A stretch of DNA of 64,000 nt from Xylogone sp. PMI_703 (taxonomy: Eukaryota; Ascomycota; Leotiomycetes): positions 5,208,001-5,272,000 of the forward strand of contig JAJTUQ010000002.1 of assembly GCA_021399445.1 (NCBI GenBank). The letters run 5' to 3'. The position numbers were made by a program, and so were the translations under genes. The notes beneath the pieces are model-generated. The model was not told where the DNA came from. It worked only from the letters and a program-made list of their open reading frames with translations, and ran no database searches. This document shows, one piece after another, positions 1 through 64,000 of the stretch. How positions within the stretch are numbered: position 1 is the first letter of the stretch; every line of letters begins with the position of its first letter.

Positions 1-1024
1 TAGTCAAGTGTGGAGGGTATGAGGAGGTGCTCACAAAATTATGTCCGTCTTCCAAATAACTTCCAAGTGCTAACTTGCCTGCATCATGATTTTGTGCTGG
101 CCACTTGCACCAGTCAAACGCATATACGGCCCATGGGGCCAGATAATTGCTGTTTGTTGGTACTGCACTTGTTCCATCAAAATATGAGCTGGACCCTGGC
201 AAGCCCTCTGAAAGGGTAGAATCTGCACGAGGCCGTATGTCTGCTAAGCCTAGAGGAGTGCTTGAAATTGCACGCTGTGTGCCTTGCGGAGTGTATTTTT
301 GAGTTGGGGTTGAAGAATAATTCCCTTGATCTCCCGAAGCACCTGCTGTTCCGCCGTAGGAACCATATGCTTGACCCTCATATCCAGCTGCAGGACTCGC
401 CCTTGTGTAGTTGTGTAGTTGTGACTGTCTTGAAGGATTATACTGGTCTTGCGAGAGGTTCTGAGAGAGCGTAGGGACCGTAGGTACTGCATTGGCAGAT
501 ATTGAACCCTGTCGTCCAGGCTGGAGAGACCCAGGAACTTGAGTACTACTTTGATACTGTGAGTCGGGAGTGCTTTGATCGAGACTGATTCGAGGAGCCG
601 CAGAAACGTAGTCTCTGGAGGCCATTGGTGGCCGTTGATTCGGTATTGCTGAAGCACCAGCAGGTATATGGAGGTCATCTGGATGGCGAGGGCGCCGAGG
701 GGCCTCAAACTGCTGCTGTGGGTTCATCTGGCCTCCAGCAGCAGGCAAAGCCGCCGTTGAATTTGAATGCTGGGAGCTGTATGCAGCAGATGGTGGAGGT
801 GGTCCTCCAGGATTGGAACTGGACATGGTTCCACCGGCAGCGTGCTGTCTATCGGTGCCAGCAGTTGCGGGCTTATTACTAGAGACGGCGTTGTTTAGAT
901 TGCCCGCTGGGGCGCCAAAGGATCCCAAACTCTGTGTAGCTTGCAGAATCCCCGAAGCAGCTCCCGGCCGCATCTGCGCATTGTGCTCTGCTGCGGAGGA
1001 GGAGTGATGGAGATTGAAGGGCAT
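1..1024 (-). CDS. WD40-repeat protein, WDR68/DCAF7-like, 5' part only
   Basis: This is the first exon of a gene that runs off the left edge. The ATG is at 1024-1022, and an in-frame TGA lies upstream with no ATG between. The first ~290 residues are Gln/Ser/Pro-rich and look disordered. The reading then enters a conserved block containing APWAVYAFDW and LALGSYLEDGHNF, which matches the start of the beta-propeller in the DCAF7/WDR68/TTG1 family (human DCAF7 has APWTVYA followed by LALGSF). A GTGAGC donor at 34-29 follows directly, so the exon ends at 35 and the remaining bases are intron. Members of this family are scaffolds for DYRK kinases or Cul4 ligases. The family assignment rests on one block, because the propeller repeats lie outside the window. 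Confidence 0.72.
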   Translation of the reverse strand, partial: MPFNLHHSSSAAEHNAQMRPGAASGILQATQSLGSFGAPAGNLNNAVSSNKPATAGTDRQHAAGGTMSSSNPGGPPPPSAAYSSQHSNSTAALPAAGGQMNPQQQFEAPRRPRHPDDLHIPAGASAIPNQRPPMASRDYVSAAPRISLDQSTPDSQYQSSTQVPGSLQPGRQGSISANAVPTVPTLSQNLSQDQYNPSRQSQLHNYTRASPAAGYEGQAYGSYGGTAGASGDQGNYSSTPTQKYTPQGTQRAISSTPLGLADIRPRADSTLSEGLPGSSSYFDGTSAVPTNSNYLAPWAVYAFDWCKWPAQNHDAGKLALGSYLEDGHNFVSTSSYPPHLT

Positions 1025-3909
1025 TGCACACACACGGGAGCACTGCTTGGGCGCTTGGAAGTCGAATAAAGTTTGGCTGGGCCAACGAGAGCAGGTACAG
1101 GTGTGTGGTCAGGCAGCAACAACCGCTGCCTGAGAAATGCGGCTGTCGAGGGGCATACGAAGGATTGCGATCAAAACGGGGCCAAATACGATAGATACGC
1201 TTGGGCCATGCGCTTTATTTGCTCAGCGCCATATTAACACCTAAAGAGCGCTGATTCGCCTGTTGTGTTTATTTTATGACTAATACTTGATGTCTTATAA
1301 TTGAGGTACAAAATACACAAGGGGAGCTGGTCACTATTACCGCAATCGGATGTCTTCATTACATCCGATCAAAACTTCAAAGCTGAGCCAGGCATGATTT
1401 CTGCTTACGCCACATATACAGTTACAAGATCTAGTATGGAGGAAGTACGAGCTGATTATAACTCAACAAATTGCCACGGCTCTCATCCGCTATCCGCTTT
1501 GGAGTATCAAGTGCTCAAGAGGGAAAACAACAAGCTCCTCCTCTACGATAGCTCAATTGCCGGGTGGCTCTCCATAAGGCTAACTCTAAACTTCAACCAT
1601 GACATATTTCATACCCACCCAAGTCCGGAACTCGCGTCATCTCCTCTCGCACAGACATTACTGGGCAATCACACTGTTACAGTATCGATAAAGCGCATCT
1701 GGAGGCGTCCACCTCCCATACGGGGAAGGACGGGTCGGCGTGGGATGCTGAGAGACAACATCAGTGTAAAGGCTGGGGCTCTTCCACGACATCTCGCCGG
1801 CGCATCGGGCAAGGATGCACTCAGCCCATTTCTGCAGCCAGATGGATTGCTCGTGTTCCAGTGAGGGCACCTCGCACCTTTTCGCTGACTCGAAGATGTT
1901 TCTCCGTGGATGGTCGCAACAAACACCCTCAAGGCCGCATATGCAAATCATTGCCATGTTGTTTTTTGTCGCCGACGCGTGGGAAGGGCAGTGTGGTGCA
2001 AGCACCCCTGGCAGTCCGCTTGGAGCGGTTGTAGGTAGTATGTTGGCTACAACCTTCGACGGACCAGAGGGAATTGCCCGTGTTGGTTCTCCCCTAAAGC
2101 GTTAATTTATTACCTGTTACCTGTCACCCGGAAGCCCGATAGGGGCGCTCCGGGCCGCACCCGATGAATTGGTATGGCGCCTGGCAGAGCCAACAAAGTT
2201 GGTGATAGCGACACACACAGTACCACCCTACCTTGGACCAGCTGGACCAGAGCTGCGAGCTTGGTACCTTTCCATGCGGGGCGAGCGCGGTGTCCAGCGC
2301 GTCCTGGGCCACTGAGAGGGGCTTTGTTGGAGCATCGTCGACTGCAGGACCAACCAGCAACCCAAGACCAGCGCGCAAGAGGGCGGCTCAGTTTGGCTTG
2401 GGTCCCTGTGGCTGACCGGCCTCAGAGAGGATGGAAGAACGAGGCCAAGGGGAAAGGGGAAAGGGGAAAGCTGGAAAAGGGGAAAGAAAGAGAGCGAGAG
2501 CACGCGCGGAGGCATCCACGGACACGTATACAGGCGCCTTACATGTACTGTACATGTACCGTACATCCACATATGTGAACTGTACATATATACTTGTACG
2601 GATCGAGGCGGCAGCTTACCAGAGCTTACATAGGATGAGTGCGCAAAGTACATGGTACATCAGCCCTCGCCCATGCCATACGTAATATCTAATACATCAC
2701 ACCTCGTCGACACACATACACATACAGACGACAGTCCCAACCGGATCCTCTTCCCAGCTGCACTCTGCTGTACCTTACTTTACACAATCCACCATGGCCG
2801 CCTGCCCCCGTAATGCGTCTCCTCCCAGCGGTCACAGCGGGCCAAGGACCGAGTCACTACGGTCGACGCAGAGTCCGTCCTGGTTCTTGCTGAAGACCGA
2901 GTCATCCATGCGGTTTGTTTGCTTCATGCGGGAGGGTGTGTGCCTGTGTTCGTGTTGTTGTTCGCAGACAAGCACGAGGACGAAAGAAGGAGAGTGAGAG
3001 AGACGGAGAGAGCAGCGCGTGCCACAAGAAGCGTCGCTTCCCCGGAAGTAGACCGTTGCTTGCTGGCTCTCTGCTCTCGTGCTGGGTGCTGGTGCTTGCT
3101 GGTGCTTTTGCTGCTGGCCTTGCTCTGCTGGCGGGCGTGCCGCTACTCTACGCCTTCATCAATTCGCTACAGAAGGCTGCGGCCCTCATCCAGACCACCC
3201 TCCAGCAACCTCCAACCTTCCACGCATCTTGTGCCAACCACACACGCCTGCAGTTCGGGCTGCAGTTCCCTTGCGCTCCTCTTTCTTCATCGACACACTC
3301 ATGCAGCACATCACATGACTGCAAAAATACCGAGCACATGGTAAGCTAACCCCGTGTACAGCCGCCGCGGCGTGCTGGAGCTCCAATGAGACCTTGGAGG
3401 GGCAGCGCGAGTCCTGCACGCAGACACACGCAACGAATCGTCGGCCAGAGGCTTCAGGGAATCTCACGCACGCAACGGGGCCTCCAACTCCCCCTCGAGC
3501 ATTGCCGGACGCAGAAACACGTCAGATTTCTCCAGTCAGGCTGCTGCTTGCTCGTCCTTGCGCCGGATTTGCTGCTGCTCGCTGCGGTTATATCGGGCGT
3601 GCTGGCAGACTCTTCCTTCCCCCAAGCCTGAGTCTTGCGCGTTGGGCATCATGCTCAGACATTCTCACCAGCGCCTGTCTCATCTATCAATCACCGCCTT
3701 TGCCGTGTAACTTCCAGAACCTCAATGCTGATCTTCGTACGTGCTATGCTATGATTCGTTGGCCAGATCCCACAATGCAAGAAGAGACACCACCAGTCGG
3801 CTCGATTCTCGATCAACCTCGCAAGCAAAAGAGTATTTTGGTTTTCTGACGATGTGATTCTCTAGGAGTCTGCTCGTTCTCGGACAATTGGCCAGCGCTC
3901 GTGAGCACG
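1025..3909. other. Long intergenic region
   Basis: No gene is supported here. It lies between the divergent WD40 gene and the F-box gene and probably holds both promoters and 5' leaders. A purine-rich tract sits at about 2430-2515, GTAC-palindrome-rich sequence at about 2538-2610 and pyrimidine-rich sequence upstream of 3900. An open frame at 1301-1864 has no ATG at its start and no recognisable protein features. Confidence 0.6.
2538..2610. repeat. Cluster of GTAC/TGTAC palindromic motifs
   Basis: Overlapping copies of TACATGTA, TGTACA and GTACGG occur within about 70 bp, several of them self-complementary. Function is unknown. It is simple-sequence-like and lies 1.3 kb upstream of the F-box gene. 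Confidence 0.35.
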
Positions 3910-6019
3910 ATGGCAAAGGATCCCCCCATCTTCAAGCTTCCAGATGAACTGCTGGACCAGGTGCTCGACGAGCTGGTTCACGATCCCGAGAGGTGCATCA
4001 CTATCGATCACCGGGCCTCATTGAGCGTGGAGAGCTTCCAGCCCGCGCCGCCGCCGTCTCCCGAAGACTCGAAGGGCATTGGCAACTTCAAGTTGGTGTG
4101 CAGGAGGTGGGCAAAACTAGGCCTGAGCCGCCAATTCTCGCGTGTAGCCATCAGGTTTGAGAAGGTAAAATGATTTCAGCAGACTCTCTTCCATCAATCT
4201 TCTTTTATCACAAGGTTTTATTATAATCTGCTCACACTTCTTGTTTGGTACTCTAGGCAGGCTTTGATAGATTAATATGGGTGGCCAAACAACCACACTT
4301 GGCCAGGGAGGTCAAAAAATTCTCCTACATCATCCCCATATTCTACCGTCAAGGTACAGTAGTGCTGTTTGGATTGGTACAATGGAAATGCGGCATTGAC
4401 AACCCCCCCTAGGTAGAGAGCGCTTTTTGGAACTACTGGAGCACACCAGAGAACTCATTGTGGAAACCGACAAGCAAATACAGCAAAGACGTCAAATCAA
4501 TGGTACCCAACATGGCGTACGAATTAAACCGGATATTAACCAACTACGGAAGAAGCATGGGCAATGCAAAAAAGATGAAGCTCAGATTCTGGAAACTATG
4601 AAGCGAGCTGAGAGCCAGAAGGAGATGATCGACAATGAGACAGATGCAAAAACACTTCTATTTGCTCTCAAGGCTTTCAGGTCGCTGCAGCAAATACGGC
4701 TGATGAGGATCCAGGATCAGACTGATGCGGGCTGGGCCAATTACCTAGCTCGTCATCAAGATTTAACGGCAGACTTCCGGCCCATAGAGTGGACAATGGC
4801 ATGTGAGCATGCGACCAAAACATTGGGCATGGCTTTCCTGAAATCAGACTCCCCAGCTACGAGATTTTCCAGTCGATTCATGGACACACGAAGCCCGCTA
4901 CAATTGACACATGGATCACAGGCAACCATTCGAAGTTTGGCTGAACGGTTGACATGCGTCGAGTTGCAATTTAATGATCCAAGTGATTTAGATGAGAAGA
5001 TGTACCAGCTTTCGAGCCTTTTTGACACTTTATTTAGTGCAGCAACAAATCTCCTGGGAGTACATATTGGCTTTCCCAGGGGAAAGGCGGTCTCGGTTCC
5101 CCTGGAGACTGTTTTCCATCACGTACAATGGAACAAGATACGTTACATTGGGATTGGGGCATGGCGATTGAATAGCGATGAGATTATAGACTTGGTCAGA
5201 CGACATAAGGGAAGTCTTCGTTCTCTGCGTTTGCGAGATGTGCTTTTAAAAGATGGTAGCAAGTGGTCAGATATACTTAAGATCCTGCGATTTGAACTCA
5301 CCCTCAAATGGGTAAGTTTGCGGCGAGCTGGATATGCAAGGTTTTTTGATGCTCCTCAGACTCCCTTTGGTGGCCATTTCATCCCAGTTCTACAGGGCCC
5401 TGAGAGTGATACAGACGAGGCGAGTGACTGGGAAGAGGAGGAAGACACCCAACAGATATTTGACGAGTCAGCCGAGCATCCTGAGGTATTAGAAGATCTT
5501 ATAGAACAAGAGGAAGAAGACGACGACGACGATGACGATGATGACGACCACGATCACGACGATAATGACGATGAAGATGATTTTATGTCCACTGGTGCCA
5601 GTTCTGCTCCTGATGATGATAGCGACGTCGACGACGGCCCCGTGAATCACGACAACTCTATCGACGACGAAGCTATGGTGCATCACTCGACACCTGCAGA
5701 TGATGAGGAGCTAATGCCTCATCAAACCTCTTCTGCCTCTTACTTAAATAATAGTATCGCTACGATCAACACCACTTTCCCTGGTGCTACGACTACCAAC
5801 GCAGCTACAGTCTCATCAGCATCCGCATTAGCTTCTTGTAGCTGCAATGTTGATTTTTCGGAGGAAGAGGATATGGATGATACAAATGGAAATGGCAACG
5901 GTGGTGGCAGAGGCAGGGGCAACGACGTGTCCAAAGTCCAATGGAAATTATGGGAGCAATGGGTCATTAACAAATGTTCTATACATGGTAAACTTGGGCG
6001 GGCTGGGGCGGCAGGATGA
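3910..6019 (+). CDS. F-box domain protein with acidic C-terminal tail
   Basis: Three exons: 3910-4164, 4257-4353 and 4413-6019, joined at phase 0 and phase 1, giving 652 residues. The N-terminus reads FKLPDELLDQVLDELV, a typical F-box, and continues with NFKLVCRRWAKLGL, RVAIRF and GFDRLIWVAKQPHLAREVKK, the pattern of the large fungal F-box family. Such proteins are usually substrate adaptors of SCF ubiquitin ligases through Skp1. The middle region contains LTLKWVSLRRAGY, typical of the same family. After residue ~430 the sequence becomes a low-complexity tail with long Glu and Asp runs, a Ser/Thr stretch and a Gly/Arg patch before the stop. The tail may be disordered. The splice sites are canonical and restore the frame, so the model is well supported. 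The target is unknown. Confidence 0.85.
5505..5600 (+). repeat. GAC/GAT/GAA trinucleotide tract coding acidic run
   Basis: Imperfect GAV codon repeats encode a run of Asp with some Glu, His and Asn inside the F-box protein's C-terminal tail. Such tracts are prone to length change by slippage. Confidence 0.7.
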
Positions 6020-6787
6020 TCATTTTTGGTATATCATATTGTGTTATTTTGAACTCCTTTTTTTTATTACTTTTGTCTTCCATTTACCCAAATCCATGGT
6101 CTTTTCATATATTCAGATCATTCAAATCTAAAAGAAAAATCTCAACATTTTTTTATATTTTGGGTTTCATTCTGGGGATCTGTTCCTTTTGCTCTCTTCA
6201 TTTTACTTGGTTATTACCTAACTGGGAAGGAAATGTGTGCTTTTTAGATGTCCACCTTGTGTGTTTTTACTTGACTTTATTTTTCAAACTTTGCAGTCTT
6301 TATTCTTCTACTTAAATCTTCCGATTTTGCATAATCATCCATCATTATCATCTCTTTTTTCTAAAAGGGCAGGATTGTTATTATCCTTTCATGGCTTAAA
6401 CTTCAAGCAGAGATACAGAGATACAGAGAGCCTACTCAACAGAATGTCCATTGGCAGTGGTGTGTTTGTGTGAGTGCTGGCGAGCGTTGTGATGTGTGCG
6501 GGAGTCGAATGTGCAGGCCGTAGTTTCACAAGAAACATTGCTTTTTCTGATCATCAAAGCGTCCCGCGGTTGAGAAAAAAGAAATTACTATCCGTCACAG
6601 CCCCCAAACCCCACCCTTCATCAACGTCATATACAATTCGATTTATCATCTTCTCGTTACTAGGTGCCTTTGGCTGGAAAAAGAGGCCCCAAAAGTATTT
6701 TAATACAAAAAAGATCACTTCCCGACATACTCATTACTTCCACCTTAAATTCGAAGCCCAGGGCTCGAATTTTCCTTTCCTCGCCTC
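6020..6787. other. Intergenic, T-rich
   Basis: Convergent 3' flanks of the F-box gene and the dehydrogenase gene. It is T-rich, with no coding signal or RNA gene that I can support. Confidence 0.6.
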
Positions 6788-7817
6788 CTAGAAAAGAGTG
6801 ATACCGCCGTCTAGAATTATGTCGGTTCCAGTAATGTACGACCCAGCACTGCTGGCTAGGAGGACCACGGCTCCGGTCAGCTCTGTTGGCTGTCCCATTC
6901 TACCAAACTATATTTTACACACAAACAGAATTAGCAATTTGATACCGAGTACAGCACCGTGTTAAGTTCAGCATGTAGTTGCGGGCCACACTTACCGGAG
7001 TCCTGCTTGCCCAGATAGCCCGAGCTTGGGCAAGCCCGGCGCCTTCGTTGAGAACGGTATCCATGTATCCGGGGCTGACGGAATTCACCCTGATGCCATA
7101 CCTCGCCCACTCCGCAGCAAGGCTGTTTTTCATCATAAGCACTGCGCTCTTGCTAACATTGTAGGCGACCTGAGGCTGTGGATAGTTGACTCGATGACCG
7201 GATATGGATGCCGTGAATATGATGCTTCCTCCCGTGTCCTGCTCAACCATCAACCGAGCTACCGCCTGCGCACACAAAAATGATCCGGTGGTGTTGACGT
7301 CTATGGTACGTCGAAACTCGGCCGCCGAGAGATCCAGGGCATGCCCGCAGCTCACGATGCCGGCAAAACAAAGCAATATATCGATGGATCCGAGCTCGCG
7401 GCCGGCTTCAGCAACCGCTTGTCCAACCGCAATCTCATCCGTGACATCAACCTCCTTGAATATGATGGTCCGGCTAGAGAAGCTCTTCTTCAGGTCCGCC
7501 ACCGTGGCCTGCGCCTGTTCGGTATCTCGATCGAAGATTACTAGCCCCGAGAGACCATGCTCGAGAAGGGCGCGGGAGCATTCGAGGCCCAGAGCTCCTA
7601 GGCCACCAGTGACGATGGCGTTGCCTTCGACTTCGAAGCGTAATCTAGCTCGGCCGGCCGAGCTGATGTAGTGTGGGGGAGGAGCAGGTGGACCGGTGTT
7701 GGAGCCCTCGGAGCCGTCGCTGAGGATCATCTGAGGGAGGACTCGAGCGCGGAGCTCATCCTTGGACAGTAACGGCGGAGAAGGAGAGCGAGATGAATCT
7801 TCTTCGTGGCGGTTCAT
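6788..7817 (-). CDS. Short-chain dehydrogenase/reductase (classical SDR)
   Basis: Two exons on the minus strand, 7817-6996 and 6907-6788. A GTAAGT donor and ATATAG acceptor join TP to [12 protein letters not shown] in frame, giving 313 residues. The Rossmann NAD(P)-binding motif TGGLGALG is at residues 70-77. Position 150-153 reads CFAG where most members have NNAG. The catalytic set is S206, Y219 and K223 (YNVSK). The C-terminus [11 protein letters not shown] is the usual SDR ending. The first ~60 residues are a Ser/Pro-rich extension not needed for the fold. Family members reduce or oxidise alcohols, sugars or ketones in the cytosol; sorbitol/xylulose reductase-like enzymes are closest in style, but the substrate cannot be read from sequence. 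Confidence 0.88.
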
Positions 7818-9909
7818 GATTGCTGCCTATCCTTTATAACCTTGTTTCCTTTTCCTTTTCTTATTTTCCCCTTTCCCCAAGTGCTTTCCTTTTTTGCTTT
7901 TATGTTTCCTTGTTTCCTTTATTGAAGGTGTGTTCGTTTATTGCTTTCGATGGATTTATCTTGTGTGATACCGTGATTCCAAACCCCCTTTTTTAATAAT
8001 CCTGATCAGCGGAGGATGTGTCGCTCCGAAACGATGGTGGTCGATAGCTTGCTTGCTTTGAGGCGGGGTAAACTAGAAAAGTGCACTTTTCTCGAAATGA
8101 GCGTGGATGGTGCCAAGTAAAAAAAAAAGAGAAACAGAAAACTTAGAAAATAATTACAGTTGAATGCTTGAAGGAAGAAAAACCTGACGGGGTATAATGA
8201 GAAAGAAGAAGACGAAGAAGTCAAGGAGAAACCCGAGATAGAGGCCTGCCTAGGGAGAGCTTAGTAGGAAAAAGGGGAGGGGGAAGGGGGGTAAATGGAG
8301 TGGGAAGGGGAAGATAATAGGTATTGCGTTCCTTTTGCTTTACATACATTCCGCAGGATTATTGGGTAGTACCACTGCTGCAACTTCTGCTACAGCTGCA
8401 CTACTACTACTGTACCACCCAAAACACGATTGGGGAGGGGCAAAAAGAGGGACCCGATCCAATATTTACCGTACATGAACACTCACCCACACTCCCAGAA
8501 TATTCTCCGGCTGTGTGTCTGCTTTTGCCTGATTGCTCTTCTGGGGGGTTACCTTTTCCCCCAATTAACCTGCAAAACGAGTTATTAACTGGCTACGGGC
8601 TGGCTGGGTTCTTGGTCCTTCAGCAGGGAGGGGCTCTAGCAAACGTCCCCGATTCTGGAGCGGGATCCATTCCGACTCCATCGCTGCAGCGCAACGCTCC
8701 GAAAATGACCTGTAGCTTTTTGTGTCTTCTGGCTCTGCTGGTGAGGGGCAGCAAGCAAGTAGCATGCCAGCAAGGGCTTTTTTCGCGTAGCGCGGGTAAA
8801 TTTATGTATGTACATGTCCATGTAATTGTATGTATCATAGTTGTCGTCCTTGGAAGCAAGCAAACAAGCAAACCAAGTGGCGGCGGCGGCGGCGGCAATC
8901 CCTTTTCACCCCGCCAGGTTTTTCCTGGGCACTATCGTGGCCTTTTGGCTCCGTTGCAGTACGGTGGTACAAGTAACACAACCGTTTTGTCTTAGGTGCA
9001 GCAACTGCAGGTGACTTGGCTCCATCTTGCTCTTCTTCGGCGCTTGGATGGGGAAGGAAGGTGTGCCGATTAATCGCCCTCTGCTGCTGGGTTAAGTTAA
9101 GTTTGCGGTACTGGAGTTACATGGTGGATCTTGGTAGGTACTTGAGTTGCGGTACTTAATGTACGTTACTTGGTTGTGCTTTGTGTAACGTGGTTGATGG
9201 GTAAACTTCGGAGGGGGGCATTGTGGAGAAACTTGTACCAGAAGTACATCCGTACCGAGGTACCGATATGTGTAGGGGTACGCAGGAAGAGGAAAGGGCA
9301 ATAGAGACTGCTGCACATGATTTTCACTATGTTGACTCCATCTCTGTGGATTATGTAACAATGCACTTGAGTGTCCAATGGTCTCAGACTCTGCCCTCGT
9401 GGCTGGTGTCGTGTGGTTCAGTGACTTGAGGCTGGTGATCTCCACATGTGCACGTCCCGGGGCGGTGACACTGGCCGGTCCGTGCCCAGACCCTCGTTCG
9501 CTCACAAACAGCTTCCCAGGATGATGGATGGAGCTTACCTGGACTTCACTCCAACTTTGTTATACTGCCGTCTTTTTTCTTTCCTCTGTACTTTTTGATC
9601 GTTGAAGCTCTAGGTTATTTTTGTGGTAGCAGTTGAAACCTATTTAGCAGGGAGATGATGCTTTGAGTTTTGATATTCTTGAGGGACTTGATACTGTTCT
9701 TTCGATATCGTCGTTACGAGATAGCAAACGGTTGCCTACTCACTTCCTAGTGATTCACCTGCCTACGATTCTACCTCAAAACTTTTAGGTCTTATCACAG
9801 CTTCCACTTGATTTAGTTGACTGGATCGAGGTACTGCTCATCTTCTCTCAAAAAAAGGCAAAATTCCTGAAAAGAACTAATCTGTTACTCTTAGAAGAGA
9901 AATAAAAAC
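7818..9909. other. Long intergenic region between divergent genes
   Basis: Two kilobases between the divergent SDR and coiled-coil genes. It has pyrimidine-rich stretches at 7840-7920, a purine run at 8100-8300 and several GGTAC/GTACC motifs at 9110-9290. Open frames here, including one at 8324-8995, lack coding features. It is probably promoters and 5' leaders. Confidence 0.6.
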
Positions 9910-11673
9910 ATGTCCCGCTCCTTCTTTGCTCGCACTACTCGCGATATGGCGCCCCTTCTCCCCCAGCACAATCAAGATCTGGATCACGCTCTCGATAACC
10001 TCTCTCTTGATGACCTCTCTCCCCGACCCTCTACGCCCTCAGATACGCACCAACAACCGCCTCGTAGCCCCGTCTCTGCTTCCCCTCCAGCATCTTTCTA
10101 CCGTGCACTCAATGACAATACGAACATGAACCCCAGATCACCCTCTCCCTCGAGAACGAAGCCTCGCAAGATCCAGTTCGCTGCTCCCCCGCCGCCAATT
10201 GTCCAGAGCGTGGTCTTACCCTCTTCACACAACCCTTCACGGGTGGAGTATACCGGTGAATCATCAGGTTTTGGTTCAGGGGAGAGTTCTGGGATGGTTG
10301 CACGGGATGCTCGTGGTCACAGTGTAGTTGGAACAGGAAAGGCTGCGGTTGATCCGCTGGTAGGGTTGGAGAGACGGGGGAAGGCTCTGGAGAAGGAGCT
10401 GCAGATTCTGCTAGATGCGCAGTCTGCTGGGCTTGTGCAGGGTTTTGGAGGTGGGGATCCTCAACGGCACAGAGATGGGATGTCGGACGCTGGGAGTAGC
10501 ACGCCTACGTCGAGATCACGGTCCAGAAGGGGGACTGGAGCTGGTGGCTCGAGTAATGATGATGAAATTACGAATGGAGCAGGTGTGACGCCTGTGAGAC
10601 AACCGAAGAAGCAGGCTTTGGGATTACGAGGTGCGCGGAGAGGTTTGCTACGAGATATGAGAGAGTTGGCGGAAGTTAAGAATGAGGAATCACTGGTTCT
10701 TCAGAGGGAGATTGAGAGGCGTGACGATGTGCTGGAGAAAATCAAAGGTTGGGAAGATCAGATCGAAGGGTTCAAGATGGAATTAAGCGGCACTGGTAAG
10801 GCGAGCAAAGGACAAGTCTCTGAGAGCAGCGAGATTGAGGATCTAGAACGGGAGGAACGAGCTGTAGATGCTGAGATTCGGGATCTGGAAGACCGTCTTG
10901 CCCAGATGAAAGCTAGGAAGAACTGGCTGTCCGAAAGGATATCAGCGAGGGTTAATCGCCGAGAAGCGAGATTGAGTAGCTATCGCTTTGCACTCAAGGA
11001 GACCCAGAGCGAGGTTAAAGAGTTCCTGAGTAGACCGCCTCTAGCGCCTTCCGTTGTTATGGGCGAGGAAGAGGGGTTTATGGCTTTGCCAGTGAGCAGG
11101 AGAACGCTAGAAATGGCGAGAGAGTGGTGGCAAAAAGAGGCCACGGCGCTCGAGGAGAGAAAAGGAGCGGTTGAAAAAGAGAGAGAAGCGCTTGAACTAG
11201 GTGCCAAAGTCTGGGACCAAGCAATGGGAACTGTCGTGGAGTTTGAAGACGAAATGAGGAAGCAGATGCAGGAACAGATGACTGACCCGGAATCCAGTCT
11301 CATGGTGTTGAAGCAGCAAGTCGAGAACATGGGCAACGTCATTAGAAAACTGCAGAGCAGCGTGCGCCTTGCGGAGAATAAAGGCTGGAATCTATTAATC
11401 TGTGCGCTTGGGGCTGAACTCGAGGCTTTCAAACAGGGCGAGAGCATCCTACGAGGCGCCTTGGAAAATATTGAGGGCCCTGAATCAGCGAATGAAAGAG
11501 AAAGAGGAGAAGACATAGTAGAAGAGAGCGAGGCGAATAGCACGGATGACGAGCATGACTCGCTGCCGTTCAAGAGAGATTCACAGCTCCAGAAGAAGGA
11601 TAGTAATGTGAGCCGGGAAAGTGAGGACGATGGGCCCAATTTAGCAGAGTTGTTGGTGGATCACAGCGAATGA
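9910..11673 (+). CDS. Coiled-coil protein, Atg28-like
   Basis: Single exon, 587 residues. The N-terminal ~130 residues are Ser/Pro-rich and disordered. A conserved block follows: LERRGKALEKELQILLDAQ at about 152-170, and after a Ser/Arg linker GLRGARRGLLRDMREL near 238. Long heptad-like coiled coils rich in Glu, Lys and Arg run from about 250 to 500. The C-terminal tail is acidic. The two conserved blocks match proteins of filamentous ascomycetes that are annotated as autophagy-related protein 28, a coiled-coil factor first studied in Komagataella pexophagy. I recall this resemblance from the family and could not check it. A generic coiled-coil scaffold is the alternative. The ATG follows an A-rich leader (AAAAACATG). 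Confidence 0.62.
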   Translation: MSRSFFARTTRDMAPLLPQHNQDLDHALDNLSLDDLSPRPSTPSDTHQQPPRSPVSASPPASFYRALNDNTNMNPRSPSPSRTKPRKIQFAAPPPPIVQSVVLPSSHNPSRVEYTGESSGFGSGESSGMVARDARGHSVVGTGKAAVDPLVGLERRGKALEKELQILLDAQSAGLVQGFGGGDPQRHRDGMSDAGSSTPTSRSRSRRGTGAGGSSNDDEITNGAGVTPVRQPKKQALGLRGARRGLLRDMRELAEVKNEESLVLQREIERRDDVLEKIKGWEDQIEGFKMELSGTGKASKGQVSESSEIEDLEREERAVDAEIRDLEDRLAQMKARKNWLSERISARVNRREARLSSYRFALKETQSEVKEFLSRPPLAPSVVMGEEEGFMALPVSRRTLEMAREWWQKEATALEERKGAVEKEREALELGAKVWDQAMGTVVEFEDEMRKQMQEQMTDPESSLMVLKQQVENMGNVIRKLQSSVRLAENKGWNLLICALGAELEAFKQGESILRGALENIEGPESANERERGEDIVEESEANSTDDEHDSLPFKRDSQLQKKDSNVSRESEDDGPNLAELLVDHSE

Positions 11674-12363
11674 AGGAGTTGGCTTTGATATGGTAACGAT
11701 CCTAGATATGACTGTTATGATTATATTACGGCTGCCTTGGGAATGGTATGGGTTATTTGGGTATATGGTTTGTGACGAGGCTAGTAAGAACTACAAATTT
11801 AATTTATGCTTGGGTCTAGCAGAGCAGTTAATATCATGATTATGCCATATCCTCGGTTCAAGATGGCTCTACTGAAAGCATAGAAATGAGTATAATTGGT
11901 AAGAACGCGTGAGTGTGTGCCATATTCTCAAACTTATATCCACTTCTCCCTCGCGTAAAGCTAAGATTCATGATAGTCCTAATAGCTGAAGCATGTAAAC
12001 GATGCTACTTAAGAAGCCTATTATGGGCCTCAAGAATACAACAAGTTGTGTGCGTGCGTGACATCTTATATGGAGGGTTTGGAAGAGGAAGGGAGAGCTG
12101 CTGGGTCTAGTAGATAAAGCGTGACTTCGGGAATCTACTCGTAATCCAATCACAACTTGCCTCATTATATTTCGAGTTCTTAACCTTGTCTTCGGGGTGA
12201 ATGTCGCCTTCAAAATAAGTCTCACACCCCAATACCCGAGAGAGTGAATATCTTCTGTAAACAATTACATTTAACTTTCTGACAGACAAACATTCAGAGA
12301 AAATCCAACACAACCCAGCACTGAGATTCTATACTTTCTGTTAACTTCCCACCACTGTATACA
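11674..12363. other. Intergenic
   Basis: 3' flank of the coiled-coil gene and promoter of the next gene. Nothing else is recognised. Confidence 0.6.
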
Positions 12364-13904
12364 ATGCCTCCAAAAGCTTCTGATGACTTTGGTTCTAGAG
12401 ATGAAAGTTCCAGTTCATCTCTAGTAGCTGCAAGAACCAACTCACCTACCGTTTCGATAAAACGGGAGGCTGAAGATGAGCCAGAAATTAAAACAGAAGA
12501 ACAAGAAACTACGGTAGTAGCAGGAATCGGTGGTAAAATGGAAGAACTCGGTGATGACGAGCTCGTTACTCAAATAAAGAAACTTGCACTTGAAAAAGAG
12601 CCTGAGTTGGCTCTTCTTAAGCTCATGGAAACCTCTACATTTAGCTTCCCAAGATTCAAGGAGCTATTGACTGGCAAGCTCATTCATTCACTCAGTATAT
12701 TTTTGGATAATCACAATTCACTAATTATTACTAGAATCGGGTCTAAATCTCAGCTTCTCGAGAGTTCAGTATCATCAGATCGCTCCTAAAATAGGCCTGC
12801 TCACTTTCAGAAGAGGCGACGATATGCAGACCTTCAATATGTACTATGCTAGGCTTCCGAAAGAGGTCTTCACAAAGATCATTGAGGATATTGAGGTACT
12901 CGGAAAGCAATACGGAACTACAGATCTGATCGACGGCGAAGAGGCTAGAGCAAGATATTTGACAGCGGTATGAAGAATAGCCCCCTAAAATTCACTTACC
13001 AATATTCACTTACACTTTCTTAGTATTTCAACCGAATTGTAGCAATGTTCGGAGGCATGATCTCCAATACACCTGAAGCACTCATCGAAGGAAGATTGAC
13101 AACGAATGGACGTATCGTATATCAGTTCAAGATATACGGAGGCATTTCGGTCGTCTTCATTCAGGTAAAACCAAAGAGTGGTTCAAAGGCCGAAAGATTG
13201 GACTTCCTCGCCCAGTCATTGCAGAATGTGAAGGTAAAGATTAAAATCATAATATCTTGGTTATTTATCTCAGCTAACACTCTATATATAGCATGCTCAT
13301 GGGTAAACAACCAAGAGGGCTTCAAGATGCCCATTCTGGGTATCCTCTGCGCTGGCGAATGTTGCTACTTTTTCAGATACACCAGTCGCTACATAGGAGA
13401 CAATACCCCTCAGATCTTCATTGGAAAATTTTCGGGAGGCGGTACAGGGATTCAGATTGAGGCGCCTGTCACGCAGCATGGCTGGGGCTGTAGAGCTCAT
13501 ATACTACGAATTCGACGCACCTGCGAAGCCCTTTACTATGTGTTTCTTCAGTCCTACCTGGACGGTCTGAACGCAAACCGGAAGAGAAGCGTTCAGATAG
13601 GAAAAAGTGACCGTAAAGAGTGGCGCTCAACACGCGGCTGGGTGACTGCGAGAGATAAAGGAGAAGCTGCTCTCACAGCTGCGGTCATAGGCTGGGATAA
13701 GTACGCCGACGGAGAGCCAGACGTGTCCGAGGAGTTTGCTAATCTGGCTGTTGAATGGCTACATGAGAGGTGATGTTTTATTTCCTTGGAACTCTGCGTG
13801 TATAGCTATTAATTACTGACTGAGATTACAGTGTTGATTCCGCACCTCATGGCAAGGTTGTGGTATTTCCAGGATTCACCCAAGATATGATAGACAGAAC
13901 ATGA
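12364..13904 (+). CDS. Conserved fungal protein of unknown function (five exons, one junction off frame)
   Basis: Exons are 12364-12694, 12735-12967, 13024-13233, 13292-13769 and 13832-13904. The pattern matches an uncharacterised fungal family whose members I recall with blocks like DLIDGEEARARYLT, FNRIVAMFGGMI, YQFKIYGG, GFKMPILGILC and CEALYYVFLQSYLDGL, all visible here in that order. The last intron (GTGATG to TTACAG) joins LHE to SVDSAPHGK, in keeping with the family's C-terminus. The N-terminal ~80 residues are Ser/Glu-rich with IKREAEDEPEIKTEE and look disordered. The odd point is intron 3: a GTAAAG donor at 13234 and TATATAG acceptor ending at 13291 leave the frame one base short, yet the unspliced reading through the intron is open. 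No catalytic motif is evident, and the function is unknown. Confidence 0.68.
13040..13147 (+). repeat. 108-bp exon fragment with inverted copy at 15227-15334
   Basis: This part of exon 3 of the unknown-function gene is repeated in inverse orientation 2.1 kb downstream, with 3 mismatches in 108 bp by direct comparison. Similarity stops sharply on both sides. Confidence 0.9.
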
Positions 13905-14801
13905 ATTGCAAACAGTATCAATGGATCGGAACTGGGAAAGCTGCCACAAAAGCATATCCACTTTTCTAGCTAGGAATCAATAAATTAAGTATTGCAGGAG
14001 GATGCGATGGTTGGCCATGTTGATGGATTGCAGGGGGAACTGAGGCTACAGGAAGAGCTATATACAAAGGGATTGGCTGTAGTCCAGGGCCACATTACCA
14101 ATCAACTTTAAGCTTTTTAGTCAGCTGCTAATAAATTTGTATTCGAAAATCGCATACACTTAAATGCTTCTTACTTTTGATGTGTGAAATCTACAGAACT
14201 GTACGGTAAAGACGCTGAATGACGTCATAGCAGACTAGCATTAGCCCCCGCTTAGAACGGGACGAGCCGCCCCGGGTCTTCCCGCACAGGGGTCGAGATG
14301 TTATACTGACGGTTTGAGCGGTTGCTACAATCACGTCGTAGAGGGCGGCAACCATCCAATAGTAAAATTCACCGAGGCTAGGACCCGAAGCAGATCTTAT
14401 AAAACCCATCACCTTCCATACCATCCGAGCAACCCCACCCAACTCTCGTGCCGAGAAAACCAAAGTTCTTCTCCGACGTCCCAGGCCTTAGCTTCTGCTC
14501 CAACAATCTCTCAAATGAGAGAGTGATTGTGCCGTTAGCGACAGATCGCCCGTCTACGAGGGAGATACCGACCCGCTCTACCTCTGTGACAACAGGCTGC
14601 TGGTTAGCTTCCTGCCCCGGTTTGAGCTCCCAAACGCTAACATGCGCTTCCGGCCGCACCTGCCCAGTCTTTATTGTGACAACTTGAGCCACATGTGACT
14701 TTATATACTCAAAGTCATATTTTAACATTCCTGGTCGACGTTCTTCCTGTGTAAGGACTTAACGCGCTCTTGTTGTCTCCTGGTCATCCGCTTCGCATTG
14801 G
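13905..14801. other. Region without a supported gene; open minus-strand frames
   Basis: Minus-strand frames at 14378-14728 (116 codons, containing VVTIKTGQVRPEAHVSVWEL) and 14191-14463 (containing a hydrophobic FYYWMVAALYDVIVATAQTV) are open. They lack splice-consistent links to each other or to the membrane-segment ORF just upstream on that strand. They may be decayed exons of one gene family. I do not recognise the protein. Confidence 0.4.
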
Positions 14802-14912
14802 TTAACGCCGGCGGGTTTCCGTGCAGTAAACATAGAATCCAGCCAGAACACCTAGAATTGTGCATATAGCGTCGACTAAATTGTACACTGCCTGGTATGA
14901 TATCTCTTCCAT
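14802..14912 (-). pseudogene. Membrane-segment gene fragment, copy A
   Basis: A short minus-strand frame from ATG 14912 to TAA 14802 encodes MEEISYQAVYNLVDAICTIL followed by a hydrophobic stretch ending YVYCTETRRR. It would form one membrane-spanning helix. A related segment in the same strand and frame lies at 16376-16453 (copy B), and both end with a stop within a few codons of YVYCT. Differences between the copies in the VDAICT part fall mostly on third codon positions, which supports this frame as once-selected coding sequence. The upstream exons could not be joined convincingly, so I call it a fragment. Confidence 0.35.
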
Positions 14913-15226
14913 ATCTTCTCGTATGATGATAGCCAGCAAAATTTGTGGTCTTTGGTCTGCTTTTGGTTATGTATCTTAGATGACTGTTCCAGTTTTCTGT
15001 TGTTGTGCATCGGGTTGTGGAGCCTGTGATCAGCTCCTTCCCATCCTGATCAACTAACAACCTACTAAATTATATCTTAAGAAATAATTCACAATTAAGA
15101 GCTTCGCAGGTGCGTCAAGTTAGTAGTATGGGTGTTTAATGTCCGGTGCCTTTTCCAGTTTTGACATAGTGTTACCTCTGAATCGGTGGAATAACACTTT
15201 AAGGACCGGATCCATATCCGATGAAC

Positions 15227-15334
15227 AAATGCCTCCGTATATCTTGAACTGATATTCGATACGTTCCTTCGTTGTCAATCTTCCTTCGATGAGTGCTTCA
15301 GGTGTATTGGAGATCATGCCTCCGAACATTGCTA
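15227..15334 (-). pseudogene. Inverted copy of a 108-bp exon fragment
   Basis: On the minus strand this repeats 13040-13147 with three base changes. The changes alter TTNGRIVYQF to TTKERIEYQF while the frame stays open. Flanking sequence is unrelated to the parent gene on both sides, so only part of one exon was copied. It continues into an unrelated open frame of about 35 codons ending at 15120. It is most likely a duplicated fragment, from the neighbouring gene or a lost paralogue. Confidence 0.75.
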
Positions 15335-16375
15335 GGATCCAGAGATAACTCTTGCTGAAACATTTGAACGTAGTTCCAACCCATGACTACAGGAATGTAA
15401 TTGTTGCTAGACAATTGGAAAGGTGCAGCCAAAAGGACAGAGATCAAATGATAACCTGTACTGGAGGGCATCAACACATCTGGGCGGGCACACCCACCCT
15501 GCTGGCATCTCCTTGAATTTAACACCCTGTTTGACGGGAGCACGAGTCCCGAACCAGATATCTTGGGGAGAAAGCTAGCACCAGCGGGGATCTCAACCAG
15601 CCTTTAATGTAATTATTCTCTTGTGTCTGAAGAGTAAAAGAGGGAAAGGGATGCTATGGCTAGTGGCGGTTTGTGGTGCTTGCCACAATCCCCTTTGCCC
15701 AGGTATAGAGCTTGTCAGTGAGTTTGGTCATTGTCGGGGTTATTGGATGATATCAGACTCTTCCTAAAGCCCAAGAGATTTCATATGGAGCCAATACTAG
15801 CCCGTTTGGCTATCAACATGGAAAGAGCAAGTCTCCTATTTCCGTTTCTGTTCCTTCCATGGTAGCTTATCAGCAGAGATGCAGGAGGATCCATCACAGA
15901 TCCACTGTGGATAGCTCTATCGAGAGCTGTAAGATGTGCCCTTACTTTAATACGCCCGTCTTCTGATCGATGGATACACACCGTCGAGATTGTTCATATT
16001 AGTATCAGTCAAGCATTGCTTGTCTGGAACTTGGGTGAAAATCTCTAAAGGCTAAGCATTTCCATGGGAATGGGAGATTCTATACTCCTCTCCCAGCGCT
16101 CTTGGATCTTGCGGGAATGGCGCTGTGGTGTCGTATGCGGGGGCAGTTCAATGATTGCTTCGACGATCATGTCCACACATTATTAGGCATAAACTGATTG
16201 TCAATCCAAGTTTTGCTTCTAGAATTGTCCATGCGAACCTTGCAAATAAATAGGGACGGACTTGCTTCAGCAGAGGCTATAGAAGTGTCGTTTAGTTTGA
16301 TGTTTATTCGTTGAATATCCCCAATCTCTACTCCATTAATGACTCTCTGTGATTCTATATCCCCAGATTCTAGTC
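15335..16375. other. Region without a supported gene
   Basis: No intact gene was recognised. It lies between the inverted exon fragment and copy B of the membrane-segment family, and may contain further degraded sequence. Confidence 0.45.
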
Positions 16376-16866
16376 CTACTTCGTCGTGCAGTAAACATAT
16401 AGGACTCCTCGGAAGCCTAGCATAGTGCATATTGCGTCGACTAGGTTGTATCCCGTATAAAATATACCGAATAGGAAAACTGCTACTGTATTCTCGAAGC
16501 TCCTCTTCTAAGGATGTACCACAGTACATGATATGGTCATAATGCTCTTTCTCATGACTCACTGGGCAACTCCACACATCGATCCTTGTTGGGATGGTAG
16601 CGTCCGATTCCTAGGAACTTTCAAAATTTCCATTGCCAAGAGAACCATCGTTCCCAATATGATTCTCGGTCTAGGAGATCAGTTCCTTGCGGTCTTTTGG
16701 GTATATCGTATCAACCTTTTCGTCTCTTATTTCCACTATCTGGAAAAGAAGTCTGAATATCATGCAAAGCGAACAAATTCCTGGTTGCAATATGGGACAA
16801 TTCCTGAGGATGGCCACATGAGTTTAAGTAAACATCATCGTCGTAACCACAGCACCGACACCTCAT
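16376..16866 (-). pseudogene. Degraded gene, copy B: Cys-rich start and membrane segment
   Basis: Read on the minus strand, a Cys-rich frame around 16866-16711 starts MRCRCCGYDDDVYLNSCGH. The open reading continues upstream with CWTCKW, so the set looks like a zinc-ribbon (CxxC ... CxCC). About 300 bases on, GYNLVDAICTMLGF and YVYCTTK are followed by a stop at 16376, related to copy A. A canonical-looking intron (GTGAGT at 16562 to TTAG at 16508) lies between them. No single splice pattern joins the parts without an in-frame stop. A TATAAATA motif at 17030-17023 and a CT-rich tract lie upstream in the right orientation for a promoter. It is a diverged or broken paralogue of copy A; the protein family is not recognised. 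Confidence 0.3.
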
Positions 16867-17752
16867 AGGGTGGTCCAATTGCACCCACTTGCACGTCCAA
16901 CAAATGTTTGCTTCTCTCCTTTCCGAGTTATAGAGATACCTGTATCTTTTAGTCCGATATGTGTGTGTATGTATGGAAAGAAGAAAGAAGAAAAGTAGAC
17001 GGGAGAGGGGGGAGAGCAGAGGTATTTATACACGTTCAAGGAAGCTAAAACTCATGGTCAATCTGTGCCGTACGTTAGATAGGTGAATATAAACCACCTT
17101 CTTTACTCCGTTATATTCACAATTAGGTTTCAATATATGTTTGGTGAATAGCAGTGGAAGATGAGATTGAATAATGGAGTAAGTAAGGGGCGACAGGGAT
17201 ATTCGAGATTGAATAACAGCAGATTGAAATTAAACATAATCTTCTGGTGAATTAGCTTTTTATGCGATGAAGTAATTCAATATCCAGTACGGTTTACAAA
17301 GTGGGTTAAATCGCTTCACTTCACTATTTTGACGAAATTGAAGGGAGTACCGAAATATCACACACACACCTCACTTAACATGAAGAAACAGGTCTTTAAT
17401 CAATCTTTTGTCTCATTTCTCCTTAAGTAAAATAAAAACCTCTCCTAGAAGAGAGTCTCACCCGCCTACCAATCATGCTTTTGGCTTCAAGTTGCTTTCC
17501 ACATCCCCCCTAAAAATATACATCCCATGCAATACCTCATCCAAGTACAAAAAGGATCAAAAAACGACAAGCAAGAACATAATATCCTCACACGGAACCT
17601 TCCCCAGAATTGAGATACTTCAGAGAAATATGAGTCGACAACATCGGAGGGAAAAAAATATTGGCTAAATTCCTTATAAGCCATGATATGTCTATAATAA
17701 CAAGCTCCCACTTATGAAAAACCAACAACTACCGGAAATGTTCACCCCGGAT
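16867..17752. other. Intergenic, AT-rich
   Basis: AT-rich sequence with a purine tract at 16975-17020. It flanks the 3' end of the kelch gene. Nothing further is supported. Confidence 0.55.
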
Positions 17753-20700
17753 CTACCCATTTGCAATCCCCAATCCTATCCTTCCCTGTTGCGATTGCTG
17801 TTGCTGGACTCCTGGTCCAACACTCCCACCTCTCTCCCTTAACCTCCTTCCTTCCATCAATCCCCTGAGGCCTCTCTTCTGTAATCCAATAACGGCACTG
17901 ATATCTCCTTTCCAAATCTCCCTGACCTCTCCACTTCCAGTCCGACTGTTCATACCTGATGCACTAGTTCCAGAAGCACTGGCACTATATGCGCCGCTGG
18001 TATCACTCTCCACGTCGCTGGCCGCACTACTAGTCGCGCTAGCAGGTTCTTCATCGTGGTGCCGACCGAAGCTGTTGCCTACCGAGGTATTGATGCGGAG
18101 GTTCTTCATGTCGCCAGTAAGAGATTCGGAGACAACGCTGTTATTGCGATCATGGTCTGCACCATTTCGACCATCACTGTAAGAACCATTACTACTCGCA
18201 ACATCCATATTCGAGAGCCAGGTTTCTCCGAGAGGAGAGACTGCGGCCGACGTGGCGCGTCCACCACCTGCTGCCATGGCCGAGGCATTGAACACGGCTG
18301 CAGCATTACGGGAGTCGAGGATGCTGTGTAAGCGTTCGACAACTGCTTCTAGGAGACCATCGATTCGATAGGGACGTGCGATTTGTAGGAGGGAGCAAAG
18401 AATTTGTGGTGTGCAGAGAGGAGTGTTTGTCGGCGGGAGAGAGGATGTGTAGAGGTAGTGGAGGAGTGATTCGACGGTCAATCGGGTGTGAGGAAGGAAG
18501 AGTGTGCGTGGACGGGAGCTAGGTGCTAAGCTGTTTGCGTCAGGTGGTTGGAAGAGACTGCTTTCGGGGAGGTTAGATGCAGCGGTTTGAGAGGAGATGA
18601 TAGACGGGGCGGTGGAATTGTTAAGAGTGCTGGATAGTGAAAGCGTCGACCCTGATTGAGTATCGGCACTTGGAGTGATAGTCACACTGCTGTTTCTGCT
18701 AGGGTTGTGCCGGAAAACATTATCTTGTCGTACTGTCGCGGTATCGGCGCCGTCTTGAGTCGCTGCTCCTTCTCGGAGTAACTGGATGAAATAGGGGCCC
18801 CATCGTCTTGCAATGATCCTTGAATTAACAGGGATTCGTTCTTCATCAACACATAGGATTTCCATGTCAGCCAGTTCCTTCATCGATAAGGCCATCTGAC
18901 CTAAATCCTCTGCTGCCTTGGAGAGCACTCGGCCTCCGGCTGTCCATCCTGCCTTGGTAGCGATACTAAGTGAAGGTGCATTGTACGGAGAGCTGGCAGA
19001 GACATAACCGGACATGGCAGATACCTTCCTTGGATTGTCATAGAGACCAAATGCCTCCAGTTCTACCATGCAGACATTCGAGAAATTGATCCGTCGGTGG
19101 TTATAGTCTTCTACAAGACTCCGCTTCCGACTACCCAATATGACAAAGGTATTTCGACGATTCCAGAGGATACCTCGATTCCAACTTCCTTGACTAAACA
19201 CACTTCCCCCTGCATCAATCCGACTCCATGTTAATGTTCGCAAATCCAGAGCCCAGAGCGCATATTCCTGTTTTGATGAGGTTAAATACGTCCCACTGAC
19301 GACAAAGTTCGTGTCTATAACGCCGCCATTCGGAAACCGAAGACCGGGCGGCGAGTAATTGCCCAGCATTGGCTTCTCTGACAGTGTGCCATCACTGGAG
19401 CGAACTTGCAGCTCGAGCTTCACATCCAGGAAATTGTAGTTGGAGTAAATCAACATGGATGATCCGGCCTCCCTGGCCTCCTGGCTGATGCCTCCAGAGC
19501 CATCTGACCTGCTTCTGTCTCCTTTGCCGATACGTGCAGCTACGGAGCTCGAGAGGGGCGCCACAACACTGCGATAGGCGCCACAGCTCTTACCGAGCGG
19601 CTGGGTGCTGGTCCACTTCAAGCTGCGGAGATTAAACACGCTGATTTGCTCGATGTAGTGATTCTGGCTGTCCTGGCCACCAACCACTACCATCTCTGCA
19701 CCACCGGTTCCATCAATGTTCACACCAATGGTGCCCTGGTTGGGGACTGACGAGGGTGGGTTGTGGTGTAGTGCGGATGTGGGCGCATTTACCGATGAAA
19801 ACGTCGCTGATGAGGGTAATATCGTTGCACAGTGAGCATATCGCCCCTGCGGCATCTCTTGCGTCGGGATAAACGTCCATGTTCTCGTGGGTGCGTCATA
19901 AATGTAAATATCAGACATCACTACCACTTCGGGTTGCGCATCCGGACCATTCTGAGCGGCGGCTGCAGCTGCAGCACCTGGTGATTGCACTGGGGCCGGA
20001 GACATACCGCCGTAACAGACAAGTTTTGTATCCCCCAGTGCACACATACTATGAAAATATCTTGGTGGTGGGATATCTCCCATGGTCTCAAGTTTAGTCC
20101 AGTGTCGTCGTATAAGATCTAGTTCATATAAATCGGACGTTAACGCAGGTCGTGTTCGTGATAATATCCGTCCTCCAAAGACGTAAAGTTTGTCTCCTAG
20201 AATCGTAGTCGTTGCTCCTACTAATGGATGTGGTTCGCGGCCTGTCGTGCGATGAACATTACACATCAGTCCCGAGAGGTGTGTTGAGGAGCCCGCACCA
20301 GCAGGTGTTGCGGATCCTGCTCCTCCTGATGGCCTGGTCTGAGCAGGCGATGGTCCTGCTGATGCTGGTCCATTGCTTCTGAGTGTAATATTTTCTCTGG
20401 GTTCTTCATCTCTCTCCTGTACTCCCGCACTATCTAGACTACTCATGCTACTCGTCATATCAGTTGCATACGGTCCCGTTCTATAGCCATTGTTGTACCC
20501 TCCCGCTACGGGATTAGTCGTCGCCGAATCCATTGTACTACTTCGACTGCCCGATATAGCCGGTCGTGACATTGTGGTGGAAGTGGTAGTGGTGGTGGTT
20601 GTAGTTAGGGCTGGGCGTGGAGTTTCTGGCGGTGAAAATGGTCTTGGTGGGGGATCGATGCCTGGTGACGATATCGGAGTCTTTGGCAGTGGTTTCTCTG

Positions 20701-21088
20701 TGTTTATAACGCTAGGGCTCTTCTCATGCTTCCTCGCCGTAGTTGTTGCTGTTGTCGTAGGCTGTACTGCTGTTGCTGCTGGAGCAGGAGTAGGTGTAGG
20801 CGTAGATGCAGATACAGATACTACTGCTGTCGCTGGAGGCGCAATGGGCTGTGAAATGGCAGCAGCGAATTCCGTCCCAGCAGGTCCTCCGGCCTGCTTA
20901 CTTGCGAATGGCCTCGAGCTTCCAGCAACTGATCCCCACTTCTTGATTTTCCCTCGTACGTCGGTAAGGAAGTCGTTCTTCTCGGGAGAGGTCTTGGAGA
21001 AGTCGTCAAAGGCAAAGTCTTCAGAGGCCCGGGAAGAGGCGATAGACTCGAGCGAGCCTGCAGGCCGCAGAGTTAGCTCGTTGGACAT
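17753..21088 (-). CDS. Kelch-repeat/BTB protein, Mds3/Pmd1/Ral2 type
   Basis: Single exon of 1111 residues. The first ~280 residues are Ser/Thr/Pro/Ala-rich and disordered. Kelch-type repeats run from about 285 to 690, with blade motifs such as GDKLYVFGGR, YELDLIRRHWTKLE, PPRYFHSMCALGDTKLVCYGG and GRYAHCATIL. Residues ~735-930 hold a BTB-like region split by a Ser-rich insertion: MEILCVDEERIPVNSRIIARRW in two parts, then HTRLTVESLLHYLYTSSLP and ARPYRIDGLLEAVVERLH. The tail is again low complexity. Kelch plus split BTB is the arrangement of budding-yeast Mds3/Pmd1 (negative regulators of sporulation acting with TOR and Ras/PKA signalling) and fission-yeast Ral2 (Ras activation). The role here is inferred from those relatives. 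Confidence 0.8.
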   Translation of the reverse strand: MSNELTLRPAGSLESIASSRASEDFAFDDFSKTSPEKNDFLTDVRGKIKKWGSVAGSSRPFASKQAGGPAGTEFAAAISQPIAPPATAVVSVSASTPTPTPAPAATAVQPTTTATTTARKHEKSPSVINTEKPLPKTPISSPGIDPPPRPFSPPETPRPALTTTTTTTTSTTMSRPAISGSRSSTMDSATTNPVAGGYNNGYRTGPYATDMTSSMSSLDSAGVQERDEEPRENITLRSNGPASAGPSPAQTRPSGGAGSATPAGAGSSTHLSGLMCNVHRTTGREPHPLVGATTTILGDKLYVFGGRILSRTRPALTSDLYELDLIRRHWTKLETMGDIPPPRYFHSMCALGDTKLVCYGGMSPAPVQSPGAAAAAAAQNGPDAQPEVVVMSDIYIYDAPTRTWTFIPTQEMPQGRYAHCATILPSSATFSSVNAPTSALHHNPPSSVPNQGTIGVNIDGTGGAEMVVVGGQDSQNHYIEQISVFNLRSLKWTSTQPLGKSCGAYRSVVAPLSSSVAARIGKGDRSRSDGSGGISQEAREAGSSMLIYSNYNFLDVKLELQVRSSDGTLSEKPMLGNYSPPGLRFPNGGVIDTNFVVSGTYLTSSKQEYALWALDLRTLTWSRIDAGGSVFSQGSWNRGILWNRRNTFVILGSRKRSLVEDYNHRRINFSNVCMVELEAFGLYDNPRKVSAMSGYVSASSPYNAPSLSIATKAGWTAGGRVLSKAAEDLGQMALSMKELADMEILCVDEERIPVNSRIIARRWGPYFIQLLREGAATQDGADTATVRQDNVFRHNPSRNSSVTITPSADTQSGSTLSLSSTLNNSTAPSIISSQTAASNLPESSLFQPPDANSLAPSSRPRTLFLPHTRLTVESLLHYLYTSSLPPTNTPLCTPQILCSLLQIARPYRIDGLLEAVVERLHSILDSRNAAAVFNASAMAAGGGRATSAAVSPLGETWLSNMDVASSNGSYSDGRNGADHDRNNSVVSESLTGDMKNLRINTSVGNSFGRHHDEEPASATSSAASDVESDTSGAYSASASGTSASGMNSRTGSGEVREIWKGDISAVIGLQKRGLRGLMEGRRLRERGGSVGPGVQQQQSQQGRIGLGIANG

Positions 21089-24000
21089 GATACCTCATGC
21101 TTTCTCTTGCAGCAGACGGGGGCAAGTAAGAGAGAAGAGTGATATTGGCAAGCTGAGCCGGCCTTCTCTTCTCCCTCGGAGTCACACAAGAAAAAGAGAG
21201 ACAAAGTACCAGAGAGAGACGTCACAGAAAAAGAAAAAGGACAAAGGAGGTTTCAGGGAAAGGGTACAGGTAGATGCAGAGGCTAGACGTACCTCACAAG
21301 CAGGAATAATGAGACCCGGCCCTGGGAGATGCCGGGGACCAGAGATCGGTGTTGGAAATGTACAAGACTGGGTCCCTCGATCGAGACGATCGAACACAGC
21401 CAACAACAGCGGTGGGTTGGAATTGCTCGAATTGGACAACTTCCTTGCTGCTGCCTCCTTCAGGTACCGTACGGAAACGGTGGGTTAGATGCTGACTCGC
21501 CTGGCTCAGCGGGTTTCGCTACGGTAAGGGGGAGTGAGGACGTTGGTTGGAGAGGAAGGCAGTTCGAGATCCACAGCCGCACAGACGCGCTTCTGGTCAG
21601 AATCTCCTAGCCGCCTCGAGAAGATTTTCTGATCTGGAGACGAGAAGCAGGAGAGAGCCACCACCGATGCCGCTGACACGCATACGACGGGCGCTGGACC
21701 AAAGAAAACAGGAGGTGCGAACCGGGCAGGGAGGGGCGTGAGGGACGTTGGCTGGATGTCAGATTTGTGCCCTGCTCGAACAGGAACAGTGGGACATGTA
21801 CAGATACGATTGGGGTTCCTTGGGGCCGGTGGGAAAAATACACGTGGGAAACTGCGCTTTTCTGGGCCATTCCCCTTTCTTCCCCCTCCAAACCGCGCGC
21901 TGGGGTGCTTTCGGGCCAGAACCGAAATTCGCACTGGCTGTGGCTGCAAGATCCCCGGATACTATTGCTTCAAAAAACCAGAGGGATCCAATGATATATG
22001 GCGAGTAGTCGCGCTGCTGTCAGATATGCAGTGCCTCTCCAGTGTGCGTGACGTCTGTTTTGTCCAGGTTCTGCGATGCGCTGGGACTCTGAGAGGTAGA
22101 AGAAACCCAGGTTCCGAAAGAAACACCCCGGGCGCCAAGATAAGGAAGTTATCGTCAGTGTTTCTGCTCTACTTGGAACACAACTCGCACCCTGCAGCAA
22201 ACGGGCAGGATACCTAATTCGACGGAAGTACTTTGTTTGGAGACGATCCCCTCTCTATTCCCGGAGAAACTGTTTTAGTCAGGGGCATGGTTGAAGTTTG
22301 TTTGTACGTCGACTGAGAGCGGTTGGAAGGATATCAACTAACTATCCTGACCAATTGTGCTCTGCTCTGCTGTACTGTACTGTATGCCCTCGCCTGAATG
22401 TATAAATATTGCACCAGTACCGTACTTGATCCTCATTACCATAACTCGCATCTTTTACGCCGCAGTCCGCATCCGAGCCATGTGGAGATGGAAGCCCAAG
22501 AATGCCTGCTTCTGCGCCTCCTGCCTGCCTGCCTTTCTCACCGTTTGCGCCGGATATACTTGTAGTTCATCCAGTCTTTTCGACGTGCTCGGACGCGTCA
22601 GAGCGCCTCTCTCTCTCTCTCTTCGGAGCTGGAGAACCCCGAAACGGATCAGCTTTTGAACGTGCTGATTACAGTAAGCTCGACGGGTCTGTTCGTATGA
22701 TTTCCCGAGAGAGAGAGAGGGAGAGCTGTTTGAGCTCTTTTACGGTACAGTAGAGAGCGAGGCGGGGACTTGTTTCATGGTTAAACATCGGAAGCTCAGC
22801 AGCACTGTACAGGACAGAACAGGATGTTTTGGAAGCAGACGAGGCAGGTTACAGAATTAAGTGATGGAGATGCAAGAGGGGAGGTGCATGCAGGAGTTGC
22901 TCTCTGCCTTTTCCCAGGGCGCTGGTACCGCGCGCGAGATGTTGTCGTGCCTCAGTTAGATTGACTGCATCTGGGCAGGATTATTAAGCGCACCTTGTCA
23001 GTTGCACTTTCTACAGCAACGCATGCAACTGTATCTTCATTGAATAGAACTCTCATGAATTAGTCTTTGATTATTCATGACACGGCATATTAAAGATCAT
23101 GCTTCCACTCTCCTCTCGAGCCTCTCTGCCGTGTGCATGAAGATAATCAAATCGCACCCGCCCGTATTGCTATAACAAACCCCATAGAAGCATAATATAG
23201 CCTATCCGCGGGATTTCCCATTGAAGAAAACAAGTAAGGAAGAGAAGAATTGGATTTATTCCTAGCAAATATAACGCCCATCATATCAACTAGAAAGCCA
23301 TCAAAAGAACCATCACCCTCGTATCAAACCCGAAGTAACCATACCGTATCGACTGTCCGAGATGAAAGAAAAGAATGCTGCTTACATCATCTCGCCTAAC
23401 ACACTCACCTAGATCGAGCGAGCCAGCGTTACAACCCGAATCAGCCTTGCGGGCCGGCCGCCGTGGAAGCGGAGGGCACAGCACAGCCTACCAGAACATT
23501 TCCGCTTTGGGCCGTTGCTCTTCCTTGCATGAAATACTTACCGTGTACGGTAATGAGTTTATCTTAAAGGATTCAAGCATAAAGCATAAAGCATAATTTT
23601 ATTTCTTGCATTGGGCGGGGAGGGGAGTTACCGTACTGTACCTCTTTGCATTGTCGTCGTACCTGCTGTGTATTTCTCTCCTTCGGGTGGTTGTCCACCA
23701 CGTGTACGGCAGTGGGTATCTATCCATGGGTTGCAAATTAAAACCATTAGAATCGGAGTGCCCACTAACTGTCTGTATCTTTAATTTCCTTTTTCTTTTT
23801 TCCTTTTCTCGAAGATTATGAGGGAACCTTCTTTCCAGGGGTGATCGGTCCAGGGGGAGAGATCAGGTGAGAGAATATCGAAATCTCCCGCGATAAATTA
23901 CCATCTCGCTCAATAATTTCAACTCACTCGAAAGCCATTTCCACTTTTTCTCATTTCACAATTTTAAATTTATTGGAACTCAGACTTTAACGGAAATAAG

Positions 24001-24190
24001 CTACACCAATAGTTACATTGGTAAAAGCGCTCACATCACACCACATTTGTCCCCGTGTATGTTGTGTGAATGTCGCTTTTGTGTGTCATGTCATGTCGTG
24101 TCCAAGATGACATTTCAGAAATTTCCTCCCAAAAAAGTAGAACGTGCTCCCACGCGCCCTTAATCCTATCTCACAACCTGCTTACGACAT
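21089..24190. other. Long intergenic region
   Basis: Three kilobases upstream of the kelch gene. The first ~500 bases are likely its 5' leader and promoter. The rest has scattered GTAC motifs (22370-22430), CT/AG microsatellite-like runs (22608-22625, 22705-22725) and AT-rich sequence near the peroxiredoxin gene's 3' end. No protein or RNA gene is recognised. Confidence 0.55.
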
Positions 24191-25377
24191 CTAAGCCACG
24201 GTGGCCTTCTCCTTTGGCAGAGGAGTGAATCGGAGGTATGGCTTGACGATACGGAACTCTGGGAAAAGCTTCTTGGCCTCCTCGTTGGAGACTGGAGGAG
24301 CAACGATGACATCGTCACCTGGAACCCAGTTGATGGGAGTGGTGACACGGTACTTGTCGCCGGTCTGGAGGGAGTCGAGGACACGGAGGACCTCGGCGGA
24401 GTTACGGCCAGTGGATGCCGGGTAGGAGAGGATGAGACGGATCTTCTTGTTGGGGTCGATGATGAAGACGGATCGGATAGTGAAAGCAATGCCCTTGGAG
24501 TCAACGTTGGTGGCATCCTGGTGGTCGATCCTACATTGCCAAGAATCAGCACTAGTCTCAAAAGTACTGGATATCACCTTCTCGACAAGCAAGAAGCGAA
24601 TATTCTCAAGAGACTTATTCTCCCGCCGCGTGGAATCAAACACCTGGGGAAAAGGTAGGGAATAGACTCACATGTCGTAGAGAAGCGCAACCTTTCTCTG
24701 CTTGTCACCAATGATTGGGAAGGTCAAGTTGGAGCCAGTGACCTCGTTGATATCCTTAATCCAGCCTCCATGGCTCTCAATGGTGTTGGCGCTCAAGCCA
24801 ATGAGCTTTGCACCGCGCTTGGCGAACTCAGGCTCGAGCTTTGCAAAGGCACCGAGCTCGGTGGTGCAAACGGGAGTGTAGTCCTCAGGGTGGGAGAAGA
24901 AGACAACCCAGTTGTTACCAACGAACTCGTGGAAGTCAATGGGGCCGTTGGTGGTCTCGGCCTGGAAGTTGGGGGCAACGCTGCCGAGACGGAGACTAGA
25001 GAGGACGCCATGTCAGCAACGAGACTCAAGAAAGTATGAAGAAAACTGGACACGGCAATTCAAGGTGGGGTGGTGAAATCAGCTGAGGTGGGACATTGGA
25101 CCACCTCAAGGGAAGCTTTGAGACAGGTGTCGCATAACGAATCTTTGTGAGGCTTTGCACAGCTCTCAAGAAACATCAATTGCTAATAGCTGAAGATTCG
25201 CTATTATTTTCATCCGTCTTAAGCTCTTCTTTCATGCGCTTGCAATGGATTGTGGTGCGCCCAGAAATTTGCAGGACGCGCGCACATGGCGGGGTGATCA
25301 AGTGAGGGGCTGGAAACCGAGGGGCAGCACAGCAGCAAAGCAAAATTGGCGACTTACGGTTCTGGTCTATCAGCCAT
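24191..25377 (-). CDS. 1-Cys peroxiredoxin (Prx6/Prx1 type)
   Basis: Three exons on the minus strand: 25377-25358 (only 20 nt, MADRPEP split in its last codon), 24995-24672 and 24530-24191, giving 227 residues. The peroxidatic site PEDYTPVCTTELG has Cys50, with the family's PxxxTxxC pattern at 43-50. The C-terminal 1-Cys dimerisation region includes SYPASTGRN and PINWVPGDDVIV, which assign it to the Prx6 subfamily rather than 2-Cys peroxiredoxins. The enzyme reduces hydrogen peroxide and organic hydroperoxides, with thioredoxin or glutathione as partner. No mitochondrial presequence is visible, unlike yeast Prx1, so the cytosol is likely. All splice sites are canonical. Confidence 0.93.
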
Positions 25378-28188
25378 GGTGCTAGTTGATATATGTTATT
25401 GCGGAAGAGAAAACGAAACTATTCAAGAGCAACAAAGGGGTATCTGAGAGATGAATGCAGGATTGGGAGAGAGAAGAAAGAGAGGAGAAGAAGTCGGCGA
25501 CCCAAGGGAGGCGGATGCCCCTCCTTTATTAATCGAAGGGGGACCCCATACAGCAGGTCCTTTTTTGCCTCGAAGCTGTCCACCTTGGGCGCACCAGAGA
25601 CCGCACAACCTCCACGCTGAGGTCGAGCACGCAATCTGCTGGCGTCCTTTCCAAATCCCGGCCTGATCACGCCAGGCGCTTCCCCCATCCTCCCTCTGGC
25701 CTATCAGTGCCGCCGCTGGGCCTCGGTGGCTATTAGACTTGGGGCCTTCTTGGGAAGGACTTCATCTACTTTGTATATGATGGGCAAAGGCAAAGCACAC
25801 AACGTTGCAGCTACGAAGAGGTGATGAGTTTTTACCCTCCAATAATAGGAGTTGGTCCAATTTGAGGTTAATGAAGCGCTGATCAGAGATGACGCCAGAG
25901 AAAGCTCCTTGGTACTCATTCAGAAGAGGGTAAAACGCTTTTCAGTATGTGATCAGTGAATGATCGTAGATAATCTGTCATATCGACATGGCGTAGAACT
26001 TTATAGAAGGGTTGCATTCTTTCTAGGGTTGCAGAGGTTTCACTATGGCCTAGAAAGTCTAGCCAAATGCCATCCGGCATCTGTTCTTCGGCGATTACCT
26101 GATGCGCAAGTATCTCAAAATCTCACTCAAGAGCAGAACACTATGAGCACGCAGGATTCACTTTTATTGATCAGTAAACAAGAAGTTAGGACGCTATGCT
26201 CTTGAAATTCTGGGCGGCAATGATATCAAGTAGTGTAAAGTCCTGGAAAGCACGCATGACTATTATATTTGGAATCTTAACGGTAGTTATTCTGAGTGCC
26301 AAACTGAATAGCTGTTCTCAACTTCTGCAGCTATCATAACTGCCCTTGTACAAGTAAGCAAAATTTCTTGCAGTTTTGGATATTGTAATCTCACGTGACT
26401 CGTGCTCTCATCGCGTCATTACACGTGATATGAGTTGACCTCTTTGATTTTGAACTAGTCATATCTGGTTAGAAATAAAGTCACGTGAAATTATATAATA
26501 GAAATTACATAATGAAGAGTAAGTCTGGTCACGTGATATGCATCTCAAACTTTAACTCGGCATGACGCTGCGTTTTGAACGCACCGTACCCGCACAGTAC
26601 GAGATCTCTCTTCATAGCTGCACAACCCAGGCGTTGTCTTCTAGCATATCTCCGAAAAAGGAGCCAGACGGATAATAACCGCGGCGGGTACTGTACGGGA
26701 ACTCAAAAATTCCGACGTTCAAGTCAATGACAGGGCGCATTAATGGCTTGCCTCTAGTTTGGAGCTGTACATACCATCGTCAAGACATGAAGGCATGATA
26801 CCTGCCAGCCTCGCAGCACAGCACACTTTTAGATAACCAGGAATTCCGCCACATTTCTTGTTGATTGCTGGATTGGTGATAAGTCCCTTCTAGATCATCT
26901 ACCCAAAAACTGTTTTTCTTACGTTTGACCGTATTTTCTAAATGGAAGGTGGAGTTCGGTGCTCGGTCTGCGAGAAATAGTCACATGATTTTTCCGACAT
27001 TCTCAACCAGAACTCTTCGAGCTCTTCTTCTCAACCAACCACTATCGATGGCTGCGAGTAATGTCAACAGCCTCAACCTGAAACAATGGTACAGCAAGAA
27101 AAACATGGCAAATATACGATATTTACGTGTACCGATTCTGCAGCCCTTCTACAGAGTGCCGTGGTACAGCAGTATGCGGTATGACCCAAAGTAAGCCCTA
27201 AACAGTCCAATGTGCCATCGAGGCCAAAAGCGTTTCCCGGCATGCTGCACCACCGAGGCCTGCAGCACCCGTTGCTCATGATTGGGCCCAATGAGCCGGG
27301 ATTAATCGGGAATAAGCGGTGGGCCCAGGACGCAGCAAAAGCCAAGAAGGTGGCCTCTCAGTGCCTCTCTGGGGCAAGGACGGGCTTGCGTTGCTAGCCC
27401 ATAAGAGGCTTAACGGCCATCTTTTTCTTGCTACGGCTATCGCCCGCGGTAGATGCGCGGCCGCCGTGCAGCAAGAAGATTTCGGAAATGCAACAGCTTA
27501 AAATGGGGGGGAGGGGAAGGAGGTTGTTTATTAGCTTGCTTTGCTGCTTCACTGCTTGGCTGCTTGCTGCTTTGCGTGTGTCATGACAGCCTTTTCGTTT
27601 CTTTGCGTGTTATCCTTCCCCAATCCTGGTCCGTTGACTGGCCGCCTTGTGGATATTCCGTCGATGTGGGCCGCGGCGCGTTGTTGCTTGTCTTGTAGCT
27701 CTTTTTAAAGGATGTTATTGCCGTAGCTAACCTCCTTTGGTGCGAATGCTTTGGTAATTTTTTCCTCTGTCATCGCGTCCTCTCTTCTCCCTGTTCGACT
27801 CTCCCTTTCCCTTTGCGGATTGATCTCGGTCCTAGGTTGGAGTTGTTGTACTCGGTGTCGGAGTTAAAGGTGTAATTCTCGCTCTGACAGACGATATAAG
27901 AGACGCTGGTGGGTCATTTTGACTGATTGCCTCAATCTCTTTCCTTTCTTCTCATCCATACTCGCGCCTCTAACCTCCTTGTTCCGCCACTCCTTCCCAA
28001 GTACGGTTGTTGTAGCGTCTCTCTACTCCAGTTATATCTGTATCTGGCAGTATATTTTGATATAACGCCTGATATAAAGACCAGAAGAGCAAGGCTAGGG
28101 AAAGGGGCACGAGAGAGTGAGTCAGGGAGATAAGAGCGGACCAGGAAAGTTATTCCAGTCATTTTCTGACAACCACATTGATCCAGAG
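25378..28188. other. Long intergenic region between divergent genes
   Basis: It separates the peroxiredoxin and MFS transporter genes. It contains the CACGTGA cluster listed separately and short open frames without ATG context or domain signal. The 500 bases before 28189 are probably the transporter's leader, including short upstream ATGs such as 27927. Confidence 0.55.
26391..26536. promoter_or_regulatory. Cluster of four CACGTG(A) E-box motifs
   Basis: TCACGTGA occurs at 26391-26398, 26481-26488 and 26529-26536, and CACGTGA at 26422-26428, so four copies within 146 bp. CACGTG is the core bound by fungal bHLH regulators such as Cbf1- and Pho4-type proteins. The cluster is 1.0 kb upstream of the peroxiredoxin start and 1.65 kb upstream of the MFS start, so its target is uncertain. 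Confidence 0.45.
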
Positions 28189-30039
28189 ATGGCGTTGAAC
28201 TCAAAGTCGAGAGAGTTCACGGCAGCGCCGTCATCGGACGATGAGACCAAAAGAACCTCGGATATTGACAAGATTGGTGACCTGCCCCGAGGTGACAATG
28301 GGAAGTCTCTAAAGGCTGGGGATGAGGGCAGCCTGTCTAGACAAACCAGCATCTCAGCGGCTTCATTTGCTCTCGATGACTCAACCCCAGTTACCTACCA
28401 CTATCTAACTTTCGAGACCCTGCTGCCCGACCCAACGTCCAGCACTAGTAGCAGCACCTCAAATCCTCCACCGCCACCCCCGGACCTCAAGAAGTATGTC
28501 AATCCCTTTGACTGGTCCGCTTCCCGGAAGAATATCACCATCATCATGTCCTGCATAGCAACAGCGGTAGCGGCCTACACGGCGGGCTCCTATTCCCCTC
28601 CCGCAAGCAAGATGGCTGCTGAGTGGCACGTATCTAACGTTGCTATACTTGTGGGCATTACCACCTTCTGTATAGGTTTCGCAGCTGCGCCCATGGTCCT
28701 GGCCCCCTTCTCTGAGATCAATGGCCGATATCCGGTCTTCATTGCCTCGGGTCTTGTCTTCCTCATTGGCCAGATTTGTTGCGCTGTTACCCCAACTTAT
28801 GCTGGTATGATCGTGTCCAGATTCGTCGTTGGCTGTGGCAGCAGCGTTTTTTCCACCATGGTTGGTGGTGTTGTCAGCGACTTGTATCATGCCAAGGCCA
28901 GAAATACTCCCATGGCATTGTTTTCTGGAGCTGCCTTATTCGGGACAGGTATCGGTCCTCTGGTGAGTGGATTCGTGACAGAACATACGAGTTGGAGGTG
29001 GGTATTCTGGATCCAAGTTATCACCTGCGGCGTGCTCAATGTTGGATTTGCGCTGTTCTTCCCTGAGACGCGTGGCAGTATCTTGTTGAGCCGAAAGGCC
29101 CAGTGTCTGAATAAGTGGTATGAAGAAAGAGAGAGGGGTGGATATTACGGCTTCGATATGCCTATTCAGGAAGATGCGGGATCGAACTCGAACTCGAATA
29201 TATCCCTGCCAGAAGATGAAAAACAACAAATCCCTGCGCGCCGGACACAATCCCAGCGTATCAGATGGAAAGTCAAGTCGGATGAGGAACGAGCCTCTAT
29301 TGCTACCATGATCTCCATCTCCGTTTACCGTCCAATGCATCTTCTTCTGACCGAGCCGGTTGTGTTCTTCTTCTCGCTATGGGTGGCCTTCGCATGGGCA
29401 GTGCTCTATCTGACATTTGGCTCTATCCCCCTGGTGCTCTCTCATTCTCACGGCTTTGACACTCAGCAGTCTGGTGCCGCATTTGCAGCTATATCTATCG
29501 GCGCTGCAATTTCTACAGTCTTATCAATCTACCAGGATGGTATACTAGCACGGTATCTTGCTCCTATTCAGGACTCCAATTCATCATCCAAGTCTACCAG
29601 CCGCTGGATTCGTAATCTCGATCTCTCCTCGCCCGAAGGACGTCTCTACTTTGCATGTATCGAATCAGCCCTGCTTCCGATCGGCCTCTTCTGGTTCGGC
29701 TGGACTTCTTTCTCTTCCATACCGTGGATCGTCCCAGTCATGGCAATTGCCTGTGCAACAATGGGCATTTACTCCATTTACCTCGCCACTTTCAACTATC
29801 TTGCTGACACATACCATCGCTATGCATCCTCTGCCCTCGCTGCTCAAAGTGCCTGTCGAAATGTGTTAGGAGGCGTGTTCCCTTTAGTCACGGTGCAAAT
29901 GTTCACGAACCTAGGATATCCAGCAGCCAGCAGCTTGCTTGGTGGCATTGCAGTACTATTAACAGCTGTGCCCTGGGTGCTTGTGTTCTACGGACCAACT
30001 ATCCGCAAAAGGTCGAAATTCGCCAGCGAGATTATGTAA
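28189..30039 (+). CDS. MFS drug:H+ antiporter-type transporter (DHA1)
   Basis: Single exon of 616 residues from the first in-frame ATG at 28189. The N-terminal ~110 residues are hydrophilic and end in a Pro-rich stretch before the first helix (~117). Twelve membrane segments can be followed in two blocks of six, separated by a ~90-residue cytosolic loop (about 305-380). The MFS motif A region reads APFSEINGRYPVFIASG (~175-191), and motif C, which marks antiporters, reads GAALFGTGIGPLVSGF (~248-263). WRWVFWIQ in helix 6 is also typical of DHA1 transporters. Relatives export fungicides, mycotoxins or polyamines at the plasma membrane. No biosynthetic cluster surrounds it, so the substrate is open. 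Confidence 0.88.
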   Translation: MALNSKSREFTAAPSSDDETKRTSDIDKIGDLPRGDNGKSLKAGDEGSLSRQTSISAASFALDDSTPVTYHYLTFETLLPDPTSSTSSSTSNPPPPPPDLKKYVNPFDWSASRKNITIIMSCIATAVAAYTAGSYSPPASKMAAEWHVSNVAILVGITTFCIGFAAAPMVLAPFSEINGRYPVFIASGLVFLIGQICCAVTPTYAGMIVSRFVVGCGSSVFSTMVGGVVSDLYHAKARNTPMALFSGAALFGTGIGPLVSGFVTEHTSWRWVFWIQVITCGVLNVGFALFFPETRGSILLSRKAQCLNKWYEERERGGYYGFDMPIQEDAGSNSNSNISLPEDEKQQIPARRTQSQRIRWKVKSDEERASIATMISISVYRPMHLLLTEPVVFFFSLWVAFAWAVLYLTFGSIPLVLSHSHGFDTQQSGAAFAAISIGAAISTVLSIYQDGILARYLAPIQDSNSSSKSTSRWIRNLDLSSPEGRLYFACIESALLPIGLFWFGWTSFSSIPWIVPVMAIACATMGIYSIYLATFNYLADTYHRYASSALAAQSACRNVLGGVFPLVTVQMFTNLGYPAASSLLGGIAVLLTAVPWVLVFYGPTIRKRSKFASEIM

Positions 30040-31286
30040 ACGATAGAAGCTAGATTTTAATCGTCATACCAAGATGATGGACTGTTCGAATGAGTACAAA
30101 TCAGCCCATTCTGGGCTGTAATTCTTCGAGAGAGAGGAAATGATATTAGATGGAATGATCTAGAAAGTAATAATGTTTATCGTATATAACCTCATGTATA
30201 TACGTATACGATGTCATGAGAAAGATAGATATCTCATTAATGAAATATAGAGTTTGAATAGGATTTAAAATAAACTGTTGAGATGAGAGAATTTGTACTT
30301 CGTTTAAACCAGGGGATCATGGCGAGAGGTGGCTTGTACCACCTTGGGTTCTCGAAGGGGAAAGTACGACACAACTTTGATGAGAAAACAACACAAACAA
30401 GGTTTGCAAGAGGAATATTTCGCTGCTTGAGCAGGTTCATGTACAAGATGCGTTTATTACACTAGAACATTTGTTATTCACCACGCTGGCCACGTGAAGA
30501 ACATATCTTTAATTCAGCATCACAAATAATTCAACGTAGGCCCTAGCTCTCCTCATGCTTTCCCTTCTCTTGCACAACAAATAGGGAAGGATATTCCCAA
30601 TCAAATCTGGATATAGAGGCCAGGGCTGTAAGAGTAATTACTAATATGGATAGCATGAATATTACTAATAGAAATAGCTTATGATAGGGCACAGCACTAT
30701 TTCTTCAACTCTTAACTTGAGCAGTAACGGGATCTTGTACGCTACCCATATTCTCGCGGCAGGAAGCGTCTGGACTGTAGCCCACTCCTCATGATACACT
30801 TGTCCAAAATATTACGACAAGGAAACCTGTTTCTATCTGTTTGCAGGTTTGCACGGGCATTCAGAGATTAATACAATCCATGACTGGAACCTAATATCCA
30901 AATGAAAATTGACATCACACAGTCACCAAACTAAATTCACGGTCTTGCACCTCCATTGCCCCACCCCCGCGTTTTCTCACTACCACTAAAATACAACTAC
31001 CTTTTCAAATACCTGAACTCTGTATTTCTTCCTCCTTCTTTCGAATTGCAGGTCAGATCGGAGGCAATATTTACTATGAAGAAGGCGTTAAACAATCGAG
31101 ATTTCGTTGAGCTAAATGTTAACCACAAAACCTTCAACTCAACTGGGTGTACACATATAATCGAAAAATTTTCGGTTAATGATAACCTCTCCATATATCT
31201 CTATGAAGCGTCACTCTGATACGTTTATTATTCGAAGTTGAGTTTTCATGAAAGAACACTTAAATCCATCTTTCATTTTGATAAAA
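30040..31286. other. AT-rich intergenic region
   Basis: 3' flanks of the convergent MFS and HeLo-E2 genes. It is AT-rich, with no supported gene or recognisable transposon remnant. Confidence 0.55.
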
Positions 31287-33676
31287 CTAAACCACTTTAG
31301 GATGTCCCTGATCTAAATATGGACCTGGTAGCGTGTATTCTTCATTATTTATAACTGTTGTATCAGCACCATTTTCAAGAAGTAACTTCACTACTTCACC
31401 ATGCCCATTATCTGAGGCTGACTTTAACGGCGTCCATCCAGTATTGCTTGCAGTTGTTATATCAGCTCCTTTGCCAAGAAGCAGCTTGACAACCTCAATA
31501 TAACCATTATATGAAGCTAAGTGTAATGGTGTCCATCCTCTATTATTTATAATTGTTACATCAGCTCCTTTCTCAAGAAGTAGCTTAACAACCTCAATAT
31601 GTCCATTATATGAAGCTAAGTGTAATGGCGTCCATCTTCTATTGGATAGAATTGTTATATCAGCTCCGTTTTCAAGAAGTAGTTTGACCACTCCTATATG
31701 TCCCTCAGCTGCAGCTGACAAGAGTGGAGCCGGAGAGTCGTCTGACGCTATTACTGGCGAATTAGCAGGAATATCTTCAAGGAAGAGCAGCTGACTTTCG
31801 TCAGGCCTCTCGCCAGTGGCAAATCGTTGAGTGTAAAGCCTCGCATTTTCACAATAGCCTTCGAAGTCCTCAAGGTATTTCTGAGCAATCTCTGGAACAA
31901 GCGGATCGTCTACATCAGGAGTTGCTAGAAGCCCACATAATGCAACAAGGAGCGAACCCAAGGTCCATTCTGCATCCGAAGATTTTGCGCGATACCACTG
32001 TGCGGCTTGACCGTTGACTGGACTCCTGTGAACGTCTGCACGAAAAGAAGAATCCCACTTCTCTTTATAATCGGCACAAATATGTCCCTGTGGAGAGATG
32101 TTTGGATGGTAGATCTTAGTGTGGAATCTCAACATCAGCGGGGCATGAGGATCATTCTCCGACAATTTGACAGTAATCCAGAATATACCACCTTCATAGG
32201 GCGTCTCTGGAGGTCCTTCAATGCTTGCCAACACCTTGTTTAGGCTCTCGTTGAGAGGAACAGCACTGATGAATGGCACTTTACCAGCCCTGATATTGCG
32301 GAGCTCTATAAACATTCGTTTCACAGCAGATGAGCTAGAATCAGCATGTACCAGGATCTTGCCAGAATGGTTGAGCCAGTAATGTTCATTCTGGTTCTTT
32401 ATTTTTGACCTCTCACCGTAATGAATGTCTCCTGCTGTAAAGCTTAAAGGCTGGCGTGGTTTTGCCTTTTTGATAACACTAGTCATTAGACGTTGATTTT
32501 GTGAGAGTACGCCTTGTGGTCCTGATTCAATAAACTCTTCCATCCCCTCGAGCTCACGCTGAAAGCTGCATGTTCTTCCGGTTTGTATACAATTAGTACA
32601 GGTATTTTGTTCGGTATCAGTGATACATTTGTAACGTTCGTCTAGGCACTCTTCACACGATCGACTCGTTGTAAAAGCGTCCTTCGGCGGGAGTTCTAGC
32701 CGAGTTACATGGGGGATTTTATCCTTGGAATCAGACTTGATAGATTTCGGCCAGGCACCTGGTAATGGAGGCTCTTGACTGAGAAGACTCTTCGGTTCTA
32801 TTGATGGGCTAGTTTTTGCAGTAACAAACGATAGTATTGTACTTCGAAAGTTCGATGTCGAAGATAGTGTTTGTTGTTCACTAACCGATTCTGTCACCGC
32901 AATTAGACGTCGACTTGCGGTATCTGAGATGTTGTACTGCGAAAAGCGATTGCTCGAAGAATGATGACTTGAAGAAGCATCACGAAGTAGTTTAAGGCTT
33001 TCCACATCTGAAATGCTTTCGATTTCTTCCCGAAGTCGTGCGTGTTGTCCTTGCAATAAGCCTAGAGCCGTTGTGATATTTTCAAGGCCATCTACAAACT
33101 TTTCGAGTCGGTTGATCACACGCTCGAATTTCTTAGCATCGTGTATTGCCCATCGAGTGACATTCCAAGCCGAGGTCTCCTTCTGGTGCCTCCGTATACG
33201 GCTCTTGAATCGATCGAATGATCCTTTGAAGATATTGATCCCTACAGAGCTCGACCCCTCTAAGCCCTGCAAAGCGTTCGCCTTTACACCGTATCTCTCG
33301 TCTACACGGCTAGCTTCATCAAGGAGTGATTTTATATTACAGAGTATTCGTTCCACTTCTGGCTTAATATCTGATCGATTAAGATTTTTATCATATTGCA
33401 GACGACATCCATCATGGGTATTAGCCCAACAGATTCGCCCCAGAGACCAAATCGAACACGTTGTAATGAGAACTACATCCGGTTCAAAGTCATTAGAGAG
33501 CTCTCCATAAAGCCTACTAGTCAAAGTCTTACCAGTGCAAGAAGCTGCTCGTAATCCTTGCTGAAATTCTTGCCTGTAACAACAATATCGAAGCATTCAA
33601 TACAAGTAGTAAACAAGGCTGCAATACTGATGGCGCTCAAGGTCAAACCTGCGATACCTTCAGCAGCGGCCGACAT
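31287..33676 (-). CDS. HeLo / Zn2Cys6-like / ubiquitin-conjugating E2 / ankyrin fusion (one apparent frameshift)
   Basis: Exon 1 is 33676-33533 (MSAAAEGIAGLTLSAISIAA..., a HeLo prion-inhibition-type start). A 60-nt intron (GTAAGA to ATGTAG) leads to 33472, where FSLQRVRFGLWGESVGL continues the HeLo domain. One base appears missing at about 33422-33424. The next frame then reads DGCRLQYDKN and stays open to 31287, so a repaired product would be about 778 residues. Further domains in order: a C-x2-C-x6-C-x8-C-x2-C-x6-C cluster (codons at 32560-32660); an E2 fold (about 32320-31815) with YEGGIFWITV, YHPNISPQGHICADY and DDPLVPEIAQKY, catalytic Cys codon 32078-32076; and about four ankyrin repeats to the C-terminus. 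HeLo domains drive membrane-linked cell death or incompatibility in fungi. The ankyrin array would be the sensor, and ubiquitin transfer is inferred from the intact E2 core. Confidence 0.8.
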
Positions 33677-34740
33677 CTTTTCAAATCACTTGCAGAATTC
33701 ATAATCCTGCTGCTAAGTCTTTTAACTAATGTGAGGAAGCCGCAAGTTTCGCGACGAGGCTTTGAAGGCTGTACAATATGTTGTCACTGAGTATGGTGGA
33801 TCTGTAGCCACTCACGATCAAGTGAGCTGCTCTCCAATGATTGGTTCAAAAAACACCATAGCTTTATGCGGTTATGAGCAACAAGTTACGCTTATAGAGC
33901 AGGAATCTGAACACTTTTATATGATTCTCACTGTAAGCTAGTGTTTATTGAGAATTCTAACCATACTTGACATGCTTCTACCTCACAAAGATCATAGATC
34001 ATATCAGTATATATATTCATGTGTGTAATTGTTTTGACAGGATTTAGCGGTCAAACCCCCAGAACTAAGATTACATTTATAAAAATACAAGATTATACGT
34101 ACAAGATAATGAACAGTTAATGTTATAAATCTCTTATTGTTTGCTCATATTCTTATTAAGAAAGGAAAAAAGCCAATCAGGATGATAGTATTCCAAATGA
34201 CAAAAGAGTTCGGGCCATACAGCTATCGCGTCGTGGCGTGTGCTGTATGCCTTACATCTCCCCTAATATATCAGTTTCTTATAAGTTCACTATTAGGATT
34301 GGCCCCCGTCTCCAGAACAGTAATTGACCTTACCACTCTGCCATGAGAGGCGCTGTTTACTGTTCTTTGCATAGGTCTTGCCTACTTAGGACTATATTGG
34401 AAGGGAACGAATTTAAGGGGGAAACGAGCGAGGTCGCAAGTGTCAAGGTGAACTCTCATAACCTCACTGTATCTAAATCTTTCAAGAAGGTACCCTCTCG
34501 CACGATTATTAGCACTCATTCCTAACTTCATCAAATTGCATACATCTTTCAGGTTGATTTCTATTGGCTCTATTTATAGTCTATCAAGGTATTCGCATTT
34601 TGACTGAGTAGGATGGTTTCTTACCCTTCCCGCTACTCTTCTTTACTCTTCTTTATTTAATTATAACATCCGTAATTGATAGTATTATTCACTCTTACAT
34701 CTTAATTACTTGTTACTATAGCCGATTCATTACGGCTGAG
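33677..34740. other. Intergenic region between divergent E2 fusion and F-box genes
   Basis: About 1.06 kb, AT-rich, probably the shared or back-to-back promoters. No gene is supported within it. Confidence 0.55.
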
Positions 34741-35795
34741 ATGGCTTTTATGAAATTGCTTCGTCGCCCTAAGTCTAAACCATCATTTGTTGTGAGAGGG
34801 GTGAGGCGAACTTTACCGATACTGCGAGCAGGTTTAAAGGAGTCATTACTGTGGAAGCTGCCAGAAGAAATCATCAGAGAAATTATTAAGTTCCTACCAT
34901 CGTACTCGGCAGCGTGCTTCACCATTTGCTGCCAGAGTATATACCTTATCCTGGGAAATCAGTCTCTCAAGAAATTGAAAGTATCAAATCAACAACTCTG
35001 GCGTTTTCTATACTATCTACAAAAAGATCTAGTCGACTACGTCGCATGTTGTCATTGTTACAGCTCCATAATATTAAGAATGCTGAAAAATATATTGGTG
35101 GCCCGTCTAGAAGTATAAAATGCAGAACAAAAGACTATGAAATTGGAGTGGATGTACAATTCCATCCTAACTTCAGCTACACGGTATTTGCTATGGCAAT
35201 GAAGCGTTATCGACAGGGAAGAGACTATAGTGAGCTTTTACAGCTCCTATCCTGGTCCAATCCGCCATATAAAGATGGCACTGATCCAAGAGAAGTAGCA
35301 GAGCACCATGTTTGGATCGATAGTGGTGATATGATCTTTCGTTTTCGGGGTACTTGGATATCTTCCAAAAACAAAGAGGGGCTCTTCTTTGAAAAGCTCG
35401 TTTGCCCTCACATACACGTATCCTGTATTGGCTGGGCTAAGGTAGGCACAAGATTGAATATTATGTGGCGGTACGTGGGTGAACTGCCTTACACGGCTCA
35501 TCCGTGTGAACCGGCTGAAGGGATAAAGGAATGCAAATATTGCTCTGCATCATTCGACATACGTATTTTATCAAATGAAGCGGAAACTACGGCTACCTTG
35601 ACATCATGGAGAAATCTCGGGCAAGCTATAGATCTGGCAGATCAAAAGTGGTTGCGCAATCTAAGAAAGGTAGGTTATACGGATATGTGGAGATATACTG
35701 CCAAGCGCTGCTGGTGCTTCTGGGATATGCCTTGGGACGAGGCCCCAATAGAAGTTGCGTCTTTCTGGGTGGCAAACCAAGAGACTCGAAAATAG
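34741..35795 (+). CDS. F-box protein with one apparent frameshift
   Basis: The first frame starts at ATG 34741 and carries an F-box: WKLPEEIIREIIKFLPSYSA, then CFTICCQSIYLILGNQSLKK. It continues to DLVDYVACCHCY near 35059. The family then needs a CxxC-xx-LH motif, which appears as QLHNIKNAEKYIGG in the next frame from 35061. That frame is open to 35795 and includes VDVQFHPNFSYTVFAMAMKR, typical of the same fungal F-box family, and a second CxxC pair (ECKYCSASFDIRI). One base seems lost at 35056-35062; no intron can explain it. Intact, the protein would be ~350 residues. It is divergent from the E2 fusion gene. F-box proteins recruit substrates to SCF ligases, so a link with the neighbouring E2 is conceivable but unproven. 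Confidence 0.68.
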
Positions 35796-36253
35796 TAATT
35801 GATGAAGAATACGATGTGGCTTTCAGACTGAAGAAACAAAATGAAAGTGTAGTTACAATGGTGGTTATAAGTTGAAGCAGGGATAAGGATGCAGATGAGA
35901 AGTACAGAAACGGACAATGTGGATTGGAGATTGTCAAGCCTGCCACAGGGTATTGTCGTTCTCCGCAAAAATCCATCTAGTTTATTACCAAGGAAAATCA
36001 TAGTTCTGATCATTGAGAGGTGAATGGTCTTAGGTCAAGTGCAAACTTAGAAAAGTAGAATCGACCAGCTCATATTGCACCTTTCGCTGAAGTCGCTTAA
36101 GTCCATGGAATTATATTACATCTCATTCAACACCACATAAGCTGTACTCCAAGCTTCAGATATGTAAGTTTAAGAGACAATACAGGTGATATGCTTCACA
36201 TATGTCACAATAGCAATTTATAAACAAAAATACTTCATTCTATCTATCAAGTC
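35796..36253. other. Intergenic
   Basis: AT-rich spacer and promoter of the HET gene. Nothing else is seen. Confidence 0.6.
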
Positions 36254-37231
36254 ATGCCTCCAAAGCCCTCTTTCCAATATGACACCTTGCCATCCCCAGA
36301 TTCAGTCCGCATTCTCTCACTCCTCCCGTCTCCGGACATCTCAAGCCCTTTGCAAGTTCATCTCCAGACAACAGAACTCTCCGAAATAGAGCACGATATA
36401 ATAGACCACTACACAGCTCTCTCCTACGTCTGGGGTGACCCCACACTCCAATGCCCCATCACCATCAATGGCCACCCCTTCACCATAACTGCAAGTCTGA
36501 ACTCAGCACTCCGTTCCCTCCGCGATGCAACTCGCACGCACAGAATCTGGGCCGACGCAATCTGTATCAATGAAGACGACGTGGCCGAAAGAAACGCCCA
36601 AGTCGCACAAATGGACAGGACCTACAAACTCGCCATGCACACCGTGATATACCTCTCTCCAGACCTGACTCCCGAGCGAGAAGAAATCCTCCAAGCTGCA
36701 GAGGGCACCAAGCAATACGGCACAGGTCACTACTCGCAAGACTACCTCGACGAGGTCATCGACCTAGCTGAAACCCACCTCATGACCCTCCCATGGTTCC
36801 GCCGCGTCTGGATCTTCCAGGAACTCATTCTCTCGCGCGATCCCTGGGTGCAAATCGGGCCCAGACGCATCCGCTGGGACGACCTGTGCTACTGCTTGCT
36901 CACACCCAGTGCCCCTAGAAGTTACGGTCAGCAAAGGCCGCCTGGACTAAGGATCCTAGATGAGATGAATTCCTCGAGGACAGGGTCTAATGCGGGGTTG
37001 TTCTTCAGTCTGTTGCTTTCCAGGAGAGGTCTGGGAGCTACTGATGCGAGAGATGTGGTGTTTGCGCATTTTGGCGTCGCGTCGGATCGGTGGGTTTGGA
37101 AGCAGAATGTGCCGATTGATTATGCGGCAAGTGTGGCGGGGGTGTATGAGGAAGTTGCGGTTTATGCGCTTGGGACAGTTGGAGTCAAGGAGTTGTTTCG
37201 GTGCTTGGACGATTATTATGATGGGGATGGC

Positions 37232-37286
<55 letters not shown>

Positions 37287-38305
37287 GGAAAGGGAAATTG
37301 AAAAGAAGAGAGGGGCTAGCTTCCTGGGCGCCGGATTGGAGTCGAGCTCAGAGTCATGCCGTCAGGATGTATGTTGATAATGCGTGGAGTCGGAAGGCGC
37401 TGGAGAGGGAGAAGTACATGTTCATTATGGAAAAGCCGAGGGTGTTGGCTGTCTTAGGGTACGATGTTGATGTTGTAAAAGATTTGAGTTTGGTACTTCC
37501 TGAGACAAGAAGCTTGAAGACCCCTCCTGGAGAGAGAACGGCATATCAGGATGCTATCAATGCGTTAAGGGCTCTATATGCGAAGCATGGAGGATCGTAT
37601 GCGTCTGGGGATGAGAATGGCCAGTACACGCACATTACTTTAAAAGGGGAAGAAGAGAAAGAAGAACATGCGAGGCTTTGTCGAATGGCATGGGACGAAT
37701 GGGAACATATCTTCAGCGAGGAGTTGCCTTCTCAGCTTCCCTCATCTTCATCTTCTAAAACTCAGGAAGCCCTCGAATCCAATTCCCGTTTCGTTCAATT
37801 CCTCAAATCTTACATCCCTATCCGGTCCCAACGGCAGAAGCTCTTCTTCGGTGGCGGTTCCCAGGGTCTAGAATCCCAGATGTGGCTCTATCTCTACCCG
37901 CCAGGCGACCTTCCCAATTCTCTAACTGACCGTCGGCTGGCCTCAACATCCAAAGGCCGTCTTGCTCTCGTCCCGGCACAGGCCCGAGCTGGAGACATAG
38001 CTATGTACATCCCCAGCAGCGATGTGTGCTATCTGGTCCGAGAGTGCCATAATAGCCCTAGAGTTCCTGAGGAAATGAGACCTGAACTAGAGCGTACAAT
38101 CAGGGATGAGTATAGGGGAAGAAGTCCGCAGGCTGAGCAGCCTAAGAAACCATACGTTACTTCGTTTGAGGAATTATTTGATAAGAAAAGGACAAAGAAA
38201 GTGCCTATTGGCTATTTCGAGGTAGTTGGGGAGTGCTATGTTGAGGATGATGTTGGATGGGCTCGCAATGGGGATTATGGACACAAGGTATTTGTGTTGG
38301 TTTGA
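36254..38305 (+). CDS. HET-domain heterokaryon-incompatibility protein
   Basis: Single exon of 683 residues. The three HET blocks are clear in the N-terminal third: YTALSYVWGDP (~56-66), RIWADAICINEDDVAERNAQ (~98-117) with MDRTYKLA after it, and LPWFRRVWIFQELILSRDP (~179-197). HET domains are TIR-like cell-death inducers that act when fungal individuals of different genotype fuse. A (GAT)18 microsatellite encodes 18 Asp residues at about 327-344, separating the HET region from a C-terminal part with no recognised repeats. The protein lacks an NACHT or WD40 sensor, so it is the HET-only kind that may act as an executor for another protein. It lies in the same accessory block as the HeLo-E2 gene. 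Confidence 0.92.
37232..37285 (+). repeat. (GAT)18 microsatellite in HET gene
   Basis: A perfect 54-bp run of 18 GAT codons encodes poly-Asp. Length change would keep the frame if it occurs in whole units. Confidence 0.95.
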
Positions 38306-39766
38306 TGACAATGAATATTATTCATTTGATGGTTCTTGGATATACCCACTCCATATTCACCCCTTCTCGCTTTAGTTATTCAATATAAAATACACAATAG
38401 ATAAGGATTCCCATATTGAGAAGTGAACTAGTTATGTTTCGAGAAGTCATGCAGCTGTGGATGCCAAGCGATAATGAGCAATTAAGCTTTGTCGTTGGTC
38501 GCCCTTCCCCCCAAGAGCTAGCTAGCCGGTACAACAGATTACCCGCAAAAAAGCTTAACAGGAGGCGCTTGGCAGGCGTTTTCTTTTCTTCTACATCGAA
38601 GAACAGATTCGACATTGCAAAGGACATGTATTATGTATCCAGGTACCTTACTGTGCAACCCTTGCCATGTTATGGCCGAGTCATCACGCAACTGGACCTA
38701 TCTCCAACGGGGCTTGCGATAACATGGAGGACTCGAGTGCGACGCTGCACCACGATGGGAAGCTGATCAGCGAGAGAGCGGGCAGCTGTTTGGACGAGAG
38801 AAGTCACGCATCAGTACCTGCGTCTTACAGCATAATGCTGTGGCCCGCGATTGAGGTGGATGGAGATACCTGAGCAGTACATCTGATGGGTTAGTCACCC
38901 TTTGGCGCGGTAGGATTGTGCTCTTATCTCACATGTTGGCTGGTTGCTGTTTGCTGCTGGGGATCATCGGCCACTATTACACCAGGTGCTTTGAACTTTC
39001 GGTCACTTCCAATCTCCCTATCTCACCATGCTGGCAATCTGTTCCTGCGATTCGGTGACATGCGGTATCAGAAAGTGGCCGAATATGGCTGAGGGAGGAA
39101 GGTGCTCGCGCATCTAGTTACTACTTTACACCTCTGGATCACCACATATGCCCCAGATACCGCAACACCAGGACTTGGCTGCTCCTCTTTTCTCGGCATT
39201 GCCGTCATGGCGTGCTCGCAAGTGAAGCTTTTTATCCCCACTGAGTGCAGGGGGCTACTGCTGTACTACTCGCATTGCGGCAGCTATCAAGCTCAAGTCT
39301 TTCCAGTCGTTCCTTCTCCGCCTGCCACCTACATCCTTCTTCTTGGCTAATGCGGGTGTTTTTCTATTCAATTAGCAAATCAGCACATCTTCCTAGCTTC
39401 CTAATCAAAGTTATTTGATCTAACACGGAGATTTCTTACCCTTTTAGACCTTTTTGTGGCTTGAGAACACCTGGGGAGGAGTAACGAGGAATGTGATTAC
39501 GCCATCCCGCTGAGACATCGCGAACTGTGAATATCGACTGGGGCGATTTGGCTAGATGCTACATTGTCCAGGGATCGATTCGGTCTATTCCAACGTCACT
39601 CCAGGGTATTGCCACGGGGCCTAATTTTCTTTTTTTCTTCTACTACCTTTCTTCCTTTCCGAGTAATAGGTCTGTGGGGCCCGCTATATATATTGCAGAG
39701 CTATATAGATGCCTCCATGGTCCCTGCTTTTTTCCTACATAGAAATTCACCTGTGTGTATAATAAC
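38306..39766. other. Intergenic
   Basis: Downstream flank of the HET gene and upstream region of the permease gene. Small open frames lack coding features. No RNA gene was recognised. Confidence 0.55.
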
Positions 39767-41684
39767 ATGGCTATTACACACCGTCTCCAGTTGCTGTTTC
39801 GTAGCGATCGTCATGGCGAGGTTGCTACAGGCATACCACCTAGCGATACTGGTTATCCTGAACATAAAGGTGTAGTTCTCGACACTTCAAGTGATGGTGA
39901 TCCCGTTGCCGATCGTGCTGTTGCCCCTGGAGAGTTGACCTATGAGGAGGATGTCAAGGGCGGGATGGGCAGGCATCTGGGCTTGACCAGTACAACTTTT
40001 TTGATGTAAGTGAATCCTTCTCATTGTAGAGTTGTTTGTACTTTCACAATTGGATATATTTCAAGAAAGCGATTAAGGAGAGGATGAAGGGTCTTAGTTT
40101 GAAGCAAGGAAGGCCTCAGAATAATGCGCCGCAAAGACAGAAGGATAGTCATAAACTTCGAATTGAACTAATACCCCCGCAGTATTGGCCGTATTATCGG
40201 AACAGGAATATTCTCAACTCCCTCCAGTATAACAAACTCGGTTGGCTCGGTTGGAGCTGCTCTCATGCTCTGGGTACTCGGAGCTTTTCTTTCTTTTGCG
40301 GGCCTCTGCGTCTGGATGGAATTTGGCTGTATGTTTCCCCGTTCGGGAGGCGAAAAAGTCTATCTTGAAGCAGTGTATAAGCGTCCGAAGCTCTTTGCAA
40401 CTGTCATATTCTCCACTCAAGCAATTCTCCTCGGCTTCACTGCTTCGGGTTGCATCATTTTTGCGTCTAACATCCTAGTTGCAGCTGATCACAAAGTTAC
40501 AAATTGGAACGAACGTGGCATTGCTCTTGGGGTAATCGTGTTTGTTACTATTATTCACACCTTTATCCCCAAGACCGGTGTCAGGCTCATGAATGCGTTA
40601 AGTTCCATCAAGCTGATTATCCTTCTATTCATCGTGGTCACGGGCTGGGTAGTCCTTGGCGGAAATGTTCACAGTGTCCCTGATCCTCATGCCTCCTTCA
40701 GAAATGGGTTTGCCGGCTCAGTACACAGCGGCGGCCCTTATGCTACAGCTTTATTCAAAGTCCTCAATTCGTATGCTGGGTGGAGTAATGCCGCCTATGT
40801 CTTGAACGAGGTCAAGAGACCGGTACACACTCTGAAGATTGCAGGACCCTTAGGCTTGGGCATCTGTGCAATTATGTATCTTCTTGCCAACATTGCCTAC
40901 TTCGCAGCCGCTACGCCGAAGGAGATTGCAGCATCTGGTACTACTGTAGCTTCCTACTTTGTGGGCAAAGTTTTTGGCGCCACAGCAAAGAAGGTTATTA
41001 GTGTTTTTGTTGCGTTAAGTGCGTTGGGAAATGTGCTTACAGTAACATTCGCGCAAAGTCGAGTCAACCAAGAACTAGCCAAAGAAGGTGTTATCCCATT
41101 TGGACGATTCTGGGCCAGTACCTGGCCTAAGGGTGCTCCAGGAGCAGGCTTGTTGTTGCATTTTATTCCCAGCATTATCGTTATTATTGCTATTCCTGCT
41201 GGAGATGCTTATGTATGTCCCTTTCTGCTCCTTCTCATGTCTTTCATACTACTATCCCTTGAATGTATTTGGAGACCTTAATAGCTAATTTTACTTCCAG
41301 AACTTCATTCTCGACGTCGAAGGATATCCCGGTTCCATTATTAACCTTTTCGTGGTTATTGGCCTGTTCATCCTCCGTTGGCGCGCTCCTCACCTCCATC
41401 GTCCATTCAAAACATGGCTCATTGTAGCCGTCTTCTTCCTCGCCGCCCAAGTCTTCCTTCTCGTAGCTCCATTCCTGAGACCTCCAGGAGGTAAAGGCGA
41501 TACAAGCTTGCCATACTGGCTCTCTCCAATTGTTGGCATAGGAGTTTTAATTGCTGGTGTATTGTATTGGTTCTTGTGGCGTATTGCATTGCCCAAACTT
41601 GGGGGGTTTGAATGGAGAGAGCAAAAAGGAGAGTTGAGGGATGGTACAGTGGTTACAGAGTTTTATAGGACGAAGAAAGAATAG
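39767..41684 (+). CDS. MUP1: High-affinity methionine permease, Mup1-like (LAT/APC family)
   Basis: Three exons: 39767-40005, 40183-41212 and 41301-41684 (550 residues). Both junctions use canonical sites: GTAAGT to CGCAG, then GTATGT to TCCAG. The N-terminal ~75 residues are cytosolic and end in GMGRHLGLTSTTFLI. The first helix carries GRIIGTGIFSTPSSI, the APC-superfamily substrate motif. Further matches to yeast Mup1 are FGCMFPRSGGEKVYLEAVY and GFTASGCIIFASNILVAAD. About 12 membrane segments can be traced, and the C-terminal tail is short. The likely role is uptake of methionine, and possibly cysteine, at the plasma membrane. In yeast, Mup1 is removed by ubiquitin-dependent endocytosis through its N-terminus; the Lys and acidic residues before helix 1 here could serve similarly. 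The 177-nt first intron is long for this genome. Confidence 0.9.
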
Positions 41685-42444
41685 TCATTATTGTTCTTTA
41701 AGCTATGAAATGAGAAGCTCTTTAGCTCAAATATATTATGTAAGGTATGATAAACAATTTCTCATTAATATCTTGATGCTGTTTATTGGGAAGTCATGAA
41801 AATACATGGTGAAGCGTTCTGAGTTGCGTTGCTGTTCCCTATGGTTACCATTGTCAGTCAATCACGACCTGTCGTCTGGACGATTGATATAGACCGTGAT
41901 TGAATTAATTACGCAGCCACTATTCAGCATAGAGGTAGATTATTAAGCTAATTATATCGTAGAATGTCAATTCAAACATGTGGCTGAATCGTCACCGCGG
42001 CGAGAGAAATATACAGACCGACTCTCGGCCTAAATCGAGGCCGTTCCCCGATTTCCTTGCCCGGTCTCTAAGTCCAAGATTGCCAGAGTTGACCTTTAAG
42101 TATTCACTTCTTAGCCATCAAGTGAAGTTATCATAAAGCGATGTCCTCGTGCATGCCGAGAGCGCTTCAATATGACTCTATCGACAGCGTTGCCCCACGC
42201 ACCCCTATTGTTCTTTCAAGGGAGCGTTGCCACGACACGACCTCATTGGACGGAAGCGACAACAGGCAGTGAAACAATGACAATAGGACCATTGAGAGAA
42301 TGATATATTCACTTTGAATTGGTTGCCGCTAAGAGATTTCATCGATTGCCTATAAAAGACTTTGCCTGTAACTCTGAATCTTCTTTCTTTTTCAACCTCA
42401 TAACCACAACATTAGAAGCATCCACGACAACATACTTCTGAACA
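41685..42444. other. Intergenic
   Basis: Between two same-strand genes. It holds the permease 3' flank and, from about 42000, the promoter of the next gene. Nothing else is recognised. Confidence 0.6.
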
Positions 42445-43166
42445 ATGGCTTCCAACCAAGACTCTTCTTCTTCTATCTCTCGAAAGAGAGATCGCTCTGA
42501 TTCATCTTCCTCATCCTCTTCATCCGAGTCTGATGTCGAGACTACCAAGAAGGTCAAGACTGCTGAGACAGGTATGTGTTCTCTGTCACTCATCTCCAGA
42601 GCTGCACCTCCCCAACACCATCCATCATTGGCTTCACCATCACTGACCAACCTTCAGTCGATGACGATACCAGAATGAGAGACATTCATAGCGGAGCTGG
42701 AGCCAGTGTTCAAGCTGAGGCTTCCACAGAGGCATCCAACAGCGTTACACTCGAGGATCTCCTCAACACGATGAGCCTCAACGACAAGCCTGATGACAAC
42801 GAGACTTCCATCACTGAGGAGCACAACATTCGCGAAGAACAAGAAAACCTGAGTCGTATTGCTTATGGCTATCAGGTCGTTAACTATGTTGAGAGGCTCA
42901 ATACATTCTCACCCGACGAAGAGCATTCCGAGGAAGCCGTTCGCGACTTCGTTAACAAATTCAAGGCTACCGGCCACGTCAGTGTTGAAGTGGAGCCCAC
43001 GGAGAAGCAGATCGAAAAGATGGGTGAAGAATACGCCGACACTGTCAGCTACATAAACCTTTTACTTGACTTATATGAGAGATACGATGGCCTCTACATT
43101 GACGCAGCTGCGAAGTGGAATAAGATGTTTCGCTTCATGTTTGATGTCTTGAAGGAGGAGGAATGA
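42445..43166 (+). CDS. Small hypothetical protein with Ser-rich, basic N-terminus
   Basis: Two exons, 42445-42571 and 42658-43166, joined by GTATGT and a TTCAG acceptor in phase 1; 211 residues. The N-terminus is Ser-rich with basic clusters SRKRDRSD and TKKVKTAET that could serve as a nuclear signal. The middle is acidic and Thr/Asn-rich, with VTLEDLLNTMSLNDKP. The C-terminal ~90 residues look helical and folded (YVERLNTF, EAVRDFVNKFKA, YINLLLDLYERYDG, KWNKMFRFMFDVLKEEE). I do not recognise the family. The splice sites, the A-rich start context (AACAATGG) and even composition support a real gene. Confidence 0.68.
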
Positions 43167-46100
43167 TCAGGGAGTGCTTGGATGCTCTTGTTCACTACTG
43201 TCAGTTCACTGTGGACATTGGCATGGGATCTCCTCTGGAACTCGGCATGAAGGGAGTTTGGGTTTTTCTCAGGGCGATGGCAGGAAATGGAGTAATGGGA
43301 AGTATCATGGCAGGCAGATTGTAATGAGCAGTAGCTGATTCTTTAGTTACTCTCTTTCAATTCAACAATCTCTTTAAAATTGAAGTCCATTGAATTATTA
43401 TAATTGTGTTCTACAGTACATCTTCATAAACAAAGCTGATGTTTATAGCAGGAGCTTTCCAGATATTATTCCTCTTCCCTATAGCCTTTTCTCAAACTGG
43501 ATAATGTCCTCGTGTTCTTCTCTTTGCCTTATACGCTTGCTCCTGTCACTTTTGAAGATATCTGCTTCTTTAGAGATGGTCAATTTGGTGCATAGTGAAG
43601 ATTAGAAGATTGGAGCAGATATATTTGGTACCACAACACTAAGAAAGGGCAGAGGCGGTTAAGATAATCAACAAAAGACTTTATCGATGTATTCATTGTA
43701 TTGTTTAGACTAGAGAATTGAAGCCTGTAGAACCAGACCTTGTTATGTGCAGAAATCAAGCAGCATCGAATCGAATTGCCTGTCAAGTGTACGGCCCAAT
43801 ACTTCCAGATTGCTTCAGTGCACAGAGAATCCAAGTTCAAGTGATTATTGCCTCTTGCCTGTACGCGATACAGTAATCATTTTATCAATTATTATCAACA
43901 TGGAATTGAAGTTCTTTTGAAACGGGAACCGAATTTGCCATATTATAATAAGGAACTTCTACAAATCCTCTGTCTGCTGAGCAGCTGCCAGCATTCTGCC
44001 AGCGGAGAAATTTCAACTGGCAGTTTGATATGCTCTACCATTCAGGTGTTATGTTTATCTATAGTTTAGCAGTAGCTATGCCTTTCGAGATTACCGTAAT
44101 GTACATAGAATCATTATACTTCTTGTTCTCGAATGTTGGGAAGTCTTTTAGCTGGTGAGTGATGCAGACGCGCTGGAGATCGAGATCGAAAGAGTGCAAC
44201 CACTTCATGGAATGTTATCATTCACTCTCCAAGAGCTATTATTTATCATTGACTCAATTTAAATAACAAATCTACTATTGTTAAATTATATATGTCAAGA
44301 AAATCAAAAATGGCTGATGGTTGATGGCTGAACGCTCAGAGAGTTTAGATCATTTATAGAATATGCCTGTCAGGTACACATGACATCCAGATTGGAAGTA
44401 TGAAATTATTGAATTTCATATTAACAAAATAATGGTTACATATACAACAGCAATCTCCGCAGATGCTTGTTCCACCTATTGATGGGCTCTCTTCGAGGAG
44501 GTGCAGCAAGTGCACCACTGTCTCGAGCTTTGCAAAATCAAGATTCCAACAAGATCCAAGTACTTAAAATTGATTCATTTACATATATTTTAGTTAAAAC
44601 TAGAATCAATCACCTGCGAATCGATAATTATCGTAAAGAATCATGAAGTGTTGTGGTACGAGTACGTTTGCGGACTTCCGCAGTCTCGGTGGATCTGAGC
44701 TTTCGGAAAGGTGACGAGATTTTGTTGCGTCGTCGCAGAAATCGCAGAAATTTGCAAACTTATCCAGACGTGCAACAAAATTTTGGGACAACTGGTAGCA
44801 GCCAATCACAATGCTTCCACGGCTAGGTATTGTAGCCTGAGGCAGAAGTCAATTTGCACCGTGGCACTCTACCAGATGTGTTGCTTCTACATATGCGCTC
44901 CCAAAGACGTTCAATTGGATATAGACTACTTACCAGTTGGACACAATGTCGCGAATTCTTTTAGCTTAAAGATTTTATTATAGATTTTTCTCGTGGTATC
45001 ATCATGGCGGTTGTTGCAATCTGGAGAACCTGACAGCAGCACTCGTTTGCGAAGTATCAGCCAAACTTCCACTTGATTTGAACCCACAATTCTCTAGTCA
45101 TGTAGATGGCTCTATTTCTTGCAAACACGTGAATTTGAACTTCGTGCCAAAAGTTTTGTTGCACATCAGAGACTGAGAAGATCATCTTGTTCCCTTTAAG
45201 GGAAATAAGACGGCCGGATGTCCGATGAGATCCGGATTTTCCGCGGGCCCTTGCATTGCGCGGTCTAACCTCATGTAGCAATAAGATAGAATATAGCTTC
45301 ATCGGCAGAGAGATTAATATTGACTGCTTGAACCAAATTTACCGGTAAGCACACTATCCTGGTGATTTCCGATTCATCATCCCTAAGGATGATTTTATTT
45401 TCGTCTAGGACGGAGAAATCTCTCTGCGGCATATTCTGTTACTGCTCGTCAGTATTTTTGGCTTGAACTTGACCAGGTCCCGTCCTTCTGCCCTTTGTGT
45501 TCCGCTCCTCTGGCGCTTAGCCTGGGTCCCTCTTTCGATCATCAGTCACCGATCTCTACTTTTGGTGTCGGACTCATAGGACTCTTTCCATTCACGGAGT
45601 TCCGGCCACAGTCCTATCAACCACAGCTCTGTTGGTTTTCTAGATCCCCAACTCAGCAACAACTACGTGCTAGATACGTTTACGTTCCTCGGATGTCTTC
45701 GTAGAACTTTACAATGTACAACAGGGGAGGGTTAGAGGAATCGAGGAAAGATGCAAATAACCCGGCCACAAAGTTGCTCAACTTCAAGCCATCATCCTTC
45801 ATCACACAAAGGCTTTGACGTCTCTGCACTAGGATAGATATATTAAGCTTCCCATACAACTCACGACTGTCTTCTGTCTGGTCTATCATAGGTAGAAATG
45901 GACTAGTAAGCAGTTGCCAAATTCATAACAAGATTTGTTAGAGATATCACAGCTGCCTATTTGTAGATTTATGAAAGAGAGTGAAGATCTCGAGGTATCA
46001 GGAGAGGGTTACATGCAGGCTGTCGTGTATTAGTGAATGCAAAAAAGAGCCAAGATATATTGCAAGGAAAGATGTGACTGTGTATTCATCTAGATAATTC

Positions 46101-46471
46101 AATTCCTTAAACGGCTATCTATAATAGAGGGTGAATAACAAATGAAAGATAGAAATAATAAAAGTCAGTTAATTTGAAGCTGCTGATTAATTCGAGGTGG
46201 GCTCAGACTAAAGTTGCCTATTACGGTAACCGAACAGTGCTTTGCCACATCCATCTAAGACTACCTTTTCACCTATTCGCAACACTCCACCGAGTCCCAT
46301 ATTTATTTATTTTTAAGTTACATACTTCTTAGATACGTTCCTACGTGCATATGCATACCGAACATAGACTTCAGAGATTGCATCAGTTGTGGCGGCTTGG
46401 GTGAAGGAGAATTGTCATTCTCACCCAATCAACCTCTCGTGACAGGCCTTGTACGGCGATATTCATAAGCA
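43167..46471. other. Long AT-rich intergenic region
   Basis: Over 3.3 kb without a supported gene. All open frames are short and lack domain signal. AT-rich blocks surround a less AT-rich patch near 45180-45700. No terminal inverted repeats or transposase remnants were recognised by eye. Confidence 0.5.
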
Positions 46472-47767
46472 ATGGCACCCCCCTATCGTAGATCATGTCT
46501 TAACTGCGTCAAGTCAAAGAGGAAGTGTGATCTAGCCACGCCAAAATGTCAACGCTGTGATTCTAGACAATTGGACTGTGTCTATGGAGGAGGTGAGGAT
46601 GAAACGAGGAGCCCAGAAAGTTCCGAGAGTACTTCAAATCAGTCGAACTGGAGCGGCGCAACTTATGATGAAGCAATGCACTCTGCTGGTCGGCCTGCTG
46701 TTGATTTGAATACTGCAAGCTCGATTATAGGCTGCAACGACTGGACTGTAGATGATTCCATAATGGCCATGCCAATGAGCCTCGATCCTGGCGTGGAGCT
46801 ACCACCAGTGTCTGGAGATCCCTCATCCTGGTCAAATCTCACTGTTATCAATGATATTGATGAGTTAATTGATACAGAGCGCATAGTGTTTGGCCCTGAA
46901 GATGAGTATGTAATCGCCGGGGAAGCCCATATGGATCGAGTGAGATTTGGAATTGATCTAATGAAGAAGTATCCGAAGATGTTCTGTCAGCAGGCACGCA
47001 CTTCATTCATTCACAAACAGCTATACTCCGAGCATACGCCAATTGTTATTCAGGATGCACTTAGCGCTTGCGCTCTTTACACAACTAAGAACAGACAAAA
47101 TGAAGCATTCGTGTTTGGAGACATTTCTAAAAAAGCAAATGCGCTGGTCAATCGCGTAGTCCCGTTTCACTCTCCGCTGGAGTTGCTGGCTTCCACACAA
47201 GCATTGATCTTATACCAAATCATCAGGTTACTGGATGGAGACATTCGACTAAGAGCAGATGCCGAAGCTTGTGAACATGTTCTCAATTCTTGGAGCGAGC
47301 AACTAGTCGGAAAGATCAGACCGTTAAAGCCCAGAGCGTTGACGAACGATTCATCCGCAGCAGCTCCCAGAATATTAAGCCTATCATGGCGAGACTGGGC
47401 TTTTGAAGAGAGTGTCAGGCGTACTGCTTTGACCTCTTATATGCTGCAAGGGATATACTCGTTTTTCAAAGTAGGCTTTGACACGGTCACTGGAAAGATC
47501 TATAAACTGAGTTTCACAGCGCAAAGTGCCCTCTGGAATGCTCCTTCAGAGTTTTACTGGAAAAAAGCCCGGGATGAAAAGGACCATTTTGAGCTCACAT
47601 TAAATGACTGGGACGTGACAGCCAAAGGAGCATCTCCTGCTGATTTCGATGACCTTGGCGTTCTTATGTATGGTATATACAAAGGAGTTGATGAGGTCAC
47701 TGAGTGGCTTGGAGAAGATTATCTCCGTCGATATGGTCTAGATAAAGAAAGCCTCATGCTCGAATGA
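46472..47767 (+). CDS. Zn2Cys6 transcription factor
   Basis: Single exon of 431 residues. The Zn2Cys6 DNA-binding cluster is at the N-terminus, with Cys at 9, 12, 19, 26, 29 and 36 (CX2CX6CX6CX2CX6C). Basic residues KSKRK in the first loop contact DNA in relatives. A Ser-rich acidic linker follows. The rest carries the loosely conserved helical pattern seen in short fungal Zn2Cys6 regulators, for example ASTQALILYQIIRLLDGDIR and ESVRRTALTSYMLQGIYSFF. Such proteins often control a nearby pathway gene. The closest enzyme gene is the dioxygenase that lies convergent, 415 bp away, so a regulatory link is possible but is only inference. Confidence 0.87.
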   Translation: MAPPYRRSCLNCVKSKRKCDLATPKCQRCDSRQLDCVYGGGEDETRSPESSESTSNQSNWSGATYDEAMHSAGRPAVDLNTASSIIGCNDWTVDDSIMAMPMSLDPGVELPPVSGDPSSWSNLTVINDIDELIDTERIVFGPEDEYVIAGEAHMDRVRFGIDLMKKYPKMFCQQARTSFIHKQLYSEHTPIVIQDALSACALYTTKNRQNEAFVFGDISKKANALVNRVVPFHSPLELLASTQALILYQIIRLLDGDIRLRADAEACEHVLNSWSEQLVGKIRPLKPRALTNDSSAAAPRILSLSWRDWAFEESVRRTALTSYMLQGIYSFFKVGFDTVTGKIYKLSFTAQSALWNAPSEFYWKKARDEKDHFELTLNDWDVTAKGASPADFDDLGVLMYGIYKGVDEVTEWLGEDYLRRYGLDKESLMLE

Positions 47768-48182
47768 ATTTAGTGCCGATTAGAAGGCAAATATTAGCCC
47801 ATGAATCCCAATGGGACGTATTCACAAACTGCATCACATATGGACGGTTTCACATTTGCTTATGTGGCACTGCTTATTCAAGGTGAGCACACAATTCACT
47901 GTCTGAGATAGTAAAATAAATTTCACCAAGGTAAAAACCATGTTCTAATTTATATTCTAGTTTAGATCTCCAAAAAATTTTGTATCCAAAGTCAAAAAGG
48001 GGTATACGCTTTGATACGCAGAAAACGCCGAGTTCCTCATACCAATGAGGCTTAGATACGTAACCATACGCCGAGTTCGTATATTGTCCCTTTGTGGGGA
48101 ACTGTATCGAACGAAAGTCTCCTGAAAAGCCCACACATATACGTCAACAATACCGAATTTTATCCCCTCAGAAAAGGATAGC
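47768..48182. other. Intergenic between convergent genes
   Basis: Shared 3' flanks of the Zn2Cys6 and dioxygenase genes. No other feature. Confidence 0.6.
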
Positions 48183-49307
48183 TTAGTAGAGCTTTCCATC
48201 TGGCCCCATTACACCTTCACCACTAGCTAGATTGCACTGCTTGAAGAGTCTCTTCTCCTCGGGAGCAAAAGCACCAACGACTGTATGCAACACACCCTGG
48301 TTATTGAACAGGACGCAGTCACCCTCCTCCCAGTCATGAGCATACACAAATTTTGGCGCGATAGCAGGTCTCTGGAGACGATACACTAACTCTCTAACTT
48401 CCTTAAGATCATCCATAATCTCTCCGTTGGGCAAGTGGATAGCTCTGATTGCACTAGGATGGATCTGCAATGCCAATTCACCAGACACCGGGTTCTTCCA
48501 GCACATGGGCAAGACCTTGACATCCTTTTCATCAGTAGGCGGGAGATCCGAAAGTGGTATCTCAAGTCCGTTGGAGACCATGCCTAGACCTGTGGGTCTG
48601 GAGCGTGCACCAGACATCCAGATGTAGGGATGGGGCGCGTACTCGATCTTTGCTTTTCGCACAAATGCCTTATCTTCTTCGCTCAAAAGACTGTACATGT
48701 TCTGGCCAGAGACGAAAGCCGTTGTGCCAAGAGGCACATCAAGTTCATCCCCAGTCCCATCGTCGTACCGGACGGTTTGTCGACGACCTCTGGGAACTTG
48801 GACTGCCAGAAGGCTAGTCACTTTCGGCGGATTGAGTTTGTAGAGAGCAGCATCAATATGCCAACGATAGAACCTCGTGAACTGCAAATCATCTTCCTCG
48901 GGGATGTGACTCTCATGGAAAGTCTTATGATGAGGATGAACAAGGGTGATGTTCTTCAATCCCTCGTATTCCTCATGAAACCCGTTCCCAATAACTTGCA
49001 CCTGGGGCTGATGCGGGATGGTCTTCAGGTCCGGGTGGAGGACAGATCTCTTTTGATCGAGCGTCTTGCCGTGGCCGTAGCTGTCTGCAATGGGATCAAA
49101 GCGACGAGTCAGTTCGTACTGCGCTTTTGGCGAGATGTGACCTTGATTCTTGATGACTACGACGTGCGAACGGTAGAGTGCATCACGAATAATGGCAAAT
49201 TCTCCATCCGTGAGATTCTCGATATCCACATTGGTGATCTCAGCACCGAAATCCACAGCTGAAGTTGGGGGAACGGATAGAGGGCTGACGAGGACTTTGA
49301 CGGCCAT
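48183..49307 (-). CDS. xanA: Fe(II)/2-oxoglutarate dioxygenase of the TauD fold, xanthine dioxygenase-like
   Basis: Single exon of 374 residues. The iron-binding facial triad is visible as H150 and D152 in RWHIDAALY and H341 in QGVLHTVVGAF, with Arg353 just after as the likely 2-oxoglutarate anchor. The arrangement FYRWHIDAALY...NPPKVTSL, then YDDGTGDELDVPLGTTAFVS and APHPYIWM, resembles Aspergillus XanA, which hydroxylates xanthine to uric acid without the molybdenum enzyme. I recall these blocks from the family and could not run an alignment, so the substrate is probable rather than certain. Taurine/sulfonate dioxygenase is the main alternative. It would act in the cytosol in purine nitrogen use. 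Confidence 0.75.
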   Translation of the reverse strand: MAVKVLVSPLSVPPTSAVDFGAEITNVDIENLTDGEFAIIRDALYRSHVVVIKNQGHISPKAQYELTRRFDPIADSYGHGKTLDQKRSVLHPDLKTIPHQPQVQVIGNGFHEEYEGLKNITLVHPHHKTFHESHIPEEDDLQFTRFYRWHIDAALYKLNPPKVTSLLAVQVPRGRRQTVRYDDGTGDELDVPLGTTAFVSGQNMYSLLSEEDKAFVRKAKIEYAPHPYIWMSGARSRPTGLGMVSNGLEIPLSDLPPTDEKDVKVLPMCWKNPVSGELALQIHPSAIRAIHLPNGEIMDDLKEVRELVYRLQRPAIAPKFVYAHDWEEGDCVLFNNQGVLHTVVGAFAPEEKRLFKQCNLASGEGVMGPDGKLY

Positions 49308-50117
49308 TATAACCCAGGTGTGGCGAATTAGTGTTTTAGAGCCCGTCGGAGAGTTGCGTCGAAAACAGTTGTTGCTGTACAGAAGAAAATAGAAATATCA
49401 AAGGAAACACCCAGCTTTATATAATTTGATATTTCTTATCTAAGATATCTGTGATAACCGTTATTATTTTATGTATTTGAAGAAATAATTATATTGTAGG
49501 TTTTTTGCCGCCGCTGTCCGACGGAGCCCCATAAAAAGAGGTTCTAGTTCACGGGGCTCGCCGGTTGGAGGTGGCGGAAGTCCCCAGTACAATCACATGA
49601 TTTATAAACGGAACCATAATTTCTAGAGATTTTTTAGTTGTTCCTTCTGTTTCTCAGGAAAACAAAGAAACGCGAAAAGTTTGGTTTGGTTCTGGCTCAA
49701 CGATGTATTTTACATAGATTATAATTTCTGGTGGGATATCAGGATGTCATTCGCTATATGAAATAAAATACAAGAGTCATGCATGAGGTCTTGTTAAAGT
49801 AAGCTTCATGGTACAACTTCGAACTCATACGGCACTTATAATCTTCTATCCAAGAATATAATTATCTTCCTCCATATAAAATCCGTGTATCAGTAATGAC
49901 GATGATTATTACAGAACCTTGAGAACGCATGATGCCACCGCCCCAGGGGTCAAAGCTTCCCACTAGCCGCACCCCGCTTCGCTTGGCACGCGCGTCAATT
50001 GACAGGGGGTGACCAAAAGAGAGTGAGGTGTTCTCAAATCGAGAGCGAGAGAGCTCTAAGAAAGTTTATTCGAACCAGACGACGCCGTGTCCCCAAACGA
50101 AATCTTCTCTCCAAACA
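49308..50117. other. Intergenic
   Basis: Divergent promoters of the dioxygenase and the oligosaccharyltransferase gene. A 7-bp inverted repeat (GAGCCCC/GGGGCTC) occurs near 49525-49560. Nothing else. Confidence 0.55.
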
Positions 50118-51242
50118 ATGCGTTTCCTAAGCTCGCTGATTCCGTCCTTGGTCCTGCTTGGAGCTGCTGGAGTGGCCCAGGCAGCTTCAGCATGGACTTT
50201 TGACGAGGCCACCGTTTCAGTGCAGTCGAAGGGTGGTGCTGGGAATGGATTCAAGGAGAAGTAAGTGGTGCTCCTCCAATTTCTGCCACTTCATGAATGC
50301 GAGGCTTGATGCATTCGATGTCATTATGGATTGGAAATTGCGCATTGGGGGCGGATGCTAATGTCAATTGTGTTGCAGGCTCTCTCCAAAAACCCCTCTT
50401 GCGACTGCGGTATCTCTCGGTGCGACGGATTCATTGAGAATTATCTTGACGGCCAAAGATGGAAGCAATGCAGCACGACCGCACCAGGCATATCTCCTGC
50501 TCAAAGATCCTGAAACTGGGTTGGAGACTACGTTCCCATTTTCAGTGAAAGAGACGGGAAAGGCAAAGGTCGAAGTTGTAGGTGATACTCTTTCATGTGT
50601 GACTTTCCACTGGTGCATGGCGTATTGACCGGAATATTTCAAAAGGCACAGAAGGATCTTCCTATCCAACTCGCAGTTGCATCAAAACCACTTGAAGCTA
50701 CTCTTATTCTCGCTTCCTTTGGCTCCTCAACACCATTCGGAAAGCGAGTGTTCGATCTCGATGTGAAGACTGACCCGGCCCTCGCACCAAAGGCATTAGA
50801 GAAGCCATTGAGATACGGAAAACGGCCAGAGATCCACCATATCTTCCGACCGGATCCAAAGAACCCGCCAAAGGTCATCTCGCTCTTCTTTGCCCTGGCT
50901 GTGATTGGCACGTTGCCTATACTTCTCGGAACTGTACGTATTCAGATTACACACATGAAGTTCTTTCAAAGGATACCTGGTGGTGCTAACTATTAAGTTT
51001 AGTGGGCATATCTTGGAGCCAATCTATCTCATGCCACGAAAGCCATGGGCGCCGCACCAATCTCGCACAGCCTATTCTTTGGTTCCATCGTGTCTATGGA
51101 GTTTGTCTTCTTCCTCTACTACTCAACTTGGAACTTGTTCCAGACCTTGCCTGTTGCAGGTGTGATTGGCCTGGTTGCATATATCTCGGGAAGCAAGGCA
51201 CTATCGGAGGTTCAAAGCCGACGTTTGGCAGGCGAGCGATAA
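50118..51242 (+). CDS. SWP1: Oligosaccharyltransferase subunit Swp1/ribophorin II
   Basis: Four exons: 50118-50260, 50379-50577, 50646-50933 and 51003-51242 (289 residues). All introns are GT-AG and keep the frame. A signal peptide covers ~1-22 (LSSLIPSLVLLGAAGVAQA). The lumenal part has the ribophorin II-type beta domain ending KPLEATLILASFGSSTP. A conserved RPDPKNPPK precedes three membrane helices at the C-terminus (ISLFFALAVIGTLPILLGT, FFGSIVSMEFVFFLYYSTW and LPVAGVIGLVAYISG). The end KALSEVQSRRLAGER is typical of fungal Swp1 homologues. It is a non-catalytic subunit of the ER complex that transfers the lipid-linked glycan to Asn of nascent proteins. The family match is strong at the C-terminus. 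Confidence 0.92.
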
Positions 51243-52339
51243 GCTGTAGAACTTTGTAGAACTTTTGGCTAGGAGGAAGCTTGGGGTGTGGGAACACCGG
51301 CCTATAAAAAGCGGGTTGCAGGATTCATGTGTACAAGATGAACAAATTAGAACATGGACGGTAAGAGCATAATCCAAAGGCGTTTAAAAAGAAAATACAA
51401 TATATCCTTGGCAATAAGGAAGAAGCCTCATGATCCTGTAGACTATGATTAGCCCTCGTAGATACAGCCGCTGAAGCCGACTTGCTTGTGATGGGCAGCT
51501 CTGCGAATCATGTGATTGAGCTCAGTTCAGCTGACAATGCAGTAACGTACCGTTCTTGCCTGGAGATTGCGGCAGCAAAAAAGCAATAAGAGGATGTCGA
51601 GGCCGGGGCGCCGTCCGATTCGCCGAACGGGAAGGGATGCGGGTAAAGTCCCGCAGATCCCTCTTTATCGTTATCTCCCACGCTTGCCCAATAGACAGGA
51701 CCCGTGCACGCAGTGCTAGCAACATCAAACAAAGCCCCGACGACCCTGGGAGAGCTGGCCCGGCCCTTAATCCTCCAAGGCGAGATGCATGGAAAACGAC
51801 AAAAGAGAAATCTCGGGTTCTCCTTGGCTCACATGCTCGTTACACCCGTTATCTCTTCTATCTGTCGCTTATGCAGAGACTGCAGGGGCAGCTTCGCATC
51901 ATCTCTCCAAGGGCCAGGTTGAAGGCGTAATCAACCAGCAGAGTTGTGTGAGTGTGAGGAGGCTGTTTGGTGTGTTTTGCGTGTCTTGTGTGTTTTGTGT
52001 GTGTATGTATGTGTGGCCCACTTTCTCCCGTCCTGCCGTATTGCTCTCCCAACACATGGAGCTAGGCCGGAGGGAGCGTGTGAGAGTCACGGATAAATAA
52101 GAGAGATAAACCTTTCCAGCAAACCCTGATGGCTCTGCCCACGAGCTTTCCCTTTCTCCTCCAGACCTCCATCCTCTCCAGATCAGCAAGATGCTGCACG
52201 ATTCGCCACAGCTCTTGAATGAGCTCTAGCATCCCGTTGTGCAACGTAGATACTCCCTTCAATCCACCTAACCTGCCTCCATCCTCTGCCCTCTCAAACT
52301 CTCTTCCTACGGTAATCATGGTCGGCGCGTCACACTAGC
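51243..52339. other. Intergenic
   Basis: Contains a GT-rich low-complexity stretch at 51945-52015. No gene is supported. Confidence 0.6.
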
Positions 52340-54763
52340 ATGATGGCTGATATACCAATTCCATTGGTACAATCTGCAGCCTCACTGGAGCAACAGCCTT
52401 CATCCACGCCTGCCGTCACCCTTCGTGCTGAGCCCGGGAAGCCACGGATGTACTCGGAGGACGATTGGGAGGCGCAACGCTCGGTAATCAAGCAGCTATA
52501 TGATGTTGAAAACAGGCCGCTCAAGGAGGTGGTTGATATTCTCGGCCGCACTCGGAGCTTTTTTGCTACGTATGACCACGTCTCTCCGAGTGCTTTTTAA
52601 TTGTTTATTCTTGATTTTATCATTTTACATGACAAATATTCCCCGACAGTTATTTGATTTAGTTTTGTCTAGCTGATGTCGATGGCTGATATGTGATGAT
52701 GTGGACCTTCTGACCAATGTTATTCTTCTACTAGTGAGAGGCAGTATAAGCGCCGGATAAGCAAATGGGGCCTTGATAAGAATGTCAAGAAATCTGAGAT
52801 GCAAGCGATTGTGCGAAAGCAACAAACACGGATAGGTGAAGATAAAGAGAGTGCATTCCGAGTTCGAGGTCGTGAGGTGGAGCCTTTGAAGATTCAGAGG
52901 TGGATGAGACAGCATGGAGATGGAGACGGAGACGTACTCAGTCGCTCACCTTCGAGTTCGAGACCAGGTACGTTTTTGTTTTCTGACGCTTTGCTCCGTT
53001 TTTGTATACATATTATCTCCTCCAGATATTGATATAATGTTGATGAATTGTCGAATGAAGCAACTCCCTCCGATATCTCGTGCTATACACCTAAGCGTGC
53101 TGGTTCAGATACACCCCTCCCGAGCTTCAATAGCAATGTGGAGGAGTTTGCTTTGAACCAGCAATCGACGCCACTTTCTCTTCCTAACAATTCTCCAACT
53201 CGTTATGATAGCACCGACTTCTCACCTGGCACTGTGACATCCCCATTACCGTCCCCTGTGCACCCGTCACCAAGACATACTGATCAAACTTCTATTAATG
53301 GGTATTTCGGCTCTCCGCAAATGAAGATGGAGCCTGAACTTCATTCTCCTCGATCGTCATGGCCGACCCCTGTTCAGTCAGAGCTGACTCCTCCCGATGA
53401 AATTGACAAGATCATTTGGCAAGACCAGCTGGAGGCCTCAAAATTATCACCTTCAAATAGCCATATCCAGTTATATCAACCGCGATCTGCAACTCAAATT
53501 GTAACTAAGGATGACTTGGGTGGAGTACCTTCTAAGATGGCACCCCCTCGGCAATCTAGATATAAAGAGAAAGAGGAGATAGAATATCGGCGGAGATTAC
53601 CAGAGCTCGAGCGTATTTATGGAATTGACCATCCTGCGGCGATAGATACTCTGGGCCGCTTAGCAACCATCGTTGCACAACAAGGCAGATACGAAGAGGC
53701 GCTTCCTCTTCTCCGTCAGGTAGCACGCACGTGTCAAAGAGTATACGGACGAAGTGATAGGAGAACTTTCGAAGCGCTTACTGATATGGTGATCCTCTTC
53801 AAAGTCCAAGGTAAACTTTCCAGTGCAGAAGCACTCGGCCGATCCGTTTTAGCAGAAGCAACTACACACCTTGGACCTGAGGATCCGATTACCATGTTGC
53901 TAGCCACTAATATTGCGAGCGTACTGACAGATATGTGCAAATTCGATGAGGCAGAGGATATGCAATGGGATCTCATGCATAGACAGATTCTCTCCCTGGG
54001 ACTGGAGCACCGGACGACAGTCATAACAATGAGGACCCTGGCTGCGACGTTGATGAAACTTGGGAAAACGGAAGAATGCACAAAGTTATGTTTAATCCTA
54101 TCACCAGTTGTGGAAAAAGGGACGAGCCTTGACCAGTGTGAGGTGTTGAATACGAAGGATCAACTAGCCTGTGTCTTCGGGCATATACGGAGATATCAGG
54201 AAGCTGAAGTTTTGCAGCGTGAGGTCTTCAAGCAGCGGAAACTTTTGCAAGGAATGGAACATCCTGCAACGCTATGCACGCTGGCAAACCTGGCAGAGAC
54301 CTTGCGTCAGCAGAATAAACTGGATGAGAGTAGATCAACACGCCAAGAGGTGCTTAAAGGACAGACAGAAATTTTAGGGCCGGATCATCCAGAAACCCTC
54401 ATGAGCTTAGCCAGCTTAGCAAGAACCCTTCTAGACTTGGGAAACTTTGACGAGGCCAAAGAGCTAGCAATCAAAGCCTTGAAAGGCCAAGAGGCAACCT
54501 TAGGGCCAGAGCACTATCATAGTATGATGTCTTGTTCTCTGCTTGCTAAGTGTTTAGACCTTCAGAACAGCTTTGTTGAAGCATTCCCTTTATATCAGCG
54601 GGTATTGAGCGGGCTATCAAAAATGAAGGGAGAAAAGAGTCCAGAAGTTCAAGAAATCTCGGCATGGTACCTATCCATGCTGGGGAAGATGAATCAGGAC
54701 GGAATGAGAAGAATGGAGATGACACTGAGTAGAACTCAGATGGGAGATACTAAGAGATTATGA
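52340..54763 (+). CDS. Clr5-domain protein with tetratricopeptide repeats
   Basis: Exons 52340-52569, 52735-52967 and probably 53061-54763 (721 residues). The N-terminal Clr5 domain reads SEDDWEAQRSVIKQLYD, then EVVDIL, RSFFAT, and across the intron ERQYKRRISKWGLDKN. This domain is found at the start of many fungal proteins and in the fission-yeast silencing factor Clr5. A Ser/Pro/Thr-rich linker follows. From about residue 330, kinesin-light-chain-type TPRs of ~42 residues repeat, with GRYEEALPLLRQV, GKLSSAEALGRSVL, FDEAEDMQWDL, RYQEAEVLQREVF, NKLDESRSTRQEVL and FDEAKELAIKAL. The second intron's acceptor is uncertain: the better CCAG at 53025 breaks the frame, while a weak AAG at 53060 keeps it. 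It may act as a scaffold, but its role is unknown. Confidence 0.82.
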
Positions 54764-55179
54764 CATCAGTAGTCCTCATGACAGAAACGAAAGTGAAACC
54801 CAAAGGACTCTTACAATTTGGGAATACCAAAGTACTGAATGGCGTCAGTATTGATAGTTGAATGACTGGAACCCGCAATATGTTTAAGGCGGTTGGGCGG
54901 CTGGAGTGTGAGGCGTATCAGTAGAACATCACGGGAGTTACGGCCAATCCGGCAGATTTATACCCAGATTTTAGAACACGTTTTGGGGCGGAAGATTTGA
55001 TTTTGGGGCGGAAGATTTGAATATAGACCTTTTGGATGTAATTGCCTTTTAGGGAATGTTTCTGGGCGCAATTTTAAATCCCGCAATTCTAGTATATGTA
55101 GTTAAGCAGAACATTTAGGTTAGAGTCTTGATGTACTTTTCATGTCCAGACATAGTATTTCCATTTTGTATCAAGCGTT
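54764..55179. other. Intergenic between convergent genes
   Basis: 3' flanks of the TPR and NudC genes. It includes the 20-bp tandem duplication listed separately. Confidence 0.6.
54981..55020. repeat. Perfect 20-bp tandem duplication
   Basis: The 20-mer beginning TTTTGGGGCGGAAG occurs twice head to tail with no mismatch, in the 3' flank of the TPR gene. Two units only; probably a recent slippage or repair event. Confidence 0.95.
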
Positions 55180-56066
55180 TTAATTTATCTTGGCATTAGA
55201 GAAATCGAGCTCTGGATGATCTGCCAGTTGTTCCATGTCAGTAATAGTCTGTGATGGGCTGGTTCAAGACGTTCGATTGAGAAAGGGGTGAGAACCACGT
55301 ACCCTGCTTGAACTTAGCAAGTATATCCATCTTCTTTTGCTCATCACTCGTCGGCTTCCCCATTTCCTTTTGTCGTTGATCATACATCATCTTCTCAACC
55401 ATACTCCTAGTCTCACCATCTAGGTCGCTGAGTTTGCTGTTCTCAGGGGTGATCTTCGTGACATCAATCTTTGGTGCTGTCGTAATAACATGGGCCCACC
55501 ATTCCATTTTATTGACTTTGTCAAGATGGATTTCGATAACCTTGGAGCCAGACGGTGCGCTCGTTAAAGTCCAAGATGATTCATCAACAAGAACAGAATG
55601 TGGTAGGTCACCCTGCTCCGTGGTCAGAATGGAGACAATAACGGCAAGCAAAACGAGTCACTTGAGATATGATTACATTTATAATAGGATCCTGGCCTTT
55701 TATTCCAACGAGAAGTTTGTTCTTCTTAATGTCGACATTTAAATCCCTTCCCTTGAGGTTTCCTGGTACCTCGAGAGTAATATCGAGATCACCAATAGTC
55801 TGAGTCCATTTATATGGAAGTGCAGCTTGCTCTGCTAACTCCTTCGCACGAGCTGCTGTTTCTTCTTCCGGTGTCAACTCTGTGGTTACTTATAGTTAGT
55901 TTGAAGCCCGTCTGCATAGAATTGATTCGATAGCATTCCAGGAATACTACCAAAGAATGCATTTTAACGAAAGTTAAAGAATAGGGTCCCAAATTTGCAA
56001 AGATTATACTTTCGCAAAAAAATTTTATCTGATAAGAAACTTCACTAGCTTACCTTTATCGGCCAT
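55180..56066 (-). CDS. nudC: NudC nuclear-migration protein (CS/p23 domain)
   Basis: Four exons on the minus strand: 56066-56054 (13 nt, MADK plus one base), 55879-55677, 55612-55303 and 55220-55180; 188 residues. All junctions are GT-AG and in frame. A short helical start ([19 protein letters not shown]) leads into a CS domain with [48 protein letters not shown] and [17 protein letters not shown]. After this comes the NudC tail [20 protein letters not shown], ending [12 protein letters not shown]. NudC works as a co-chaperone with Hsp90 and LIS1/NudF in dynein-dependent nuclear movement along hyphae. Length fits fungal NudC, which lacks the animal N-terminal extension. It shares a 198-bp divergent promoter region with Tfb3. 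Confidence 0.93.
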
Positions 56067-56264
56067 TTTGCAAAATAATTAGAGTTTTAGAACGAAAAAT
56101 TTGTAAGATGAGGATGAGCTTCGACGAGGCTCTGGAAGCTGTCCTACTAGCGCCGATCGATTAGCTAATATGACACAGCCTTGTCAGTCCATAACTTAAT
56201 CCGCCCGCTACATAAGAGATCCAAGCTTCAGCCTCTCCTACTTGGAACAATAAGGACCCTGAAA

Positions 56265-57380
56265 ATGCGCGACTCAAGCAGGGCGGCGCCCAGCGTCACC
56301 AGCTTCTCCAGCAATGGAATCAATCCCTCTGAAGACATATGCCCTGTGTGCAAATCTAACAGATATCTGAATCCGTCGTTGCAGTTCCTTATTAATCCAG
56401 AATGTTACCATAAGATGTGTTCGACATGCGTCGATCGCATCTTCAGTTCGGGTCCCGCATCATGCCCTGTGCCTTATTGTGGGAAGACATTGAGGAAGAG
56501 AGGATTCCATAAAGCTTTCTTTGGAGATCTACAGGTGGAGAGGGAGGTTGATATTAGAAAGAGAGTTGGTGAGGTATTCAATAGGCGGCAGGATGAGTTC
56601 GAGACATTATTGGATTGGAATAATTACCTGGAAGAGGTGGAAACTCTAGTGTTTGATCTTGTGGAAGGCACCAGAGAAGATAAGGCTCGAGCGGAGGAAA
56701 AGCTGAGGCAGTACCGTGAGGGTAACAAGGGCGAAATCGAAGAGAATAAGAGACTGGGACAAGAAGAAGCGGAGATGATACGACTGAAAGAGAAGGCCGA
56801 GCAAGATGCTGTTAGACAAAGAAGATTACAGGAGCTCAAAGAAGAAGAGGAAGAGAAGATGGATCTTGAGAGATCTCGGAGAGCGGCCTTGGAGCAGATG
56901 GCTAATTCCAATGAAGATGCCAACAAGATTGCGAAGCAGCTCTCCCGAGTTATACTGAAAAAGACATCCGGAAGACGGAACGTTATGGATAATAAGCCGA
57001 CAGAGAGTACCACTGCACCATCACTTACAATTAGAGGACTTAAGAAGAAGGTTGCGCCTATGCCCGAGAAGCCATACGATCCCTTCGGCGGATTGGATCT
57101 CACCCCAACTCGATATACGTTGCAGGGTGACTATGATAACGAGTGGTTAGAGACAGCAAAGGCGGATATCCGTCATATGGCTGGTGGCTATAGTCTCCAA
57201 GAGTATTATGCGCGCACAATGTTCGAGGCTTTCTCTGGGCTTGGTGTATTCGTTGAGGATGAGACGGCCAATAGACCTCAACCTTCAATGCATCCCATGA
57301 CTGCAGCGCAACCAGCTCTTGAGGCTGCCGCAAACAAAGTCAAGCTTGAACAGAAAATTGATTCAGATGATATATTTTAA
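56265..57380 (+). CDS. TFB3: TFIIH core/CAK subunit Tfb3 (MAT1)
   Basis: Single exon of 371 residues from the first ATG (GAAAATGCGC). A RING finger occupies ~26-72, with C26, C29, C47, H49, C52, C55, C67 and C72 as ligands, including HKMCSTCVDRIF and the GKTLRKRGF extension typical of MAT1. A conserved block follows, VEREVDIRKRVGEVFNRRQD, then LLDWNNYLEEVETLVFDL. A long Glu/Lys/Arg coiled coil covers ~160-245. The C-terminal part has KPYDPFGGL and the helical ADIRHMAGGYSLQEYYARTM. The protein bridges the Cdk7-cyclin H kinase to the XPD helicase in TFIIH, acting in transcription start and nucleotide excision repair. No introns are seen. Identification is firm. Confidence 0.94.
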   Translation: MRDSSRAAPSVTSFSSNGINPSEDICPVCKSNRYLNPSLQFLINPECYHKMCSTCVDRIFSSGPASCPVPYCGKTLRKRGFHKAFFGDLQVEREVDIRKRVGEVFNRRQDEFETLLDWNNYLEEVETLVFDLVEGTREDKARAEEKLRQYREGNKGEIEENKRLGQEEAEMIRLKEKAEQDAVRQRRLQELKEEEEEKMDLERSRRAALEQMANSNEDANKIAKQLSRVILKKTSGRRNVMDNKPTESTTAPSLTIRGLKKKVAPMPEKPYDPFGGLDLTPTRYTLQGDYDNEWLETAKADIRHMAGGYSLQEYYARTMFEAFSGLGVFVEDETANRPQPSMHPMTAAQPALEAAANKVKLEQKIDSDDIF

Positions 57381-57752
57381 ATGCATGAATTAGGGGGTAC
57401 ATGTAAATCTAGGTCTTCCGGAAAGCTATTTTTGGGAGTATTCTACATTAAATGGGGAGTTTAGGCGTTAAAATGAACTGGGGTTTTGAAGGCGGCATCT
57501 TCAGAATTGGCCAAAATGCTATTCAAGGAAAGGGATATAGAAGCTGGAAAGGCATAAATCTTATATCTTTATTAGATGTATTAATAAAAGACTAAACACC
57601 CCTCATCTATTCGAAGGGTGATGTAATAAATTATTACACTTTTTAAAGCCTTTCTTGGATCGTCGTAGCCAACAAAACTCGTAACGCCATGCTCAAAAAG
57701 GGCCAAGCAGTACCAAATATCCAGACCATCTTCTACTATTATACTACTCTCG
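57381..57752. other. Intergenic between convergent genes
   Basis: 3' flanks of Tfb3 and the AP180-like gene. AT-rich, nothing else seen. Confidence 0.6.
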
Positions 57753-59922
57753 TTACTGCTGCCAAGGCTGCTGTGGTGCAGGCCTTGGGAATATAGGAAC
57801 TGTCTCAACTTGATCCAGGCCGCCACCAATAAGTTGCTGATTATTCTGCCACCCCAGTCCAGTAGCTGTGTTAACAAACTGGCTTTGGCGGAACGGGTTT
57901 GTATTTGCGGTAGGTTGTGGTGCTAGACCAGTAGGTTGTGGCTGTTGCGATTGCTGTGGCGAAGCATTTCTGGCAAATGGATTGGTACCGGTAGGCATAG
58001 CTCGCACAGGAGCCGTGTTCTGCTGTTGTGGCTGGAACTGCTGTTCTGGTACTGGAGGCATTTGAGGAAATGACTGTGGAGGAGATAGGGTGGATGCAGA
58101 TTTGGCAAATGGGTTTGTAGATTGGCGGGTGAGTGTAGACGGAGCTGGGGCAGTTGCCGTGAATGCTGGTCCGCTGGCACCAGTAGTGTTGGCCATCATC
58201 ATAGATGCACGGAACGGATTTGTTGTTTGAGGGGCACCAGTGGCCTGAGCTACTGGAGGCTGTAAGTTTGGTTGTGGGAAGGAGACGGACGTGTCTTGAG
58301 GAATTGGAGCAAGATTTGATGCCTGAAAGTTCTGTTGTGGAGTATATCCGCCAAACCCGGCGCCAGTATAGCTGGTTTGCAGTTGAGGAGGTTGCTGGCC
58401 GCTAAACCCGCCGTTAAAGGATTGTTGCAACTGTGGTGGTGACTGTTGCTGCTGCTGCTGCTGATGGAACTGATTTGGATCCTGAAAGCCGGGCTGTGCA
58501 GACACAAATCCATTTTGTGGATACTGCACGGGTTGCTGAACTGGAAATGGATTTGAACTATTGAACTGAGGAGCAGGGCTTTGTTGGAAGCTAGCCTGTA
58601 TTGCCATGGGTTGCTGGTTCTGCTCAATGGAGCCAAAAAAGTCAATGAGGTCTGGGTCTGGTCCCTTCGCTGGCTGCGCAGGCTTGGGCGCAGATTGTTG
58701 AGGTTTACTAGCTGCAGGAGCACTAATTTTTGGAGCCGCTTTGGACTCAGATTCATTTTTAGAGGGAAACGGTTTTCCGCCATTCTTGCCCTTCTTCGCC
58801 TCCTGCTCTGCGAGATACTGTCGTCTGTTGACCTCGAAGTCGGGATCCATTAGATAATCTTCCAATTGCTTCCCCAAATTAACTGGTGCGTGCTTTAACT
58901 TAGGTACTTCAACTCGAGTCTGATGCTCGTACTGTCTAGCAGTACCAAGGTAACCAACGACAAAGTCAGTTTGTTTCGTGAAATTTCTATATATCTCCAT
59001 GGCTCGTTCAGCGTCTGGTCTCGACATTTCAAAGAAGTGACCTATTAAGTTAGTAACATGGAAAAAGATATCTAGAAACTATACCTACTCAGGATATTAA
59101 TTAAACCTTGGTTGACTACGTGAAATAGTGCTAGCAAATCGAGTACCAGCATTCGGAAGACCGTGATAGTGATTTCGTTGTCGGGCTCATTGTCTAAAAC
59201 CTATATTTCATAAGTTCAGTTACACCACGATTCATTAATATTAACTTACATCACATTTCAGAAGAGCCGTAATTTGGTGTTGAACAATCTCAGTTTCTCT
59301 AAGAAGGCCTTTGTCCACGGTTAATTTCTCCAATCGATGTTCGGCACCGCGAACCCAGTCAATTTTGGTCTCCCGAAATGCTCTTGCTCTCTCAGTTAGG
59401 TAATTCGAGTAATGGCGTATATTCCGACCTTGAGTTTGGACTTCATATCCGTCAGTACCTCTACGTAAAAGCTATTGCTAAGTCCGCCACATATAACGGA
59501 GGTAGCAGCCCACAAGTACGTACCATCGGCAAAGCTACTTATGGCAAGCATGTTCTTGTGTTTTGCTAGATATGCCAGTGTCGCATCTTGTGATCCTTCC
59601 CTAATCATCAAATGTACCGTGATAAGACTCTTGAGGACAACGGTCCATGTTGAGTCGCGCAGACGATTCTGCAACGCCCGGAAAATTTCGGCCACACCAG
59701 CTTCACCAGAATGGGTGGCAATTAGTATGTGTTCGATGTATCTAGCAATCAGACAGGGTCAGATGAAAGAATAAAAGATAATGGGGCGGTGATAGACGAA
59801 CTTTGACTTCGGCGGAGCGGCCTACCATAATGTGTCAACAAAGCCGAGTAACATAAGTATGGATGCAGATTTACCTTGATCTTGGTCGCCCCTTTCACAG
59901 ACTTCTCAAAGGAGCTCGCCAT
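57753..59922 (-). CDS. AP180/CALM-type clathrin assembly protein (ANTH domain)
   Basis: Six exons on the minus strand: 59922-59875, 59821-59802, 59741-59524, 59458-59250, 59200-59089 and 59041-57753 (631 residues). The ANTH domain begins MASSFEKSVKGATKIK, then APPKSKYIEHILIATH; this is the K/R-rich surface that binds PI(4,5)P2. It continues with RETKIDWVRGAEHRLEKL, LLRETEIVQHQITALLKCD, FRMLVLDLLALF and QTDFVVGYLGTARQYE. The C-terminal half is Gln/Pro-rich with five NPF motifs for EH-domain partners (Pan1/Ede1 type) and DLIDFF as a weak clathrin-box-like site. It corresponds to yeast Yap1801/Yap1802: cargo (v-SNARE) sorting and coat assembly at endocytic sites. Exon 2 is only 20 nt, with an unusual GTTCGT donor. 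Confidence 0.93.
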
Positions 59923-61288
59923 CTTTCCTCAGTGCAGCGTTCAATGCAATGCGACAGCCGCGAGCCCGAGAAGGAGTTCCCTTCTGCCGGCTAGGAGCGC
60001 CCGTCGTTCTTCCGGTGCTATCTGTGGAGGTATTGCTAGATAGATACGATCTAGCGTCCAAATAAATCAATCTTAAGCTGACGCTCGTTATTTAAATCAG
60101 GTCGTGGATCGTTGTCGCTGTGGCCATTGTTGTCGGAAGTGGCTTGTTTGGCGGAGTACAACGATGGCTGGGGTTGAAGTGACGATCCCGCTTTAAAGCC
60201 TCTGGATGGATCCGGTATGCACAGTACCCTTCGTAAAAGCATGCGATGCCGCGACTAGCTACATATCAATGGCCAATTCAAGTTTCTACAGAAAAAGTAA
60301 ATGTATTGATTATTTCACTATTCTGCTAAGTTCTAATCCAAAGAGGAGCTATTTGATACAAGGTCCTGGGTTGTTCATCCGACGTAACCAAGACCCTTCC
60401 AGATCGGTATCGGCTAGATTGGCGATTTGTAAACAGGAAATGATATGCACGAACTCTTGACGTGCAGGTTCCCAGATTTTTATCCATACAGAATCCATAC
60501 AGATGACAGCTATCTCGTGGATTTCTTCCTCAATAATTCCATGTTACGCTGAGATAGACCCCGTCAGATCTTAAACTCACACCTACAGTAGTACCGCGGG
60601 GAATTTCCGGGCCAGATTATGCTGGAGATACGTCAGGCTAAACTCCCACCAGTTTTACACTCTCAGCCAATGGTACTCTCCCCAAGTCATTCAATCAATG
60701 GAAACAACACTTATTGTCCATTATGACATGAGGGGGAATTGGTAGAGTCAATTGTGCGAGAGAGATGACTCCGCAAAGAAAGTGTAGGGAAACTGGGATG
60801 CGATCTATGCGCAGGATATGTTGCGCATGTTTCTGATGACTCGTCCTTCAGAACGAGGCCTTCCAAGCTTTATGGTTCAGAAATGCCTTCATCGCGTCCG
60901 TGATTCGTACAAGGTATGAGTTGTGCCGAACGCTTATTTCACTCTTCCAACCTCCCCTTACTGCCAGACCACTTAAGCCCTGTGAAGAGAGAGTTTGACA
61001 GCTCGGGGATGAGGAATTGCAGTCATACGGAACACACTGGCTTTCATCATCTGAAACTGATTGTTAGCGCTGATTCAATATAGAAGGAGCGTTCTCAAGA
61101 CTGGGGGGCTTACTTTTTTAAAACTTGGAAGGATAAAGAGAAAAAAGAGAACAGTGGAATTTCTGAAGAATATATTTCAAGTAGCGGAAGTTGCCGAGCA
61201 GCACTAAACCGTATTAGGACAGCTGTTCAAGCTCTTCAACGTACACACCACCTCGGCGTGGTTGAATTCCTCCACATTGTGCTGCACG
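59923..61288. other. Intergenic between divergent genes
   Basis: Promoter regions of the AP180-like gene and the mitochondrial aspartyl-tRNA synthetase gene. Short open frames only; no RNA gene was recognised. Confidence 0.55.
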
Positions 61289-63683
61289 ATGCTTTTAACT
61301 ACATGCTATCGTGGGCATGCCTTGAGAAATGTGGCCAAATATCGACTTGGACGACCCGAAAGAGTTTTTTCTAGAGCACTATTAACCTCACTGCAGACGC
61401 CGTATCAGCGTTTGCATAGCACCTCTTCTAGATATGATACAGGTAGTAAAGAAGTTATAGAAACAGATTTTTGGAAAGAATTTAAAGAATCTTGTAGGAG
61501 TTATCCTATGATGTACGATTGCTAAACTGATCGTGCTTCTAGTAAAGGCCCCAACTCCAACATTGACCATATCTAAATGGGTACCGTCCAATTCTCTTGG
61601 AGAAAGGGTGACAGCTGTTGGTTTTATTGGGAGAAGGAGAGATGTGTCTAGCCAGTTATCTTTTGTAAACCTGGGAGGCGGAGATGGACCTGAAACCATC
61701 CAAGTTATATCCCGGCGAGGAGTATCAGAGGACAGGGATTTGGCTGCCAACATTTTAAAATCTATTAAACCGAACAGCGCAGTATCGGTTACGGGTATCT
61801 TGCAGAAAAAAGAGTTGACAGATGAACAGAAACGAAACCAAAATGAAGATGGATTGGAAAGAACTTCCATTGCTCACGTGGAAATTGACCTGGAAATTGT
61901 ACAATGTTTAAACTCATTCAAAACGGAACTTACTGCAAAAGAAGGTACCCAGTTTGGAGGTGAAGATAGGCACCTTCAGATTCGATTTGACCCAAGTCTA
62001 AAGAGGAGGCTCCAATTCAGATCAAAACTTACTGGGCTCATAAGACAAGAGTTATCCGATTTCCAGGAGATTGAAACGCCAATTCTGTTCAAATCCACTC
62101 CTGAAGGTGCGAGAGAGTTCTTGGTGCCAACTAGGAAGAAGGGGTACGCGTACGCTTTACCACAGAGTCCCCAACAGTATAAGCAAATACTGATGGCATC
62201 GGGAATTCGACGATACATGCAGTTTGCAAAATGTTTTCGAGACGAGGATCTCCGAGCGGATAGACAGCCTGAATTCACTCAGGTAAGGCATGATATGCAA
62301 GGACAAATTACTTCCAGGCTAAGTATTCACAGGTAGATCTTGAGATGTCATGGACAGATGGCGAGGGTGTCATGCAAAGGATGGAGAGCTTCTTGAAATC
62401 TCTGTTCAAACGACTTAATGCGGGGGGCGAGCTTCTCGTACCTCCATTACCTGATACTCCTTTTCTTCGGATGACATATGATGAAGCTATATCAAAACAT
62501 GGAATTGACAAGCCTGATTTAAGAATACATGATTTGGTAAATTGACTACACCTGTCCGGATTAATTGCACTAACGCCTCTAGATCTACCGTATAGACCAT
62601 CTTTTGCCATCCGATTTGACCAGAATGCTCACTTCATTACAATCTCCCATGGTAGAAGCTTGCAGATTTAGATTCAATGCCGATCCTAAGACAATCCAAA
62701 AGTTCATCCGAAAGTTTATGGACTCTCCGGACGCAGAGCCTTTCAACCAGAATCCTGATGGCCCTCCAGGTGTTTTCGTTGTGGACTCTAGAAGGCCTCT
62801 AGAAGGTCTGCAGGCGTTTGGATTTGAAGGTGCCTCAAAATTAAAGGAATTTTATGAGGCGCTTCCTGTAAACTCCCAACTCAATGTGGACAATAACGAA
62901 GAGAGCAATGCATTTGAAGATGGCGACCTCTTACTTGTCCAAGCACGACCCAACACTGCGCACAACGGCGGTTCAACAGCGCTTGGTCGTCTTCGGCTTT
63001 TAATACATAAAGAAGCTATCAGAGCGGGCCTTATTGAATTAGATCCTGGATTTCATTTTCTATGGGTGACGCATTTTCCAATGTTTACACCAGACAATGC
63101 TACAGATCCAGGACAAGGCGGGTCTGCAGGATTTTCGGCGACACACCACCCTTTTACGGCACCTAAGACACCAGAAGATGCAGAAATGTTACTTGTTGAC
63201 CCGTTGAAAGCTATTGCTGATCATTATGATATTGTGGTGAATGGAGTTGAACTCGGTGGTGGGAGTCGCAGAATCCATAATGCAGAAATGCAGATGTTTG
63301 TCATGAGAAATATCATTGGGGTATGAAGCAAATTTCCCTTCATTTCATTCCATTCCATTCCACTGTGTCGATGTCGTATCGCATTGCACTACATATACAG
63401 GTTTTATAAGGTCATGCTAACATACATGAAAATGCAACAGATGTCCGATGAGCGAATGCAGGATTTCTCTCACCTTTTTGAAGCTCTCAAAGCGGGCTGC
63501 CCTCCTCATGCCGGCATTGCACTAGGATTTGATCGTCTTGTCGCCCTTTTGCAGAATTGCGAATCAGTGAGAGATGTTATTGCTTTCCCAAAGAGTGCCA
63601 AAGGCGACGACTTGATGGTCCGGAGCCCGAATCTTATTACTGAGGAACAACTGGAGACATACCACTTAAAGATTATAGATTAG
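61289..63683 (+). CDS. MSD1: Mitochondrial aspartyl-tRNA synthetase (bacterial type)
   Basis: Five exons: 61289-61493, 61543-62282, 62333-62536, 62583-63320 and 63441-63683 (709 residues). The first ~50 residues are Arg/Ser-rich with few acids, as in a mitochondrial targeting sequence. An anticodon-binding OB domain covers ~80-200 ([15 protein letters not shown]). Class II motif 2 is [18 protein letters not shown], running across the intron into VDLEMSW. The bacterial-type GAD insertion lies in the middle, followed by [27 protein letters not shown] and motif 3 GIALGFDRL. It charges mitochondrial tRNA-Asp. For the last intron, a CAACAG acceptor at 63440, preceded by a CTAAC branch site, gives [14 protein letters not shown], which fits the family better than the nearer AAG at 63410. 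Confidence 0.94.
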
Positions 63684-64000
63684 CAGGGGAGAGGATTGTA
63701 GATTATTGTACATAAGTTATGCACTTTCATCATACTGGTTAGTGGTAACATGGATGGGGTTTGGTGTGGATATGGATGCAGCATTAGACCGGCGTTTGCT
63801 AGATACCTCCACTTACTTTCACTTTCTGTCAATATACGTCTGTATGGAATATATGGTATGTAGAGGAGATGCGAGTACACATCATAGTTCAGGAGCTAAA
63901 ATATAGCATAAATTCATAAATTCATAACCTAGCCAACGCCACAGAAGACACAATGGCACGTGAAAAGAAGAGGGCAGCTATACGAAACATGCAGTAACGA
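63684..64000. other. 3' flank of the synthetase gene
   Basis: No feature is seen before the window ends. Confidence 0.6.

What the first reader, a model, noticed from the sequence alone, without database searches (positions are those of the whole stretch)
31287..33676. HeLo death-type domain fused to a ubiquitin-conjugating enzyme and ankyrin repeats
One gene carries, in order, a HeLo-type N-terminus, a Zn2Cys6-like cysteine cluster, an E2 domain and ankyrin repeats. The E2 core keeps HPN (YHPNISPQG), the catalytic Cys (HICADY, codon 32078-32076) and the C-terminal DDPLVPEIAQKY, with a ~24-residue insert after the active site. HeLo domains are known effectors of fungal incompatibility and cell death, and ankyrin arrays are known sensors of NLR-like proteins. 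An active-looking E2 placed where a NACHT or NB-ARC switch usually sits suggests ubiquitin transfer as the signalling step. That last point is inference.
Basis: partly seen in the sequence, partly recalled or inferred. Interest (0 to 1): 0.88.

Follow-up and report, generated by a model that had tools for sequence, protein, structure and literature searches.

The report
Fungal death domain fused to E2
This fungal gene joins a HeLo domain, a type known to kill fungal cells by attacking membranes, to a ubiquitin-conjugating enzyme domain and ankyrin repeats; it belongs to a wider fungal family in which ubiquitin transfer would likely control cell death, although the HeLo reading frame is interrupted in this copy.

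Summary
The architecture is real. On the minus strand, exon 1 (33676-33533) matches the HET-s N-terminal helix. One uninterrupted 769-codon frame carries the rest of HeLo, a CX2CX6CX8CX2CX6C cluster, an E2 and four ankyrin repeats. The E2 fold is supported by profile, sequence and predicted structure; HPN and the catalytic Cys (32078-32076) are kept. GenBank holds it as a hypothetical protein of Xylogone sp. PMI_703.

Correction: the HeLo frame changes near 33416-33410. No AG occurs in 33472-33372, so no GT-AG intron ends there. GenBank's model uses another intron that drops conserved HeLo sequence.

It is not a one-off. Three E2-centred searches listed 182 proteins; HeLo is in 96 of the first 120 and the catalytic Cys in 167 of 168. 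The E2 core is the most conserved part. A variable insert of about 26 residues stands in the E3-binding loop, tails vary, and no listed protein shows NACHT or NB-ARC.

Likely mechanism, inferred: a HeLo executioner controlled by its own E2. The held papers I searched gave no description. New variant of a known kind.

The parts
33533..33676 (-). Exon 1: HeLo N-terminal hydrophobic helix (MSAAAEGIAGLTLSAISIAALFTTCIECFDIVV...)
   Evidence: PF14479 E 1.1e-11, profile positions 1-38; phmmer to HET-s chain 2wvn_A E 6.4e-6
33473..33532 (-). Intron 1, GTAAGA...TAG, 60 bases
   Evidence: Boundaries agree with the GenBank model P0001; four relatives read straight across it
33416..33472 (-). HeLo, conserved block FSLQRVRFGLWGESVGLIP in the first frame
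   Evidence: tblastn with P0014, P0021, P0027, P0042
33410..33416 (-). Place where the conserved HeLo reading changes frame (approximate)
   Evidence: tblastn frames 1 and 3 meet here with P0014; with the other three relatives the second frame is extended further upstream, to 33422 or, through gaps, 33458, so the point is not exact; no AG in 33472-33372
32985..33410 (-). HeLo, remaining helices, in the long open frame
   Evidence: PF14479 E 1.2e-24, profile positions 62-205
33282..33340 (-). Second intron of the GenBank model only; removes sequence that is coding in relatives
   Evidence: P0001 equals exons 33676-33533, 33472-33341, 33281-31287; relatives align through it
32568..32657 (-). CX2CX6CX8CX2CX6C cluster, Zn2Cys6-like spacing
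   Evidence: PF00172 16.9 bits, below the cut-off of 21; a similar spacing in 56 of 168 proteins
31821..32408 (-). Ubiquitin-conjugating (E2) fold; Pfam match 32306-31833
   Evidence: PF00179 E 1.4e-23; UBE2D1 E 6.9e-28; AlphaFold2 model with 10-residue blocks of the core at pLDDT 84-97 and of the insert at 56-74; Foldseek to UbcH5 TM(target) about 0.9
32076..32078 (-). Predicted catalytic cysteine codon (HIC)
   Evidence: Cys in 119 of 120 by alignment, 167 of 168 by motif
31968..32054 (-). 29-residue stretch in place of the UBE2D S-P-A loop
   Evidence: mean pairwise identity 0.24 against 0.66-0.69 for the E2 core
31287..31715 (-). Four ankyrin repeats to the stop codon; 99-base tandem array 31349-31703
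   Evidence: PF12796 E 3.4e-56, four Ank stretches; TRF 3.6 copies, 78% matches

Best explanation
The gene encodes a member of a fungal HeLo-E2 family, with an ankyrin tail and a reading-frame interruption inside HeLo in this assembly, and intact members likely act as cell-death executioners whose built-in E2, predicted to be active, would control the HeLo domain by ubiquitin transfer. Shown: domains, order, one shared frame for most of the protein, E2 fold by profile and prediction, near-invariant catalytic residues, differing tails, and the broken HeLo frame. Inferred: (1) HeLo inserts its N-terminal helix in the plasma membrane as HET-S does; (2) the ankyrin, TPR or other tail senses or recruits a partner and clusters the protein; (3) the E2 is charged by the usual E1 and, lacking the usual S-P-A loop for E3s, passes ubiquitin to something held close in space, most simply the HeLo domain of its own or a neighbouring molecule; (4) this sets the threshold of killing, as ubiquitination of the MLKL HeLo domain appears to do in mammals. 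The copy in this window would be at most partly functional as an executioner unless splicing bypasses the break.
For: HeLo and E2 Pfam matches in one frame; E2 fold; HeLo N-terminus matching HET-s. Of the best 120 of 236 proteins of the first search, 120 have UQ_con and 96 have HeLo, although only the E2 region was used as query. Catalytic Cys in 167 of 168. In 38 members chosen as full-length, the E2 core is the most conserved region (0.69 and 0.66 mean pairwise identity, HeLo 0.58 and 0.53, insert 0.24), which argues for kept catalysis. A [WF][SNTD]P[AST] loop between Cys and PLVPEI is found in only 4 of the 155 proteins that have both anchors. P0180 has HeLo-E2 without the insert, so the insert was gained or lost within the family. 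Ankyrin tails in 5 and TPR tails in 2 listed proteins. Literature: HeLo is a membrane-targeting death domain (passages of PMC12881547); MLKL's HeLo domain is K63-ubiquitinated through ITCH, and a non-ubiquitinable lysine mutant shows increased necroptotic activity (passages of PMC8816944); HeLo is enriched among genes up-regulated in Podospora incompatibility, and ubiquitin-degradation domains among genes up-regulated in both Podospora and Neurospora (passages of PMC3689799).
Against: No activity, interaction or expression data. The HeLo frame is interrupted in this copy. HeLo was not found in 24 of the first 120; some of these start inside the protein, others were not resolved. The searches excluded proteins under 0.55 times the query length, so stand-alone E2s of this type could not appear. 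AlphaFold2 models HeLo only moderately (whole model pLDDT 66.7, pTM 0.44), and HeLo-E2 contacts were not examined. P0180 lacks both the insert and S-P-A, so loss of S-P-A is not tied to the insert. Other E2 loops can also bind E3s, so E3 independence is a guess. HeLo could serve only as an anchor.
Confidence: 0.42

Rival explanations
1. HeLo is only a membrane or assembly anchor, and the E2 is the effector: on clustering it ubiquitinates other proteins (a partner NLR, membrane cargo or non-self protein), without pore formation.
For: The E2 core is more conserved than HeLo; tails differ as targeting modules do; MLKL with ubiquitin on its HeLo domain has non-lethal endosomal roles (passages).
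Against: The N-terminal helix, the part of HET-S needed to attack membranes, is kept at high identity.
Confidence: 0.27
2. The gene in this window is a decaying pseudogene of the family, so nothing works here although relatives do (this concerns the copy and does not exclude the mechanism for relatives).
For: The HeLo frame is interrupted with no GT-AG intron that can end at the break.
Against: 769 codons stay open with the E2 catalytic residues kept; GenBank's model has an in-frame alternative; a base error in the assembly is possible.
Confidence: 0.4
3. The E2 is an inactive decoy that baits a viral or fungal attacker of the ubiquitin pathway, like integrated decoys of plant NLRs.
For: Fusion to an immune-type effector and NLR-type repeats.
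Against: Catalytic Cys, HPN and the DDPLVPEIA stretch are nearly invariant across the aligned proteins, more than a decoy would need.
Confidence: 0.08
4. HeLo-E2 is an artefact of joining neighbouring genes in annotation.
For: Nothing beyond the unusual domain pair.
Against: Most of HeLo, the E2 and the ankyrins lie in one unspliced frame here, and the same pair recurs in many fungal and metagenome sequences.
Confidence: 0.01

Closest known systems
HET-S and other fungal HeLo executioners (PF14479; PDB 2wvn, 2wvo)
   Same: N-terminal HeLo domain with the hydrophobic first helix
   Different: An E2 follows in place of the C-terminal prion-forming repeats; no prion-forming domain appears among the Pfam matches of the window pieces, amyloid motifs were not searched otherwise
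MLKL and fungal HeLo-kinase proteins
   Same: Killing helical domain N-terminal to a second, signalling-type domain; other HeLo genes of this genome have C-termini that look kinase-like by eye
   Different: The second domain is a predicted active E2; MLKL is ubiquitinated by a separate E3, ITCH
UBE2D / Ubc4-Ubc5 type E2 enzymes
   Same: Fold, HPN, catalytic Cys, DDPLVPEIA
   Different: Long N-terminal extension and a variable insert in place of the S-P-A loop
Fungal NLRs with HeLo-like N-termini and ankyrin, TPR or WD repeats
   Same: Effector-type N-terminus and NLR-type repeats at the C-terminus
   Different: No NACHT or NB-ARC domain; an E2 lies between

Membership tests
E2 ubiquitin-conjugating enzymes | UBC fold | tested here: met
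   for the window gene; for P0027
E2 ubiquitin-conjugating enzymes | HPN motif and catalytic cysteine at the usual spacing | tested here: met
   HPNISPQGHIC, Cys codon 32078-32076
E2 ubiquitin-conjugating enzymes | Thioester formation with E1 | not testable with these tools
   needs protein
UBE2D-type E2 (RING-dependent) | W-S-P-A E3-binding loop (role recalled, from no call) | tested here: not met
   replaced by a 29-residue stretch; the loop pattern occurs in 4 of 155 relatives with both anchors
HeLo domain proteins (PF14479) | Profile match over the curated cut-off | tested here: met
   45.3 and 87.7 bits against 23.2 for the two pieces
HeLo domain proteins (PF14479) | Domain readable as one spliced frame | tested here: not met
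   frame changes near 33416-33410 without a usable intron; the four relatives compared are intact there. GenBank's model keeps a HeLo match (E 8e-36) but drops conserved sequence
HET-S-type executioner | Membrane-targeting N-terminal helix | tested here: met
   sequence match to 2wvn_A, E 6.4e-6; function not tested
HET-S-type executioner | Adjacent NLR gene and shared amyloid motif | tested here: inconclusive
   no NACHT or NB-ARC among 28 other window ORFs scanned of 51 kept; amyloid motifs not searched
NLR proteins | Central NACHT or NB-ARC domain | tested here: not met
   none in the window gene nor in the Pfam columns of the 182 listed proteins; one, P0116, bears a source name mentioning a P-loop hydrolase, but its column shows only HeLo and UQ_con
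NLR proteins | C-terminal ankyrin, TPR or WD repeats | tested here: met
   ankyrin in the window gene; only 7 of the 182 listed proteins have ankyrin or TPR matches
Fungal Zn2Cys6 cluster | Six cysteines at CX2CX6CX5-12CX2CX6-8C (spacing recalled) | tested here: met
   CX2CX6CX8CX2CX6C at 32657-32568
Fungal Zn2Cys6 cluster | Pfam PF00172 over its cut-off | tested here: not met
   16.9 bits against 21

The most novel reading that the evidence does not exclude
HeLo-E2 proteins are a class of fungal immune or incompatibility switch without a nucleotide-binding domain: a pore-forming executioner and a self-sufficient ubiquitin-transferring enzyme in one chain, with swappable ankyrin, TPR or other sensors, in which E2 chemistry, not ATP binding, decides between life and death.
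Probability: 0.25. Interest if true: 0.86.

Novelty: new variant of a known kind. Interest (0 to 1): 0.64.

Why it matters
A conserved family that hard-wires a ubiquitin E2 to a pore-forming death domain would place ubiquitin signalling inside fungal regulated cell death. In mammals the link runs through a separate E3 acting on MLKL; a fused E2 would give a one-chain version that can be tested by removing a single cysteine in an intact relative. The remodelled E3-binding loop also makes it a candidate E3-independent E2.

Tried and rejected
Tried: a spliced reading of HeLo in one frame; rejected, since there is no AG between 33472 and 33372, and an intron ending later must drop conserved HeLo sequence. 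Tried: gene-model fusion artefact; rejected by the single 769-codon frame and the family. Tried: HeLo-E2 paralogues in the same genome; none found, the other HeLo places and the other E2 places listed do not coincide (the tool scores only its best candidates). Tried: an NLR gene nearby; none among the 28 other ORFs scanned, introns not modelled and 22 of 51 kept ORFs not scanned. Tried: HeLo by structure comparison; the E2 filled the lists, so HeLo is untested by fold. Literature: searches returned no paper; some searches returned papers of which I saw passages of five (PMC12881547, PMC3689799, PMC12258605, PMC9815663, PMC8816944) and the rest as listings only; one search returned one paper (PMC6525431), seen at one passage, which lists both Pfam numbers in separate rows. 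No passage seen describes a HeLo-E2 fusion; no paper was read whole, and most subscription papers and bioRxiv preprints are not held.

Weak points: the tree is a quick one with long rows (P0084, P0180, P0178 among them). 15 of 182 rows were left out (P0182 as unrelated, 14 because they end too near the HPN motif). Counted against all rows, the tail labels need 7 changes; but in the tool's own table, which sets ankyrin rows only against TPR rows, one change suffices, and well-supported branches do not rule out one origin of the ankyrin tail. P0003, which separates the two TPR rows, may be a truncated gene call. The frame break was compared with four relatives only. Rfam and tRNA scans of the window gave nothing.

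Full report
What is in the sequence. The gene is on the minus strand. Exon 1 (33676-33533) encodes the HeLo N-terminus (PF14479 E 1.1e-11) and matches the HET-s structure 2wvn_A (E 6.4e-6). After a 60-base intron (33532-33473), the rest lies almost wholly in one open frame of 769 codons ending at 31287. That frame carries HeLo profile positions 62-205 (E 1.2e-24), a six-cysteine cluster with Zn2Cys6-like spacing but a sub-threshold Pfam score, an E2 (PF00179 E 1.4e-23) and ankyrin repeats (PF12796 E 3.4e-56). The closest solved chains to the E2 are UBE2D1/UbcH5 (E 6.9e-28). In an AlphaFold2 model of the Cys cluster-E2-ankyrin part the E2 core blocks have pLDDT 84-97 and the insert 56-74, and Foldseek places it on UbcH5 with TM(target) about 0.9.

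The broken part. In the four intact relatives compared, HeLo reads on from LWGESVGL(V/I)P to the DKNLDRPDIRP-type block without a break. Here the first block ends at 33416 in one frame and the second starts at about 33410 in another; three of the four alignments extend the second frame a little further upstream, two of them through gaps, so the exact point is open. There is no AG between 33472 and 33372, so no GT-AG intron can end there. The public GenBank model (P0001, Xylogone sp. PMI_703, 756 aa) follows the first frame and then removes 33340-33282 as an intron; I confirmed its exons exactly. That model reads sequence that is in another frame in relatives and drops a conserved stretch, though it still scores as HeLo (E 8e-36). 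Whether this is a mutation, an assembly error or real splicing cannot be told here.

The family. Three searches, with the E2 regions of the window gene, P0119 and P0077 as queries, gave 236, 242 and 106 proteins at E up to 1e-5; 120, 120 and 106 were listed, 182 distinct ids in all. The searches take only proteins of 0.55-1.75 times the query length, so short stand-alone E2s could not appear. Of the first 120, all 120 match UQ_con and 96 match HeLo; some of the 24 others start inside the protein. Named hosts are Leotiomycetes, Sordariomycetes and a few Eurotiomycetes (class names recalled, species names from the calls; Xylogone is in Leotiomycetes). One listed protein, P0182, is a helicase-type protein of Sporobolomyces with an E2 match and no HeLo. 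In this genome I found one HeLo-E2 gene only; several other HeLo loci have C-termini that look kinase-like to me.

The enzyme. HPN is present in 168 of 168 and the catalytic Cys in 167 of 168 (P0001-P0168) by motif; by alignment H, P and N in 117 of 120 and Cys in 119 of 120. P0092 is the one without Cys. In 38 members chosen as full-length the E2 core has the highest mean pairwise identity (0.69 and 0.66), then HeLo (0.58 and 0.53), while the insert (0.24) and Cys cluster (0.22) vary. The 29-residue stretch stands where UBE2D has S-P-A, a loop that RING and HECT E3s use (role recalled). A loop of that type is seen in only 4 of the 155 proteins with both anchors. P0180 has HeLo, linker motifs that look the same by eye, and an E2 without the insert, though also without S-P-A; so the insert changed within the family and loss of S-P-A does not depend on it.

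The tails. Ankyrin tails occur in P0001, P0005, P0135, P0137 and P0178, TPR tails in P0002 and P0004. Single proteins carry kinase, DnaJ, WW or PPIP5K-type matches, and P0181 carries an esterase in front. On a quick tree of 167 of 182 E2 regions, 7 labelled rows need 7 changes when all rows count; set against TPR rows alone, the ankyrin rows need one, and one origin is not ruled out by well-supported branches. The window protein groups with P0002-P0004, two of them TPR forms (SH-aLRT 83), while P0135, P0137 and P0178 lie in distant clades. Tails thus appear to be exchanged, with the caveat of truncated gene calls.

How it likely works. Reported for relatives: HeLo domains attack the plasma membrane through their first helix (PMC12881547, passages), and ubiquitin on the MLKL HeLo domain redirects it, with more killing when it cannot be added (PMC8816944, passages). 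Inferred here: the tail senses or clusters, HeLo acts at the membrane, and the E2 transfers ubiquitin to HeLo or a close partner to set the outcome. The direction of control (restraint or activation) is open. The main rival is that HeLo only anchors an effector E2.

Neighbourhood. The gene is divergently placed to an F-box frame (34612-35115) and lies 2.5 kb from a HET-domain gene (36224-38302). HET genes are incompatibility genes, which fits but does not prove a common role.

Novelty. Both domains and the proteins are in public databases under hypothetical or domain-derived names. The searches of held papers and the passages seen gave no description of a HeLo-E2 fusion. I file it as a new variant of a known kind: a HeLo executioner with a new partner domain.

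Noticed in passing
window 36224-38302 +: HET-domain (heterokaryon incompatibility) gene 2.5 kb from the HeLo-E2 gene (PF06985 E 2.4e-27).
   Followed up: partly
window 34612-35115 +: F-box domain (PF00646 E 2.3e-4) beside the HeLo-E2 gene, divergently transcribed.
   Followed up: no
window 52700-54760 +: Clr5-like stretch (weak, below its cut-off) followed by a TPR array, a possible repeat-protein gene.
   Followed up: no
L001, L002, L004, L006 (own genome): Other HeLo genes of this genome have C-termini that look kinase-like by eye, an MLKL-like arrangement; no domain scan was run.
   Followed up: no
P0014, P0017, P0021 and other members over 1,000 aa: About 400 residues after the E2 without a listed Pfam match, possibly an undescribed C-terminal domain.
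   Followed up: no
P0181 (Talaromyces proteolyticus): Esterase-type domain (DUF676), then HeLo, then an E2 that ends early: a further domain order of the family.
   Followed up: no
P0180: HeLo-E2 protein with a canonical-length E2 lacking the insert, a possible early form.
   Followed up: partly
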